Below, piece by piece: positions 1-64,000 of a DNA stretch of 64,000 nt. Location of the stretch: positions 62,001 to 126,000 of the forward strand of contig NZ_MUNU01000014.1 of assembly GCF_002001085.1 (NCBI RefSeq). The letters are read 5' to 3'. The DNA comes from Rhodanobacter sp. B05 (GTDB taxonomy: Bacteria > Pseudomonadota > Gammaproteobacteria > Xanthomonadales > Rhodanobacteraceae). How positions within the stretch are numbered: position 1 is the stretch's first letter; the number at the start of each line of letters is the position of its first letter. The translations under genes and the position numbers were made by a program. The notes beneath the pieces are model-generated. The model was not told the DNA's origin, did not search any database, and saw nothing but the letters and a program-made list of their open reading frames with translations.

Positions 1-77
1 CCAGGCGGTGCATAAGTTCCTGAATCCCGAGTCGAGTTAGGTTTCCGACTGTCTCTATACGCCACGTGTGATATATT

Positions 78-105
78 ATTTTACATAATATACATTATGC
101 GAAAT
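78..105 (-). other. dif: dif-like XerC/XerD recombination site
   Basis: Read on the minus strand this is an 11-6-11 Xer site: ATTTCGCATAA, TGTATA, TTATGTAAAAT. Compared with E. coli dif, the central hexamer is identical, the XerD arm matches 10 of 11 and the XerC arm 8 of 11, so 24 of 28 overall. The core is an AT-rich inverted repeat (72-79 with 85-92) in a GC-rich surround. Chromosome dimers are resolved at dif in the replication terminus; filamentous phages and other Xer-using elements also integrate there. Whether this is the chromosomal dif or one end of such an element cannot be decided from this window, because no second copy was seen. Confidence 0.85.
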
Positions 106-172
106 CTAGCAGTCGTGATTATCCTCACCCTCGCGGCATATGCCGCGATCAGGAACGGGGGTTCCACGCACC

Positions 173-466
173 ATGCACGGATTCTGGAGTGAGACGAACT
201 GGCGTCTGGACGGCGACGCCCTGTTGATGCCCAACGGCTGGCGCCTGCCGCTGCGCGACGTGCTGCAATGGCGCGACGACCTCATGCAAGGCCGGCACGA
301 CCTGGGCGGCCGCTGGTCAGGCTGGCGCGTCCGCCAGCAATGGTTGATCGCGCCCGGCGGCAGCGTGCGACAACACCGCATCGCCGAACACGTCATGCGC
401 CAGCACATACGCACGGCCGACTGGGATCGGCAGGAACTCGGCCGGCGCCAACTGACGCTGTTCTAG
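173..466 (+). CDS. small hypothetical protein next to dif
   Basis: A 97-residue basic, Trp- and Arg-rich protein beginning MHGFWSETNW and ending RRQLTLF. An in-frame ATG at 140 would add 11 residues that look like non-coding sequence, so 173 was chosen. It has no signal peptide or membrane segment, and I do not recognise the family. It starts 68 bp from the dif-like site, and its stop overlaps by 3 bp the stop of a broken gene on the other strand. This position fits cargo of a Xer-integrated element, but that is inference from position only. Confidence 0.5.
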   Translation: MHGFWSETNWRLDGDALLMPNGWRLPLRDVLQWRDDLMQGRHDLGGRWSGWRVRQQWLIAPGGSVRQHRIAEHVMRQHIRTADWDRQELGRRQLTLF

Positions 467-837
467 CGAATCGGGCGATCCGCGTAGCCACCACTGCAGC
501 GTACCGGATTGCCCACACCGCTCAGTTGCGTGTAGCTCGACCCGCGCACCACCACGACGACACCGCCGACACACCCCTGCCCGTCCAGCAGCTCACGACG
601 GCGTCAATCCTCAAGGAGCTTTCGACGCTGAAGTTCACGACCGTATGCATCTTGAGCCTGGCTCTGGGCGACTACTTGCCTGGCACTATCGTTGAACTGC
701 TGGATAGCCGCCGCTTGGTCGATATCGCGTTGCCGCTCAAACTCGCGGTAGCCCACAAAGCCGACGATCAGCAGCAACGCGGCGGCAACGATGGCAGCAG
801 CAATCTTCGTTAAAGACAGGGGGAGCCTGGAGCCAGA
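463..837 (-). pseudogene. broken paralogue of the membrane protein at 5284-5751
   Basis: A single minus-strand frame encodes a lost start followed by RLPLSL, one hydrophobic helix (IAAAIVAAALLLIVGFVGY), a charged helical segment, then an in-frame TGA at 604-606. After it the same frame continues as RRRELLDGQGC, VVVVVRGSSY, NPVRC and stops at 463. The layout and the motifs PLS, LED, RGSSY/F and PVRC/PIRC match the intact 155-residue protein at 5284-5751. The frame is closed upstream by TGA at 838-840 with no ATG, GTG or TTG before the helix. It therefore looks like a decayed gene with two lesions rather than a short real protein. Recoding of the TGA is possible but not supported by any structure I can see. 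Confidence 0.7.
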
Positions 838-851
838 TCAAAAGAAGAAAG

Positions 852-1193
852 CTAGCCAGAAGCCCTATGCGCGTGAACGCGCCACCATCCAACAGTACCG
901 CGGGCGGCGACGCAGAACTCAACGGGCTCCGTCGACGCCCAAAAGCTCGTCACGAGCGGCAAATCCGCTTCGGGGCGCCCGTCGTAAAGTGCGGTTGCTT
1001 TCCAGTCGTACACTGTTATCACGTTGCCCCGGATATCGATAAAGGTGTAGGAGCCGGATACCTTCCGAGTCCCCGATCCAGGTAACGGTGAACCAAAGCG
1101 CTCGACCAGATCACGAGGCGAGATGTGCAACAAGCGACTGCGCCGGATGGTTTCCGCTGTCGACGCATGGGGTGACAGAGTGAACATACACAT
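852..1193 (-). CDS. hypothetical protein
   Basis: About 113 residues, with a plausible folded core: SRLLHISPRDLVERFGSP, then SYTFIDIRGNVITVYDW, ALYDGRPEADLP and FWASTEPVEF. The start at 1193 (MCMFTLSPH) is preferred over 1232 because the extra residues look non-coding; neither has a strong ribosome binding site. The C-terminus after VAARG looks unlike the rest and may be frameshifted. I do not recognise the family. It lies among decayed genes beside dif. Confidence 0.45.
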   Translation of the reverse strand: MCMFTLSPHASTAETIRRSRLLHISPRDLVERFGSPLPGSGTRKVSGSYTFIDIRGNVITVYDWKATALYDGRPEADLPLVTSFWASTEPVEFCVAARGTVGWWRVHAHRASG

Positions 1194-1531
1194 GGATTCC
1201 GGCTTGTGTCGCTGGCGAGGCAGGCCGAGCAAACTATCGGGAGTCGCTGCCGCTGGCGCACTGGCAGATCGCGATATACGTATCGCCGAACTCGAATCTC
1301 AAGTTGCACTACTGACAGCATCGCATGTCGCCATGATTCGCGCCGTGGGTGAATTGGGCGGCTTCAGCAAGTGGGCACAGTTCTATGACTCGTATGACCG
1401 TCCCTACCCTCCTTGATTGACGATCATTCTCGGTTGGGCACTGCAAGATCCGATGACTTCAAGCCAAGAACGGCCGCTCACTCTTAGCGTCGTCGTGTGC
1501 TTGATGTGCTAGCGAATTCTTCAAGGACGAG
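1194..1531. other. intergenic stretch with only a doubtful plus-strand frame
   Basis: A plus-strand frame running 1123-1416 partly overlaps the minus-strand gene at 852-1193. Only its last 50 residues look protein-like (ADRDIRIAELESQVALL, a possible coiled coil, ending DSYDRPYPP). It has no ribosome binding site that I would trust. It could be the 3' end of a decayed gene. The octamer CCCTACCC (GGGTAGGG on the minus strand) lies at 1402-1409. I see nothing else here. Confidence 0.3.
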
Positions 1532-1549
1532 TATCATTCACGAATGATA
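1532..1549 (+). promoter_or_regulatory. inverted repeat overlapping the start of the iron permease gene, possible Fur box
   Basis: TATCATT-cacg-AATGATA is a perfect 7-bp inverted repeat that covers the proposed ATG at 1544. The stretch from AATGATAA onward also matches the classical 19-bp Fur box at about 13 of 19 positions. A Fur operator would suit an iron transporter gene. The identification is by eye only. Confidence 0.4.
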
Positions 1550-3529
1550 ACGAATCGTATTCGCGGCATTTTACGCGACCTTTCTATGGCAATGCTTCTG
1601 CTTCTCGGCATGACGGTCTTCCCGGTCATGGCTCAGGATGCGATGACCTCGGTTCCGCAGACCTGGCAAATGCTCGACTACCTGGCCACCGACTACGCCG
1701 GTGCCGTGAAGGATGGCGCTGTGATCAGCACCTCCGAGTACGCCGAGATGCGGGAGTTCACGAGGACGGCTCGATCACGTATCGGTGCGTTGAAGCCGAC
1801 CGCTGCAATGCCTTCACTGTTGAAGCAGGCTGACACGCTGGTGGCGTCGGTTGATGCCAAGGCTGCACCCGCTCAGGTCGCGACACAGGCACATGCGCTG
1901 GCCGATGCGTTGCTGCAGGCGTACCCGGTCCCGACCGCACCGGAACGCGCTCCCGATCTGGCGCGCGGGGCAACGCTCTATCAAAACCAGTGCGCCGCCT
2001 GTCATGGTGCCACCGGTCACGGTGATGGGTCTGCTGGGTTGCTGCTGTCGCCCCGACCGGTGAACTTCACCGATCAGAGGCGGGCCGATCAACGCAGCGC
2101 GCTGTCGTTGTACGAGGTGATCAGTCAGGGCGTTGAAGGCACGCCAATGGCGAGCTACGCGCAGAAACTATCTTCCGACGACCGCTGGGCGCTGGCGTAC
2201 TACGTGGGTTCGCTGGCTTACACCAAGGAAGCAGTCACCGGTGCCGATACCTGGCAACGCGTCAGCGCCGCGCGAGCGCAGATCGCCGACTTGAAGGAGT
2301 TGTCTCGCGTGCGTGTCGCGCAGTTGACGCCCACCCTCGGTGCGGAACGTGCTCGGACGATCGTGGGTTATCTACGGGCTCATCCGGACGTCGTCCAGCA
2401 ACAGGCATTGGCGGGCATCCCGTTGGCGCGGGCGCGACTGGCGGCGAGCCTGACGGCTTACCGTGCCGGCGCGCCGACGCAAGCCACCCAACTTGCGCTG
2501 TCGGCCTACCTCGATGGGGTGGAACCGGTCGAGCCGCAGCTCAATGCACGTGACAGCGCGCTGCGCGCCCAGCTCGAAACGGCGATGGGTGCCTATCGCA
2601 CCGCGCTGTCGAGCAACGCTTCCGTGGCGTCGGTGGTGAAACAGGTCGATGCCATTGATGGTTTGTTGGTACGCGCACAGGAAGTCACCGCCGATGCGGC
2701 GGGCGATGCTGCCGCCATCTTCCTGGGTGCTTTCACTATCCTGGTCCGCGAGGGTCTGGAAGCCCTGCTGGTCGTCGTCGCACTGCTCGCCTTCCTGCGC
2801 AAGGCCGCACGGCCCGAAGCGCTGCGCTACGTGCATGCCGGCTGGATCCTTGCGCTGGTTGCCGGCGGTATCACCTGGGCGATCGCCAGCTACGCGATCT
2901 CCATCAGCGGTGCCGGTCGCGAATTGACCGAGGGACTGTCATCGCTGTTCGCGGCGTTCGTGCTGCTCGGGGTGGGCCTGTGGATGCACCAGAAGAGTAT
3001 CGGCGGTCGCTGGCAGGCGTATCTGAAGGAAAAGATGGCGGCCGCGCTCAACCGACGTTCCGCGTGGTTCCTGTTCGGGCTGGCCTTTATCTCGGTGTAC
3101 CGCGAGGTGTTCGAGAGCATCCTGTTCTACGCCGCGCTCTGGAACGACGGACAGGAGGTATGGCTGCTCGGCGGCATCGCCACCGGTGCCGCCGTGTTGG
3201 GCCTGATCGCCTGGGTGCTGCTGCGCACCAGCCGGCGCTTGCCGATCAGCACGTTCTTCTCCGCAAGTTCGGCGCTGATCGCCGTGCTCGCCATCGTGCT
3301 GACTGGCAAAGGTATCGCCGCACTGCAGGAGGCCGGCTGGGTCGCGGTGAGCGTGGCACCGGTGCCGCATATCGAACTGCTGGGCATCTATCCGACCTGG
3401 CAGTCCTTGCTGGCCCAGTTGGTGATCTTGGTGCTGTTGACGGTCGGATTCGTGTTCAATATCTGTCGTGGCCGCCAACCCACGCCGTCATCCACGGCAA
3501 CCAAGGAAGTCCTCCCCAACGCAGAATGA
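1544..3529 (+). CDS. FTR1-family iron permease with N-terminal cytochrome c domain
   Basis: A 661-residue inner-membrane protein. Residues 1-30 are a signal peptide or first membrane segment (VFPVMAQDA). A periplasmic region follows that contains a c-type heme site CAACH at about 150-154 and a helical spacer to about 390. The FTR1 permease domain carries both REXXE motifs: REGLE at about 402-406 and REVFE at about 520-524. These glutamates bind iron in fungal Ftr1 and bacterial EfeU. The heme domain may oxidise ferrous iron before transport, as inferred for other FTR1-cytochrome fusions. The start is uncertain: the best AAGGA lies 17 nt upstream of 1544 and a later ATG exists at 1586. The gene at 3542 follows after 12 bp, so the two are probably co-transcribed. 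Confidence 0.85.
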   Translation: MITNRIRGILRDLSMAMLLLLGMTVFPVMAQDAMTSVPQTWQMLDYLATDYAGAVKDGAVISTSEYAEMREFTRTARSRIGALKPTAAMPSLLKQADTLVASVDAKAAPAQVATQAHALADALLQAYPVPTAPERAPDLARGATLYQNQCAACHGATGHGDGSAGLLLSPRPVNFTDQRRADQRSALSLYEVISQGVEGTPMASYAQKLSSDDRWALAYYVGSLAYTKEAVTGADTWQRVSAARAQIADLKELSRVRVAQLTPTLGAERARTIVGYLRAHPDVVQQQALAGIPLARARLAASLTAYRAGAPTQATQLALSAYLDGVEPVEPQLNARDSALRAQLETAMGAYRTALSSNASVASVVKQVDAIDGLLVRAQEVTADAAGDAAAIFLGAFTILVREGLEALLVVVALLAFLRKAARPEALRYVHAGWILALVAGGITWAIASYAISISGAGRELTEGLSSLFAAFVLLGVGLWMHQKSIGGRWQAYLKEKMAAALNRRSAWFLFGLAFISVYREVFESILFYAALWNDGQEVWLLGGIATGAAVLGLIAWVLLRTSRRLPISTFFSASSALIAVLAIVLTGKGIAALQEAGWVAVSVAPVPHIELLGIYPTWQSLLAQLVILVLLTVGFVFNICRGRQPTPSSTATKEVLPNAE

Positions 3530-3541
3530 AAGCAGCAGGAC

Positions 3542-4165
3542 ATGAGTGACTGCGGCTGCCATGCGCAAGCGTCCAATGAGGCGGAACGCCGGATTCTTCG
3601 TCTCGCCCTGGGACTCAATGCCTCGATGTTCGTGGTCGGCATCGTCGCCGGCGTGATCGTCCAGTCGATGGGCTTGGTCGCCGATTCGCTCGATATGCTG
3701 GGCGATGCCTGCGCCTACGGCATCGCGCTGATGGCCTGGTCGCGCAGCGTGCGTTTCAAGGCTGCGGCCGCCCACTGGAACGGGACCTTGCTGGTTGTGC
3801 TGGGACTCGGCGTATTGGCCGGCGTGGTCTGGCGCCTGACCATGGGAAGCCATCCCGAGGGTGCCTGGATGATGAGCATTGCCTTCGTCTCCCTAGTCGT
3901 GAACGCCACAGTGCTGCGACTTCTGGCGCGTTTTCAGCACGGTGAGGTGCATCTGCGCGCGATCTGGCTGTGCACGCGTGCTGATGTGATCGCCAATCTG
4001 GCGGTGATCGTCTCCGGTGTGCTGGTGCTGCTTCTACACAGCGCGGTGCCCGATCTGGTCATCGGTGCGGCCATCGCGTGCTACGTGCTGAAGGAGGCGT
4101 TGGGCATCCTGCGCGAAGCGAAGGAAGCGCGGATCGCGGCCCTTGCCTCGATCGCGAAGCCATGA
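3542..4165 (+). CDS. CDF-like cation transporter
   Basis: A 207-residue integral membrane protein with about six hydrophobic segments. The N-terminus has a metal-ligand-like patch (SDCGCHAQ). The second segment contains VADSLDMLGDACAYG, which matches the cation diffusion facilitator pattern of Asp residues in helix II, and a later ADVIANLAVIVSG matches helix V. It lacks the long C-terminal cytoplasmic domain of CzcD or FieF, so it is a short member. GCAGGA precedes the ATG. It follows the FTR1 gene by 12 bp, which suggests a metal-uptake or efflux operon. The exact metal is unknown. Confidence 0.7.
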   Translation: MSDCGCHAQASNEAERRILRLALGLNASMFVVGIVAGVIVQSMGLVADSLDMLGDACAYGIALMAWSRSVRFKAAAAHWNGTLLVVLGLGVLAGVVWRLTMGSHPEGAWMMSIAFVSLVVNATVLRLLARFQHGEVHLRAIWLCTRADVIANLAVIVSGVLVLLLHSAVPDLVIGAAIACYVLKEALGILREAKEARIAALASIAKP

Positions 4166-4291
4166 CGTTTCCGATGTCGGGGTTTGACTCGATGGCTTAC
4201 GCCGTTGACCTTCGACTGTTCCACGCGATCCATTCGCCGGTGCCACCGTCGCCGGCGATGCTTCATCTCGCACGTGTCCTGGCCTGGATGC
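4162..4291 (+). pseudogene. N-terminal fragment of a PAP2-type phosphatase gene
   Basis: The frame from ATG 4162, overlapping the previous stop by 4 bp (ATGA), encodes a start typical of PAP2/lipid phosphatases: VDLRLFHAIHS, then PAMLHLARVLAWMP. After about residue 44 the sequence becomes low complexity and is antisense to a czcD fragment. The similarity ends near 4290, exactly where the czcD fragment on the other strand also ends. This is a truncation by rearrangement. The PAP2 assignment rests on a short N-terminus and is tentative. Confidence 0.45.
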
Positions 4292-4433
4292 CGACCACCA
4301 CCTCGACCGCCATGAAGCCGAGCAGCAACAGCAGCGCGATGGTCAGGTACTTCTTGTCCGCATCCGGTGCTACGCCATGGCCATGGTCGTGATGATGATC
4401 GCGATCGTGTTCGTGAGGTTCGGCGGTGACCAT
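4263..4433 (-). pseudogene. truncated czcD-type cation efflux gene
   Basis: The frame from ATG 4433 has a good ribosome binding site (AGGAG, 7 nt spacing) and encodes 56 residues. There is a His/Asp-rich cytoplasmic N-terminus (EHDRDHHHDHGHG), then KKYLTIALLLLLGFMAVEVVVG, the first membrane helix of CzcD/ZitB cation efflux proteins. After Gly48 (about 4290) the similarity stops and a TGA follows. The remaining five helices are missing. It abuts a PAP2 fragment on the opposite strand, so both were cut by one event. Confidence 0.7.
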
Positions 4434-4478
4434 GCGTTCTCTCCTGTGCGGTGGCCACCTTACGTGAGCACCGCGGTG

Positions 4479-4876
4479 TTATGACATGACAGGGAAAGAC
4501 GGGCGGGCATGACCCCGCCCGCCCTTATCCGGGCACGACCCCATGGGACGGCAAGGAACCGCACACCCACCCGCAACCGAACGGACATCCTGATAGCCCA
4601 ATTGCAGCAGGCTCTCGGCCGCAAACAAGGAACGCATGCCGCTGGCGCACAGCACCAGGACCGGATCGTGCATTCCGGGAATGGCGTCTTCCACCTTGAG
4701 CTCGAGAAAGCTGCGACCCAGCCTCACCCGCCTCGCGGCGAGCCAGCCGCCCATTCTTCCGGATCACGCACATCCAGCAGGGTCGCACTGCCCTGGGCCA
4801 GGCGATACGCGTCTTCAGGTGCAACTGCCGCAACGCGTTCCTTCAGTTCAGCCAGACGCTGTTCCCGGCCCGACAT
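4479..4876 (-). pseudogene. moeB-like gene remnant: frameshifted rhodanese domain
   Basis: ATG 4876 opens MSGREQRLAELKERV, then LLDVRDPEEWAAGSPRG, a rhodanese N-terminus. The frame is then broken near 4688-4694, where one missing base turns GGCG-GTG into a stop. The next frame resumes with VRLGRSFLELKVEDAIPG, PVLVLCASGMRS (rhodanese active-site Cys loop) and DVRSVAGG. The expected ThiF/MoeB adenylyltransferase domain that follows such rhodanese modules in related MoeB proteins is absent. The gene starts 7 bp after the moaD-like remnant. It is therefore a truncated and frameshifted relic of a sulfur-carrier activating enzyme. Confidence 0.65.
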
Positions 4877-4883
4877 GGCGCGC

Positions 4884-5152
4884 TCAACCTCCCGCTATCG
4901 ACGGCAGGATGGTCACCACATCTCCCGTCTTGAGATTCGTGCGCAGGCCATCCAGCGCTCGTATGCTGGCGTCCCCCACGTACAAGTTGACGAACGGCCG
5001 CAGCTGACCATCGCGCGCGCAGATATGGTTGATCAGAGCGCCGTACCCGTCATCAGCTCTTCGATGGACGAAGCCGCGATGCGCAACTCCCGGCTGCCTC
5101 CCGCAAACTGGCGCAGGGCTTCAGGGATGCGTACGGTCACTTCAGCACTCAT
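4884..5152 (-). pseudogene. frameshifted moaD-like sulfur carrier gene
   Basis: ATG 5152 opens MSAEVTVRIPEALRQFAGG, a ubiquitin-like MoaD/ThiS start, up to SSIEELM. The frame is lost near 5041-5050 by a one-base deficit. The neighbouring frame continues YGALINHICARDGQLRPFVNLYVGD and ends TILPSIAGG, with the C-terminal Gly-Gly that is adenylated and thiocarboxylated in MoaD. A moeB-like remnant follows. Two frameshifts in adjacent genes plus a missing partner domain argue for true decay rather than a single sequencing error. Confidence 0.65.
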
Positions 5153-5283
5153 AACCACACCACCGTTACGTACCGACGACGAATCACTCTAGCACCGATA
5201 CAGATCGCGGACGGCAGCGGGTGGCCACGCTACTGCGTCAACTGTCCGGTCCACGAACAGCATGAAGATACGCCGCACCCTGC

Positions 5284-5751
5284 TCAGCGCAGCGGCTCGG
5301 CAGCCTTGTCCCGCTGGCATCGAATCGGTTGTCCATCCTTGCCACGGACCAGACTGAAGCTCGAGCCACGGCGGTCGATGACGATGCCATTCGCGCATTG
5401 CTGATTCTTGTCCAGCACATAGCTGTCTTCAACGCGCTGCGCCTCTTGCAACTCCCGGCCCACCTGCACGGCTCGCCTGACCTGATACTCCCGGGCCTGG
5501 CTGGCTACTTGCCGATAGTTGCTGGCCAACTCGGCACGTTGCCGGCGCAGGTTGGCCGCAAGTTCGTCGTGGCGCTGCTGGGCTTGCACCTGCGCCTGTT
5601 GCTCCTCCATCGCGGTGGCGCGGGCGGATTCCTGGATGATTTCATCAGCGTGACGTGAGGCGAGATATTGCGACGCCCCATTCCAGGCAAGCGCTGCCGC
5701 GATCAGGCCAACCGCCACCCCAGCCACCTTCCACGACAACGGTATGGCCAT
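5284..5751 (-). CDS. membrane-anchored coiled-coil protein with C-terminal cysteines
   Basis: A 155-residue protein. One membrane helix lies at about residues 8-26 (KVAGVAVGLIAAALAW), followed by a long Gln/Arg/Glu-rich helical segment to about 110. The C-terminal globule has two cysteines (QQCANGIVI and GQPIRC) around RGSSF. ATG 5751 is supported by GTGAGG 2-7 nt upstream; earlier codons of the frame look non-coding. The single N-terminal anchor plus coiled coil resembles phage Rz spanins or cell-division accessory proteins in outline only. I do not recognise the family. A broken paralogue lies at 463-837. It sits downstream of zipA, where ligA is expected in relatives. Confidence 0.6.
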   Translation of the reverse strand: MAIPLSWKVAGVAVGLIAAALAWNGASQYLASRHADEIIQESARATAMEEQQAQVQAQQRHDELAANLRRQRAELASNYRQVASQAREYQVRRAVQVGRELQEAQRVEDSYVLDKNQQCANGIVIDRRGSSFSLVRGKDGQPIRCQRDKAAEPLR

Positions 5752-5818
5752 CGCCTCACGATCTCCGGTTACGGGTTTGCCCCGCCGCGCTGGCGCAGCG
5801 CGCAAGGATCGGCACGGG

Positions 5819-6784
5819 TCAGCGGCCGAAGATGATTTCCTTGCCTTCGTGATCGCGATCCCAACCGCGAAGTTGATCGCGGATATGGGCGATGCCCTGC
5901 CGTCCCAGTGCGTTGCGTTCCTCGTCGAGCACCTGGCCATCCAGCAGCTCGGCCAGTCGCTGTGCTGTTGGCAACATCGCATCCCAGGCGTCGAGTGCCG
6001 GAATCGGAGCCGGCAAGGTCATGAAGAAGCTGACGCCGGGCGTATGCAATGCGTCCAGGCGCGCCAGGTCGAAGTTGCCCGGCTTGAGCATGTTGGCGAC
6101 GCTGAAGATCGGGCCTAGCTCGCGCTTGCCGTCGACCAGGCGGTGGTAGATGCCCATGTCGCCGAATTCCAGCCCGGCCTTTTCGGCGGCCACGACCAGA
6201 TTCGGACCATCGAAGTGCCCTCCTGCGCGGGCCACCACGAACAAGGTGACGATGCGCTCCACCGGAAGTTGCGCCGGACGACGACCGAGATCCGAACGCG
6301 GGGCCGGCTTGGGCGCCGTTGGGGCGGCTGCGGGAGGATTGCCGGCGACCGCCGGTGCCGGCGGCACGCCCTTGTCCGAGGGCGCGCGCAAGGCGTCCAC
6401 GATCGAGGCGGCATGACCGACCAGCCGCTGGCTGGATCGGGCTGCTGCCTGTTCGCCGGAAAGCGTGGCGCCAAGGCGCTCCAGTTCTTCGCGCAAACCG
6501 ACATCGAGTTCGCCCTGAAACGGTGCCGCGACCGCACGATCGTCCTCTGCCGCGACGTGATCGCCGGTGTCGAAGAACGGGTCGTCCGCCAGGCTGGAGC
6601 CGCCAACGGTGGGTTCACGCCGCTCGCGGCCATGCCCATCGCTGGCCGTTCGCCGCTTGCCCTGCTCCTTCTTCGGCTGGCCGAACAACCAGATCAGGGC
6701 CAGCACGATCAGGCCGACGATCAGCAGTGGAATGCCTACGGCGGCGTTCCAGGCGAAGGCAAGCAGGGGTTGCACGGTCATCAT
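5819..6784 (-). CDS. zipA: cell division protein ZipA
   Basis: 321 residues, translated from ATG 6784 (GAGG 5 nt upstream). The N-terminal membrane anchor (IPLLIVGLIVLALIWLFG) is at about 12-32. A charged, Pro/Ala-rich linker runs to about 190, then the C-terminal FtsZ-binding domain (RIVTLFVVA, FDGPNLVVAAEKAGL, IFSVANMLKPG). ZipA tethers FtsZ filaments to the inner membrane. The gene begins 8 bp after the smc stop, matching the smc-zipA order of Xanthomonadales. The usual next gene, ligA, is absent here and accessory DNA follows instead. Confidence 0.92.
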   Translation of the reverse strand: MMTVQPLLAFAWNAAVGIPLLIVGLIVLALIWLFGQPKKEQGKRRTASDGHGRERREPTVGGSSLADDPFFDTGDHVAAEDDRAVAAPFQGELDVGLREELERLGATLSGEQAAARSSQRLVGHAASIVDALRAPSDKGVPPAPAVAGNPPAAAPTAPKPAPRSDLGRRPAQLPVERIVTLFVVARAGGHFDGPNLVVAAEKAGLEFGDMGIYHRLVDGKRELGPIFSVANMLKPGNFDLARLDALHTPGVSFFMTLPAPIPALDAWDAMLPTAQRLAELLDGQVLDEERNALGRQGIAHIRDQLRGWDRDHEGKEIIFGR

Positions 6785-6791
6785 GGGGTCC

Positions 6792-9700
6792 TCAGGCTGC
6801 GCCTGCCAGTTTAGCCGCTTCGGCGAGGTCCACCTGCACCAGGCGTGAGACACCGGGCTCGCGCATGGTCACGCCGCACAGCTGGGTGGCGGCTTCCATG
6901 GTGGCCTTGTTGTGGCTGATGAAGATGAATTGCACGTGTTCGCTCATTTCGCGAACCAAGCTGGAGAAGCGGCCGACGTTGGCCTCGTCCAGTGGCGCGT
7001 CGACCTCGTCCAGCAGGCAGAACGGCGCCGGGTTGAGGCCGAAGATGGCGAATACCAGCGAGACCGCGGTCAATGCCTTCTCGCCGCCGGACAGCAGCGA
7101 AATATTGGATGGCCGCTTGCCGGGCGGCCGCGCCATGATCGTCACCCCGGTATTGAGCAGGTCGTCGCCGGTCAGTTCAAGGTAGGCGTGGCCGCCGCCG
7201 AACAGGCGCGGGAAAAGCTCCTGCACGCCGGCATTGACCTTGTCGAAGGTTTCCTTGAAGCGCTGGCGGGTTTCGCGGTCGATCTTCTTGATCGCGCCTT
7301 CCAGCGTTTCCATCGCGCTGACCAGGTCGGCCAGCTGGTTGTCGAGATAGGTCTTGCGCTCGCTCTGCTCGGCGTGTTCCTGGATCGCAGCCAGGTTGAC
7401 CGGCTCCAGTCGGGCGATTTTCTGGCCGAGGTCGCCGAGCTGCTGACGCCACTGGTCGGCATTGATGTCTTCGGCCAGTTCGGACAGCAACGTTTCCAGT
7501 TCCAGCCCGGAGGCCCTGATCGCCTCAGCCAGTTGCTCGGCGCGAAGGTGCAGCGCCTGAGCGGCAAGGCGCTTTTCGGAAAGGTTCTCGCGCAAGGCCG
7601 ACAAGCCCTGCTCCGCCAGATGCCGTTGCTGTTCGAGCTTGCGGAACTCGAGGTCGCAATCTTCCAGCGCACGGCGCGCTTCCACCAATTGCTTGTCGAC
7701 CAGCAGGCGTTGATCCAGATAAGCCTGCCGCTCGGCTTCGAGTTCGGCGATCGGGTCGGAGCCGGCGGCGAGCTGCTCGCCGATTTCGGTGCGACGGGCC
7801 TCGATCTGGCACAACTGGGCATCCATGCGACCCAGCGACTGCTCCAGCGAGCTCAGCGAGGAGCGCCGGGATTCCAGCGACAGTGCCAGCGAGTGCGACT
7901 GGTCGGCCGCCTCGCGCGCATTCATGCGCGCTTCCTCGCGCGCCTCCAGCAAGGCCCGCCGTTCGTTCTCGAGCTCGCGGCGCTGATCCTCCTGATCGCC
8001 CATCAGGCCTACCGACTCGTCCAGGCGCGCACGCGCCTCGCGGGTCTGGCTTTGCAACTCGTCGATCTGGGTTGCAAGGTCGGCCAGTTCGCCATTGACC
8101 TTCTCGGCGCGGGCCCGGGCCGTTTCAAGCTTGCCGCGGTGACTCTGCAGCTGACCGGCCAGTTCGGACTGGCGCCGATGTGCGTTGTACAGCTCGCGCT
8201 GGGCGTCGTCGCGGGCACGCTCGGTTTCGAATTTGCTGGTGCGCAGTGCGTCCAGCTGTCCGGCGGATTCCTCCAGTTGCGCTTCCAGCGTGGCGATCTG
8301 TTCGGCCAGAGCGCGCAACTCGCGTTCACGTGCCAGCACGCCGACCTGGCTGCCTTGCGCCCGGCGCACGCGCGCCCAACCCGGGCCGAGCCATTCGCCG
8401 CTGCGCGTCATCACCGACTGATACGGTGTCAGCGCGGACAGCGAGGCCACCTGCTGATGGGCGGCGGCCAGCGATTCGGCGGTCAGCACGTGGCCGAGGA
8501 TGGCCATTGCAGCGGCTGGCCCGCGCACGTGGGCGGCCAGCGTGCCGGCGGTGTTGACGCCGCCATCGGCGTTGTCGAGCAAGGCGATATCGGCGTTGTC
8601 GAGCGCATCGAATTCCGTCGCCAGTGCATGCGAACCGTCGACCAGCACGCTGTCGAGGAAGCCGCTCAAGGCGGTTTCGACGGCGGTTTCCCAGCCGTTT
8701 TCGACCTGCAGCGATTCACCGAGACGGCGTGACTTGTTCAGCCCGAGACGAGTCAGCCAGCCGCTGGCGGCGTTTTCTTCCTGACCGAGCGCGGCATGCT
8801 GCAACGCCTCGAGCGAGGCGTGCCGGCCGCGGGCGGCCTGCAGTTGCTGGCGCGCCTCGTTCAGCGCCGACTGCACCTGGCGTTCGTCTTCCTGCACTTT
8901 TTCGTGGCTTGACTTGTGCTGGTCGAGCAGGCTGCCGAGGGTTTCGACGCGCTCGCGCTGGGTATCGTGCTCGCCGCGCAACTGCTCGCCGGCGGCGTCC
9001 AGCGCAGCCACGTCGGTGGCTTTCTGTTCGGTGTCCAGCGCTTCGCGGCGGCGCGCCAGGTCGATGCCCTGGCGATCCAGATAGTTGAGCTTGGTGCGTT
9101 CCACCTCGGCGGCACGATTGGATTCGCCGGCATTGCGGGTGTGGCTGTCCCAGCGCTGCTGCCAGTCGGCCAGTTTCGCCTCGGTGCTGCGCTGCGCTTC
9201 GGCGGTGTCGTCCTGCATCTGCTGCAGGGCTTCGAGTTTCGGTTCGCCCTCGGCCAGCGCCAGACTCAAGGCCTCGACCTGCTCGCGGTCGGTGCCGATA
9301 TGCGCGGCCAGCTCGGCGTGCTCGCGTTCGCTTTCCGCATGGGCACGCTGCAGGCGCTCGGCGCTTTCCCGGTTGTGCCGCACCTGCTGCTCGACCCGGG
9401 CGATCTCCGCACCGACCTTGTAGACGTCCGCCTGCACCGCATTCAGGTGCTCGTTCGCCTCGGTATGCCGCTCGCGCACGCTTTCCAGTTGCGCCTCGAC
9501 CTGGCGCTGGCCGGCCAGTTGTTTCTCGATCTCGACCTCGGCGGCTGACAAGCCGGCACCTTCGCCGTCGTGCTGGCTTTTCAGGCCGCGATATTCCAGC
9601 GCGCGCAGTTCGGCTTCCTTGCGCGTCTGTTCTTCCTTCAGTGCCTTCCAGCGCTCGGCCGCGCGGGCCTGGCGATTGAGATGGTCGAGCTGCTTGTCGA

Positions 9701-10301
9701 CCTCGTCGCGCACGTCGCGCACGCGGTCCAGGTTTTCGCGAGTGGCCTTGATCCGGCTCTCGGTTTCCTTGCGCCGCTCCTTGTACTTGGAGATGCCGGC
9801 GGCTTCTTCCAGATGCGTGCGCAGTTCTTCCGGGTGCGCCTCGATGATCTGGCTGATCATGCCCTGCTCGATGATCGAGTAGCTGCGCGGGCCCAGGCCG
9901 GTGCCGAGGAACAAATCAGTGATGTCGCGGCGGCGGCAGCGCGCGCCGTTGAGGAAGTAGGCGGACTGACCGTCGCGGGTGACCTGACGCTTCACCGAGA
10001 TCTCGGCGTACTGGCCGTACTCGCCCTGGATGGAGCCGTCGGCGTTGTCGAAGATCAGTTCGACCGTGGCCTGCCCCACCGGCTTGCGCGTGTTGGAGCC
10101 GGAAAAGATCACGTCGGTCAGCGAATCGCCGCGCAGGCGGCTGGCCGCGCTCTCGCCCATCACCCAGCGGATCGCGTCGATGATGTTGGATTTGCCGCAG
10201 CCGTTGGGGCCGACCACACCGATCATGTTGCTCGGCAGATGCAGGGTGGTCGGGTCCACGAAGGACTTGAAACCGGCGAGTTTGATCGTGCTCAGGCGCA
10301 T
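6792..10301 (-). CDS. smc: chromosome partition protein SMC
   Basis: 1169 residues, full length for bacterial SMC. The N-terminal Walker A is GPNGCGKSN (about 32-40), followed by the SMC-typical GDSLTDVIFSGS. Long coiled coils flank a hinge at about 500-650, and the C-terminal half has the signature LSGGEKALTA (about 1070) and Walker B CLLDEVDAPLD. It forms a ring with ScpA and ScpB and compacts and segregates the nucleoid. The start MRLSTIKLAGFKSF is the family start. It reads with replication if dif lies at the left of the window. An AT-rich 60 bp upstream (10385-10445) probably holds its promoter. Confidence 0.97.
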   Translation of the reverse strand: MRLSTIKLAGFKSFVDPTTLHLPSNMIGVVGPNGCGKSNIIDAIRWVMGESAASRLRGDSLTDVIFSGSNTRKPVGQATVELIFDNADGSIQGEYGQYAEISVKRQVTRDGQSAYFLNGARCRRRDITDLFLGTGLGPRSYSIIEQGMISQIIEAHPEELRTHLEEAAGISKYKERRKETESRIKATRENLDRVRDVRDEVDKQLDHLNRQARAAERWKALKEEQTRKEAELRALEYRGLKSQHDGEGAGLSAAEVEIEKQLAGQRQVEAQLESVRERHTEANEHLNAVQADVYKVGAEIARVEQQVRHNRESAERLQRAHAESEREHAELAAHIGTDREQVEALSLALAEGEPKLEALQQMQDDTAEAQRSTEAKLADWQQRWDSHTRNAGESNRAAEVERTKLNYLDRQGIDLARRREALDTEQKATDVAALDAAGEQLRGEHDTQRERVETLGSLLDQHKSSHEKVQEDERQVQSALNEARQQLQAARGRHASLEALQHAALGQEENAASGWLTRLGLNKSRRLGESLQVENGWETAVETALSGFLDSVLVDGSHALATEFDALDNADIALLDNADGGVNTAGTLAAHVRGPAAAMAILGHVLTAESLAAAHQQVASLSALTPYQSVMTRSGEWLGPGWARVRRAQGSQVGVLARERELRALAEQIATLEAQLEESAGQLDALRTSKFETERARDDAQRELYNAHRRQSELAGQLQSHRGKLETARARAEKVNGELADLATQIDELQSQTREARARLDESVGLMGDQEDQRRELENERRALLEAREEARMNAREAADQSHSLALSLESRRSSLSSLEQSLGRMDAQLCQIEARRTEIGEQLAAGSDPIAELEAERQAYLDQRLLVDKQLVEARRALEDCDLEFRKLEQQRHLAEQGLSALRENLSEKRLAAQALHLRAEQLAEAIRASGLELETLLSELAEDINADQWRQQLGDLGQKIARLEPVNLAAIQEHAEQSERKTYLDNQLADLVSAMETLEGAIKKIDRETRQRFKETFDKVNAGVQELFPRLFGGGHAYLELTGDDLLNTGVTIMARPPGKRPSNISLLSGGEKALTAVSLVFAIFGLNPAPFCLLDEVDAPLDEANVGRFSSLVREMSEHVQFIFISHNKATMEAATQLCGVTMREPGVSRLVQVDLAEAAKLAGAA

Positions 10302-10438
10302 GCGGTCTTCAACGGGTCAGCGGTAAGGCCCGTACAGCCGGGCGACAAGGCACTGTGCCAAACGCGGGGCGGCGCTGCAATGCATTTATGGATGAAGTAT
10401 TGGTTGAAAAAGTCAATTCAAGTGTCTTGTTTTCTTGA

Positions 10439-10684
10439 CTATTTGTCTTCAGCGTCGATGGACAAAGCGTGGATGCCGTTGTCCATCAGGTCGTCGACGG
10501 CGGCGTACACCATGCGGTGGCGCCGGATCGGCAACTGTCCCGCAAACGCGGCGCTGACGATGCGCACGTGGAAGTGGCCCTTGCCCTCCCCCGCATGGCC
10601 GGCGTGCAGATGGCCTTCATCGACGACTTCCAGCTCGGTGGGCGTCAACGCCTGGGTCAGGCGCTGACGGATCTGCTCGAGCAT
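10439..10684 (-). CDS. BolA-family protein
   Basis: 81 residues from ATG 10684. It is the BolA/IbaG fold: LEVVDEGHLHAGH, GHFHVRIVSAAFAGQ, IRRHRMVYAAVDDLM, IHALSIDA. The conserved His residues can help ligate a shared 2Fe-2S cluster with monothiol glutaredoxins. It lies 8 bp after the YciI-family gene and is probably co-transcribed with it; the same yciI-bolA pairing is common in gammaproteobacteria. Whether it is closer to BolA or IbaG cannot be settled by eye. Confidence 0.88.
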   Translation of the reverse strand: MLEQIRQRLTQALTPTELEVVDEGHLHAGHAGEGKGHFHVRIVSAAFAGQLPIRRHRMVYAAVDDLMDNGIHALSIDAEDK

Positions 10685-10692
10685 CGCTGCAC

Positions 10693-10995
10693 TCAAGCCG
10701 GCAGCGCCTTGCGGAACGGCTTGATCTGCACGTCGGCATAGACACCGGCGGCGACGTAGGGATCGGCATCGGCCCAGGCTCGCGCCTCGGCCTGCGAGGG
10801 GAACTCGGCCAGGATCATGCTGCCGCTGAAACCCGCCGGACCCGGGTCTTCCGACTCGATGGCAGGGAAGGCACCAGCCACGAACAGCCTTCCGGCGTCC
10901 AGCAGTGCCTGCAATCGCGCGATATGCGCAGGGCGAACGCTCTTGCGCTTGTCCAGCGAGTCCGCAACGTCCGTCCCGATGATGGCAAACCACAT
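10693..10995 (-). CDS. YciI-family protein
   Basis: 100 residues from ATG 10995 ([10 protein letters not shown]). It shows the YciI/YCII fold: [44 protein letters not shown] and a C-terminal IKPFRKALP. Members are small dimeric alpha-beta barrel proteins of uncertain function, related to muconolactone isomerase-like folds. It precedes the bolA-like gene by 8 bp. Confidence 0.88.
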
Positions 10996-11047
10996 GGTGC
11001 AGGTTCCTGGCTGGGAGGAAAGCGAGGAGTTTAACCCACCGCGCCCC

Positions 11048-11536
11048 TCAAGCGTTCCGTGCGGCCCTGGCCAGTTGGGCCGTATCAACACGCACGAAGG
11101 TCGAATCGCCCAGCGCGGTGAGTACCTCGCCGGCATAGACCTCGCACAGCACGCGGGTCTTGCGGCCGACCTCGCCGTCGACACGCGCCTTCAGCGTCAG
11201 CGGCACGCCCATCGGCGTGGGCTTGAGGAATTTGACGCCAAGGTTGCCGGTGACGCAGTCGATGCGCGGCTGGCTGTCCGGCGCACGCCCTTCGGTCCGG
11301 TAGTGATACGCCATCGCGGTCCAGTTGGAGTGGCAATCGACCAGCATCGCGATCAGCCCGCCGTAGACCAGACCCGGCCAGCCGTGGAAATCGGCATCGG
11401 GCAGATGCGTCGAAACGACATGCACACCATCCTCGTGCCAGTGGCTCTTGATGTGCAGGCCATGCGGATGGGCACTGCCGCAGCCGTAGCAGACGCCGTC
11501 GGGGGCGGCCAGGTCCTGCAGCGCGGGCGCGGCCAT
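11048..11536 (-). CDS. hotdog-fold thioesterase (PaaI type)
   Basis: 162 residues. The 4HBT/PaaI hotdog pattern is clear: [25 protein letters not shown], with the Gly-Gly turn and the acidic residue of the central helix, then [18 protein letters not shown] and a late strand DSTFVRVD. A short N-terminal [12 protein letters not shown] motif resembles PaaI-type proteins with a Cys-rich entry loop. It probably hydrolyses acyl-CoA thioesters; the substrate is unknown. It starts 2 bp from the lysS stop, so it is likely the downstream cistron of lysS. Confidence 0.8.
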
Positions 11537-11538
11537 GC

Positions 11539-13056
11539 TCAGGCCTCGGGCCGCATGTACGGGAACAGCAGCACGTCGCGGATCGACGACGAGCCGGTCA
11601 GCAGCATCACCAGCCGGTCGATGCCGATGCCGAGGCCGCCGGTCGGCGGCAGGCCCACTTCCAGCGCACGGATGTAATCGGCGTCGAAGTGCATCGCCTC
11701 GTCGTCGCCGGCGTCCTTGGCGTCGACCTGGGCCTGGAAGCGTGCGGCCTGGTCTTCCGGGTCGTTCAATTCGGAGAAGCCATTCGCCAGCTCCTTGCCG
11801 TTGACGAACAACTCGAAGCGGTCGGTGATGCCCTTGTCGGTATCGCTCTCGCGCGCCAGCGGCGACACCTCGACCGGATGGTCGGTGATGAAGGTGGGCT
11901 GGATCAGGGTGTGTTCGACGGTGTGCTCGAAAATTTCCAGCAGCAGCTTGCCCCAGCCGTAGCCGGGCTTGACCTGCGCGCCGACGCGCTTCGCGTGCGC
12001 GGCCATCGCCTCGCGGTCACGCAGTTCCTCACGCCGGATCTCAGGGTTGTGTTCCAGCACGGCGTCTTCCATGCGCCAACGGCGGAACGCCGGACCGACG
12101 TCGATCGCAGCGCCGTCCCACTCCAGTTGCGTGGTGCCCAGCACGGCCTGCGCGGTATCGCGGATCACCGCCTCGGTGAGATCCATGATCTCGTGATACG
12201 TCGCGTAGGCCTGGTACAGCTCCAGCATGGTGAATTCAGGGTTATGTCGGGTCGACACGCCCTCATTGCGAAAGTTGCGGTTGATCTCGTAGACGCGGTC
12301 GAAGCCGCCGACGACGAGCCGCTTCAGGTAGAGCTCCGGCGCCACACGCAAGTACAGATCGAGATCCAGCGCGTTGTGATGGGTGGTGAACGGCTTGGCC
12401 GTGGCACCACCGGGGATCATGTGCATCATCGGCGTCTCGACTTCCATGAAACGGCGCGACGGTGCCTCCAGCCACTGGCGCATGGTGCCGATGATCTTCG
12501 AGCGCAGCATGAAGGTGCGGCGTGCTTCCTCGGTGACAATCAGATCGACGTAGCGCTGGCGGTAACGCTGCTCCACGTCGGCCAGGCCGTGGAACTTGTC
12601 CGGCAGCGGGCGCAGGCTCTTGGTCAGCAGGCGCAGGCCATCGACGCGTAGCGACAGCTCGCCGGTCTTGGTGCGCATCAGCACGCCTTCGGCGCCCACG
12701 ATGTCGCCCACGTCCCAGCCCTTGAACGCCTCGTAGGTTTCACCCAGCGTGCCCTGGTGGATGAACAGCTGGATGCGCCCGCTGAAGTCCTGCAACTGCA
12801 CGAAGCTGACCTTGCCCTGCACGCGCTTGAGCACGATGCGACCGGCCATCTTCACGCGACGTGCGGCCGCTTCGATCAGTTCGGCCGTGTGCACGTCCTT
12901 GTCGGCAAACTCGGCCTGCAGGTCGCCGGCAAAGCTGTCGACCTTGAAGTCGTTCGGGAATGCGATGCCCTGCCCGCGCAGCGTCTTCAGTTTCTCGCGA
13001 CGCTCGGCGATCAGCTTGTTTTCGTCGATGGGGAGGGTGTCGACCGGTTCACTCAT
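11539..13056 (-). CDS. lysS: lysyl-tRNA synthetase, class II
   Basis: 505 residues from ATG 13056 ([23 protein letters not shown]). An N-terminal OB-fold anticodon-binding domain ([20 protein letters not shown]) is followed by the class II catalytic core, with motif 2 [20 protein letters not shown] and motif 3 [14 protein letters not shown]. It charges tRNA-Lys. The ribosome binding site before 13056 is weak (GGAA), and the frame stays open for 23 codons upstream, but the chosen Met aligns with the family. Near neighbours recJ, rpfE and prfB match the region flanking the rpf genes in Xanthomonas. Confidence 0.97.
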
Positions 13057-13164
13057 GGGGGATTCCGTTTCAGCCGGCGCTCGTGCCGAGCGGCGGACGT
13101 TTCTCTGTTTAGGGTTGGGTTGCAAACAACACGGGAAGTTTTCTTCGGAACGGCGACGCCCCCG

Positions 13165-13482
13165 TCAATCGTCCTTGTGAAACACGTGCTTGACCGCGTG
13201 TCGGGTCGCATTCCAGCCATCGCGCGCGCCGTGTCCGACGGCGATACCGGCCTTCTTCGCACCGTGCCCGATGCCGAGGCCAGCCTCCTTCCCGGCATGC
13301 CCGACCTTGACGGCGACGTGCTTGGTCGCGTGGCCGACATCGCGAGCGCCGTTGGCGACGCCGTGACCGACTGCCTTGGCGTCTTGCTTGACACCTGAGC
13401 TCTCTTGAGCGAAAGCCGTGCCGTTAAGCGCCGCAAGTGCGGCGAATGCGATGAGGATTGCGCAGATCTTCTTGTTGTTCAT
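13165..13482 (-). CDS. secreted Gly-His-rich repeat protein
   Basis: 105 residues. A signal peptide runs 1-25 (CAILIAFAALAALNGTAFA, cleavage before QESS). The mature part is built of about seven degenerate 11-residue units with a GH, NG or WN core (AVGHGVANGARD, VGHATKHVAVK, VGHAGKEAGLG, IGHGAKKAGIA, VGHGARDGWN). The 11-residue period fits an amphipathic helix with a regular His/Lys face, as in periplasmic metal-chaperone or LEA-like proteins, but this is a guess. It stands alone between lysS and prfB. Confidence 0.7.
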   Translation of the reverse strand: MNNKKICAILIAFAALAALNGTAFAQESSGVKQDAKAVGHGVANGARDVGHATKHVAVKVGHAGKEAGLGIGHGAKKAGIAVGHGARDGWNATRHAVKHVFHKDD

Positions 13483-13528
13483 GCCGAGACTCCTTGCAGG
13501 TGATCGGACTGATTCAACGGATTAGTAC

Positions 13529-14654
13529 TCACGCATCGACGCGCTTGGCGCCCGCTTCGAGGCCGGATTTCAGGCTGGCCTCGATGAATTCGTCCAGGTC
13601 GCCGTCCAGCACCTTCTGTGTATCGGTGCGTTCGATGCCGGTGCGCAAATCCTTGATGCGACTCTGGTCGAGTACGTAATTGCGGATCTGGCTGCCCCAG
13701 CCGATGTCGGACTTGGTCGCTTCCAGCGCGTCGCGTTCGACGTTGCGTTTCTGGATTTCCAGCTCGTACAGCTTGGCGGCCAACATCTTCATCGCGGTGT
13801 CGCGGTTCTGGTGCTGGCTGCGGCCAGTCTGGCAGGCCACGACGGTATTGGTCGGGATATGCGTGATACGCACCGCCGATTCGGTCTTGTTGACGTGCTG
13901 GCCACCGGCGCCGGAGGAGCGGTAGACGTCGGTGCGCAGGTCGGCCGGGTTGATGTCGATGTCGATGTCGTCATCGACTTCCGGCGACACGAACACCGAG
14001 GTGAAGCTGGTATGCCGGCGGTTGTCCGAATCGAACGGACTCTTGCGCACCAGCCGGTGTACGCCGATCTCGGTCTTCAGCCAGCCGTAGGCGTAATCGC
14101 CTTCCACGCGGAACGTGGCGGACTTGATGCCGGCCACGTCGCCGCCGCTGACTTCCATCAGCTCGGTTTTCCAGCCGCGCGATTCGCACCAGCGCAGGTA
14201 CATGCGCAGCAGCATTTCGGCCCAGTCCTGCGCTTCGGTACCACCAGCACCGGCCTGGATGTCGACGAACGCGTTGGTCGCGTCCATCTTGCCGGAGAAC
14301 ATGCGCTGGAACTCCAGCTTGCCCACCTGTGCTTCGAGCTTGGTCAGATCGGCGACGACCGAGTTGGCGGTGTCCTCGTCACCATCGGCGACGGCCATCT
14401 CCAACAGGTCGCTGGCATCGGTCAGACCCGCAGTCAGCGTGTCGATGCCATTGACGATGGTGTGCAGGCGGGCGCGTTCGCGGCCCAGCTCCTGCGCGCT
14501 CGTCGGATCGTCCCAGACATTGGGATTTTCCAGTTCGCGGCTTACTTCTTCCAGACGTTCGCTTTTTGTAGCGTAGTCAAAGATACCCCCGAAGCGACTC
14601 GACGCGGCCCCGGAGGTCGGCGATCTGCGCATGGATGGGATTGGTCTCGATCAT
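13529..14654 (-). CDS. prfB: peptide chain release factor 2, with programmed +1 frameshift
   Basis: 374 residues when read through the frameshift. Codons 1-25 ([10 protein letters not shown] to SLRGYL) end in CTT-TGA at 14577-14582, preceded by the Shine-Dalgarno-like CGGGGGTAT. The +1 frame continues [14 protein letters not shown]. This is the classic CTT TGA C autoregulatory site: low RF2 slows termination at UGA and lets the ribosome slip. The protein has the SPF stop-codon reader (RKSPFDSD) and the GGQ peptidyl-hydrolysis loop ([12 protein letters not shown]). RF2 terminates at UGA and UAA. Annotating only the long frame from 14632 would give the wrong N-terminus. Confidence 0.96.
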
Positions 14655-14715
14655 GTTCGGGCCATGGTTTGTGGCGCCCGGGCGGGCGCTGGATGAACCG
14701 CGAATCATAGCAAAG

Positions 14716-14739
14716 CGCCACCCGGCACACACGGTGGCG
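14716..14739 (-). terminator. hairpin downstream of asnB
   Basis: CGCCACC and GGTGGCG form a 7-bp stem with a 10-nt loop, followed on the minus strand by CTTTGC. It lies 14 bp after the asnB stop and upstream of prfB. The weak T-tract makes termination uncertain. Confidence 0.4.
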
Positions 14740-14752
14740 TGGCGCAGCGCAG

Positions 14753-16420
14753 TCAGGCCAGCGCCTGCTGGTGCACCCCCTTCACCGCCCGCCCGGAAGG
14801 ATCGGCCGCGTTCGCAAACGCCGGATCCCACGCCAGCGCCGCCGGCGATGAGCAGGCGATCGACTTGCCGCCGGGCACGGTCGCCGCGCAAGCCTCGCCG
14901 GGGAAATGCTGCTCGAAGATGCGCCGGTAGAAGTACGCCTCCTTAGTCGTCGGCGTGTTGAACGGATAGCGCGCCGCGGCCGCGGCAAACTCGCGGTCGC
15001 TGATCGCCTGCTCGGCGTGTGCCTTCAATCCGTCGATCCAGCCGTAGCCGACGCCGTCGCTGAACTGCTCCTTCTGCCGCCACAGGATCGCGTCCGGCAA
15101 TGCACCGTCGAAGGCCTCGCGCAGCACCGCCTTCTCGATCCGGCCCTGCCCCGCCATCTTGTGCGCGGCATCGAGGCCCATCGCCACGTCGACGAAATCC
15201 AGGTCGAGGAACGGCACGCGCGCCTCCACGCCCCAGGCCATCATCGCCTTGTTCGCGCGCAGGCAGTCGTAGCTGTGCAGCGCATCGAGCTTGCGCACGG
15301 TTTCCTCGTGGAAGGCCTCGGCCGAGGGCGCCTTGTGGAAGTACAGGTAGCCGCCGAACAGCTCGTCCGAGCCCTCGCCGGACAGCACCATCTTCACCCC
15401 CATCGCCTTGATCCGCCGCGCCAGCAGGTACATCGGCGTGGCCGCGCGGATGGTGGTGACGTCGTAGGTTTCGATATGGCGGATCACCTCCGGCAGTGCA
15501 TCCAGGCCCTCCCAGAACGTGTAGACGAAGCCGTGATGCACGGTGCCCAGCGCATCGGCGGCGACTTGCGCTGCGGCCAGGTCGGGCGAGCCGTCCAGGC
15601 CGATGGCGAACGAATGCAGCCGCGGCCACCACGCCTCGCTACGGTCGTCGTCCTCGACCCGCTCGCGTGCGAACTGCGCGGCGCAGGCGGCGACCAGCGA
15701 GGAATCCAGCCCGCCGGACAGCAGCACACCGTACGGCACGTCGGTCATCAGCTGGCGATGCACGGCCTGCTCGAACGCCTTGCGCAACGCTGGCGCGGCC
15801 ACGTCGTGGCCGCGCGTATGGACGTAATCGCGCCACGGTTTTTCGTAGTAACGCGTCAGCTCGCCGCTGACGCTGTCGTAGACATGCCCGGGCGGAAACG
15901 GCGCCACGTCGGCACATACGCCAACGAGTGCCTTCATCTCCGAGGCCACGCACAGGCGGCCTTGTGCATCGTGGCCCCAGTACAGCGGGCACACGCCGAT
16001 CGGGTCGCGCGCGATCAGGTAGCGCTGTGCATCACCGTCCCACAGCGCGAACGCGAAGATGCCGTTGAGTCGTGGCAGGAAGCCGGTGCCGTACTGGCGG
16101 TACAGCGCGTTGATCACCTCGCAGTCCGAGCCGGTGGTGAAGTCGTAATCCAGTCCGGATGCAAGCTCGCGATGGTTGTAGATCTCGCCGTTCACCGCCA
16201 GCGCCAGTGCGCCGTCGCGTGAACGCAGCGGCTGCGCACCGCTGGCCGGGTCCACGATGGCCAGCCGCTCGTGCACCAGGATCACCCCGGCATCGACGAA
16301 CACCCCGCTCCAGTCCGGCCCGCGATGGCGCTGGCGCTGCGACAGTTCCAGCGCCTGCCGGCGCAGCGCGGCAAGATCGTCGCCAGGCTGCAGATCGAAC
16401 ATTCCGAAAATCGAACACAT
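14753..16420 (-). CDS. asnB: asparagine synthetase B, glutamine-hydrolysing
   Basis: 555 residues from ATG 16420. The mature N-terminal nucleophile is Cys2 (MCSIFGMFDL). The glutaminase domain carries HRGPDWSG and VNGEIYNH; the synthetase domain has the PPi loop LLSGGLDSS at about 233-241. It makes asparagine from aspartate, glutamine and ATP. The length equals E. coli AsnB (554). A frame open further upstream reads through the attenuator hairpin and is not coding. The leader encodes a peptide with a run of Asn codons and a terminator, so expression should respond to charged tRNA-Asn. Confidence 0.97.
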   Translation of the reverse strand: MCSIFGMFDLQPGDDLAALRRQALELSQRQRHRGPDWSGVFVDAGVILVHERLAIVDPASGAQPLRSRDGALALAVNGEIYNHRELASGLDYDFTTGSDCEVINALYRQYGTGFLPRLNGIFAFALWDGDAQRYLIARDPIGVCPLYWGHDAQGRLCVASEMKALVGVCADVAPFPPGHVYDSVSGELTRYYEKPWRDYVHTRGHDVAAPALRKAFEQAVHRQLMTDVPYGVLLSGGLDSSLVAACAAQFARERVEDDDRSEAWWPRLHSFAIGLDGSPDLAAAQVAADALGTVHHGFVYTFWEGLDALPEVIRHIETYDVTTIRAATPMYLLARRIKAMGVKMVLSGEGSDELFGGYLYFHKAPSAEAFHEETVRKLDALHSYDCLRANKAMMAWGVEARVPFLDLDFVDVAMGLDAAHKMAGQGRIEKAVLREAFDGALPDAILWRQKEQFSDGVGYGWIDGLKAHAEQAISDREFAAAAARYPFNTPTTKEAYFYRRIFEQHFPGEACAATVPGGKSIACSSPAALAWDPAFANAADPSGRAVKGVHQQALA

Positions 16421-16445
16421 GTTGAAAGTTCCTCGGTTGAGACCC

Positions 16446-16482
16446 AAAACGAAAGAGGCCCGCACTGGGCGGGCCTCTTTCG
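16446..16482 (-). terminator. asnB attenuator terminator
   Basis: Arms 16450-16462 and 16470-16482 form a perfect 13-bp stem (CGAAAGAGGCCCG / CGGGCCTCTTTCG) with a 7-nt loop. TTTT follows at 16446-16449 on the minus strand. It lies between the Asn-rich leader peptide and asnB, 26 bp before the asnB ATG. In this position a terminator would block asnB itself, so it must be conditional. Confidence 0.88.
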
Positions 16483-16503
16483 CGTATTCAATAAAACTTG
16501 CTG

Positions 16504-16602
16504 CTACGCGCGGGCCCGCCAACGGTTGGCGTTATTGTTCGCGCGGTTATTGTCGTTGCCGGCCAGCACCAGGCACCGCGCGGAAAGCGCGATGAGGTTC
16601 AT
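16504..16602 (-). CDS. Asn-rich leader peptide of asnB
   Basis: A 32-residue peptide MNLIALSARCLVL... with the run NDNNRANNNAN before RWRARA. Seven of eleven codons in that run are Asn (AAC or AAT), and an eighth follows the start. Stop TAG is at 16504-16506. An in-frame ATG eight codons earlier (16626) is an alternative start; neither has a clear Shine-Dalgarno, so the exact start is open. Between it and asnB lies a strong terminator, and alternative pairings link the two. This is the layout of trp, his or leu leader peptides, here specific for asparagine, the product of AsnB. Confidence 0.82.
   Translation of the reverse strand: MNLIALSARCLVLAGNDNNRANNNANRWRARA
16513..16531 (-). promoter_or_regulatory. 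protector hairpin and antiterminator strand of the asnB leader
   Basis: CGCCA (16527-16531), lying in the last Asn codons, pairs with TGGCG (16517-16521) as a protector hairpin. The overlapping GGCGGGCC (16513-16520) is exactly complementary to GGCCCGCC (16468-16475) in the rising arm and loop of the terminator. A ribosome stalled on the Asn codons would cover CGCCA and free GGCGGGCC to form the antiterminator. A ribosome reaching the stop codon would cover GGCGGGCC and allow termination. Confidence 0.75.
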
Positions 16603-16706
16603 GGATTTGGCGATCACGGAATGCATGGCGCCACTTGAGCAGATCGCCGGCGCGATGGCAAGTGATCTGGCGCTATATGCCCGGAGGCATGGTCCCGTGC
16701 GGACCC

Positions 16707-17072
16707 TCAAGGCGCCTTGATCCAGTCCGTGGCTTCGTCCAGCTCGGCAGCCCGGAACAGGCGGAACTGTGCCGGGATGGCGAAGCTGAAGGCCGTGACG
16801 GTCATGCGCAACCACGACACGTCGGTCACCAGCGCCACGCGATCCCAGCCGCTGAAATGACGTGCGCCCATCTTGGCGTCATCCCACATCGCCCCGGGAT
16901 CGAAGCCGGTGAAATCCTCGGCGGTGACGTACAACAGGCGCAGCTTGCGATTGAGCGCAAACGCTGCCTCCACGTCGGGCACAATGACGTTCTCGTAGTC
17001 GGCCGAAGTGACCTGGCCGTGGGCGCGAAAACCCACCGTGCCGGCAGGCAATCCCTCGATCTGTGCGATCAC
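16707..17072 (-). CDS. STAS/SpoIIAA-like protein
   Basis: 121 residues. The fold pattern of the SpoIIAA-like STAS family is seen: MIAQIEGLPAGTVGFRAHGQVTSADYENVIVPDVEAA, LRLLYVTAEDFTGFDPGAMWDDAKMG, RVALVTDVSWLRM, FRLFRAAELDEATDWI. Family members are small cytoplasmic proteins of unclear function, sometimes lipid-binding or regulatory. It stands upstream of the asnB leader and its stop is 105 bp from the leader peptide ATG. Confidence 0.8.
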   Translation of the reverse strand: MIAQIEGLPAGTVGFRAHGQVTSADYENVIVPDVEAAFALNRKLRLLYVTAEDFTGFDPGAMWDDAKMGARHFSGWDRVALVTDVSWLRMTVTAFSFAIPAQFRLFRAAELDEATDWIKAP

Positions 17073-17145
17073 GTGCGTTCTCCTTGAATGGCGTGTGCGC
17101 CAGTCTGGGCCAGACCACGTGAAATATGCGCAAGCAGAGCGCCTT

Positions 17146-18852
17146 TCAGGCAGGTTCGATATGGCGCAGCAACAGGCGTGGTGTCTCGCGTCCCTGCCAG
17201 TCGTTGACGATCAGCTCGTAGGCCGCCCGCAGCCGTGGCGGCGGTGGTTGGCCATGGTAGGCATTGAACATCACCGCATCGTGCAGCGTCCCGTCGCGCG
17301 GGTCACGCAGTTGCAGGCGCAGGTGAGTCGCGCCCATCACCTTCCAGCCCGCGCACTCGAACAGGTTGTCGAACAGCGGTTCGGGAAAGGCCTGCCCCCA
17401 CGGCCCGGCCTGGCGCAGCTGGCGCGCCAGCTCCAGCGAGGCGGCGCCGGGCGGCAGCTCGCCGTCGGTATACAGCAGCGCCTGCAGGCGTTCCGGCGCG
17501 ATCAGTTCAGTCGCGATCGCGTCGAACGCGGCGGCAAAGCGCGGGTAGTCGGTCGCCTTCAGGCTCAACCCGGCCGCCATCGCATGGCCGCCGAAGCGCT
17601 CGATCAGCCCCGGCTGGCGCGCATCGATGGCCGCGAGGGCATCGCGAATATGGAAACCGGCGATCGATCGCGCGGAACCGCGCAGATGCTCCGGGTCGTC
17701 CTCGCTGGCCGGCGCAAAGGCGATCACCGGGCGGTGCAGCCGTTCCTTGAGCTTCGAGGCCACCAGGCCGACCACGCCGGCATGCCACGAGGGCTCGTAC
17801 AGGGCGACACCCACCGCCTCGATGTGGTCCAGGCCCGCGGCCATCACCTCGGCTTCAGCCACCATCCCGGCCTGCAGCTCGCGCCGTTCGCGGTTGATGC
17901 CGTCGAGCCGTTCGGCAAGGTGTCGCGCCTGTTCGACATCGTCGGTGAGCAGGCATTCCACGCCCAGCCGCATGTCTTCCAGACGACCGGCCGCATTCAG
18001 GCGCGGACCGACGCTGAAGCCGAGATCGCCGGAGCACACAGTCGCCGGGCTGCGCTTGGCCGCCTCGACCAGGGCTAGAATGCCGGCGCAGGCGCGGCCG
18101 CTGCGGATACGCTGCAGGCCCGCCTCGACCAGTACCCGGTTGTTGAAATCCAGTGGCACCAGGTCGGCCACGGTACCCAGGGCGACAAGGTCGAGCAGGC
18201 ACGACAGATCTGGCTCGACGCGCGGGCTGGCGCCCTGCTCCCGCATCTTCGCGCGCAGGCCCAGCAGCAGGTAGAACATCACGCCCACGCCGGCCAGCAT
18301 CTTGCTGGAAAACAGGTCGCCAGGCAGGTTCGGGTTGACCATCGCGTCGCAGTCCGGCAGTTGCTCCCCGGGCAGGTGGTGATCGGTGACGATGACGCGG
18401 ATGCCGCGCGCCTTCGCCGCAGCCACGCCAGCCACGCTGGCCACGCCGTTGTCCACGGTGACGATCAGTTGCGGTGTCGGTTGCAGCGATTCCACCAGCG
18501 CCGGACTCAGGCCGTAACCGTGCACGAAGCGATTCGGTATGGCGTAGCTCACCCGGCGCGCGCCGAGCAGGCGCAGTCCGCGCACGGCCACGGCGGTGCC
18601 GGTGGCGCCATCGCAGTCGTAGTCGCCGGCGACCACGATGCTCCAGTCGGCGCGGATTGCTTCCAGCAACAGCGTCACGGCGGCATCGATGCCACCCAGT
18701 GTCTGTGGCGACAGCATGCGCGCCAGCCGGTGTTCCACCTCGGCCGGCACCAGCACGCCACGTGCTGCATAGACCTGGCGCAATACCGGATGCACCGAGT
18801 CAGGCCAGTTGCCGGGCGTGCTCCTGCCTTCGCGTCGGCGCAGTTGCAACAT
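17146..18852 (-). CDS. recJ: single-stranded-DNA-specific exonuclease RecJ
   Basis: 568 residues from ATG 18852. The DHH phosphoesterase motifs are present: VAGDYDCDGATGT, VTVDNG and VIVTDHHLPG. The DHHA1 motif is FGGHAMAAGLS, followed by the C-terminal OB-fold domain. RecJ degrades single-stranded DNA 5' to 3' in recombination and mismatch repair. It starts 2 bp after the rpfE-like stop. The frame is open for 14 codons upstream, but these overlap the end of the previous gene. Confidence 0.96.
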   Translation of the reverse strand: MLQLRRREGRSTPGNWPDSVHPVLRQVYAARGVLVPAEVEHRLARMLSPQTLGGIDAAVTLLLEAIRADWSIVVAGDYDCDGATGTAVAVRGLRLLGARRVSYAIPNRFVHGYGLSPALVESLQPTPQLIVTVDNGVASVAGVAAAKARGIRVIVTDHHLPGEQLPDCDAMVNPNLPGDLFSSKMLAGVGVMFYLLLGLRAKMREQGASPRVEPDLSCLLDLVALGTVADLVPLDFNNRVLVEAGLQRIRSGRACAGILALVEAAKRSPATVCSGDLGFSVGPRLNAAGRLEDMRLGVECLLTDDVEQARHLAERLDGINRERRELQAGMVAEAEVMAAGLDHIEAVGVALYEPSWHAGVVGLVASKLKERLHRPVIAFAPASEDDPEHLRGSARSIAGFHIRDALAAIDARQPGLIERFGGHAMAAGLSLKATDYPRFAAAFDAIATELIAPERLQALLYTDGELPPGAASLELARQLRQAGPWGQAFPEPLFDNLFECAGWKVMGATHLRLQLRDPRDGTLHDAVMFNAYHGQPPPPRLRAAYELIVNDWQGRETPRLLLRHIEPA

Positions 18853-18854
18853 GC

Positions 18855-19774
18855 TCAAGGTTTTCCCCCGCGCCAGAAGCGCCAGCGATGCCACGGCCGA
18901 TGCAGCCAGCGTTCACCGCTGGCGAAATGCAACTGCAGCGGATGACGTTCGAACAGCGGCTGCAATGATGGCCACCAAGCGGCAGCGATCTCGCTGGCCG
19001 GCAGATCCTGCAGGTCGATCAGCCACCCCGGGCCCGCCGCCGCTACCGTTTGTGGCGCACGCGCGAGTTGCGCGACATCGGCGCGTGCCGCCAGCGCGCG
19101 CAGGAGCAAGTCGTCACTGATGACACCATCCAGCGCGCTTCGCATCGAATCCGGCAGGCGACCGCCACCCCACAGCCACAGGCTGTTCACCGGTGCCAAC
19201 CCGCGGGCACGGCGTTGGGCATTCAAGGGATGCTGGTGCAGCAGAACCTGGACTTCGTTGAGCAGGATGCGCCACGGGCGCCCTTCTGCGCCAGCCGGCA
19301 AATGCTGCGACAAGTCTTCGCCCATCGCCTGTTCCGGAGCGTCGAACCTCGGCGGCGCAAGACCTGGCGGCAGTTGCACGTGCCAGCGATCTGGCGTGGA
19401 AACGAGCAATTGCATGCCAGCGTCAACGAAGACGGGTTGGAGCGGCTCGGCCAGCGCCTGCGCCTCGGCCATGTCCAGTTGCAGCTGGCCGCAGGCCAGC
19501 AGGCGGGCACCGGTCATGTCCGGTTGCACCCAGGCCGGGTCGGCCGACAGCCAGCAGGTGTCGGCCGCATCGCCCACCAGGTATTCGCGCGTGATCGCCG
19601 CCGCCGGCAGGTTCGCATCGACGCCGACGAAGGATTCGCCGAGCCCCTCCAGGTAGCCGGTTGCGCCGTCATCCAGACGGTCGGTCCGCTGCAGACGTTC
19701 AAGCAGCGGGTGACGCGAGTCGAATGAGCGCCGTGCCGGCAGCCACAGATGCAGCAGCGGTCCGGAACGCGGGC

Positions 19775-19778
<4 letters not shown>
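18855..19778 (-). CDS. rpfE: RpfE-like conserved protein
   Basis: 307 residues from ATG 19778, overlapping the upstream stop by 4 bp (ATGA). A cytoplasmic protein without recognisable catalytic motif: PLLHLWLPARRSF, LVGDAADTCWLSADPAWVQPDMTGARLLACG, a Trp-rich NSLWLWGGGRLP, and a C-terminal Arg/Trp stretch RPWHRWRFWRGGK. In Xanthomonas rpfE lies directly before recJ, next to the genes for diffusible signal factor. The name is based on that position and the general pattern; its biochemical role is not established. Confidence 0.7.
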
Positions 19779-21718
<1,940 letters not shown>

Positions 21719-21923
21719 GAGGGGAACACATCCGGACCGGGCAAGCGCGCACCCGCAGCCGCCCATGATAGCGGTGATGACGCTATTCTCGCCCCATCGG
21801 CGGTTGCGGGCCGCATGTGCGACGAATGCCCAATCCATCGCAATCGACGCAGCCCGGCATGGCGTAACATGGCCGGGTCTGCTAAAACGACGCCGCATAC
21901 AGCCTTGTCTGGAGAGGGGAGCC
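21719..21923. other. divergent intergenic region
   Basis: Promoters for the minus-strand ABC-F gene and the plus-strand secreted protein must lie here. I see no clear sigma-70 hexamers, repeat or small gene. A strong GGAGAGGGG at 21911-21919 is the ribosome binding site of the gene at 21924. Confidence 0.4.
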
Positions 21924-22286
21924 ATGGTCAAGTTCAAGAACAGTTTGCCGATTGTCGCCATGATGATCGCCGCCGCCGGTTTTGCCGTGGCACCGGCGAC
22001 ACATGCTGCCCAATCGACGCATGGCGACAGCCTGCTGATCCATCGCGTGCAGCAGGAACAGGGGATGAACCTGCCCCGTCGCGGCCTGAGCATGAGCCAG
22101 GTGGAGAAGACCTGGGGCGCACCGCAGCGCAAGCTGTCGCCGCGTGGCGGCGATACCGCGAAGCACCCGGTGATCAACCGCTGGGACTACGCCAATTTCA
22201 TCGTGTATTTCGAGCGCAACCACGTCATCCACTCCGTGCTGAACACGCCGGCAGGCAACAACACCGATCCCTCCGCCGTCCACTGA
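21924..22286 (+). CDS. secreted hypothetical protein
   Basis: 120 residues with a signal peptide (MVKFKNSLPIVAMMIAAAGFAVAPATHA, cleavage about residue 28). The mature part has HGDSLLIHRVQQEQGMNLPRRGLSMSQVEKTWGAP, HPVINRWDYANFIVYFERNHVIHSV. The pattern RGLSM..VE..WG.P..K, then W.Y..F.VYFE...V, resembles small periplasmic lipoprotein-like proteins of the SmpA/BamE outline, where a helix pair packs on a sheet. That likeness is structural inference. The ribosome binding site GGAGAGGGG is unusually strong. Confidence 0.75.
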   Translation: MVKFKNSLPIVAMMIAAAGFAVAPATHAAQSTHGDSLLIHRVQQEQGMNLPRRGLSMSQVEKTWGAPQRKLSPRGGDTAKHPVINRWDYANFIVYFERNHVIHSVLNTPAGNNTDPSAVH

Positions 22287-22391
22287 TCCGGCCGCATGTC
22301 GACGCGGTCCGTGGCGACGCGGGCCGCGTTTTTATGTGCAGGGGGCCTGGCCTTTACACTTGGCGACCTGTTCCCGCGCGAGAGCAATTTC

Positions 22392-23426
22392 ATGACCGAT
22401 CTATCGTTGCGCCTGCCGGCGGAATGGGAACCGCAGGCGGCGATCCTGATCGCCTGGCCGCATGCCGAAACCGACTGGGCCGAGCGGCTGACATCGGTGG
22501 AAACCACCTACGTGGCCCTGGCCGCCGCCGTGACGCGCTTCCAGCCACTGGTTGTGGTGGTGGCCGACGACGCGCTGCAGCGGCATGTCGCGAGCCTGCT
22601 GGAAGTGGCCGGCGTCAATCCCGCGCACGTGCGCTTCGTCGCCCTGCCCTACGACGACACCTGGCTGCGCGACTCCGGCCCGGTCACGCTGAAGGCGGCT
22701 GACGGGAAATCCCAGCTCACCGACTTCCGCTTCACCGGCTGGGGCGGCAAGTTCGGCGCCGAGCAGGACGATGCACTCGTCTCCGGACTGGTGGCTGCCG
22801 GCATCTTCGGCCACGCGACGCACAAGCGGATCGACTGGGCGCTGGAAGGCGGTGGCATCGAAAGCGATGGCGCCGGCACCGTGCTGACGACCTGGCGCTG
22901 CCTGGCGCAACGACACCCGGAACAGTCGCGCGACGAGATGAGCACGATCCTGCGCGACAGCCTGCACGCGTCGCGCATCCTGTGGCTGGACCACGGCTAC
23001 CTCGAAGGCGACGACACCGACGCGCACATCGACACCCTGGCGCGCTTTGCGCCGGACGATCGCATCGTGTTCCAGGCTTGCGACGATGCCGTCGATCCGC
23101 ACCACGACGAGTTGCAGCGGATGGCCACCGAGCTAGCCGCGTTGCGCACCAGGGACGGGCGACCGTACCAACTCCATCCCCTGCCCTGGCCGCGGCCGAT
23201 CCTTGACGGAGGCCGCCGCCTGGCGGCCTCTTACGCGAACTATCTGATCGTCAACGGTGCCGTGCTGGTCCCTGCCTACGGCGATCCGGCCGACGCCGAG
23301 GCCGCTCGCATCATCGGCGTGGCCCATCCGGGCCGCGAGATCGTGCCGGTGCCCTGCCGCCCGCTGATCTGGCAGAACGGCAGCCTGCATTGCATCACCA
23401 TGCAACTGCCCGCCGGGATCGCCTGA
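22392..23426 (+). CDS. aguA: agmatine deiminase
   Basis: 344 residues from ATG 22392. The pentein-fold guanidine-modifying signatures are present: DDTWLRDSGPV, LEGGGIESDGAGTVLTT, HGYLEGDDTDAHIDTLARF, and the C-terminal catalytic Cys in NGSLHCITMQ. It hydrolyses agmatine to N-carbamoylputrescine and ammonia. The next step enzyme, aguB, is at 25544 on the same strand, separated by a ClC channel gene on the other strand. The frame is open 32 codons further upstream, but ATG 22392 aligns with the family start (LPAEWEPQAAILIAWP). Confidence 0.93.
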   Translation: MTDLSLRLPAEWEPQAAILIAWPHAETDWAERLTSVETTYVALAAAVTRFQPLVVVVADDALQRHVASLLEVAGVNPAHVRFVALPYDDTWLRDSGPVTLKAADGKSQLTDFRFTGWGGKFGAEQDDALVSGLVAAGIFGHATHKRIDWALEGGGIESDGAGTVLTTWRCLAQRHPEQSRDEMSTILRDSLHASRILWLDHGYLEGDDTDAHIDTLARFAPDDRIVFQACDDAVDPHHDELQRMATELAALRTRDGRPYQLHPLPWPRPILDGGRRLAASYANYLIVNGAVLVPAYGDPADAEAARIIGVAHPGREIVPVPCRPLIWQNGSLHCITMQLPAGIA

Positions 23427-23435
23427 GGCGCAGTC

Positions 23436-25265
23436 TCATGGCTTGTTGTCGCTTTGCGCCGCCACCTTGCCATTGCCGAAAAAGCGCTCTCGCACCCGCT
23501 CCTCGTCGTGGAAGTGGGTGTACGGCTTGAGCAGGTCGTAACGGGTAATCATGCCGAGCAGGTGACGATCGTCGATGGACACCACGACCGGGATCCGGTC
23601 CAGCTTTTCCACCGCCATGCGCACCGCCACGCTGCGGCAGCTTTCGTCCGGAAACGCCACCACCGGGTCGACATCCAGGACGTCGGCAAGGATGCTGTTG
23701 TCATCGATATGGTTCTCGCGCCACTGGTTCAGCACCTGCCGGTTGACCACGTTCAACAACTTCCCGTCGGCATCGACCACTGGATAGGCGCGGTATTTTT
23801 GCTGCGCGTCGAAGTGGTTTGCGGCCAGCTCATGCACGCTGATGCTGCCGGGCACGCTGAGGATGCCGGTGGTCATCACTTCCTTGATCGCCATGTGTTC
23901 CAGCCGGTCCACCGAATATTCGCGAAACACGTCGCGGCCACGGCGCGCGATCTTCTCGGTCAGGATGGAACGTTTCATCAGGAATACGCTGACACCGTAA
24001 GCCACGATGCACGTCACCAGCAACGCGGGTAGTGCGGTGGCGTTACGCGTGAGTTCCAACGCGAACAATATCGAGGTGAAAGGCGAGCGCATGACCCCGG
24101 TCAACATGGCCACCATGCCCAGCAGCGGCCACAGCAGCGGTTGCGATCCCGGGAAAAACATCGCCTCCAGGCCGCCCAGACCAGCACCCAGAGCCAACAG
24201 GGGCGCCAGGATGCCGCCTGACGTGCCCGAGCTCAGGTAGATGACCCACATCAGCGATTTGACGATCATGAAAACCACGATCGCGCTGCCCACCATCTGG
24301 CCGGTCAGCAGCTTGTCGATGACGCCATAACCCACGCCCAGCGCTTGCGGTTCCAGCCAACCGCCCAGGCCGACGGCAAGCGCGCCGATCGCCGGCCACC
24401 ACATCCAGTGCACCGGCAATTTGTGAAACAGATCCTCGGATTTGTAGATCATGGCCGACAGCAAGGTGGCCAGCAATCCGCCGAATACCCCGCTGACCGC
24501 CGCCATGGCCAGGACAACGGTGTCCGGATGGAATGTAACGTCCAGTGCAAACAACGGCCCGGGGCCAATCAGGTACGGGCGCAAGCCCGCGGCCACGAAA
24601 CAGGCAATGGCGACCGGGATCGTGCTGCGCGGGCGCAACTCGAACAGCAACAGCTCGACCGCCAGCAGCGTGGCTGCGATCGGCGTGTCAAAAGTTGCCG
24701 CCATACCTGCACAGGCACCAGCTACCAGCAGCGTGCGCCGTTCGATCGAGGTCAGGTAGAACACCTGCCCCATCAGCGAGCCAACCGCGCCGCCGGTCAT
24801 GATGATCGGGCCTTCCGCACCGAACGGCCCACCGGTGCCAATGGCAATGGCCGACGCCAGCGGTTTCAGGATGGCCACCTTCAGCATCATCTTGCTCTTG
24901 CGGAACAGGATCGCCTCCAGCGCTTCGGGGATGCCGTGACCACGGATGCGTTCGGTACCGAAGCGAGCCATCAGGCCGATCAACAGGCCGCCCACCACCG
25001 GTGCCACCAGGATGACCCAGGTCGGCGCGCCCAGCACGGAAGGTGCGGTGAAATCGAACGACCACTGTCCGGCGAAGGCGAGGTGCGTCACCAGGCCGAT
25101 CAACCGGTACAGCAGCCACGCGACCAGTGCGGCGGCAATCCCGACGAAAACCGCCATCAGCGACAGCTTGAGGATGCTGACGCTGGGCCGAAAATCGCTT
25201 TGGCTGAGGGTGTCCTGTTTCCAGCGCTGATAGGTGCGCTGAAGGAAGTGTCCGAACCGGCTCAT
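23436..25265 (-). CDS. ClC-family chloride channel/transporter with CBS domains
   Basis: 609 residues. About eleven hydrophobic helices contain the ClC ion-path motifs: RGHGIPEALE (variant of GSGIPE), GPFGAEGPIIM with the gating Glu, and SSGTSGGILAPLLALG. Two C-terminal CBS domains (VMTTGILSVPGSISVHELA and LADVLDVDPVVAFPDESC) regulate opening by ligand binding. The retained gating Glu favours Cl-/H+ exchange, but the proton-path Glu was not checked. The gene stops 10 bp from the end of aguA (convergent) and interrupts the usual aguA-aguB pairing. Confidence 0.93.
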   Translation of the reverse strand: MSRFGHFLQRTYQRWKQDTLSQSDFRPSVSILKLSLMAVFVGIAAALVAWLLYRLIGLVTHLAFAGQWSFDFTAPSVLGAPTWVILVAPVVGGLLIGLMARFGTERIRGHGIPEALEAILFRKSKMMLKVAILKPLASAIAIGTGGPFGAEGPIIMTGGAVGSLMGQVFYLTSIERRTLLVAGACAGMAATFDTPIAATLLAVELLLFELRPRSTIPVAIACFVAAGLRPYLIGPGPLFALDVTFHPDTVVLAMAAVSGVFGGLLATLLSAMIYKSEDLFHKLPVHWMWWPAIGALAVGLGGWLEPQALGVGYGVIDKLLTGQMVGSAIVVFMIVKSLMWVIYLSSGTSGGILAPLLALGAGLGGLEAMFFPGSQPLLWPLLGMVAMLTGVMRSPFTSILFALELTRNATALPALLVTCIVAYGVSVFLMKRSILTEKIARRGRDVFREYSVDRLEHMAIKEVMTTGILSVPGSISVHELAANHFDAQQKYRAYPVVDADGKLLNVVNRQVLNQWRENHIDDNSILADVLDVDPVVAFPDESCRSVAVRMAVEKLDRIPVVVSIDDRHLLGMITRYDLLKPYTHFHDEERVRERFFGNGKVAAQSDNKP

Positions 25266-25540
25266 GTTGCACTGTTCCCCATGGTGTTCGAACCCGAAGT
25301 ACCGATGCCATGACGAGGCGACGACTGCCCGCGCGGATCAGATTAGCGGAATGGGCAACGGTTATCAGGTCATTTCTGCGCGCCTGCGCTGTGTGTCCGG
25401 GTGGACTGCGGCAATCCGCTCAAACCCATGGATCGCCAGCCTCGGCCAGCCAATCCCGCAGCAGCCCTGCCAGCGGGTTCGCCACCGGGCCGGAGGCGGT
25501 TCGCTACACTATGGCCCGACGCCACCGGCGGCAGGATTCG
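25266..25540. other. divergent intergenic region between the ClC gene and aguB
   Basis: No gene or clear repeat is seen. The sequence is of normal GC content. It should hold promoters for both flanking genes, but I cannot assign hexamers with confidence. Confidence 0.4.
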
Positions 25541-25543
25541 ATG

Positions 25544-26434
25544 ATGACCCGCAAGACCCTCAAGGTTGCCCTGCTGCAGGAAACCGACCGCGGCAGCCGC
25601 GACACCAATCTCGACGCGATCGAGGCCGGTCTGCGCGAAGCCGCGGCCGCCGGTGCCGAACTGGTGCTGTTGCAGGAACTGCACAACGGCCCGTACTTCT
25701 GCCAGCACGAGTCGGTGGAGGTGTTCGACCAGGCCGAGCGCATTCCCGGGCCCGGCACCGAACGGATCGGCAAGCTGGCCGAGGAGCTGAAGCTGGTGGT
25801 CGTCGCCTCCCTGTTCGAGCGCCGCGCGGCCGGGCTGTACCACAACACGGCCGTGGTGTTCGACCGCTCGGCGACGGTCGCCGGGGTCTACCGCAAGATG
25901 CACATCCCCGACGATCCGGCGTTCTACGAAAAGTTCTACTTCACCCCCGGCGACCTGGGCTTCGAGCCGATCGACACTTCGGTCGGTCGCCTCGGCGTGC
26001 TGGTGTGCTGGGACCAGTGGTATCCGGAAGCGGCGCGCCTGATGACACTGGCTGGCGCCGAGCTGCTGCTCTATCCCACCGCGATCGGTTGGGACCCGCA
26101 CGACGCGCAGGCCGAAAAGGATCGCCAGCGCGACGCGTGGATCACCGTCCAGCGCGGCCACGCCGTGGCCAATGGGTTGCCCCTGCTCTCGTGCAATCGC
26201 ACCGGGTTCGAGGCCGACCCGTCCGGCGTGGGCGCCGGGATCCGGTTCTGGGGCTCCAGCTTCGTGGCAGGACCGCAGGGCGAATTCCTGGCTCGGGCCG
26301 GTACCGACGGGCGCGAACTGCTGCTGGCGGACATCGATCTGGCGCGCAGTGAGCACGTGCGCCGGATCTGGCCCTTCCTGCGCGATCGACGCATCGACGC
26401 CTACGCCGACCTACTCAAACGCTTCCGTGACTGA
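25544..26434 (+). CDS. aguB: N-carbamoylputrescine amidase
   Basis: 296 residues. It is a nitrilase-superfamily amidase with the Glu-Lys-Cys triad: E45 (LLQELHNGPYF), K118 (YRKMHIPD) and C155 (LVCWDQWYPEAAR). The IPDDPAFYEKFYFTPGD segment is characteristic of AguB. It converts N-carbamoylputrescine to putrescine, CO2 and ammonia, completing agmatine degradation with aguA (22392). GCAGGA precedes the tandem ATGATG; the second ATG (25544) has the better spacing. Confidence 0.95.
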   Translation: MTRKTLKVALLQETDRGSRDTNLDAIEAGLREAAAAGAELVLLQELHNGPYFCQHESVEVFDQAERIPGPGTERIGKLAEELKLVVVASLFERRAAGLYHNTAVVFDRSATVAGVYRKMHIPDDPAFYEKFYFTPGDLGFEPIDTSVGRLGVLVCWDQWYPEAARLMTLAGAELLLYPTAIGWDPHDAQAEKDRQRDAWITVQRGHAVANGLPLLSCNRTGFEADPSGVGAGIRFWGSSFVAGPQGEFLARAGTDGRELLLADIDLARSEHVRRIWPFLRDRRIDAYADLLKRFRD

Positions 26435-26512
26435 CGCCGCCGGCACTCGCTTGTTCCGCACGCGCGTCGCCCCCATCCATGGGTTTCTTCCGACGACCAG
26501 CGCACCGACCGC

Positions 26513-27745
26513 ATGAGTGTTCCTGAAACCGAAGTCACCCCGTTGCCGGCCCTGGTCGGGCAGCCACTCGAGCATGTCCAGCGTGACGGCGTGGACTACG
26601 TGGTGCTGGGTACGGCCCATGTCTCGCGCAGCAGCAAGGAGGCGGTCGAGGCTTTGCTCGCCCACGAGCATTTCGATGCGGTCGCCGTGGAATTGTGCGA
26701 GAGCCGTGCCCAGGGCATGCGCGATCCCGAAGCGTTCAAGCAGATGGATCTGTTCCAGGTGATCCGCCAGGGCAAGGCCGGCATGGTTGCCGCAAGCCTG
26801 GTGCTGTCGACGTTCCAGAAGCGCCTGGCCGACCAGTCCGGCATCCAGCCCGGCGCCGAGATGAAGGCCGCGATGGATGGCGCCGACCAGCGCGGGTTGC
26901 CAGTCTGGCTGATCGATCGTGAAGTTGGCACTACGCTGAAGCGCGCCTGGCGCAGCGTCGGCTTCTGGCAGCGCTTCGGCCTGCTCGGTGGTCTGCTGGC
27001 CAGTGTGTTCGAACGTGAGGACATTGCGCAGGAAGAAGTCGAAAAACTCAAACAGAGCGACCTGCTGGAAAGCGCGTTCAGCGAATTCGCCAGCGGATCG
27101 AAACCGCTCTACGAAAGCCTGATCGGCGAGCGCGACGCCTTCATGGCCGCGCGCCTGCGCGAGGAAGCCACACGCCATGCGACAACCGACCCGCGTCGCG
27201 TACTGGTGGTCGTCGGCGCCGGTCACCTCAAGGGGCTGTGCACGTTGTTGCGCGAGCAGCAGGACGAGCCCGCGCTGAAAGTCGCCGAACTGGCGCAGAC
27301 CCCGCCCAAGGCACGCTGGCCGAAATGGCTGGCTGCCGGTCTGGTGCTGCTGGTGTTCGCGGCGATTGCCTGGGCATTTCACAAGAATGCGACCCTGGGC
27401 ACGCAGGCGCTGCTGGCCTGGGTGCTGTTCACGGGCGGCTTTGCCGCACTGGGCGCACTGGCTGCGGGCGGCCACCCGGTCAGCATCGTCGCCGCCTTCA
27501 TCGCCGCACCGATCAAGCCGTTTCGCCCCGGCATTCCCGCCGGCGGCATCAGCGCCATGGCCGAGGCCTGGGTGCGACGCCCACGGGTGGCCGATTTCGA
27601 CAGCCTTCGCGACGACATCGTGCACTGGAGCGGCTGGTGGAAGAACCGCGTCGCCCGCACCCTGCTCAACTTCATCCTGGTCAGCGTGGGCACCCTGATC
27701 GGCGAATACAGCGCCGGCTTCCATATCTTCAAAAGCCTGATCTGA
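26513..27745 (+). CDS. TraB/PrgY-family membrane protein
   Basis: 410 residues. The N-terminal TraB/GumN-type domain has LGTAHVSRSSKEAVEALL, VAVELCESRAQGM and GAGHLKGL, residues of a predicted metalloprotease-like fold. The C-terminal third has about four membrane segments (WLAAGLVLLVFAAIAWAF, ALLAWVLFTGGFAALGALA, SIVAAFIAAPI, LLNFILVSVGTLIGEY). PrgY of Enterococcus blocks a mating pheromone; archaeal and proteobacterial members are uncharacterised. Function here is unknown. It follows aguB by 78 bp and precedes the tRNA cluster. Confidence 0.85.
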   Translation: MSVPETEVTPLPALVGQPLEHVQRDGVDYVVLGTAHVSRSSKEAVEALLAHEHFDAVAVELCESRAQGMRDPEAFKQMDLFQVIRQGKAGMVAASLVLSTFQKRLADQSGIQPGAEMKAAMDGADQRGLPVWLIDREVGTTLKRAWRSVGFWQRFGLLGGLLASVFEREDIAQEEVEKLKQSDLLESAFSEFASGSKPLYESLIGERDAFMAARLREEATRHATTDPRRVLVVVGAGHLKGLCTLLREQQDEPALKVAELAQTPPKARWPKWLAAGLVLLVFAAIAWAFHKNATLGTQALLAWVLFTGGFAALGALAAGGHPVSIVAAFIAAPIKPFRPGIPAGGISAMAEAWVRRPRVADFDSLRDDIVHWSGWWKNRVARTLLNFILVSVGTLIGEYSAGFHIFKSLI

Positions 27746-27830
27746 AGCAATCCGGCGCAGGGTCGACACGCCACTGCGTGCTACGATTCGCGCCGCCGCG
27801 CACAGCCTTCGTCATGTGCGCCGGCCCCAG

Positions 27831-27917
27831 GCCTGGGTGGCGAAACCGGTATACGCAAGGGACTTAAAATCCCTCGGCCGCAAGGCCATGCGGGTTCGAC
27901 CCCCGCCCCAGGCACCA
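27831..27917 (+). tRNA. tRNA-Leu (anticodon TAA)
   Basis: The acceptor stem GCCTGGG pairs with CCCAGGC. The anticodon loop CTTAAAA reads TAA. A long variable arm (TCGGCCGCAAGGCCA) is typical of Leu. T arm GGGTTCGACCCC, discriminator A, and CCA is encoded (27915-27917). It is oriented opposite to the Cys and Gly tRNA genes that follow. Confidence 0.96.
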
Positions 27918-27936
27918 TCCCCGGATTATTCGCAAC

Positions 27937-27963
27937 AAAAAACCCGCCAGCGGCGGGTTTTTC
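27937..27963. terminator. bidirectional terminator between tRNA-Leu and tRNA-Cys
   Basis: CCCGCC (27943-27948) and GGCGGG (27952-27957) form a stem with a 3-nt loop. It is preceded by six A and followed by six T, so it can serve the plus-strand tRNA-Leu and the minus-strand tRNA-Cys. Confidence 0.88.
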
Positions 27964-27990
27964 TTGGCTGACGGACAGCCGCTTGTGCAA

Positions 27991-28064
27991 TGGAGGCCTA
28001 GGTCGGAATCGAACCGGCGTACGCGGATTTGCAGTCCGCTGCATGACCACTCTGCCACCAGGCC
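27991..28064 (-). tRNA. tRNA-Cys (anticodon GCA)
   Basis: Read on the minus strand it begins GGCCTGGTGGCAGAGTGG. The anticodon stem-loop is CGGACTGCAAATCCG with GCA. T arm CCGGTTCGATTCCGA, the acceptor closes as CTAGGCC with discriminator T, and CCA is encoded. 74 nt including CCA. Confidence 0.96.
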
Positions 28065-28103
28065 ATTGCTTGATGCATCGCGATCAGCATGATCGCAGAT
28101 TTC

Positions 28104-28132
28104 GAATAAAACAAAACCCCGGTGGGCCGAGG
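28104..28132 (-). terminator. terminator downstream of the first tRNA-Gly
   Basis: On the minus strand CCTCGG-CCCA-CCGGGG (one G-T wobble) is followed by TTTTGTTTTATTC. It sits between tRNA-Gly (ends 28147) and tRNA-Cys (starts 28064). The Gly and Cys genes may therefore be largely separate transcripts. Confidence 0.7.
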
Positions 28133-28146
28133 TTCTGCGCAAATCC

Positions 28147-28222
<76 letters not shown>

Positions 28223-28363
28223 ATCGGAGCCGCGAAGCATAGCAGACCAGGCGCTCTTGTGAACAGCCTGAGCGGCGCTGGTGCACCACTGTTCGACGCG
28301 TTTGCAAGCGGCTGGCGGCGGAAACGACAAGGCCCTGAACAAATCAGGGCCCTGGGTGCAATC

Positions 28364-28439
<76 letters not shown>

Positions 28440-28451
28440 ATCGGAGCCGCG

Positions 28452-28657
28452 CATTCTAATACGTGAATCAGTATCGTCAAGTCGCGATCCGACTCCCCCA
28501 TTTCTCCGTGATCCTCAAGTCTCACCGAGTGATCCATCGCGTCGTGACTCGATGATCCCTCGCACCCTGCCTCGCACACCGGAAAGCTGGCCCTCGCGGG
28601 ATTCTCGACCGGCGCCGGGCCAGTCGTGAGCACGGGGAGGTCGGCGTCTGCGGGCTC
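28452..28657. other. intergenic, no gene seen
   Basis: About 200 bp between tRNA-Gly copy 2 and the end of the STAND gene. It should contain the tRNA-Gly promoter on the minus strand. No repeat, att-like copy of the tRNA end, or open frame of note is visible. Confidence 0.4.
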
Positions 28658-31600
28658 CTAGTGCGATGCACGGCCGGCGGTGATCAAGGTGGTCACTTCA
28701 CGCATTTCCGCCAGTTGCTGCGCTTCTGTGGAAGCACCGGCAATCAGCGTGGCCGCTTCGTCCAGGGCTGTCTTGCGCCTCTCCCGGCCCTCGGCATCGG
28801 CCGCGCTGGAAATGGCGCTGACATACAGCGCATAGGCGTAGTCGTGACGAAACGTCATGCCCCGTGCACCGGCTTGCTGCTGCTGTTGATAGTACGCAAG
28901 CGCGGGTTGCAGGGCCTTTTGCGCTTCGTCGCCGCGACCTTGCATGGCTACCGCATCGGCGAGAACGGATCGGGCCCTGGACTCCTTGATCTGCGGGTCG
29001 GCTTCCGATGTCTTGTTCGGTGGAACCGCCAGCCACTGGCGCGCCAACGCTTCAGCTTGCCGGTACCGGCCGAGCCGGATAGACGCCGTGGCTGCGGTCT
29101 GAAGATCGCCATTCAACATGTTGCCCCGCAAATTGGAGGCGCCCACATCACCGGCCGGAATCCCGACTGACTCGACGCGAGCGATCACGGCTGTCGCATC
29201 CGTCAGGGCGGCCTGTGACGCGCCTTCGGTCAGTTGCACGGCACCGCCTATACCCTGCTCCGGCCTGACCAGAAGCTGACGCTTCGGGTCTTGTGGCGCG
29301 AGTTGGGCAGCGAGTTCGCCGGTGTCGCGCGCGAAGGCCTTCAGCGACTGCGCGGCCGCGGCCGTATCGCCGGTCTGCGCTTGCCAATTCGCGAGCTGGA
29401 TCCATCGAAACCACAGTACCGGGCCAAGACTGGAAGGCCGGCGCGGATCCCGCTCCAGCGCCAGCAGCGAATGCATCGTGGCGATTGCCTGCGCCACCTG
29501 GCCGCGTTCAAACTGCAGATCGGCGACCTCTCCCAGGCCCAGTGCCCAGCGGCTCCAGGAACCCAGATCGGAAGGATTGAAGCGCACCTCGTCCTCGCCC
29601 GCCCGCGCCGCCTTGTTCGCATAGTCCGCGGCGGCGGCATCGTCGTGCTGTCGTTGCGCGAGGGTTCCGAGCAATTCCGCGGCCCAGGAACGGTCGGACA
29701 GCGAGTGCAGGTCGCCGGGGCGGCGCGCCAGGATCTTCTCGGCCAGTTCGTACACCTGCTGTTCCAGCTTTTTCGCCTCGGCGATCCGGCCGAGCGACAA
29801 CAGGTGGCGCGCCTCGGAATCAGCAGCATCGGCATAGGACGAGGCAGCATTCAGATCCGACAGATCCAGCGCACCGAGGCCCTCCAGAACTTTGCGCGCC
29901 TCGTTGGAGGTGGCCACCGCCGTTTCCTGTGGCTGGGTGAAAGTGAGATAGTTCAGGGTATCCGCGTAGGCTTGCCTGACCCGCCGCGAAGGGCCTGACG
30001 TGTAGGCCAGCGGCCGCAAAAGGTCAGCCGCCTGTCGCAACTCGGCGGCAGTGCCGCGCCCGCCACCGCTGGTCCCGACGATGCTGCTGCCTTCACTGAG
30101 CAAGGTCAGGGCAAGGCCATACGTGACCGCTTCGCTGCGGTCTCCCGAGGCGCGGAGTTTTTCAAATACGGACTGGGCTGCGCCGAAACTCCTGTAAGCG
30201 GCATCCACATTGCCGCTCGCCTGCAGCGCCGCGCCTTCGCGTACCAGCGCCATCGCGCGGTTGATATGTGTTTGTGGTGTGGCCAGTTCCGCCGGCAAGC
30301 TGTCGTAGTAACCGACCGTCATGTGCGCGAGCTTGCCCAGGGTTTCCAGCCGGCCGGTGGGCGCCAGTTCATTGTAGAAATCCTCGATCAGAAAGCTGAC
30401 CAGCTTCTCGGCATCGCTGCGCGACTTCTGCGCTTCGGCTTCGGCTGCGCGTGCACGGTGCATGGCAATCCAGCCGAATGCCGCGCCGGCGACCGCAACG
30501 AGCATCAGCACCGCACAGACGCCCGCGACCATGCGCGCGCGCAGCAGCGCACGGTGCGTCGCTGCCTCGCGCTCCTGTTGCATAGCGAGCTGACGTTGCG
30601 TGGCATCGCGCGCTTCGCGCTCCTGGCGCAGGTTGCGACTGGCAACGACGACGCTGCAAAGCACGTCGTGGGTCAGCTCCACGCGGCGCATGTCGAGGCG
30701 TTCCTCGATGCGCAGCAGGCGCCGGTTGACCAGGGTTGCCAGCGTGTCCGGCGTGGCGCCTGCCGCCGCGAGCGCCTTGATCACGCGCTCTTCGGCCAGA
30801 CTCTCGCGGTAGCCGGATTCGGTGAGCAGCTCATCCTCGATCACGCGGCGCACGCCGTCCGGCTGGTCGGCCAGTGCACGTTCGTAGAACTCGCTCAGGA
30901 TCGTGTCGCGCGAACCTGCCAGCAGATCGGCTGAAATTTCCCCGCGGCCCTGCGTCTGGCGCACGGTATTGAGTTCGCGGCAAACCAGACTCAGCAGCGA
31001 CGGTTCGATTTCCGCATTGCCGAGTTCCGAACCGCCGGCGACGAAGCGCACGATCGACTCGGCCACTTCGTGCGATACGAGGCGCCCCCCGGGGTTGACC
31101 ACCGCGCTCAAGGCCTGCGCGCCGTTCATCCGTGCGAGGCGCATGCGGTTCTGGGTGATCGACGGCATGATTGTCTTCACGCCTTCGAGGTGCGCGAGAT
31201 AGTCCTCGCGCAGTGCAATCAGGATGCGATAGTCGGCGCGCGCGAAATCAAACTGTTCGGCGGCCTCGTCGTCCTGCTCCAGCCGCTGCTCCAGTACCGC
31301 TGGCGGCCGGTTTTCGACGAGGTCGGCAAGATCTTCAAGGAACTGCTTTGCGCGCAGGCGGCCGGCATCGTCGGCCTGGCCCAAGGTGAAAATCTCCTCG
31401 AACTGGTCGAAGATCAGCAGCGGCATCAATACGCCACCGTCGGCATTGCGCAACAGGTCGCCGCGATGGTGCAGGAACTCCCACAGCGATTCACCCTCGA
31501 TCGCGCTGCCCGGTCGCGTCCAGTAGCCGGCCTCAGACGTGGCGCGGAAAATGGCCTGCTTGATCTGCTCGGAGGGCACCGGGGATTCGGCGGCGTAATC

Positions 31601-31864
31601 GATGCGCACGTAGACCGGGCAATAACCTTCCCCGCGCAACCGCGGCACCAGGCCGGCGCGCAGCAACGAGGTCTTGCCGAGACCGGATTGGCCGAACAGC
31701 ACCGTCAGCAGCTTGCGCTGCACGCGGCGCGCCAATTCACCGGTTTCCTCGTCGCGGCCATGAAAATAGGCGCGGGTTTCCTCGGCATAGGAGAACAGAC
31801 CCAGCCACGGATTTTCCGGGTCGATCGTCACGGCATCGGGGGATCTGGCGTGGGGCGCGTTCAT
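28658..31864 (-). CDS. nSTAND-type NTPase with membrane helix and helical-repeat C-terminus
   Basis: 1068 residues from ATG 31864, which overlaps the stop of the SIR2-TIR gene (ATGA). The N-terminus NPWLGLFSYAEETRAYFHGRDEE leads into a STAND P-loop, GQSGLGKTS (58-66), with Walker B LLIFDQFEEIF (149-159). The STAND winged-helix end signature VELTHDVL is at about 395-402. A coiled coil (411-440) and one membrane helix follow (RMVAGVCAVLMLVAVAGAAFGWIA, about 444-467). Residues 470-1068 are Ala-rich helical repeats of TPR character (EAVTYGLALTLLSEGS, SRSVLADAVAMQGRGDEAQKALQ). STAND proteins sense a ligand with the C-terminus and oligomerise on nucleotide exchange. With a TIR protein beside it, it fits a defence sensor, by inference. 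Confidence 0.85.
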   Translation of the reverse strand: MNAPHARSPDAVTIDPENPWLGLFSYAEETRAYFHGRDEETGELARRVQRKLLTVLFGQSGLGKTSLLRAGLVPRLRGEGYCPVYVRIDYAAESPVPSEQIKQAIFRATSEAGYWTRPGSAIEGESLWEFLHHRGDLLRNADGGVLMPLLIFDQFEEIFTLGQADDAGRLRAKQFLEDLADLVENRPPAVLEQRLEQDDEAAEQFDFARADYRILIALREDYLAHLEGVKTIMPSITQNRMRLARMNGAQALSAVVNPGGRLVSHEVAESIVRFVAGGSELGNAEIEPSLLSLVCRELNTVRQTQGRGEISADLLAGSRDTILSEFYERALADQPDGVRRVIEDELLTESGYRESLAEERVIKALAAAGATPDTLATLVNRRLLRIEERLDMRRVELTHDVLCSVVVASRNLRQEREARDATQRQLAMQQEREAATHRALLRARMVAGVCAVLMLVAVAGAAFGWIAMHRARAAEAEAQKSRSDAEKLVSFLIEDFYNELAPTGRLETLGKLAHMTVGYYDSLPAELATPQTHINRAMALVREGAALQASGNVDAAYRSFGAAQSVFEKLRASGDRSEAVTYGLALTLLSEGSSIVGTSGGGRGTAAELRQAADLLRPLAYTSGPSRRVRQAYADTLNYLTFTQPQETAVATSNEARKVLEGLGALDLSDLNAASSYADAADSEARHLLSLGRIAEAKKLEQQVYELAEKILARRPGDLHSLSDRSWAAELLGTLAQRQHDDAAAADYANKAARAGEDEVRFNPSDLGSWSRWALGLGEVADLQFERGQVAQAIATMHSLLALERDPRRPSSLGPVLWFRWIQLANWQAQTGDTAAAAQSLKAFARDTGELAAQLAPQDPKRQLLVRPEQGIGGAVQLTEGASQAALTDATAVIARVESVGIPAGDVGASNLRGNMLNGDLQTAATASIRLGRYRQAEALARQWLAVPPNKTSEADPQIKESRARSVLADAVAMQGRGDEAQKALQPALAYYQQQQQAGARGMTFRHDYAYALYVSAISSAADAEGRERRKTALDEAATLIAGASTEAQQLAEMREVTTLITAGRASH

Positions 31865-33249
31865 GCCTGTCTCCCGCTGAACAGGTCGTGCAGCCGACGC
31901 AGGAACTCCGGCGGCGGTTCGCCATTGGGCATGCGCAGGATATGCAAGGCCTTGAATTGTTCCGGCACCAGCGCGTCGGACTCGCGCGTTTCGTCGATGC
32001 AGACCGGCAGGATGAACACGGCGCCCTCGGCGATGTTGCGTGCGCGATCGACCGCATAGCTCCATTCGCGACGGAAATAGGCCTCCTGACGACGCTGGGT
32101 CGACGCCGAGATGACCGGCACGAAAAAGCTGCAGCGTGCGATATTGGCGCGGATCTTTCGGTCGTAGTCGTCGCCGCCCTCAAGCCGGTCGAGGTCGAAC
32201 CAGGTGGTGAATCCGGCGGTGTCCAGCGCGGCCTTGAGGTGCTGCACGGCCGGCAGGTCTTCGCGTGCGTAGCTGATGAAGATCGCGTTCTCCGGCATCT
32301 CGCGCGCCGGCGCCAGGAAGCGCTGCGGAGCACTGCCACCGTTGGAGATCATTACCGGTCGCTGGCGCTTCGACCAGCGTGCGTGCAACTCGGCCACGAA
32401 GGCCTCGGCGCCGCCGTAGACACGCGTGCGCACGCTGACCTGCTGCAGGAATGCCACCAGCCGCGCGTCCTGCAAGGTATGGTCGTCGGCGAACACCTCG
32501 CTGACATCGCGCGGATCGGACAGTCGCCTGCGCTTGGCCATGCGCAGGAAAAGCCGCGCCAGCCAGTTTGAGAAATCGCTGCCGATCAGCAGCAGGTGAT
32601 TGTGTTCGAGTTCGTGAAAGAGCTTTTCCGGCGTGAGATGCTCGGACTGCAGCGCACAGATGAACTCGAGCATGTCCTCGTCGGAAACCACGTAGGTCGG
32701 CGAGGCGGAGAGTCGACCGAACAGGTGATAGACCACCGTGCGTTGCAGCTGGCTGCGTTCGGCCGGCAGGTCCGTGACGCGGTTTGGCGCATAGGCGATC
32801 ACTTCGGTCGCCGGCTGGCCGCCATGGCGTTCGAGATTGACCGCGTTTTCGAGCAGCGGGTCGAAGGTGGTGGTGACGAACAGGTCGAAATCGGTGATCT
32901 GCGCCAATTGCCGCAGCGCCAGCGGCGGCTCGAAATCCACTTCGCGCATGATCGAGCGCAAGCGTGTATAGGCTTCCTCGCGGCGACCGTGCTGGCCAAG
33001 GAAGCAGCACATCACGTCGTTTAGCGTAAGCGGCCGCGGCAGCCCGGCGACGTCCACCGACAGCCGCAACGCCAGTTTCTCCGCCAGCCAGTCGTACAGC
33101 GGCCGCGGCCCGCTGTCGGTGCGCACGTGCAGCAGATCCGGCCCGATGATCGGGATGACCCGGCGCTCCTCGATGTAATTGAGCAGATCGTCCCAGGCGT
33201 CTTCATCGAACGCCTGTGACGCGTCGGCCGCAGCAGCAAGCGCCGTCAT
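31861..33249 (-). CDS. SIR2-like and TIR two-domain protein
   Basis: 462 residues from ATG 33249 (GGGGAA 8 nt upstream). Residues about 28-290 are SIR2-like: VIPIIGPDLL, TDFDLFVTTTFDPLLENAV, TVVYHLFGRLSASPTYVVSDEDM, HLLLIGSDFSNWLARLF. The usual TTN(Y/F)D Asn is Thr (T128) and the usual HG His is Phe (F177), so NADase activity of this domain is doubtful. Residues about 320-460 are a TIR domain: AIFISYARED, WFDLDRLEGGDDYDRKI, CSFFVPVISAS and FRREWSYAV, with the expected catalytic Glu (E395). TIR domains can cleave NAD or make cyclic ADP-ribose signals. Domains are seen; the anti-phage role is inferred from the STAND partner. Confidence 0.85.
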   Translation of the reverse strand: MTALAAAADASQAFDEDAWDDLLNYIEERRVIPIIGPDLLHVRTDSGPRPLYDWLAEKLALRLSVDVAGLPRPLTLNDVMCCFLGQHGRREEAYTRLRSIMREVDFEPPLALRQLAQITDFDLFVTTTFDPLLENAVNLERHGGQPATEVIAYAPNRVTDLPAERSQLQRTVVYHLFGRLSASPTYVVSDEDMLEFICALQSEHLTPEKLFHELEHNHLLLIGSDFSNWLARLFLRMAKRRRLSDPRDVSEVFADDHTLQDARLVAFLQQVSVRTRVYGGAEAFVAELHARWSKRQRPVMISNGGSAPQRFLAPAREMPENAIFISYAREDLPAVQHLKAALDTAGFTTWFDLDRLEGGDDYDRKIRANIARCSFFVPVISASTQRRQEAYFRREWSYAVDRARNIAEGAVFILPVCIDETRESDALVPEQFKALHILRMPNGEPPPEFLRRLHDLFSGRQA

Positions 33250-33659
33250 GGCGTCGCTTCCCCGAGACAACGTTGCCACGCCTGCCCAATCGAGTCGATC
33301 AGGCAATCCAGGTCAAAGCACGCGGAAACGTCCAAGCGCCGCCCCCAAGCCAGAAATCGCGATTGGCCATGCCAACCGACGATCAACCAGGACCTGATGG
33401 TCGCGCTTCTGCACGCGGCCTCAACGCCGTGCGGGATCGCTTCGGATCGCCGCCGCCCGTCCCTTGGCCGGAATCTCGCAGAGAGGATCGAACCTCCGTC
33501 GCAGTGGTCAGCACGGCAGCCTGGCTGCAACTGCCCGGTAAAACTGCCGTCCGAATGCCCGTCTGCCCCTCTGTGGCGGAGAAGTCTATCAGGAATCCCG
33601 GGCGCGACGGACAGGCAGGGGCAGCGACATCAGGTGGCGCCGGGCCGCTCCGACGGCTT
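33250..33659. other. intergenic between pgsA and the SIR2-TIR gene
   Basis: About 410 bp. A minus-strand frame (33246-33530) ends in a TGA that overlaps the SIR2-TIR ATG by 4 bp, but its residues look random and it has no good start. It may contain the cassette promoter. No inverted repeat, tRNA fragment or transposase remnant is visible, so the insertion mechanism of the cassette stays unknown. Confidence 0.4.
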
Positions 33660-34271
33660 TCAGGCGTCGCCACCGGTTCCGGGGGTTTTCGGGGTGTCGC
33701 CACGCAACATCGGCCACGCTGCCCGCAGGTAGTACAGGCCCGACCAGATGGTGAGAATGCCCGCGATCACGAGCAGGCCCTCGCCGATGTGATACAGGCG
33801 CAGCGCAGCAGCCTCCTTTTCATGCTGCACGATCAGCACCACCAGGGCGACCATCTGCATCACGGTCTTGAGCTTGCCCACGAAGGCGACCTTGACGGTG
33901 GCGCTCATGCCGATTTCGGCCATCCATTCGCGCAACGCCGACACGCTGATTTCGCGGCCCACGATCACCGCCGCGGTGACCGCCATCAGGATCCCGGACC
34001 AGCCGGCGCTTGGGTGAGACTGCACCAGCAGGAACAGCGTCACCGCCACCATCAGCTTGTCGGCGACCGGATCGAGGAAGGCGCCGAACGCCGAGGTCAA
34101 ATTCATCCGCCGCGCCAGGTAGCCATCCAGCCAGTCGGTCACGGCCGCCAGCACGAAGACGATCGCCGCGGTGATGTTGTGGCCGCGAAACGGCAGGTAG
34201 AAGACCACCACCATCACCGGCAACAGGGCAACGCGGAAAAGGGTCAGCCAGGTCGGCAGGTTGATGCGCAT
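33660..34271 (-). CDS. pgsA: CDP-diacylglycerol-glycerol-3-phosphate 3-phosphatidyltransferase
   Basis: 203 residues from ATG 34271 (MRINLPTWLTLFRVALL). The CDP-alcohol phosphotransferase motif is complete: DWLDGYLARR, FGAFLDPVADK (D-G-x2-A-R-x8-G-x3-D-x3-D). Four to six membrane helices. It makes phosphatidylglycerophosphate in the inner membrane. It follows uvrC, as in E. coli, where tRNA genes glyW, cysT and leuZ come next; here a defence-like cassette intervenes. Confidence 0.95.
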   Translation of the reverse strand: MRINLPTWLTLFRVALLPVMVVVFYLPFRGHNITAAIVFVLAAVTDWLDGYLARRMNLTSAFGAFLDPVADKLMVAVTLFLLVQSHPSAGWSGILMAVTAAVIVGREISVSALREWMAEIGMSATVKVAFVGKLKTVMQMVALVVLIVQHEKEAAALRLYHIGEGLLVIAGILTIWSGLYYLRAAWPMLRGDTPKTPGTGGDA

Positions 34272-34343
34272 GATTCGTTCCGATGATTTGCTGCAGTTTC
34301 GCACGTTGACGCGGCGCCGCCACCCGCTGTCGCCCGCCAGTGT

Positions 34344-36170
34344 TCAGCCATGCAGGCTGGAATAGATGCGCTCGGCGAGGCCGCGATCGATGCCCTTCAC
34401 CTGCATCAACTCCTCGACGCCTGCGGCTTCCACGCCCTGCATGCCGCCAAAGGCCTTGAGCAGGGCCGAACGGCGACGTGCGCCGATGCCGGGAACATCT
34501 TCCAGCACGCTGCGCTCGCGGGACTTTTCGCGCCGCTTGCGATGGCCGCTGATGGCGAAACGATGCGCCTCGTCGCGTACCGCCGCGACCAGGTGCAGGG
34601 CGGGCGATGACGAGCCCGGGTGCAGCTCGCGCCCGGAGTCCGCCAGCACCAGGGTTTCCTCGCCGGCCCGTCGGCCGGGCCCCTTGGCCACACCGACCAC
34701 CTCGATGCCCTCGACGCCCAGCTCGCGCAATACATCCATGGCCTGCGCCACCTGGCCGCCGCCACCGTCGATCAGCAGCACATCCGGGCGTGCGCCCTCC
34801 CCCTCGGCGAGCTTGCGGAAGCGCCTGTTCAGCGCCTGGTGCATGGCCGCATAATCGTCGCCCGGGGTGATGCCGGCGATATTGAAACGGCGGTAGTGGG
34901 ACTTTTCCGGCCCTTCCGGCCCGAACACCACGCACGAGGCGACCGTCAGCTCGCCCATCGTGTGGCTGATGTCGAAGCACTCGATGCGACGTGGCACCGT
35001 CACCAGCCCCAGCACTTTCTGCAGGTCGTCGAAGCGGTTGCCCAGGGTCTGCCGGCTGGCCAGCCGCGCCGTCAGCGAAGCCTGCGCGTTGCGCTCGGCC
35101 ATCTGCAGGAATTGCGCACGGTCGCCGCGCACGCTCGACTTCAACTCCACCGTGTGCCCGGCGTGCTGGCAGAGCAGTTCGGCGAGGATGTCCTGGTCGG
35201 CCAGCGCCTCGCCCAGGATCAACTCGCGCGGCACCGGGCGGTCGAGGTAGTACTGCGCGATGAACTGCACCAACACGTCTGCCGGTTCGGCATCCAGCGG
35301 CAGTCGCGGGAAGAAGTCGCGGGTGCCCAGGCTGATCCCGTTGCGGAAGAACAGCACGCTGACGCAGGCCATGCCCGCCTCGATGCGGCAGGCGATCACG
35401 TCCATGTCGGCACTGGCACCCTGCACGTGATGTTGCGCCTGCAGCTGGCGCAGTGCGGCGACCTGGTCGCGCAGCTTCGCGGCGCGCTCGAACTGCAGCG
35501 CCTTGCTGGCCTGCTCCATCGCCTCGGCCAGCTCGTCGATCACCGCATTGCTGCGTCCCTCCAGAAACATCTCGGCGTGGCGCACGTCGCTGCGGTAATC
35601 GTCCACGCTGATCAGGCCCACGCAAGGCGCCGTGCAGCGGCCGATCTGGTGCTGCAGGCAGGGCCGGGTGCGGTTGCGGAAGTAGCTGTCCTCGCACTGG
35701 CGCACCTTGAACAGCTTCTGCATCAGGCTGAGGCTCTCGCGCACGGCGTAGGTGCTCGGATACGGTCCGAAATATCGTCCCGGCAGGTTCCTCGCGCCAC
35801 GATGGAAAGCCAGCCGCGGGTAGTCCTCGCCGCCGGACAGGTAGATGTACGGGTAGCTCTTGTCGTCGCGCAGCAGGATGTTATAGCGCGGCTTCAGCGA
35901 CTTGATCAGCTGCGATTCCAGCAACAGCGCCTCGCCCTCGGTGCGCGTCACGGTGATCTCGACGCGGGCGATCTGCGCCACCATCGCCGCAATGCGCGGC
36001 TCCATCCGCGGCTTCAGGAAATAGCTGCCAACGCGTTTCTTGAGGTTACCGGCCTTGCCCACGTACAGCAGGTCGCCGGCCATGTCGAAGTGACGATAGA
36101 CGCCGGGCGAAGTGGTCAGCGTGCGGACGAAGGCCTTGCCGTCGAAGGGTGGCGGTTGCGCAGGTTGCAT
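34344..36170 (-). CDS. uvrC: excinuclease ABC subunit C
   Basis: 608 residues. The N-terminal GIY-YIG nuclease (PGVYRHFDMAGDLLYVGKAGNLKKRV) makes the 3' incision. A Cys-containing region (CLQHQIGRCTAPCVG), the UVR motif (ALQFERAAKLRDQVAAL), the RNase H-like 5' nuclease (ECFDISHTMGE, LLIDGGGGQ) and a double helix-hairpin-helix C-terminus (LEDVPGIGARRRSALLKAFGG) follow. It cuts both sides of lesions with UvrAB. pgsA follows after 72 bp. Confidence 0.97.
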   Translation of the reverse strand: MQPAQPPPFDGKAFVRTLTTSPGVYRHFDMAGDLLYVGKAGNLKKRVGSYFLKPRMEPRIAAMVAQIARVEITVTRTEGEALLLESQLIKSLKPRYNILLRDDKSYPYIYLSGGEDYPRLAFHRGARNLPGRYFGPYPSTYAVRESLSLMQKLFKVRQCEDSYFRNRTRPCLQHQIGRCTAPCVGLISVDDYRSDVRHAEMFLEGRSNAVIDELAEAMEQASKALQFERAAKLRDQVAALRQLQAQHHVQGASADMDVIACRIEAGMACVSVLFFRNGISLGTRDFFPRLPLDAEPADVLVQFIAQYYLDRPVPRELILGEALADQDILAELLCQHAGHTVELKSSVRGDRAQFLQMAERNAQASLTARLASRQTLGNRFDDLQKVLGLVTVPRRIECFDISHTMGELTVASCVVFGPEGPEKSHYRRFNIAGITPGDDYAAMHQALNRRFRKLAEGEGARPDVLLIDGGGGQVAQAMDVLRELGVEGIEVVGVAKGPGRRAGEETLVLADSGRELHPGSSSPALHLVAAVRDEAHRFAISGHRKRREKSRERSVLEDVPGIGARRRSALLKAFGGMQGVEAAGVEELMQVKGIDRGLAERIYSSLHG

Positions 36171-36219
36171 GGGGCGATTCTAGATGGCAGCCCGCCCGAT
36201 ATGGTGGCTTAGAACTTGT

Positions 36220-36361
36220 GAAGAAAACCACATCCTGCGGTTTTCTTCTATCGCGAGTCCGGCACATGTCCGGACTCGCTCACGCGAATCAATCACTTGC
36301 GTGATCGACCCGCGTCCGGCCATCCATGGCCGGGCTTCGAGTTTGAAAAAATCACAAACTC
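36220..36361. repeat. array of five consecutive hairpins
   Basis: Five inverted repeats lie end to end in 142 bp: GAAGAAAACC/GGTTTTCTTC (36220-36248), GCGAGTCCGG/CCGGACTCGC (36253-36279), TCACGC/GCGTGA (36280-36304), CCGGCCA/TGGCCGG (36316-36333) and GAGTTTG/CAAACTC (36339-36361). All arms pair perfectly. The region sits between the 5' end of uvrC and the 3' end of kdsB. It could be a composite extragenic repeat (REP/BIME-like), a structured RNA, or the uvrC leader with the kdsB terminator. No open frame spans it. Confidence 0.8.
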
Positions 36362-37141
36362 TCAGTGCTGCGTGCGCAACCATTGCTCGGCACGTTCCAG
36401 ATCCGCCTCGGTATCGATGCCCGGTGGAAACGGCTCGGGCGTCAGGCGTACCGCGATGGCATGGCCGTGTTCGAGCACGCGCAGCTGTTCCAGCGACTCG
36501 GTCTGTTCCAGCGGCGTGCGCGACAGCCGCGCATAACGGCCGAGGAAACCGGCGCGATAGGCATAAATGCCGATGTGGCGCAGGAACGGCGTGCCGGATG
36601 GCAGCACCTGTCGGTCGACGGCGAAGGCATCGCGCGCCCAGGGCAAGGGCGCGCGACTGAAATACAAGGCTCGCCCGTTCGCCGCGCGCACCAGCTTCAC
36701 GACATTCGGATCGAACAACTCCTGCGCATCGATGATCGGCGTGGCGAGGGTGGCCATCGGAGCATCGTCGCCGGCCAGCGCCTGCGCCACCGCGCGAATG
36801 CCGGCTGCCGGCGCAAACGGCTCGTCGCCCTGCAGGTTCACCACGATACTGTCATCGGCCCAGCCGTAGTGCCGGGCACATTCGGCGAGGCGGTCGCTGC
36901 CCGAGGCGTGGTCGCCGCGGGTCATGCAGATGTCCACGCCGCGCTGTCCTGCCAACGCATCGGCGATGCGCTGATCGTCCACCGCCACCACCACCTGGGT
37001 GGCGCCGGCCTGCAGCGCACGCTGCGCCACCCGCACCACCATCGGCACGCCACCGATCTCGCGCAATGGCTTGGCCGGCAGCCGGGTGGAACCGTACCGG
37101 GCCGGAATCGCGACAATGAACGGTGGAACCGCGTGCGACAT
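36362..37141 (-). CDS. kdsB: 3-deoxy-manno-octulosonate cytidylyltransferase
   Basis: 259 residues from ATG 37141. The family start [18 protein letters not shown] (CTP-binding), then [25 protein letters not shown] and VNLQGDEPF, and [12 protein letters not shown]. It activates Kdo with CTP for lipopolysaccharide inner core synthesis. The gene stands downstream of aroA (62 bp). Its stop abuts the last hairpin of the array at 36339-36361, which may act as a terminator although no T-tract follows. Confidence 0.96.
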
Positions 37142-37203
37142 CTTTGTTTCCTTGGCGGAGTGCGGGATCTGGCGGCCACGATACAACGAGCGCCGCAATC
37201 GGT

Positions 37204-38514
37204 TCAGCCACCGTCCTGCAACACGAAACCACAACCGTTGGCCAGGTCGAGAAAGCCGGGGAACGAGGTGGCCACGTGGCGGCAGTCGTTGATCCGCACC
37301 GGGCCGGCAGCGGTCAGCCCGGCCACCGCGAAGCTCATCGCGATGCGGTGGTCGGTGAGGCTTTCCACCGTACCTGCGCCGATCCTCCCGCCATCGATGA
37401 TCGCACCATCCGGGGTTTCCTCGATGGCCACGCCGAGCGTGCGCAGGCCCGTCGCCATCGTGGCGATGCGATCGGATTCCTTCACCCGCAACTCGGCCGC
37501 ACCCCGGATGACGGTGCGCCCCGCCGCCGCGGCCGCGGCAACGAACAGCACCGGGAACTCGTCGATCATGTCCGGCACCAGGGCTGCAGGCAGTTCGATG
37601 CCATGCAGCGGGGCGTGGCGCACCAGCAGATCGCCCACGGGCTCCCCGCCCGCCTCGCGCAGGCGCTCGACCCTGATGTCCGCGCCCATCAGGCGCAGCG
37701 CCTGCAGCAGGCCAGTGCGACGCGGATTGAGGCCCACCGCCGGCAGGCGCAGCTCGGAACCCGGCACCATGCTCGCGGCGACCAGGAAGAACGCGGCCGA
37801 GGAAAAGTCGGCCGGCACCTCGACATCCGTGGCGCGCAGCCGATGACCGCCTTCCAGCCGCGCCCGACCCGGTTCAAACGTGATCGGCCAGCCGAACGCG
37901 GCCAGCATGCGCTCGGTGTAATCGCGAGTCGGATGCGGCTCGATGACCTCGGTCGTGCCGCCGGCGTACAGGCCAGCCAGCAGCAGGGCGGATTTCACCT
38001 GGGCGCTGGCGATCGGCAACTCGTAATGGATGCCGCACAGGGCGGAACCACCGTGAAGCCGCAGCGGTGGCATGCCGTCGCGCGTGTCGATGCGCGCGCC
38101 CATCTGCGCCAGCGGATCGGTGACGCGACGCATCGGGCGCTTCGACAATGACGCGTCACCCACCAGCGTGCTGTCGAACGCCTGCCCGGCGAGCAGGCCG
38201 GCGAGCAGACGCATGCCGGTGCCGGCATTGCCGCAGTCCAGTGGCTGTTCCGATCTCCGCAGGCCGTGCAGCCCGACGCCATGCACGATGCGCTCGCCCG
38301 GCGACGGCGCGTCGATCCGGACCCCGAGTTGCGCCAGTACGGCGGCGGTGGCACGCGTATCCTCGCCCTCCAGGAAGCCGCGGATGCGGGAACTTCCATC
38401 AGCGATGGCAGCCAGCATCAGCCCCCGATGCGAGACCGACTTGTCGCCCGGAACGCGCACGTCGCCGCGCAGCGGACCGCCGGCGCGGCTGCTCCAGTCC
38501 AGCCTTGCGTTCAA
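37204..38514 (-). CDS. aroA: 3-phosphoshikimate 1-carboxyvinyltransferase (EPSP synthase)
   Basis: 436 residues from a TTG start at 38514, overlapping the pheA stop as TTGA. EPSP synthase motifs are complete: [50 protein letters not shown] and DHRIAM. The SAQVKS(A/S) and GNAGT sequences should allow class II assignment, but glyphosate sensitivity cannot be read safely by eye. No ATG lies near the required N-terminus ([23 protein letters not shown]), so TTG is the best start and implies translational coupling to pheA. Confidence 0.95.
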
Positions 38515-39599
38515 GGCAACGCCACCGGGTAGGAACCCAGCACGCGGATCGTCGCGGCGGATTCGCCGATGTCGTGCACCGCTGCCTGCAGCGCCTCGTC
38601 GTCGATATGCCCGGAGACGTCGATGAAGAACGCGTACTGCCATTTGCCGGTATGCGCCGGCCGCGATTCGATCCGGTTCAGGCTGATGCCATGTTTGGCG
38701 AACGGGCTGAGCACGTCGTACAGCGCGCCGGGCTTGTCGTTGACGGTGATCAGCAGCGAGGTGCGGTCGTTGCCCGAAGGCGGGAACAGCGAACGGCCGA
38801 TCACCAGGAAACGCGTGGTGTTGTCGGCGCGATCTTCGATGCCCGACGCCACCGTCTTGAGACCGTAGATCTTGCCGGCCGTCTCGCCGGCGATCGCCGC
38901 CGCGTCGTCGGCGTGGCGGGCCAGCCGCGCCGCTTCGGCATTGCTGCCGACCGCGATGCATTCGACATGGGGCAGGTTGATGCGCAGCCACGTCTTGCAC
39001 TGCTGCAGCGACTGCGCATGCGCGTAGACGCGTTTGACATCCTCCAGCTTCCCGCCCAGCGAATGCAGGCACTGGTGCACACGCAGCTCCACCTCGCCGC
39101 AAATCGTGGCTTCGGCGGTGAGGAACATGTCCAGCGTCACCTGGATCATGCCCTGCCCCGAGTTTTCCACCGGCACCACGCCGAAGTCGGCATGCCCGGC
39201 GGCGACTTCCTGAAAGACTTCCTCGATGCTGCCCAGCGGCAGGCCGTAAGCGGCATGGCCGAAATGTTTGCGCACGGCCTGCTCGCTGAACGTGCCTTCC
39301 GGCCCGAGAAAGCCGATCTTCAGCGGGTCTTCCTGCGCCAGGCAGGACGACATGATCTCGCGGAACAGGCGCACCATCTCGGCATCCGACAACGGCCCAT
39401 GGTTGCGGTCCACCACCATGCGCAGCACATGCGCCTCGCGCTCCGGTCGGTAGTAGTCGATCGCGGAAAGCCCCTCCCCCTTCACTTTCGCCACCGTCTG
39501 CGCATGGTTCGCGCGCTCGGAGATCAGCTGCTGGATCTGCCGGTCGATGCTGTCGATGCGCTCGCGCATCTCGTTAAGCGGTGCTCTTTTTTCGGTCAT
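38511..39599 (-). CDS. pheA: bifunctional chorismate mutase/prephenate dehydratase
   Basis: 362 residues. The N-terminal AroQ chorismate mutase domain (LNEMRERIDSIDRQIQQLISERA) spans 1-90. The prephenate dehydratase domain (IGFLGPEGTFSEQAVRKHFG, VPVENSGQGMIQVTLDMF, DNTTRFLVIG) runs to about 275. A C-terminal ACT domain (KPGALYDVLSPFAKHGISLNRIESRP) binds phenylalanine for feedback inhibition. The operon order serC-pheA-aroA matches many Pseudomonas-type genomes. No Phe-rich leader was seen upstream. Confidence 0.96.
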   Translation of the reverse strand: MTEKRAPLNEMRERIDSIDRQIQQLISERANHAQTVAKVKGEGLSAIDYYRPEREAHVLRMVVDRNHGPLSDAEMVRLFREIMSSCLAQEDPLKIGFLGPEGTFSEQAVRKHFGHAAYGLPLGSIEEVFQEVAAGHADFGVVPVENSGQGMIQVTLDMFLTAEATICGEVELRVHQCLHSLGGKLEDVKRVYAHAQSLQQCKTWLRINLPHVECIAVGSNAEAARLARHADDAAAIAGETAGKIYGLKTVASGIEDRADNTTRFLVIGRSLFPPSGNDRTSLLITVNDKPGALYDVLSPFAKHGISLNRIESRPAHTGKWQYAFFIDVSGHIDDEALQAAVHDIGESAATIRVLGSYPVALP

Positions 39600-39674
39600 G
39601 CTTTAGCCGCCTGGAAGTAAAGAAGTCCAAATGATGGACAGGCATCATGCCCGAAACACGGTCTCCATGGCCAC

Positions 39675-40772
39675 TCAGCCATGCCGCTGGGCAAAGTCGC
39701 GCATGAAACCGGTCAGTGCCTGGACGGCCTCCATCGGCACAGCGTTGTACAGCGATGCACGCATGCCGCCGACCGCCTTGTGCCCCTTCAGGGCAAGCAG
39801 GCCGGCAGCTTCGGACTCCTGCAGGAAAACCGCATCCAGCGCGCTGTCGTGCAGGGTGAACGGCACGTTCATGCGCGAGCGCGCGGCCGGCTCGATCGGG
39901 TTGCGGTAATAACCGCCAGAGCCGTCGATGGCCCGGTACAGCGATTCGGCCTTGGCGCGGTTGCGCTCGGCCATTACGCCAAGCCCACCCAGCGCCAGCA
40001 GCCACTGGAACGTCAGCCCGGCCAGGTACCAGCCCCAGGTATTGGGTGTATTGAGCATCGAATCGGCGGCGGCGTGGTCGGCGTAGCGGAAGATCCGCGC
40101 CATCGGCCGGCCCGGGCGCTGCAGCAGGTCGCGCCGGACGATCATCACCACCAGGCCGGAAGGGCCGATGTTCTTCTGCGCACCGGCATAGATCAGCCCG
40201 AAGCGGCTGACGTCCAGCGGTTCGGACAGGATGTTCGACGACATGTCGGCCACCAGCGGCACCTCACCGACGTCGGGGATACCGTGGAACTCGACACCGT
40301 GGATCGTCTCGTTCGGCGTGTAGTGCACGTAGGCGGCGTGCGGGTCGAGCTGCCAACTGTCGCGCGGCGGCAGCTTCAGGTAATCGCCCGCCTCGCCGCT
40401 GGCCGCCACGTTCACCCGCAGGTAGGGTCTGGCTTCGCTGACCGCCTTGGCGCTCCAATGTCCGCTGACGATGTAGTCGGCGCTGTCGTGCTCGCCGGCC
40501 AGGTTCATCGGTATCTGCGCGAAATGCTGGGTCGCGCCACCCTGCAGGAACAGCACGGCGTAATCGGCGGGAATCCCCATCAGCTCACGCAGATCCGCCT
40601 CGGCCTGCGCGGCCATCGCGATGAAACGCTTGCCGCGATGCGACTGCTCCATCACCGAGGCATCGCTGCCATTCCAGTCCAGCATCTCGTGCTGGGCGCG
40701 TTCGAGGACCGCCTGCGGCAATGCCGCCGGACCGGCGCTGAAATTCCAGACTCTGCTCACGTGCGCTTGCAT
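39675..40772 (-). CDS. serC: phosphoserine aminotransferase
   Basis: 365 residues from ATG 40772 ([19 protein letters not shown]). PLP-binding Lys lies in [13 protein letters not shown], with other class V motifs [28 protein letters not shown] and [11 protein letters not shown]. It makes 3-phosphoserine for serine synthesis and the corresponding step in pyridoxine synthesis. It is the first gene of serC-pheA-aroA-kdsB. The 28 extra codons open upstream are not part of the family. Confidence 0.97.
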
Positions 40773-40952
40773 CCCGTGGAAGTGTGTTCCCCGCATTATG
40801 GCGCGGCGCAACATGGAGTGGTCAACCTCGGGAGTGCGCGTGGCGAAAACCGCCATGTTTGCGGGGCGTCACGGATCGGCTGCGGATTGCCTGCGAAGCT
40901 TGATGCCACAATCCGGGGAGGCCTTGGATCGGCGGCAAGGCCCGTCGTTAAA

Positions 40953-41843
40953 ATGACGAAACGATCCGGCAAACAGGCCACAGGGGCATCAGGGGTTTGG
41001 ACATTGGCAAGGCAATCTCGTTCTGGCGGATCGTGGTTCGGACAGGCCATGTTGGTGGCCATGCTGTTGACCCTGCAGGCCGTGACCGGCTGCACCCGGT
41101 TCGGCGCACGTACCTCGAAGCTCAATGAAAATCCGGCCGCGACACGCCAGGTACCGGCCGCGCAGCCGGAGACGCGGCAGCTGCCGTCGTTCACCGCGAT
41201 CGTCAACGAGCTGCAACTGGGCCATTACCACGATGGCGAACAGGACCTTCAGCACTATCTGCAGGAGCACCCGGGCGACCGCCCGGCGCAGGCCATGCTG
41301 CACCAACTCGTGGCCGACCCCATACAGGCACTTGGCTCCCGTTCGCAGACTTATGTCGTGCAGGCGGGCGACTCCTACAGCACCCTGGCCGCCCGCTATC
41401 TGGGAGATCCGGGAGCCTTCCTGATACTGGCCCGCTACAACGGGTCGGCCAATCCCTCCATGCTGCGCGTTGGCGAAAAGATACGGCTGCCTCTGTCAGC
41501 CGGGGCCACCGCCAGCGAACTGCCGACCGCCAAGGCACAGCGACTGCAAAGAGAGAGTGTGTCCCTGCTCGATCAGGGGCAGAACGACCAGGCCCTGGCG
41601 CGCCTCGGCGAAGCCCTGTCCATCAAACCCGGACTGAAACCGGTGGGACTGCAGGCCGCCGCGCTGCGCAAACAACTGCTGGACTCTTACCACGAGCAGG
41701 CGATCGTGCTCTATCGCGACCAGCAACTGGACCCGGCCATCGCGCTGTGGGACCGCATCCTGGCGATTGACCCGAATTACCAGCCGGCCATCACCTATCG
41801 GGCGCGGGCGCTTGAACTCAAACGTCGACTGAAACAGCGCTGA
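40953..41843 (+). CDS. LysM-domain lipoprotein with TPR-like tail
   Basis: 296 residues. The hydrophobic segment MLVAMLLTLQAVTGC ends in a lipobox (VTGC, Cys at about 47), after a basic 32-residue N-region; a start at ATG 41049 would give an unusually short signal peptide. A LysM domain (TYVVQAGDSYSTLAARYLGD, LILARYNG, LRVGEKIRLP) binds peptidoglycan. Helical repeats at 180-296 (SLLDQGQNDQALARLGEALSIKPG, QAIVLYRDQQLDPAIALWDRILAIDPNYQPA) are TPR-like. Probably a periplasmic, envelope-associated protein; partner unknown. It diverges from serC. Confidence 0.82.
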   Translation: MTKRSGKQATGASGVWTLARQSRSGGSWFGQAMLVAMLLTLQAVTGCTRFGARTSKLNENPAATRQVPAAQPETRQLPSFTAIVNELQLGHYHDGEQDLQHYLQEHPGDRPAQAMLHQLVADPIQALGSRSQTYVVQAGDSYSTLAARYLGDPGAFLILARYNGSANPSMLRVGEKIRLPLSAGATASELPTAKAQRLQRESVSLLDQGQNDQALARLGEALSIKPGLKPVGLQAAALRKQLLDSYHEQAIVLYRDQQLDPAIALWDRILAIDPNYQPAITYRARALELKRRLKQR

Positions 41844-41917
41844 GCTGCACCGCGGTTTTCATCCGGCCGCACTTCAGGCACCGCCGCGCAGCCGAGTTCT
41901 GTCGCACCGTGGCAGGC

Positions 41918-42685
41918 TCAGAAGCGAATCAACAACGCCAGCGCGATGCCAAGGGCCAGCACCGCGGCGGTAACGATCAGCCACCAGACTTCGCCCTTGG
42001 GGCCTGCGGCCGTCTCCGGCAGGTCCGCCGTCGTCTGTTCGTCCAGGACAATCTCGGGCTCCGCTTCCATGCCCGGGGCTTCCAGCACGAACCGATGCGT
42101 GGCAACGCCGATCTGATCGCCCGGCAACAGTGCAGCTTTCTGCACGACCACCCCATTCACGCGCAGGGGATGGCGCGGCGATCGGCAGATGTCCTCCAGC
42201 AGGAGCCGGCCATCGTCCCAGCCGATCCGCAACCCCACGGCCTCACCCTGGGCCAGACCGAGCGGGTTGTGCCCCTCGGAGCCAAGTTCAAGGCTGTCCC
42301 GCAACGGCAGGACGCGACCGGAGAGTGGCCCGGCTACGGCCCGCAAGGCCACCGTGCATTGTTCCTGACCGATGACCTTGTGGGGCGCCCGCAAGGCCGG
42401 ATCTTCGTCGTCGCACAGCAACAGGCGGCAATCGCCAATGCTGACCACGTCGCCGGCACGCAACAGCGCCCGTTCGCGCACCGGTCTGGCATTGACATAG
42501 ATCCGGTCCGCCGACGGCAACACCTGCAGCACCCAGCCACGCCGATCCTGCTCGATGCACAGGTGCTTCGAGGCCGCCTGGCTGGCGGCCAGCACCAGAT
42601 CGCTGTCCGGAGCACTACCGATGCACAATCGTGCCTGTGCCCAATGGAAATCCTCACGGGCTGCATTGGGGAATTCGATACGCAT
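41918..42685 (-). CDS. FHA-domain protein with C-terminal membrane anchor
   Basis: 255 residues from ATG 42685. An N-terminal FHA domain (ARLCIGSAPDSDLVLAASQAASKHLCIEQDRRGWVLQVL, IYVNARPV, LRAGDVVSIGDCRLLL) binds phosphothreonine. A second, more diverged FHA-like segment runs 125-215 (HPLRVNGVVVQKAALLPGDQIGVATHRFVLE). The last 24 residues are a membrane helix (WWLIVTAAVLALGIALALLIRF). A tail-anchored or periplasm-exit topology is likely. No kinase or phosphatase is nearby. An alternative start 12 codons upstream exists. Confidence 0.82.
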   Translation of the reverse strand: MRIEFPNAAREDFHWAQARLCIGSAPDSDLVLAASQAASKHLCIEQDRRGWVLQVLPSADRIYVNARPVRERALLRAGDVVSIGDCRLLLCDDEDPALRAPHKVIGQEQCTVALRAVAGPLSGRVLPLRDSLELGSEGHNPLGLAQGEAVGLRIGWDDGRLLLEDICRSPRHPLRVNGVVVQKAALLPGDQIGVATHRFVLEAPGMEAEPEIVLDEQTTADLPETAAGPKGEVWWLIVTAAVLALGIALALLIRF

Positions 42686-42766
42686 GGCTGACCAGGTCGA
42701 CAGGTCGCGAAACTCTACCATGCAGGCGCATGGCATTAAGATGGAGCTTTGCCCCGGAACACACCC

Positions 42767-43042
42767 ATGCCCAGCATCGATATCCGTCGCCCGCACCAGC
42801 TGTCGATCGCCGAGGCTCGCGCCGTGGTCGATCAGGTCGCCTCCCGCATGCAGGAGAAGTTCGGCATGAGCGGTCAGTGGCAGGGCGACACCCTGGGCTT
42901 TTCCCGCCCCGGCGTGAACGGCTCCATCGCGGTCGATCGCGATGCCATCCAGGTGCGGGCGCAGCTGGGGATGCTGCTGACCCCGCTGAAGGCCATGATC
43001 GAGCAGGAAATCCGGCGCAAGCTGGACGAGCACTTCGCCTGA
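42767..43042 (+). CDS. polyhydroxyalkanoic acid system family protein
   Basis: 91 residues. The sequence SIDIRRPHQLSIAEARAVVDQVASRMQEKFGMSGQWQGDTLGFSRPGVNGSIAV, then QVRAQLGMLLTPLKAMIEQEI, fits the small PHA_gran_rgn family found in PHA-producing bacteria, often encoded near phasins or synthases. The phaC-phaE genes are 10 kb to the right. The helix followed by beta strands resembles START-like small folds. Function is not established. Confidence 0.8.
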   Translation: MPSIDIRRPHQLSIAEARAVVDQVASRMQEKFGMSGQWQGDTLGFSRPGVNGSIAVDRDAIQVRAQLGMLLTPLKAMIEQEIRRKLDEHFA

Positions 43043-43064
43043 GCCGTCGCCGTCTTGATGATTC

Positions 43065-43093
43065 TTTAACCAGCGCGCGGTTCGTGCCATAAT
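43065..43093 (+). promoter_or_regulatory. probable infA promoter
   Basis: The -10 CATAAT at 43088-43093 matches five of six consensus bases. With 17 bp spacing the -35 is TTTAAC (43065-43070), a weak match. Transcription would begin near 43100, 40 bp before infA. Confidence 0.45.
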
Positions 43094-43139
43094 CGACGGC
43101 TTACGCGGCCATCACGGCTGCGCGTGAAGCCCGGAACAT

Positions 43140-43358
43140 ATGGCCAAAGACGACGTCATCGAAATGGAAGGCACGGTCCAGGAGACCCTGCCCAACACCA
43201 TGTTTCGCGTGCAATTGGAAAATGGGCACGTAGTCATTGCCCACATCTCCGGGCGCATGCGCAAGCACTACATCCGCATCCTCACCGGCGACAAGGTGAA
43301 GATCGAGATGACCCCGTACGACCTGAGCAAGGGACGCATCACCTACCGCATGAAGTAA
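43140..43358 (+). CDS. infA: translation initiation factor IF-1
   Basis: 72 residues, full length. The OB-fold sequence [44 protein letters not shown] and RITYRMK is near the family consensus. IF-1 occupies the ribosomal A site during initiation. A promoter (-10 CATAAT at 43088) and a strong terminator (43394-43420) make it monocistronic. Confidence 0.98.
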
Positions 43359-43393
43359 GGCAGGCGCGGCAGGCGCACGGCGAATCAGACAAG

Positions 43394-43420
43394 CAAAGGC
43401 GGCGCACTGCGCCGCCTTTG
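43394..43420. terminator. terminator between convergent infA and clpA
   Basis: CAAAGGCGGCGC (43394-43405) and GCGCCGCCTTTG (43409-43420) form a perfect 12-bp stem with a 3-nt loop, flanked by CTTTGC on the plus side and TTGCTT on the minus side. It can serve both genes. Confidence 0.85.
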
Positions 43421-43450
43421 CTTTGCCTCGGGTTCCGCCGTAGCGGCTCG

Positions 43451-45721
43451 CTATTCGACCACGGCCGGCAATTTCTCTGTCGCCTTGCAATCCACCTTCA
43501 ACTCGCCATCGGCCACGCTGAGCCGCACCAGGCCACCATCGGCCAGCTTGCCGAACAGCAACTCGTCGGCCAGCGCGCGCTTCACCTTTTCCTGGATCAC
43601 CCGCGCCATCGGCCGCGCGCCCATCTGCGGATCGAAACCGTGCTCGGCCAGCCAGCGGCGGGCATCGGCGTCCACGTCCAGGCTCACCCGTTTCTCGGTC
43701 AGCTGGCTCTCCAACTCGATCAGGAACTTGTCCACCACGCGCAGGATGTGTTCGAAATCCAGTGCGCCGAACTGGATGATCGCATCCAGCCGGTTGCGGA
43801 ACTCCGGGGTGAAGATGCGCCGGATCACTTCCATCGCATCGGCCTCGTGCTTCTGTTCGACGAAGCCCATCGTGCGGCGCGAGGCAATCGCGGCGCCCGC
43901 ATTGGTGGTCATCACCACCACCACGTTCTTGAAGTTGGCCTCGCGACCGTTGGTGTCGGTGAGCACGCCACGGTCCATCACCTGCAGCAGGATGTTGAAC
44001 ACGTCCGGGTGCGCCTTCTCGATCTCGTCCAGCAGCAGCACGGCATGCGGATGCTTGGTGACCGCCTCGGTCAACAGGCCGCCCTGGTCAAAGCCGACAT
44101 AGCCCGGGGGCGCGCCGACCAGGCGCGATACCGAGTGGCCTTCCATGTACTCGGACATGTCGAAGCGGATCATCTCGATGCCGAGCTGCATCGCCAGTTG
44201 CTTGGTGACCTCGGTCTTGCCCACACCGGTGGGGCCGGCGAGCAGGAAGCAACCAATAGGCTTGGACGGGTCAGCCAGGCCCGAACGGGCCATCTTGATC
44301 GAAGCGGCGAGCGCTTCGATTGCGGGGTCCTGTCCGAACACCACCATCTTGAGGTTGCGCTCGAGGTTGCGCAGGACATCGCGATCGGAGGCGGAAACCT
44401 GCTTGGCCGGAATCCGCGCCATCTTGGCCACGATGTACTCGACCTCGCTCACGTCCACGGTGCCGGTGCGCTGATCCTCCGGCAGCAGCCGCTGGCGCGC
44501 GCCGGCCTCGTCGATCACGTCGATCGCCTTGTCCGGCAGCAGGCGGTCGGGAATGTGCTTCACCGACAGATCCACCGCGGCCTTCAGGGCATCGTTGGTG
44601 TATTCGACGTGGTGGTGCTCCTCGAAGCGCGAGCGCAGGCCCTTGAGGATCTCGATGCTGTCGGCCACGGTCGGTTCGACCACGTCGATCTTCTGGAAGC
44701 GACGGGCCAGCGCACGATCCTTCTCGAACACGCCGCGATATTCCTGGAATGTGGTCGAGCCGATGCAACGCAGCTCGCCCGAAGCCAGCATCGGCTTGAT
44801 CAGGTTCGACGCATCCATGGTGCCGCCCGAGGCGGAACCCGCGCCGATGATGGTGTGGATCTCGTCGATGAACAGGATCGCGCCAGGCTGCTTCTTCAGC
44901 TGTGCGATCACGCCTTTCAGGCGCTTCTCGAAATCGCCGCGGTATTTGGTGCCGGCGACCAGCGCGCCCAGGTCCAGTGCCCAGATGGTGGCGCTCTCCA
45001 GCACCTCGGGCACCTCGCCGTCGACGATGCGCTTGGCCAGCCCTTCGGCCAGCGCGGTCTTGCCGACGCCGGCCTCGCCGACGTAGAGCGGGTTGTTCTT
45101 GCGCCGGCGGCACAGCACCTGGATCGTGCGCTCGATTTCGTCGGCGCGCCCGATCAGCGGGTCGATCTTGCCTTCCAGCGCCAGCTCGTTGAGGTTGCTG
45201 GCGAATTCATGCAGCGGGTTGCCCTTGGCTTCGCCGCCTTCCTCGCCCTCGCGCTCGCTGCCCGACGTGCTCGCGGCCGGCTCGTCGCCGATCTTGGCGA
45301 TGCCGTGCGAGATGTAATTCACCACGTCGAGCCGGGTGATCTCCTGCTGGTGCATGAAGAACACCGCGTGCGAATCCTTCTCGCCGAAGATCGCCACCAG
45401 CACGTTGGCGCCGGTGACTTCCTTGCGACCAGAAGATTGCACGTGGTAGACGGCACGCTGCAGCACCCGCTGGAAACCCAGGGTCGGCTGCGTATCGCGT
45501 TCGTCGCCGGGCGGCAACACCGGCACCGTCTCGCTGATGATGCGGGCCAGTTCGGCCGACAGGCGCGGCAATTCCACCCCGCAGGCCCGCAGCGCACCAA
45601 GCGCCGACTGGTTTTCGGTCAGCGCCAGCAACAGGTGCTCGACCGTCATGAACTCATGGCGTTGTTCGCGGGCCTGCTTGTAGCAATGGCCGATGGTGAC
45701 TTCCAGATCCTTGCTGAACAT
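43451..45721 (-). CDS. clpA: ATP-dependent Clp protease ATP-binding subunit ClpA
   Basis: 756 residues. The N-domain (MFSKDLEVTIGHCYKQAREQRHEFMTVEHLLLAL) binds ClpS. Two AAA+ modules follow: Walker A GEAGVGKTA with Walker B ILFIDEIHT, then GPTGVGKTE with VLLLDEIEKAH. The IGL-type ClpP loop region follows the second module (about 610-630). ClpA unfolds substrates for ClpP. The clpS gene lies 66 bp upstream on the same strand, as in E. coli. Confidence 0.97.
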   Translation of the reverse strand: MFSKDLEVTIGHCYKQAREQRHEFMTVEHLLLALTENQSALGALRACGVELPRLSAELARIISETVPVLPPGDERDTQPTLGFQRVLQRAVYHVQSSGRKEVTGANVLVAIFGEKDSHAVFFMHQQEITRLDVVNYISHGIAKIGDEPAASTSGSEREGEEGGEAKGNPLHEFASNLNELALEGKIDPLIGRADEIERTIQVLCRRRKNNPLYVGEAGVGKTALAEGLAKRIVDGEVPEVLESATIWALDLGALVAGTKYRGDFEKRLKGVIAQLKKQPGAILFIDEIHTIIGAGSASGGTMDASNLIKPMLASGELRCIGSTTFQEYRGVFEKDRALARRFQKIDVVEPTVADSIEILKGLRSRFEEHHHVEYTNDALKAAVDLSVKHIPDRLLPDKAIDVIDEAGARQRLLPEDQRTGTVDVSEVEYIVAKMARIPAKQVSASDRDVLRNLERNLKMVVFGQDPAIEALAASIKMARSGLADPSKPIGCFLLAGPTGVGKTEVTKQLAMQLGIEMIRFDMSEYMEGHSVSRLVGAPPGYVGFDQGGLLTEAVTKHPHAVLLLDEIEKAHPDVFNILLQVMDRGVLTDTNGREANFKNVVVVMTTNAGAAIASRRTMGFVEQKHEADAMEVIRRIFTPEFRNRLDAIIQFGALDFEHILRVVDKFLIELESQLTEKRVSLDVDADARRWLAEHGFDPQMGARPMARVIQEKVKRALADELLFGKLADGGLVRLSVADGELKVDCKATEKLPAVVE

Positions 45722-45787
45722 TCGGATCGTCTCCGCTGGGCTTGTTAAGCGGCTGTGGTTGCCGCGATGAGCACGAAATGGGGTCCG

Positions 45788-46114
45788 TCAGAGCTTTTCC
45801 ATAGTGCACAACAAAGGGTGTTGATGCGAACGTGAATATTCGTTGACGTGAGTGACCTTGGTTTCCGCGACCTCGCGGGTAAATACGCCGCACACGCCGC
45901 GCCCGCGGGTATGCACATGCAACATGACCTGCACCGCCTGCTCCTGGTCCAGGTTGAAAAAGCTGCGCAGCACCTCCACCACGAAATCCATCGGAGTGAA
46001 ATCGTCGTTCAGCAGCAGCACCTGAAACAGAGGTGGTCGCGCCACCTCCGGCCTGGCGGTTTCCACCGCCAGGCCGCGGCCGCTATCTTGCTCGTGTTCG
46101 TTTTCGTGGGCCAT
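45788..46114 (-). CDS. clpS: ATP-dependent Clp protease adaptor ClpS
   Basis: 108 residues from ATG 46114 ([12 protein letters not shown]). The N-degron-binding fold is recognised: [20 protein letters not shown] with the ND(D/N) and Met gate, then [29 protein letters not shown]. ClpS hands N-end rule substrates to ClpA. Codons open further upstream belong to antisense of nudJ. It diverges from nudJ over 118 bp. Confidence 0.96.
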
Positions 46115-46232
46115 GGTTTCGGGATGTATTTTCTCTGGTTGGAAGTATACGCCGCAGCGGATGCAGCCCAATGCGTCGATCAGTCCGTACAGGTAGTGGC
46201 ACAATGGACACTTTTCCAGACCCACCTCGCCG

Positions 46233-46718
46233 ATGAACGCTTCCATGCCAGGCGCCCGAATCTGGCGCCCGCACGTCACCGTGGCCTGCGTGGTCGCCGA
46301 TGGCGAACGCTACCTGATGGTCGAGGAAGAGGTTTCCGGCCGGCTGGTGTACAACCAGCCGGCAGGCCATCTCGAGGATGGCGAGAGCCTCGCTGCCGCC
46401 GCCACGCGCGAGACCCTGGAGGAGACCGGCTGGACGGTGGCGCTGCAGCACCTGATCGGCGTGCAGCAATGGCGCAGTACCGAACATGGCGAGGCGGTGG
46501 TCCGTTTCAGCTTCGCGGCGAAGGCGACCGGCCACGACCCGAGTCGCCCGCTCGACACCGGCATTCGACGGGCCCTGTGGCTGAGCCGTGCCGAGATCGC
46601 CGCTTTGGGCGATCGCCTGCGCAGCCCGCTGGTGCTGCTGAGTATCGACGCCTGGCTGGCTGGCCAACGGCTGCCGCTGGCCAGCCTGAGTTATCTCCCG
46701 GGAAGCGCATCGGCATGA
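46233..46718 (+). CDS. nudJ: NUDIX hydrolase, NudJ-type phosphatase
   Basis: 161 residues. The Nudix box is complete: [23 protein letters not shown]. The N-terminus [22 protein letters not shown] and the late [15 protein letters not shown] fit NudJ, which hydrolyses nucleoside and HMP pyrophosphates. It overlaps mnmA by 4 bp (ATGA); nudJ-mnmA-hflD order is shared with E. coli. The alternative ATG at 46245 has no better ribosome binding site. Confidence 0.9.
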
Positions 46719-47863
46719 AGGTGATGCTGGGCGTCTCAGGGGGCGTCGATTCGTCGGTCGCCGGCCTGTTGCTGCAACAGGCCGGTCATCAGGTCGAAGG
46801 CCTGTTCATGCAGAACTGGGAGGAAGACGACCGTGACGGCCCTTGCACCAGCGATGTCGACCGCAAGGACGCCGTTGCCGTATGTGGCCGGCTCGGCATC
46901 CCGTTCCACGCACGCAATTTCGCGGCGGAATACTGGGACGGCGTGTTCGCGCATTTCCTGGCCGAATACCGCGCGGGCCGCACGCCCAACCCCGACGTGC
47001 TGTGCAACCGCGAGATCAAGTTCAAGACATTTCTCGACGAAGCCCGTGCGCTGGGCGCCGAAAAGATCGCCACCGGCCACTATGCGCGCGTCGATCGTGT
47101 CGACGGCCGATACCGCTTGCTGCGCGCGCTGGATGCCAACAAGGACCAGAGCTATTTCCTGCATGCGCTGGGGCAGCGGGCGCTGGCTGCCACGCTGTTC
47201 CCGCTGGGCTCCATCGACAAATCACACGTGCGCGAGCTTGCCCGCCATGCGGCGCTGCCAACGCATGCGAAGAAGGACTCGACTGGCATCTGCTTCATCG
47301 GCGAGCGCGATTTTCGCGGTTTCCTGTCGCAGTACATCCCTGCCCGCCCGGGGGAAATGCGCACGCCCGACGGGATGCTGATCGGCGAGCACCAGGGCGT
47401 CATGTATTACACCATGGGCCAGCGCAACGGCCTGGGCATCGGCGGTCGGCACGGCGCCAGCGGCGAAGCGTGGTTCGTGGTGGGCAAGGACGTGCCGGCG
47501 AATATCCTGTATGTCGCCCAGGGCGGCGAGAACCGCTGGCTGCATTCCCGGCGACTGCGCACCGAGCCACCGCACTGGATAGCCGGTGCCCCGCCAGCGG
47601 ACGAGTTTCGCTGCACCGCACGCACCCGCTACCGGCAGGCCGACCAGGCCTGCGCGGTGAGCGTCGGCGAAGACGGGGTTGAGGTACGCTTCGATGATCC
47701 CCAACGCGCCGTAACCCCCGGACAATCGATAGTCTTCTATGCTGGCGACGTCTGCCTCGGCGGCGCCGTGATCATGGCCACCGATGCAGCCTATGGCGGC
47801 CTGCTACCGGCATTCATGCGTACTGATCCATCCCACGAAAGAGAATCGCAAACCCGTGCTTGA
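46715..47863 (+). CDS. mnmA: tRNA-specific 2-thiouridylase MnmA
   Basis: 382 residues from ATG 46715. The PP-loop SGGVDSS is at 8-14; the thiolation Cys pair lies in [12 protein letters not shown] and [21 protein letters not shown] and TGHYARV are further family marks. It puts the 2-thio group on U34 of tRNA for Lys, Glu and Gln. It is coupled to nudJ upstream and overlaps hflD by 8 bp. Confidence 0.96.
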
Positions 47864-48497
47864 AACCTTTGGCATGAACGAGGAGCGCGTGCTCGCCCTG
47901 GCCGGCCTGTTCCAGGCCTGCGCGCTGGCGCAACAGCTGGCCAACGATGGCCGTTGCGACGACGCCGCGATGCAGGCTGGTGTGGCCAGCGTGTTCCGCA
48001 TCGACGCTCCCTCGGTGGTGGCCGTGTATGACGGGGTCTCGAACCTGCGGCTTGGCCTGCGCAAACTGATCGCCCAGCTCGACGAAAGCGATCGCGACAT
48101 GTCGATCACGCGCATGGTGGTGACGGTGATGCGGCTGGAACGCAGCCTGACCGGGCGCCCGGAATTGCTGGAGACACTGCAGCAGGGCATCCTCGCGGCG
48201 CAACGCCAGGTGGAACACTTCGGCCAGGATTCGTCCCAGGTGAACGGTCGGCTTGCCGAGCTTTACGCTTCCACCCTGTCCACCTTGCGGCCACGCGTGA
48301 TGGTCAGTGGCAACCCGCAGCAACTGCAGCAGCCTGCGGTGGTCGAGAAAGTGCGCGCGAACCTGCTGGCTGCGGTGCGCTCGGCCGTGCTGTGGCGACA
48401 GGTCGGCGGTCGCCAGTGGCAGTTGCTGCTGCACCGACGCCAATGCGGCATGCTGGCGCGCGGCCTGTTGACGGGCGCCACCCTGGACAATCGCTGA
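47856..48497 (+). CDS. hflD: high-frequency lysogenization protein HflD homologue
   Basis: 213 residues from GTG 47856 ([29 protein letters not shown]). All-helical HflD/YcfC pattern: [65 protein letters not shown]. In E. coli HflD is membrane-associated and binds phage lambda CII. The ATG at 47874 is an alternative start. The gene overlaps mnmA by 8 bp and ends at a strong terminator. Confidence 0.9.
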
Positions 48498-48521
48498 CGG
48501 TCGCGTCCGGCCGCGCACAAG

Positions 48522-48548
48522 GAAAGCCCCGGCATGACCGGGGCTTTC
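48522..48548. terminator. terminator between convergent hflD and gyrA
   Basis: GAAAGCCCCGG (48522-48532) and CCGGGGCTTTC (48538-48548) form a perfect 11-bp stem with a 5-nt loop, followed by TGTTTC on the plus strand and TTGTGC on the minus strand. It can serve both convergent genes. Confidence 0.85.
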
Positions 48549-48566
48549 TGTTTCAGGACGTCAGGG

Positions 48567-51182
<2,616 letters not shown>

Positions 51183-51299
51183 TGAGCGGCTTCCCTGGGG
51201 ACAAAAAAAGGACGCTGGCGACGCGCCTCAAGCGCATGCGCGAGCGACCCGAAAACAACCCGTCAAGTGTAACACGAATGGTCGCAAAACGGCAGGATT

Positions 51300-51323
51300 T
51301 AAGTCATGAAAATCAATGACTTA
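51300..51323. repeat. inverted repeat upstream of gyrA
   Basis: TAAGTCAT (51300-51307) and ATGACTTA (51316-51323) form a perfect 8-bp inverted repeat with an 8-nt loop. It overlaps the stop of the small frame 51321-51488 and lies 118 bp upstream of gyrA. It could be an operator or a weak terminator of mtnA. No protein-binding motif is recognised. Confidence 0.6.
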
Positions 51324-51488
51324 CGAGGCCGTTCCCGAATGCCCGAAAAGTGCCTCTCGCGCCGCCGCAAAATTGACCAGTGCCGCAGGCATGGCGCCTG
51401 CGGCCGCGGCCAGCGCATGCCCTTTTGTGGGATCCGAACAGGTCAGCGGCGGCAGCGCGTCGAGGCCGTATTTGAGCACCGCGCCCAC
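51321..51488 (-). CDS. possible small protein between mtnA and gyrA
   Basis: A minus-strand frame from GTG 51488 to TAA 51321 encodes 55 residues with a natural look: VGAVLKYGLDALPPLTCSDP, then an amphipathic, Ala-rich helix AAAAGAMPAALVNFAAAREAL. The frame has no ATG and no clear Shine-Dalgarno, and stays open into the end of mtnA. It could be a genuine small protein, the tail of a decayed gene, or chance in high-GC DNA. I do not recognise it. Confidence 0.35.
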   Translation of the reverse strand: MGAVLKYGLDALPPLTCSDPTKGHALAAAAGAMPAALVNFAAAREALFGHSGTAS

Positions 51489-51516
51489 GACAAACAGGGC
51501 GGACCGCGAAACAGTT

Positions 51517-52530
51517 TCACCACCCGAACATCGCCTGCATCGAGATGCTGTTCGGTCGTTCGATCACCCCGCGCTCGGTCACGATCGCATCGATCAGTTC
51601 GGCTGGTGCCACGTCGAACACCGGGTTCCACGCCCGCGCACCTTCGACCACGGTACGTTTGCCGGCCGTACTCAGCAGCTCGGCTGGATCGCGCAGTTCG
51701 ATCTCGATTTCCTCACCGCTGCCGGTGGCCATGTCGACCGTGGACGACGGCGCCACCACCATGAATTTCACGCCGTGGTATTTCGCGGCGATCGCCAACT
51801 GATAGGTGCCGATCTTGTTCGCGGTATCGCCGTTGGCGGCGATCCGGTCGGCGCCGACGATCACCCATTGCACCGCACCGGACTTCATCAGATGCGCGGC
51901 GGCGGAATCGGCGATCAGTTGGGCCGAGATGCCGTCGCGCACCAGCTCCCACATGGTCAGCCGCGCGCCCTGCTGCCACGGCCGGGTTTCGCCGGCATAC
52001 ACATGGTCGATCCGGCCCATGGCCACGCCGGCGCGGATCACGCCCAGGGCCGTGCCGAAGCCGGCGGTCGCCAGCGAACCGGTATTGCAGTGGGTCAGCA
52101 CGCCGGAGTGTGTGCGAATCAGCGCAGCGCCCAGCTCGCCCATCCTGCGATTGGCGGCCAGATCCTCGTCCTGGATCGCCTGCGCCTCACGCACCAGCGC
52201 CGCGGCATCGGCACCGGCCACGATGCGCTTTTTCATCCGGTCCAGCGCCCACATCAGATTCACCGCCGTCGGGCGCGCGGCACGCAGCGTGGTCAGCACC
52301 TCGTCGAGTGGTTCGCCCTGTTTCGCTGCCAGCGCCACACCCCACGCGGCGGCGATGCCGATCGCCGGCGCACCACGCACGGCCAGATCCTTGATCGCCT
52401 GGGTGATCTGGCCGGCGTCGGCACAGTTGATCCAGCATTCCTCACCCGGCAGCAGCCGCTGATCGAGCAGTCGCAGATGATCACCCTGCCATTGCACGGC
52501 ACGGATGCGGTCGTAACGGTCGTAATCCAT
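51517..52530 (-). CDS. mtnA: S-methyl-5-thioribose-1-phosphate isomerase
   Basis: 337 residues. Methionine salvage aldose-ketose isomerase related to eIF2[14 protein letters not shown] (substrate loop), catalytic Cys in [12 protein letters not shown] and catalytic Asp in [16 protein letters not shown]. It converts methylthioribose-1-phosphate to methylthioribulose-1-phosphate. No other mtn gene is near; mtnA next to gyrA is common in Xanthomonadales. Confidence 0.95.
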
Positions 52531-52587
52531 GGGTATGTCTTTACTGCTCAGTCAAACGGATGCCAGCTATCTGATCGGGCCGAGGGC

Positions 52588-52773
52588 TTACGGCGCCTCG
52601 GGCATGACCAGCCACATGATCAGGTAGATCAGGATGCCCGATCCGCCGAGCAGGGTCAGCACGATCCAGGCAACCCGCACCAGAGTCGGGTCCCAGCCGT
52701 AATATTCGGCAATCCCCGCGCAGACACCGGCCAGCTTCCTGTCGTTGCGCGAACGGTACAGACGTTTCTCCAT
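52588..52773 (-). CDS. PspC-domain membrane protein
   Basis: 61 residues from ATG 52773 (MEKRLYRSRNDRKLAGVCAG). PspC domain: LAGVCAGIAEYYGWDPTLVRVAWIVLTLLGG and a membrane helix ILIYLIMWLVMP. PspC proteins are inner-membrane parts of the phage-shock response, but stand-alone PspC proteins like this are often unlinked to pspABC. It lies 25 bp after phaC and may be co-transcribed with it. Confidence 0.88.
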   Translation of the reverse strand: MEKRLYRSRNDRKLAGVCAGIAEYYGWDPTLVRVAWIVLTLLGGSGILIYLIMWLVMPEAP

Positions 52774-52798
52774 GCCAAAGACCTCGAAGGGAAAGTCG

Positions 52799-53866
52799 TC
52801 AGTCTCTCGCACTCAGCCACTGATGGATAGCCGGCGGAACCTCGCGCTGCGCACGGCCGGATACATAGATCCCGATATGGCCACCCTTGAACGCGAGCTG
52901 GGTGTAGTCGGTGGTGCCGACATGCCTGCCCAGCGCACGCGAGGCATCCGGCGGCACCAGGTGATCCTGCTCGGCGAAGATGTTCAGCACCGGCTGCGTC
53001 ACCATGCCCAGGTCCACCGGTCTGCCGCCGATCTCGAGCGTGCCCTTGACCAGCTTGTTGCCCTGGTAGAAATCCTTGATGAACTGGCGAAATGCTTCGC
53101 CGGCCTGATCCGGCGAATCGAAAATCCAGCGTTCCATGCGCAGGAAGTTCTCCAGCTCGGTCGGGTTGTCCAGGATGTCGACCATGCCGATGTACTTCTG
53201 CTGGTTCAGCCGCACCGGCTTCAGCGTGAGGTAGACGTAGTTCATCAGCCCGGCAGGGATGTTGCCCATGGTGTCGACGAACAGGTCCACGTCCATGCTG
53301 CGGCACCAGCTCGACAGCATGTTGTCCGGTGTGTGGAAATCCACCGGGGTGACCATGGTGATCAGGTTCTTCACCTTGGTCGCGTGCAGCGCGGTGTAGC
53401 ACAGCGAGAACGCGCCGCCCTGGCAGATACCGAGCAGGTTGATCGCTTCGAGATCGTGACGCTTGCGCACCGCATCGACGCAACGATCGAGATAGCCGTT
53501 GATGTAATCGTCCAGGGTCAGCCAGCGATCGGCGCCGTCGGGATAGCCCCAGTCGATCAGGTAGACGTCCTCGCCTTGCTCCAGCAGGTTGCGCACCATC
53601 GACCGGTCGGCCTGCAGATCGGTCATCCACACCGTGTTGACCAGCGCATAGACAATCAGCAACGGGGTTTTCGCAGTCGGCTTGTGACTGCCCTTGAAGT
53701 GCCACACCTTCAGCTTGTCTTCGCTGTAGACCAGCTCGCGCGGCGTGTTCGCATACTCGGGTTCGCGCATGCTGCGCAGATGGCCCATGCCGGCGGCAAG
53801 CTTGCGCTGGAACGCGGCGATATCACCCAGAGCCTTGGTCGGGTCGATGCGCAATGGCGTGTACAT
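52799..53866 (-). CDS. phaC: class III poly(3-hydroxyalkanoate) synthase subunit PhaC
   Basis: 355 residues, the short class III size. The lipase-like box GICQGG carries the catalytic Cys (C148); the Asp and His partners lie in IFAEQDHLVPP and FKGGHIGIYVSG. It polymerises hydroxyacyl-CoA on granules together with PhaE. phaE is 12 bp upstream on the same strand. Confidence 0.95.
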   Translation of the reverse strand: MYTPLRIDPTKALGDIAAFQRKLAAGMGHLRSMREPEYANTPRELVYSEDKLKVWHFKGSHKPTAKTPLLIVYALVNTVWMTDLQADRSMVRNLLEQGEDVYLIDWGYPDGADRWLTLDDYINGYLDRCVDAVRKRHDLEAINLLGICQGGAFSLCYTALHATKVKNLITMVTPVDFHTPDNMLSSWCRSMDVDLFVDTMGNIPAGLMNYVYLTLKPVRLNQQKYIGMVDILDNPTELENFLRMERWIFDSPDQAGEAFRQFIKDFYQGNKLVKGTLEIGGRPVDLGMVTQPVLNIFAEQDHLVPPDASRALGRHVGTTDYTQLAFKGGHIGIYVSGRAQREVPPAIHQWLSARD

Positions 53867-53878
53867 GGCAGCGTCTCC

Positions 53879-54973
53879 TTACTTGCGCTTGCGCGGGCTG
53901 GTGCGGGATGAGGGTGCAGCGCTGGACTTGGCCTTGCTGGCCACCGCCGTACGCGCGACCTTTGCCGGGGCCTTCGAAACAGACGTTTTTACCGCCGAAG
54001 TCGCCGGCCTGGCAGGCGCAGCCTTCTTCGTGGTGGGAGCCGCGGTCGAGCCACTGGCGAACTGACGCTTCAGCGCAGCCAGTTCACGGCGCAAGGCCAT
54101 GATCTCGTCGGCATGATCTTCGGTCGCCGGCGCGGAGCTGGCACGGAACTCCCGGCGCAAGGCTTGCAGTCGTTCGCCGAGGCTCGACACCTCGCTGCGC
54201 GTCGGTACGCCGAGTTGCTGGCAGAACTGTTCGGTCTGCTGCTGCTGCATCTGGCGCACGCGCATCTGGGTGTTGACCATCTCGCCGTAAACTTCGCGAA
54301 ACTCATCGGTCAGCGCGATCTCGGCGTAGGCCTCTTCCGCAGCGTCCACCCACAGGTCGTATAGCGCCTTCAGCGAATCGATCTGGCGACCGGGCTCGGC
54401 ACGCTCGGCCAGCTTGTCCTGCAGCCGCTGCATTGCCTGCGTGTTGGAGCGCTGGATCAACGCCTGATAACGCGCGGAGGCCTGCAACGATGCCAGCACG
54501 GCGGCTGCCATCGCCTGCTGCTTCATCTGTTGTTCGCGATCCTGGCCGAACGCCGGCGTCGGCCCATGTGCACCTGGCAGATCGCCAAAACCGCCGTGCT
54601 GCGCGGCCTGCTGCCAGGATTGCCATTGCCGCGCAAAGCCTTCCGCGCCGGCGCTGTCGATGCCGCCGAACGCCTGCGCAAACGGCTGGCTGGCACCACC
54701 GAACAACTGCTGCAATTGCTGGCGCCAATCGACCGGCTGGGCCGCGGCACCGTTGGCAGCGGCACCCTGCATCCAGTCGAAATATCCTTTCAGACCGGCC
54801 AGGGTGCGTTCCAGCGTGTCGTTGCCGGAAGCCGGTGGCGGCGGCGGCGTGAAAAACGGATTGGCGACAGGCTGGGGCTGCTGCTGCTGCAGCAGCTGGC
54901 GCGTCCAGGCGTCCCAGGATTGCTGCGCCAGGGTCTGATAGTCCCTGATGAAATCGTTCGCGGGGTCGGCCAT
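53879..54973 (-). CDS. phaE: class III PHA synthase subunit PhaE
   Basis: 364 residues. A Gln- and Pro-rich N-terminus (QQQQPQPVANPFFTPPPPP), the PhaE core (ARYQALIQRSNTQAMQRLQDKL, KALYDLWVDAAEEAYAEIALTDEFREVYGEMVNTQMRVR), a coiled coil and a Lys/Ala/Ser-rich basic tail. PhaE is required for PhaC activity. The basic tail (KKAAPARPATSAVKTSVSKAPAK) resembles PhaF/phasin nucleoid-binding tails, which may attach granules to DNA; that is inference. Confidence 0.92.
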   Translation of the reverse strand: MADPANDFIRDYQTLAQQSWDAWTRQLLQQQQPQPVANPFFTPPPPPASGNDTLERTLAGLKGYFDWMQGAAANGAAAQPVDWRQQLQQLFGGASQPFAQAFGGIDSAGAEGFARQWQSWQQAAQHGGFGDLPGAHGPTPAFGQDREQQMKQQAMAAAVLASLQASARYQALIQRSNTQAMQRLQDKLAERAEPGRQIDSLKALYDLWVDAAEEAYAEIALTDEFREVYGEMVNTQMRVRQMQQQQTEQFCQQLGVPTRSEVSSLGERLQALRREFRASSAPATEDHADEIMALRRELAALKRQFASGSTAAPTTKKAAPARPATSAVKTSVSKAPAKVARTAVASKAKSSAAPSSRTSPRKRK

Positions 54974-55046
54974 CGGTGCGTCCTCATGCGTGGTTCCTGC
55001 ATCCTAGCAAAAACGTGTTGCGCATAATCACCGGTCGCAGAACGCA

Positions 55047-55072
55047 CAAGGCCCGGCATATGCCGGGCCTTG
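55047..55072. terminator. hairpin between pnp and phaE
   Basis: CAAGGCCCGGC (55047-55057) and GCCGGGCCTTG (55062-55072) form a perfect 11-bp stem with a 4-nt loop. It lies 24 bp after the pnp stop. The downstream minus-strand sequence (TGCGTTCT) has only a weak T-tract. Confidence 0.75.
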
Positions 55073-55095
55073 TGGAATCACGCTGACCTTGAAAC

Positions 55096-57210
55096 TCAGG
55101 CAGTGGCGCCGCTGGCGCGCTCGTCTTCGGTCACGGCCTTCATCGACAGGCGGATGCGGCCCTGCTTGTCGACTTCCAGCACCTTGACCTTGACGATGTC
55201 GCCTTCCTTGAGCTTGTCGGAAACCTTCTCGACCCGCTCGTCGGAGATCTGCGACACGTGCACCAGACCATCCTTGCCCGGCATGATCGTCACGAAGGCA
55301 CCGAAGTCCATCAGCTTGGCGACCTTGCCCTCGTAGATGCGACCCGGCTCGACGTCGGAAGTGATCTGCTCGATGCGCTTCTTCGCCGCTTCGCCTGCCT
55401 CGCGATTGACCGAACCAATGATGATGGTGCCGTCGTCGCTGATGTCGATCGTGGTGCCGGTTTCTTCGGTGATCGAGCGGATGGTGGCGCCGCCCTTGCC
55501 GATCACTTCGCGGATCTTGTCCGGATGGATCTTGATGGTGATCAGGCGCGGCGCGAACTCGCTCATCTCGGTGCGGGCGGTGGTGAGCGCCTTGCCCATT
55601 TCGCCGAGGATGTGCAGACGGCCCTGCTTGGCCTGGGCCAGCGCAACCTTCATGATCTCTTCGGTGATGCCGTCGATCTTGATGTCCATCTGCAGCGCGG
55701 AGATGCCATCGGCGCTACCAGCCACCTTGAAATCCATGTCGCCCAGATGATCCTCGTCGCCCAGGATGTCGGACAGCACGACGAAGTCGTTGCCTTCCTT
55801 GACCAGGCCCATCGCGATACCGGCCACCGGCGCCTTCAGCGGCACGCCCGCGTCCATCATCGCCAACGAGGAACCGCACACCGAGGCCATCGACGAGGAA
55901 CCGTTGGACTCGGTGATTTCCGAGACCACGCGCACCACGTACGGGAATTCCTCGATGCTCGGCTTGACCGCCTGCACGCCGCGCTTGGCAAGACGGCCGT
56001 GGCCGATCTCGCGACGCTTCGGCGCACCGAAACGGCCGGCCTCACCCACCGAGAACGGGGGGAAGTTGTAGTGGAACAGGAACGGATCCTTCGACTCGCC
56101 ACCCGGCGCGTCGATGATCTGCGCGTCACGCGTGGTGCCCAGCGTGATCACGACCAGCGCCTGCGTCTCGCCGCGGGTGAACAGCGCCGAGCCATGGGTA
56201 CGCGGCAGCACGCCCACACGGGCGGTGATCGCGCGCACGTCGTCGAGCTGGCGACCGTCGATGCGCACCTTGGTCTTCAGCACGCTGTCGCGCATGGTGT
56301 GGTATTCGAGTTCCTCGAATTCCTTGGCCATCGCGGCGCTGGACCAGCCGTTCTCTTCGGCCTGCGCCTTGAGACCCGCCAGCACATCGGACTTGATCGC
56401 GGAGATTGCGTCGCGACGCTCCAGCTTGTCGCGCACCGAGAAAGCTTCGGCCAGCTGATTGCCGACCGCGCCCTTGACGGCAGTGACCAGCGACTCGTTG
56501 CGCGCCGGTGCCTTCCAGTCCCACGACGGCTTGGCGGCTTCGGTGGCCAGTTCGGCGATCGCACGGATCGCGGTCTGCATCTGCTGGTGACCGAACATTA
56601 CCGCGCCGAGCATGACGTCCTCAGACAGCAGCTTCGCTTCGGATTCCACCATCAGCACGGCGCCAGCGGTGCCGGCGACGACCAGGTCCAGATCGGAGGT
56701 CTTCAGCTCGGTGGCCGTCGGGTTCAGCAGGTATTTGCCGTTGGCGTAACCGACGCGGGCAGCGCCGATCGGGCCCTTGAACGGGATGCCGGCCAGCGAC
56801 AGCGCGGCGGAGGCGCCGAGCAGGGCGACGATGTCGCCATCGACTTCCGGGTTCAGCGAGACAACCTGAGCGATCACCTGCACTTCGTTCTTGAAGTCTT
56901 CCGGGAACAGCGGGCGCACCGGACGATCGATCAGGCGCGAGGTCAGCGTCTCCTTCTCGGTCGGGCGGCCCTCACGCTTGAAGAAGCCGCCGGGGATGCG
57001 GCCGGCGGAGTAGAACTTTTCCACGTAGTCGACGGTGAGCGGGAAGAAATCCTGGCCTTCCTTCTGCTTGGTCGCAGCGACCGCGGTGACCAGCACCACG
57101 GTGCCGCCCATGCTGGCCATGACCGCGCCGGATGCCTGGCGGGCAATTTCGCCCGTCTCCAGCGTGACTTCGTGATTACCGTACTGGAATGACTTGGTTA
57201 CTTTTGCCAC
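55096..57210 (-). CDS. pnp: polyribonucleotide nucleotidyltransferase (PNPase)
   Basis: 704 residues. Two RNase PH domains ([48 protein letters not shown]), the KH domain ([19 protein letters not shown]) and the S1 domain ([33 protein letters not shown]). It degrades RNA 3' to 5' with phosphate and is part of the degradosome. rpsO lies 97 bp upstream, the conserved order. Confidence 0.98.
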
Positions 57211-57239
57211 GTTGGAATTCCTGAGTTTTATTTGAGAGT

Positions 57240-57257
57240 GCGGCCAGGGATGGCCGC
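57240..57257 (-). promoter_or_regulatory. hairpin in the rpsO-pnp spacer
   Basis: GCGGCCA (57240-57246) and TGGCCGC (57251-57257) form a 7-bp stem, 30 bp upstream of pnp. In E. coli an RNase III-cut stem in this position governs PNPase autocontrol. Here it is only a candidate by position. Confidence 0.45.
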
Positions 57258-57307
57258 TTCTTGATCTCAGCGTTCACGAACGAACGCACAAACTACTCCC
57301 GCACGAA

Positions 57308-57577
57308 TTACCGACGCAGGCCGAGCCGTTCGATCAGGGTCTGATAGCGCGCCAGATCGCGATCCTTCAGGTAGCTGAGCAGGCGCTTGCGCTGGTTGAC
57401 CAGCTTCAGCAGGCCGCGGCGGGAATGATGATCCTGCTTGTGATCCTTGAAGTGGCCGGTGAGATGGTCGATGCGGGCGGACAGCAGGGCCACCTGGACT
57501 TCGGTCGAACCGGTATCGTTCGGCACGCGGCCGAAATCAGCAATGATCTTGCCGGTCTGTTCTGCGGTAAGAGACAT
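57308..57577 (-). CDS. rpsO: 30S ribosomal protein S15
   Basis: 89 residues, full length, from ATG 57577 with AAGGAAA 9 nt upstream. Sequence marks: [52 protein letters not shown]15 binds the three-way junction of 16S rRNA and represses its own mRNA in many bacteria. A 48-bp palindrome occupies much of its leader. Confidence 0.98.
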
Positions 57578-57603
57578 GGGTATACGTTTCCTTGAAAGGC
57601 GAT

Positions 57604-57651
57604 GCGAAGCTTGCGCTTGCATCATCGCGATGACGCAAGCGCAAGCTTCGC
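57604..57651 (-). promoter_or_regulatory. 48-bp near-perfect palindrome in the rpsO leader
   Basis: GCGAAGCTTGCGCTTGC (57604-57620) and its exact complement (57635-57651) frame the centre ATCATCGCGATGAC, which is itself palindromic except for one base pair (57621 with 57634). The two 24-nt halves are thus complementary at 23 of 24 positions. It lies 26 bp before the rpsO ATG and downstream of the likely promoter, so it should be transcribed as a very long hairpin. Confidence 0.85.
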
Positions 57652-57685
57652 CCAAGTTGAGTGAAAGCGTTGAAATAACTTGTCT

Positions 57686-57715
57686 ATTCTACTGATGGTG
57701 GTGGTGTCACAACAA
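57686..57715 (-). promoter_or_regulatory. probable rpsO promoter
   Basis: On the minus strand the -10 is TAGAAT (57686-57691) and the -35 is TTGTTG (57710-57715), 18 bp apart. Transcription would begin near 57679, giving a leader of about 100 nt that contains the 48-bp palindrome. Confidence 0.55.
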
Positions 57716-57744
57716 GTGCGCAGAGGTGTTTTCGGGCAAATCAG

Positions 57745-58671
57745 TCAGTCTGGCGGCAGGTTGAAGCCGCGCAGGATGCGCGCGCAGTGCTGCCCGTCCA
57801 CTTCAAGCAAGGCCAGCAACGCGCCATCGCTGGCAAACGCGGTGCAGCGTCCCGCCGGGAATGATGCGGGCAATGGAATCCGCTGACCGCGGGATATGGC
57901 CAAGCTCTGGACGTCATCCAGTTGTACCGACGGCAGGTCGGACAGGCCCGCGGCGACCGGCAGCAGGTACGCCAGCAGCGACGTATCGCCCTGCTCCGCG
58001 GCCTGCTGCAACTGCTCCAGCGTGACCATCCGCGGCTCACGGAACGGCTCGACCCAGATCCGCCGCAACGCGGTCAGATGCGCGCCACAGCCCAGGTCCT
58101 CGCCCAGATCCGCCGCCAGCGAGCGCACGTAGGTGCCGGAGCCGCATTCGACCAGCAACCGCAGGCTGTCGCTGGTGCGCGCCAGCAGCTCCAGCCGGTG
58201 GACATCGACCTCGCGTGGAGGTACCTCGACGGTCTCGCCACGGCGCGCTTTGACATAGAGCCGTTCTCCATCCCGCTTCAACGCCGAATACATCGGTGGC
58301 ACCTGCAGGATGCGTCCACGCAGCCTGGCCAGGGCAGCCTCGATCACGGCGTCATCGAGCGCTGGCAATGGACGCTGCTGGACGACCTCGCCCTCGCTGT
58401 CGGCCGTGTCGGTGGTGACCCCGAGCCGGCACTCCGCCAGATAGGCCTTGCGCGCGCCGAGCAGGTTGCCGGCCAGCTTGGTCGCCTCGCCAAAACACAG
58501 TGGCAGCAAACCGGTGGCCAGCGGATCCAGCGCGCCGGTGTGACCACCCTTGGACGCGCGCAACAGGCGCCGCACCGCCTGCAAGGCCTGGTTGGAACTC
58601 AGACCCAGCGGCTTGTCCAGCAACACGATGCCGTGCAGGTCACGGGACTTGATGCGCGGCGGACGATTCAT
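57745..58671 (-). CDS. truB: tRNA pseudouridine(55) synthase TruB
   Basis: 308 residues. Catalytic Asp49 lies in GGHTGALDPLATGLLPLCFGEATK. Other marks: LDKPLGLSSNQAL, VPPMYSALKRDGERLYVKARRG and CGSGTYVRSLAADLGEDLG. A PUA-like C-terminal part follows. It modifies U55 in the T loop of tRNA. rbfA is 27 bp upstream. Confidence 0.97.
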   Translation of the reverse strand: MNRPPRIKSRDLHGIVLLDKPLGLSSNQALQAVRRLLRASKGGHTGALDPLATGLLPLCFGEATKLAGNLLGARKAYLAECRLGVTTDTADSEGEVVQQRPLPALDDAVIEAALARLRGRILQVPPMYSALKRDGERLYVKARRGETVEVPPREVDVHRLELLARTSDSLRLLVECGSGTYVRSLAADLGEDLGCGAHLTALRRIWVEPFREPRMVTLEQLQQAAEQGDTSLLAYLLPVAAGLSDLPSVQLDDVQSLAISRGQRIPLPASFPAGRCTAFASDGALLALLEVDGQHCARILRGFNLPPD

Positions 58672-58698
58672 CGGTTCAGCAACATCCGGGCCGTCGAC

Positions 58699-59085
58699 TC
58701 AATCGTCCTGCTTGTCGCCATCGCGCGGGGGCAGGTCGCGCGCCTGCTCGCGCAACAGCGATTCGATGCGCTCGCCCTTGTCGACCGAATCGTCGTACTT
58801 GAATTTCAGTTCGGGCACCCGCCGCATGCGCATGCCGCTGTGGGCCAGCGCATGACGGATCTCGTGGCTGATCTGGTTCAGCGCCTTCACCGCGGGAAGG
58901 CCCTGCTCGGGCATCAGCGCGGTAACCCACACCGTGGCCCAGTCCAGGTCACGGGTGATCTCCACGTCCGACACACTGACCGAGGGCAGGCCGTGGTCGC
59001 GCACCGCCGCGTGCACCAGCAAGCCAAGCTCGCGGCGCAGTTCGGCACCGATGCGGTCGGTTCGTTTGAAGTCGCGGGAGGGCAT
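58699..59085 (-). CDS. rbfA: ribosome-binding factor A
   Basis: 128 residues from ATG 59085 (MPSRDFKRTDRIGAELRRELG). KH-type fold: VSVSDVEITRDLDWATVWVTAL and MRRVPELKFKYDDSVDKGERIESLL. RbfA helps 30S maturation. The frame stays open upstream through a repeat element, but that part is not coding. Confidence 0.95.
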   Translation of the reverse strand: MPSRDFKRTDRIGAELRRELGLLVHAAVRDHGLPSVSVSDVEITRDLDWATVWVTALMPEQGLPAVKALNQISHEIRHALAHSGMRMRRVPELKFKYDDSVDKGERIESLLREQARDLPPRDGDKQDD

Positions 59086-59110
59086 GAAAAAAGCTCCGAA
59101 GGACGATTTC

Positions 59111-59266
59111 CCTTCTCCCTGCGGGAGAAGGTGCCCCGAAGGGGCGGATGAGGGTTCCCGACCCTGACTGAACTCTGCGCCGGGAAGGCTGCGCAAGCCG
59201 GGAACCCTCACCCCAACCCCTCTCACCCGCAATGGGACTCCCTAAGGGTCGCCGACGGGAGAGGGG
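59111..59266. repeat. complex extragenic repeat between rbfA and infB
   Basis: The segment contains CCTTCTCCC/GGGAGAAGG (59111-59131), GCCCC/GGGGC (59133-59145), a 12-bp inverted repeat TGAGGGTTCCCG/CGGGAACCCTCA (59149-59160 with 59199-59210) and CCCCTCTC/GAGAGGGG near the end (about 59217-59266). The CCCTCTCC and GGGAGAGGG ends joined by TGAGGG/CCCTCA are typical of multicopy intergenic repeats in Xanthomonadales and other proteobacteria. It interrupts the usually tight infB-rbfA junction. Confidence 0.8.
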
Positions 59267-59273
59267 TAAAAAA

Positions 59274-62039
<2,766 letters not shown>

Positions 62040-62172
62040 TCTGTTCTCTGCTCCGCCGTTCCCGCGCTTGTCATTCCGTGCGGCATGGTGTCCGCCGCCG
62101 CCCGCATCCTTGGTGAAGAGTCATTTCAGACCCTTCCCGGCGCACCCATCCAGGGTGCCACCGTGTCCACGG

Positions 62173-63678
62173 CTAGCCGCCCTGCTCCAGCCGGGCAATC
62201 ATCGGTGCGCGCGCGGCCATGATCAACGCGGCGGCACGTTCTTCGTTCATGCCTTCGATGTCGATCAGATCATCCACGGCCAGGTCGGCCAGGTCGTCCA
62301 CCGTGCTTACCTCGCGTGCCGCCAGGGCGTAGGCGGTGGTCTCGTCCATGCCTTCCAGTGCCAGCAGTTCCTCGGATGGCTGGTGCTCGTCGACGCCCTC
62401 CTCCACCGCCAGCGCCTCGGTCAGCAAGGCGTCGCGGGCACGGGCGCGAAGTTCCTCGACGATGTCCTCGTCGAAACCCTCCACCGCCAGCAACTCGGCG
62501 CTGGGCACGTAGGCAATCTCCTCGATGCTGGAAAAGCCTTCCTGCACCAGGATCACGGCGATTTCCTGATCGACCTCGAGCTTGTCCATGAACAACGCCC
62601 GGGCCGCCTCCTGCTCCGCCTCGCTCTTGGCGGTGACCTGGTCCTGGGTCATCACGTTGAGCTGCCAGCCGGTCAGCTTGCTCGCCAGGCGCACGTTCTG
62701 GCCACCGCGACCGATCGCCTGGGACAGTTTGTCCTCGGCCACCGCGATGTCCATCGAATGCTTTTCCTCGTCCATGATGATCGACTGCACCTCGGCCGGT
62801 GCCATCGCGTTGATCACGAACTGGGCCGGATTCTCGTGCCACAGGATGATGTCGACGCGCTCGCCGTTGAGGTCGTTCGACACCGCCTGCACGCGCGAAC
62901 CGCGCATGCCGATGCAGGCGCCGATCGGGTCGGTGCGGCTGTCGTGCGCCAGCACCGCGATCTTGGCGCGATCGCCGGGATCGCGCGCGCAACCCTTGAT
63001 CTCGACCAGGCCCTGGCCGACTTCGGGCACTTCCAGCTTGAACAGCTCGATCATGAACTCCGGTGCCGCACGCGACACGAACAACTGCGGCCCGCGCACC
63101 TCGGACTTCACTTCGTAGAGATAGCCGCGCACGCGGTCGCCGACACGCGCGGACTCGCGCGGAATGGTCTTGTCGCGCGGGATGAATGCCTCGGCGTTGC
63201 TGCCCAGGTCGAGGTAGATGTTGCCGCGCTCGACCCGCTTCACGATGCCGGTCACCAGCTCGCCGAGGCGATCGGCGAAGGCGTCCACCACCTGCTGGCG
63301 CTCGGCCTCGCGCACGCGCTGCACGATCACCTGCTTGGCGGCCTGCGCGGCGATGCGACCGAATTCGGCGTTCTCGACCTGCTGCTCGATGTACTCGCCG
63401 ACCTGGGCGTCCGCACGCTCGTCCAGCGCATCCATCAGGCGCAGCTGGTACGACGGCGATTCCATCTCGCCGTCATCGGCAATGATCTCCCAGCGCCGGA
63501 AGGTTTCGTACTCGCCGGTGTCGTGATTGATCGCCACGCGGATATCCGGCTCCTCGTCCGGATAGCGCTTCTTCGCCGCCGACGCCAGCGCGGCTTCCAT
63601 CGCCTCGAAGATCACTTCCTCCGGCACGCCCTTTTCATTGGCGACCGCGTCGACGACCAGCAAAAGCTCTTTGCTCAT
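62173..63678 (-). CDS. nusA: transcription termination/antitermination protein NusA
   Basis: 501 residues from ATG 63678 (MSKELLLVVDAVANEKGVPEEVIFEAME). N-terminal RNAP-binding domain, S1 (ERGNIYLDLGSNAEAFIPRDKTIP), two KH domains (GACIGMRGSRVQAVSNDLNGERVDIILW; LSQAIGRGGQNVRLASKLTGW) and two C-terminal acidic helix-hairpin-helix repeats. It promotes pausing and takes part in termination and antitermination. infB follows after 133 bp and rimP precedes. Confidence 0.98.
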   Translation of the reverse strand: MSKELLLVVDAVANEKGVPEEVIFEAMEAALASAAKKRYPDEEPDIRVAINHDTGEYETFRRWEIIADDGEMESPSYQLRLMDALDERADAQVGEYIEQQVENAEFGRIAAQAAKQVIVQRVREAERQQVVDAFADRLGELVTGIVKRVERGNIYLDLGSNAEAFIPRDKTIPRESARVGDRVRGYLYEVKSEVRGPQLFVSRAAPEFMIELFKLEVPEVGQGLVEIKGCARDPGDRAKIAVLAHDSRTDPIGACIGMRGSRVQAVSNDLNGERVDIILWHENPAQFVINAMAPAEVQSIIMDEEKHSMDIAVAEDKLSQAIGRGGQNVRLASKLTGWQLNVMTQDQVTAKSEAEQEAARALFMDKLEVDQEIAVILVQEGFSSIEEIAYVPSAELLAVEGFDEDIVEELRARARDALLTEALAVEEGVDEHQPSEELLALEGMDETTAYALAAREVSTVDDLADLAVDDLIDIEGMNEERAAALIMAARAPMIARLEQGG

Positions 63679-63781
63679 TGCAGCAACTCCGTAAGTATCC
63701 GGTCCGGATACCGATGGTTGAATTGTTGTGTCCACTCCGGAACACAAAACCTGGAACGCGGCCATGGATGGCCGCACTGAA

Positions 63782-64000
63782 TTACTTTTTGCCGCCGGGC
63801 TTGGGCTGCGGCGCGTAACCCAGCGCCACCCAGTCCGGCACCACGCGGGCACTCTCCACCAGGGAGTGCCCGAACTCGAACGTCCTGCCTTCGCCTTCCA
63901 GCGCGATCTGCCCTTCGCGTACCGAGGTCAGTTTTCCGCGCAGGCGACGGCGCCCTTCCAGTGGCGCCTTCAACAACACCTTCACTTCCTGTCCGGTGGC
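63782..64000 (-). CDS. rimP: ribosome maturation factor RimP, C-terminal part
   Basis: The gene runs off the right edge. The last 72 residues are seen, [35 protein letters not shown], ending [12 protein letters not shown]. This is the SH3-like C-terminal domain of RimP, needed for 30S maturation. The position upstream of nusA confirms it. The N-terminal domain is outside the window. Confidence 0.9.

What the first reader, a model, noticed from the sequence alone, without database searches (positions are those of the whole stretch)
28658..33249. Candidate defence operon: SIR2-like/TIR protein coupled to an nSTAND NTPase
Two genes overlap by ATGA. The first joins an N-terminal SIR2-like domain to a C-terminal TIR domain. 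The second is a 1068-residue STAND NTPase with a membrane helix and a long repeat sensor-like region. SIR2 and TIR are two NAD-consuming effector types known from different anti-phage systems; having both in one chain beside a STAND switch is unusual. The cassette splits pgsA from tRNA-Gly, genes that are adjacent in E. coli, so it behaves like an island.
Basis: partly seen in the sequence, partly recalled or inferred. Interest (0 to 1): 0.87.

Follow-up and report, generated by a model that had tools for sequence, protein, structure and literature searches.

The report
Membrane STAND switch with TIR NADase partner
A bacterium carries an acquired two-gene immune-like switch in which a membrane-spanning ATPase receptor is paired with a protein whose SIR2 half has lost every catalytic motif while its TIR half keeps the NAD-cutting residue, so it looks like an NAD-based cell-suicide system whose killing activity moved from one enzyme domain to another.

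Summary
In detail: a 462-aa SIR2-like/TIR protein (31861-33249, -) overlaps by ATGA a 1068-aa nSTAND1 NTPase (28658-31864, -). The pair is inserted between pgsA and tRNA-Gly, which are adjacent in nearly all congeners readable there. No other of 44 congeneric genomes has it. I found about 60 relatives in Gammaproteobacteria, Verrucomicrobia, Planctomycetes, Gemmatimonadota and Chlorobi. In 55 of 56 testable cases the SIR2-TIR gene is followed by the nSTAND gene. The key correction is that the protein does not carry two NAD-consuming effectors. The SIR2 motifs (GAGxS, TTNxD, HG) are lost in 64/64 family members, while the TIR glutamate is kept in 64/64. A sister two-gene system (Actinobacteria; an Ensifer plasmid) has the reverse: SIR2 catalytic residues intact in 5/5, no TIR, and an nSTAND partner. 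The NTPase keeps its Walker motifs. A TM helix follows it in 53/55 proteins, with a charge bias placing the NTPase inside and the TPR/WD40 repeats outside. The repeats evolve faster (omega 0.45 against 0.16). Best reading: a transmembrane STAND receptor that gates a TIR NADase through a pseudo-SIR2 adaptor, causing suicide or ADPR-type signalling. Phage defence is plausible but untested. New variant of a known kind.

The parts
31861..33249 (-). Gene 1: SIR2-like/TIR protein, 462 aa
   Evidence: relatives at 72-88% identity in Lysobacterales, Steroidobacteraceae and Opitutaceae
32356..33222 (-). Pseudo-SIR2 domain (aa 10-298): GPDLL for GAGxS, T128 for catalytic Asn (codon 32866-32868), F177 for catalytic His (codon 32719-32721)
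   Evidence: fold match to SPARSA, ThsA, DSR2, KomC and Avs5 SIR2 (Z about 17-19)
31876..32292 (-). TIR domain (aa 320-458) with invariant S326, W350, D352 and catalytic-type E395 (codon 32065-32067)
   Evidence: Pfam TIR_2; aligned to AbTIR NADase; SPARTA TIR Z 16.6; E395 in 64/64
31861..31864 (-). ATGA overlap (stop of gene 1 / start of gene 2); the same -4 overlap is found in most proteobacterial relatives
28658..31864 (-). Gene 2: nSTAND1 NTPase-TM-TPR protein, 1068 aa
30572..31822 (-). nSTAND1 NTPase (aa 15-431): Walker A FGQSGLGKT (aa 57-65) and Walker B LIFDQFEE (aa 150-157), key residues invariant
   Evidence: pairwise identity mostly 0.65-0.82 per 50-aa block
30476..30532 (-). Transmembrane helix (aa 445-463)
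   Evidence: present at this position in 53/55 relatives; more K/R on the NTPase side in 47, fewer in 1
28667..30409 (-). C-terminal TPR-like superhelix (aa 486-1066), fast-evolving sensor; WD40 or other repeats in relatives
28482..33690 (.). Extent of the inserted cassette (approximate): homology to empty-site congeners stops at about 28481-28491 and about 33690
33660..34304 (-). pgsA (flank); the 3' end of the ORF is variable
28364..28439 (-). tRNA-Gly(gcc), flank. A second tRNA-Gly at 28147-28222 is ancestral, not an insertion duplicate

Best explanation
This is a two-gene, horizontally acquired STAND receptor/effector system. Gene 2 is a membrane-anchored switch with a cytoplasmic nSTAND1 ATPase, one TM helix and an extracytoplasmic TPR superhelix that detects a ligand at the cell envelope (inferred). 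Ligand binding would let the NTPase oligomerise (inferred from STAND biology). Gene 1 is the effector. Its SIR2 domain is catalytically dead (inferred from complete, family-wide motif loss) and would act as the docking or oligomerisation part. Its TIR domain would be brought into an active assembly and cleave NAD+ through E395 (residue shown, activity inferred). The result would be NAD+ depletion and growth arrest, or an ADPR-type signal; in some relatives such a signal could act on a neighbouring SLATT membrane effector. The trigger is most likely phage or another envelope attack. A sister system with an active-type SIR2 and no TIR suggests the catalytic duty moved from SIR2 to TIR while the SIR2 fold was kept as the adaptor; the direction is inferred.
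For: Pairing: the pair stays together in 55/56 testable loci, and pairwise distances of the two proteins correlate at r = 0.96 over 51 loci. SIR2 loss: no GAGxS, no Asn128 and no His177 in 64/64, while Asn and His are kept in 5/5 of the sister system. The columns are fixed by alignments to SeThsA 7uxt and to the Herbidospora SIR2. N110 is required in Avs5, and its HG position tolerates only H or N (PMC12931631). TIR: E395, S326, W350 and D352 in 64/64. Switch: Walker motifs invariant. Topology: TM in 53/55, positive-inside bias 47 to 1. Sensor: C-terminal/NTPase dN ratio 4.7 against dS ratio 1.4, omega 0.45 against 0.16, and TPR or WD40 swaps. Accessory nature: 0/44 congeners, empty site, proteobacterial clade next to Opitutae sequences in the tree. 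Context: SLATT gene 8-214 bp downstream in four loci, caspase gene in L107, TIR-TPR genes in Opitutae.
Against: No biochemical or phage data. Most flanking genes sampled in relatives are not defence genes. PADLOC has no model for gene 2. No phage record carries the pair. The AlphaFold model of the NTPase region is poor (pLDDT about 30-75) and no complex was predicted. TPR and WD40 repeats are usually cytoplasmic, so topology rests on hydrophobicity and charge alone. Higher omega in the sensor can also reflect relaxed constraint.
Confidence: 0.6

Rival explanations
1. Phage-defence operon with two active NADase domains: SIR2 and TIR both consume NAD+ once the STAND protein is triggered.
For: Both domains are detected above Pfam cut-offs, and the SIR2 fold matches ThsA, DSR2, KomC and Avs5.
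Against: GAGxS, the catalytic Asn and the HG His are absent in 64/64, while SIR2 relatives without TIR keep them.
Confidence: 0.06
2. Envelope-stress or self-recognition suicide or signalling module, not aimed at phage: the extracytoplasmic repeats sense envelope damage, contact or kin signals, and the TIR makes a messenger or depletes NAD.
For: TM plus outside-facing sensor; mostly housekeeping flanks; no phage carriage; several copies per Opitutae genome.
Against: Sporadic presence, an empty site in congeners and a fast-evolving sensor fit conflict with a changing opponent better than a housekeeping stress response.
Confidence: 0.28
3. The SIR2-like domain is not inert but binds NAD+, ADPR or another nucleotide as an allosteric sensor that gates TIR activity.
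For: The Rossmann-like SIR2 fold is kept at high confidence (pLDDT mostly about 90), with invariant G36, D130 and G178 and a conserved H175 (56/64).
Against: The glycine loop that contacts NAD is replaced, with P37 in 54/64; no ligand data.
Confidence: 0.3

Closest known systems
Avs5 (AVAST type 5, SIR2-STAND)
   Same: STAND NTPase coupled to a SIR2-fold module with a repeat sensor; its SIR2 domain hydrolyses NAD (PMC12931631)
   Different: Here the SIR2 domain is on a separate chain, has lost the GAGxS/TTNxD/H-or-N-G motifs and carries a TIR; the NTPase is nSTAND1 with a TM helix
Thoeris (ThsA SIR2-SLOG plus ThsB TIR)
   Same: SIR2 and TIR modules in one system; ThsA is among the best Foldseek matches to P0001
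   Different: In Thoeris SIR2 is the active killer and TIR the messenger maker, on separate proteins with no STAND; here the SIR2 motifs are lost
Actinobacterial/Ensifer SIR2 plus nSTAND pairs (L110, L209, L210, L212; I found no published description)
   Same: Two adjacent genes, SIR2_2-fold plus nSTAND
   Different: SIR2 catalytic residues intact in 5/5; no TIR
TIR-TM-TPR proteins next to SLATT genes in the same genus, including this genome at C11
   Same: TM/juxtamembrane region about 31% identical to P0002 (E about 1e-12 to 1e-14); TIR output
   Different: TIR and sensor on one chain, with no STAND and no SIR2
nSTAND1-containing conflict systems (PMC8195603; Kaur et al. 2020, PMC7159879)
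   Same: nSTAND1 clade and effector/receptor logic
   Different: The pseudo-SIR2/TIR partner was not found described: 0 papers hold 'SIR2-TIR'

Membership tests
nSTAND1 NTPase (PF20703) | Profile match above gathering score plus Walker A/B | tested here: met
   111.4 bits against 27.1; Walker residues invariant in 30 sequences
TIR NADase | TIR fold with catalytic Glu | tested here: met
   TIR_2 67.9 bits against 28; E395 aligned to the AbTIR Glu, 64/64
TIR NADase | NAD+ cleavage | not testable with these tools
   needs an enzyme assay
SIR2/sirtuin NADase effector | GAGxS, TTNxD and HG (or NG) motifs | tested here: not met
   0/64 keep the Asn, the His (or Asn at that position) or GAGxS; 5/5 in the sister system keep the Asn and His
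SIR2 fold | SIR2_2 profile and fold | tested here: met
   44.6 bits against 24.5; Z up to 18.8 to DSR2/ThsA and 19.2 to SPARSA
Avs5 | Active SIR2 and STAND in one chain | tested here: not met
   separate ORFs; motifs lost; no PADLOC hit for P0002
Thoeris | Active ThsA SIR2 plus separate ThsB TIR | tested here: not met
   SIR2 motifs lost and TIR fused to SIR2
Transmembrane receptor topology | One TM helix, NTPase side more positive | tested here: met
   53/55 with TM; K/R bias 47 to 1; a prediction, not shown experimentally
tRNA-integrated genomic island | Integrase, att repeats, insertion at the tRNA 3' end | tested here: not met
   no terminal repeat; lies 5' of tRNA-Gly; both tRNA-Gly genes ancestral; no further long ORF that looks like an integrase in the cassette (by inspection)
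Anti-phage defence system | Protection from phage | not testable with these tools
   needs phage challenge

The most novel reading that the evidence does not exclude
A bacterial transmembrane NLR-like receptor: a STAND ATPase inside the cell with its repeat sensor outside, coupled to an effector in which the NADase role passed from SIR2 to a fused TIR while the dead SIR2 was kept as adaptor.
Probability: 0.42. Interest if true: 0.8.

Novelty: new variant of a known kind. Interest (0 to 1): 0.62.

Why it matters
It suggests that SIR2 domains in immune-type systems can be kept for a non-catalytic role, perhaps assembly, after a TIR takes over catalysis. Comparing the SIR2-only and SIR2-TIR versions of one two-gene architecture makes that testable. 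It also suggests a STAND switch whose sensor faces outward, unlike the cytoplasmic STAND defence sensors studied so far (from general knowledge). It warns that 'SIR2 + TIR' annotation does not mean two NADases.

Tried and rejected
1) Two active NADases: rejected on motif loss. 2) The C11 homolog of the P0002 TM region was first taken for a Ser/Thr kinase; it is a TIR-TM-TPR protein. 3) Shared insertion site: the sampled flanks of relatives differ (RecQ, DnaG, AMP-binding enzyme and others), so there is no common hotspot. 4) Defence-island test: 79 flanking ORFs scanned with PADLOC. The leading hits (DpdF, PsyrT, DnaG-like), in two ORFs each, are consistent with the RecQ and DnaG genes identified there by Pfam, which I infer rather than checked per ORF. 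5) Phage, viral and plasmid carriage: none in phages, TIR-only matches in viral contigs, one full-length relative on a megaplasmid. 6) att or tandem repeats, terminators and RNA families: nothing relevant. 7) The N-terminal part of the SLATT protein looks SLOG-like by eye but had no Pfam match, so this is left as a lead. 8) Structure search of the whole STAND model is dominated by TPR proteins; the NTPase part was too poorly modelled to compare.

Full report
WHAT IS THERE. The two ORFs are as described. P0001 (462 aa, 31861-33249, minus) carries SIR2_2 (aa 123-247) and TIR_2 (aa 323-438). P0002 (1068 aa, 28658-31864, minus) carries nSTAND1 (aa 19-431). They overlap by ATGA. P0002 has a TM helix at aa 445-463 and an all-helical C-terminus modelled with high confidence that matches TPR superhelices, including MalT domain III (Z 21.4, rmsd 4.5, 343 residues).

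ACCESSORY STATUS. In 100 related genomes only G058 and G062 have full-length relatives of P0001, and none of the 44 congeners does; both also carry the nSTAND partner. In nearly all of 29 congeners inspected tRNA-Gly starts about 65-126 bp downstream of the end of the pgsA match. Of the exceptions, L119 has other DNA in the same place and L144 ends within the tRNA-Gly region. Here about 5.2 kb lies between. Homology to empty sites stops near 28481-28491 and near 33690. The two tRNA-Gly genes are ancestral, and no terminal repeats were found, so this is not a classical tRNA-integrated island.

A CONSERVED PAIR. A genome-contig scan returned 72 loci, nearly all in Lysobacterales and other Gammaproteobacteria, Opitutae and other Verrucomicrobia, Planctomycetes, Gemmatimonadota and Chlorobi, plus one distant actinobacterial SIR2-only homologue, L110. 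Of 56 nearly complete SIR2-TIR genes with at least 700 bp downstream, 55 are followed by an nSTAND gene, mostly with the same 4-bp overlap in Gammaproteobacteria. Distances of the two proteins correlate at r = 0.96 across 51 loci; shared species history contributes to this. In the tree the main proteobacterial clade (27 rows, support 100/99) groups with Opitutae sequences, consistent with cross-phylum transfer though not proof of it.

THE SIR2 HALF HAS LOST ITS CATALYTIC MOTIFS. Sirtuin-type NADases need GAGxS, TTNxD and HG; in Avs5, N110A abolishes defence and the H position tolerates only H or N (PMC12931631). Alignment to SeThsA (7uxt; weak, E 0.03, but both motif columns are clear) and to the Herbidospora SIR2 fixes the columns. 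In 64 family members position 128 is T, S or A, never N. Position 177 is L, M, F or V, never H or N. The GAG loop is mostly GP[DE]. The TIR residues S326, W350, D352 and E395 are invariant in 64/64. E395 aligns with the glutamate of the AbTIR NADase; its catalytic role there is established knowledge. The fold is still SIR2 (SPARSA, ThsA, DSR2, KomC, Avs5; Z about 17-19), and the TIR half matches SPARTA TIR (Z 16.6). Inference: a pseudoenzyme SIR2 joined to an active TIR.

A SISTER SYSTEM WITH THE ROLES REVERSED. Herbidospora (three copies), Nonomuraea and an Ensifer plasmid carry a TIR-less SIR2 followed by an nSTAND gene. All five keep TTNxD and HG; the glycine loop is GAGAS in three, GAGAC in one and GTGAS in one. 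The simplest reading is that NADase duty passed to a fused TIR, after which the SIR2 was kept as scaffold. The direction of change was not tested with a rooted tree.

THE SWITCH AND ITS SENSOR. Walker A and B residues are invariant. The NTPase is mostly 65-82% identical per block across 30 sequences, while the C-terminal repeats fall to 26-46%. For 459 pairs dN rises 4.7-fold in the repeats while dS rises 1.4-fold, omega 0.45 against 0.16. Other members replace the repeats with WD40 propellers or other TPR arrays. A TM helix sits just after the NTPase in 53/55 proteins, and the NTPase side has more K/R in 47 and fewer in 1. By the positive-inside rule the NTPase is cytoplasmic and the repeats extracytoplasmic. 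This is a prediction.

PARTNERS AND CONTEXT. Four loci (L039, L053, L055, L058) have a gene with SLATT-type 2TM domains on the same strand 8-214 bp after the nSTAND gene; the domains were confirmed by Pfam for L039 and the others cluster with it. SLATT is predicted in the literature to be an ADPR-derivative-regulated membrane effector (PMC9503650). In the window's genus 19 of 21 full-length homologues of that gene lie within about 6 kb downstream of an ORF with the P0002-like TM region (compare); two were confirmed as TIR-TM-TPR by Pfam and others carry the FISYSH TIR motif. The window's genome has such a pair at C11. Among genomes carrying the SIR2-TIR pair, 21 of 27 hold a SLATT homologue somewhere; genome quality and ancestry differ, so this is only suggestive. 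L107 has a caspase gene next door. Many other flanks are housekeeping genes.

MECHANISM. Shown here: pairing, motif loss and retention, repeat diversification, TM helix position, accessory distribution. Inferred: envelope-facing sensing, NTP-driven oligomerisation, SIR2 as adaptor, TIR NAD+ cleavage, cell arrest or signalling. Phage defence is likely but untested; envelope-stress or self-recognition suicide is the main rival. LIMITS: literature coverage is open-access only, the NTPase model is poor, and no complex or activity was tested.

Noticed in passing
L110:7476-10435, L209:5920-8843, L210:5917-10895, L212: Two-gene pairs of an apparently active SIR2 (no TIR) plus nSTAND in Actinobacteria and on an Ensifer adhaerens conjugative plasmid; I found no published description.
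   Followed up: partly
L149:5285-10027 (own genome C11) and about 20 congeners: Recurrent TIR-TM-TPR gene followed by a 2TM SLATT protein; looks like a separate TIR/membrane-effector system of the genus.
   Followed up: partly
L063, L066, L070, L072, L099: Genes with an N-terminal TIR lie beside the SIR2-TIR/nSTAND pair, several with TPR repeats and some in tandem.
   Followed up: no
L073-L079, L080, L082, L086, L104-L106 (Opitutae): Several SIR2-TIR/nSTAND copies per genome, tandem in L077, with WD40-type sensor in L073; possible receptor-family expansion.
   Followed up: no
L119 (G037): The congener with the most similar PgsA has unrelated DNA in the same pgsA/tRNA-Gly spacer and only one tRNA-Gly there; the spacer may take other cargo.
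   Followed up: partly
L107:14981-16795: Caspase-domain (Peptidase_C14) gene overlapping the end of the nSTAND gene, with a sub-cut-off match to the EACC1-associated caspase model.
   Followed up: no
window 33250-33660: About 400 bp between pgsA and the SIR2-TIR start with no clear gene; no consensus sigma-70-type promoter was found there.
   Followed up: no
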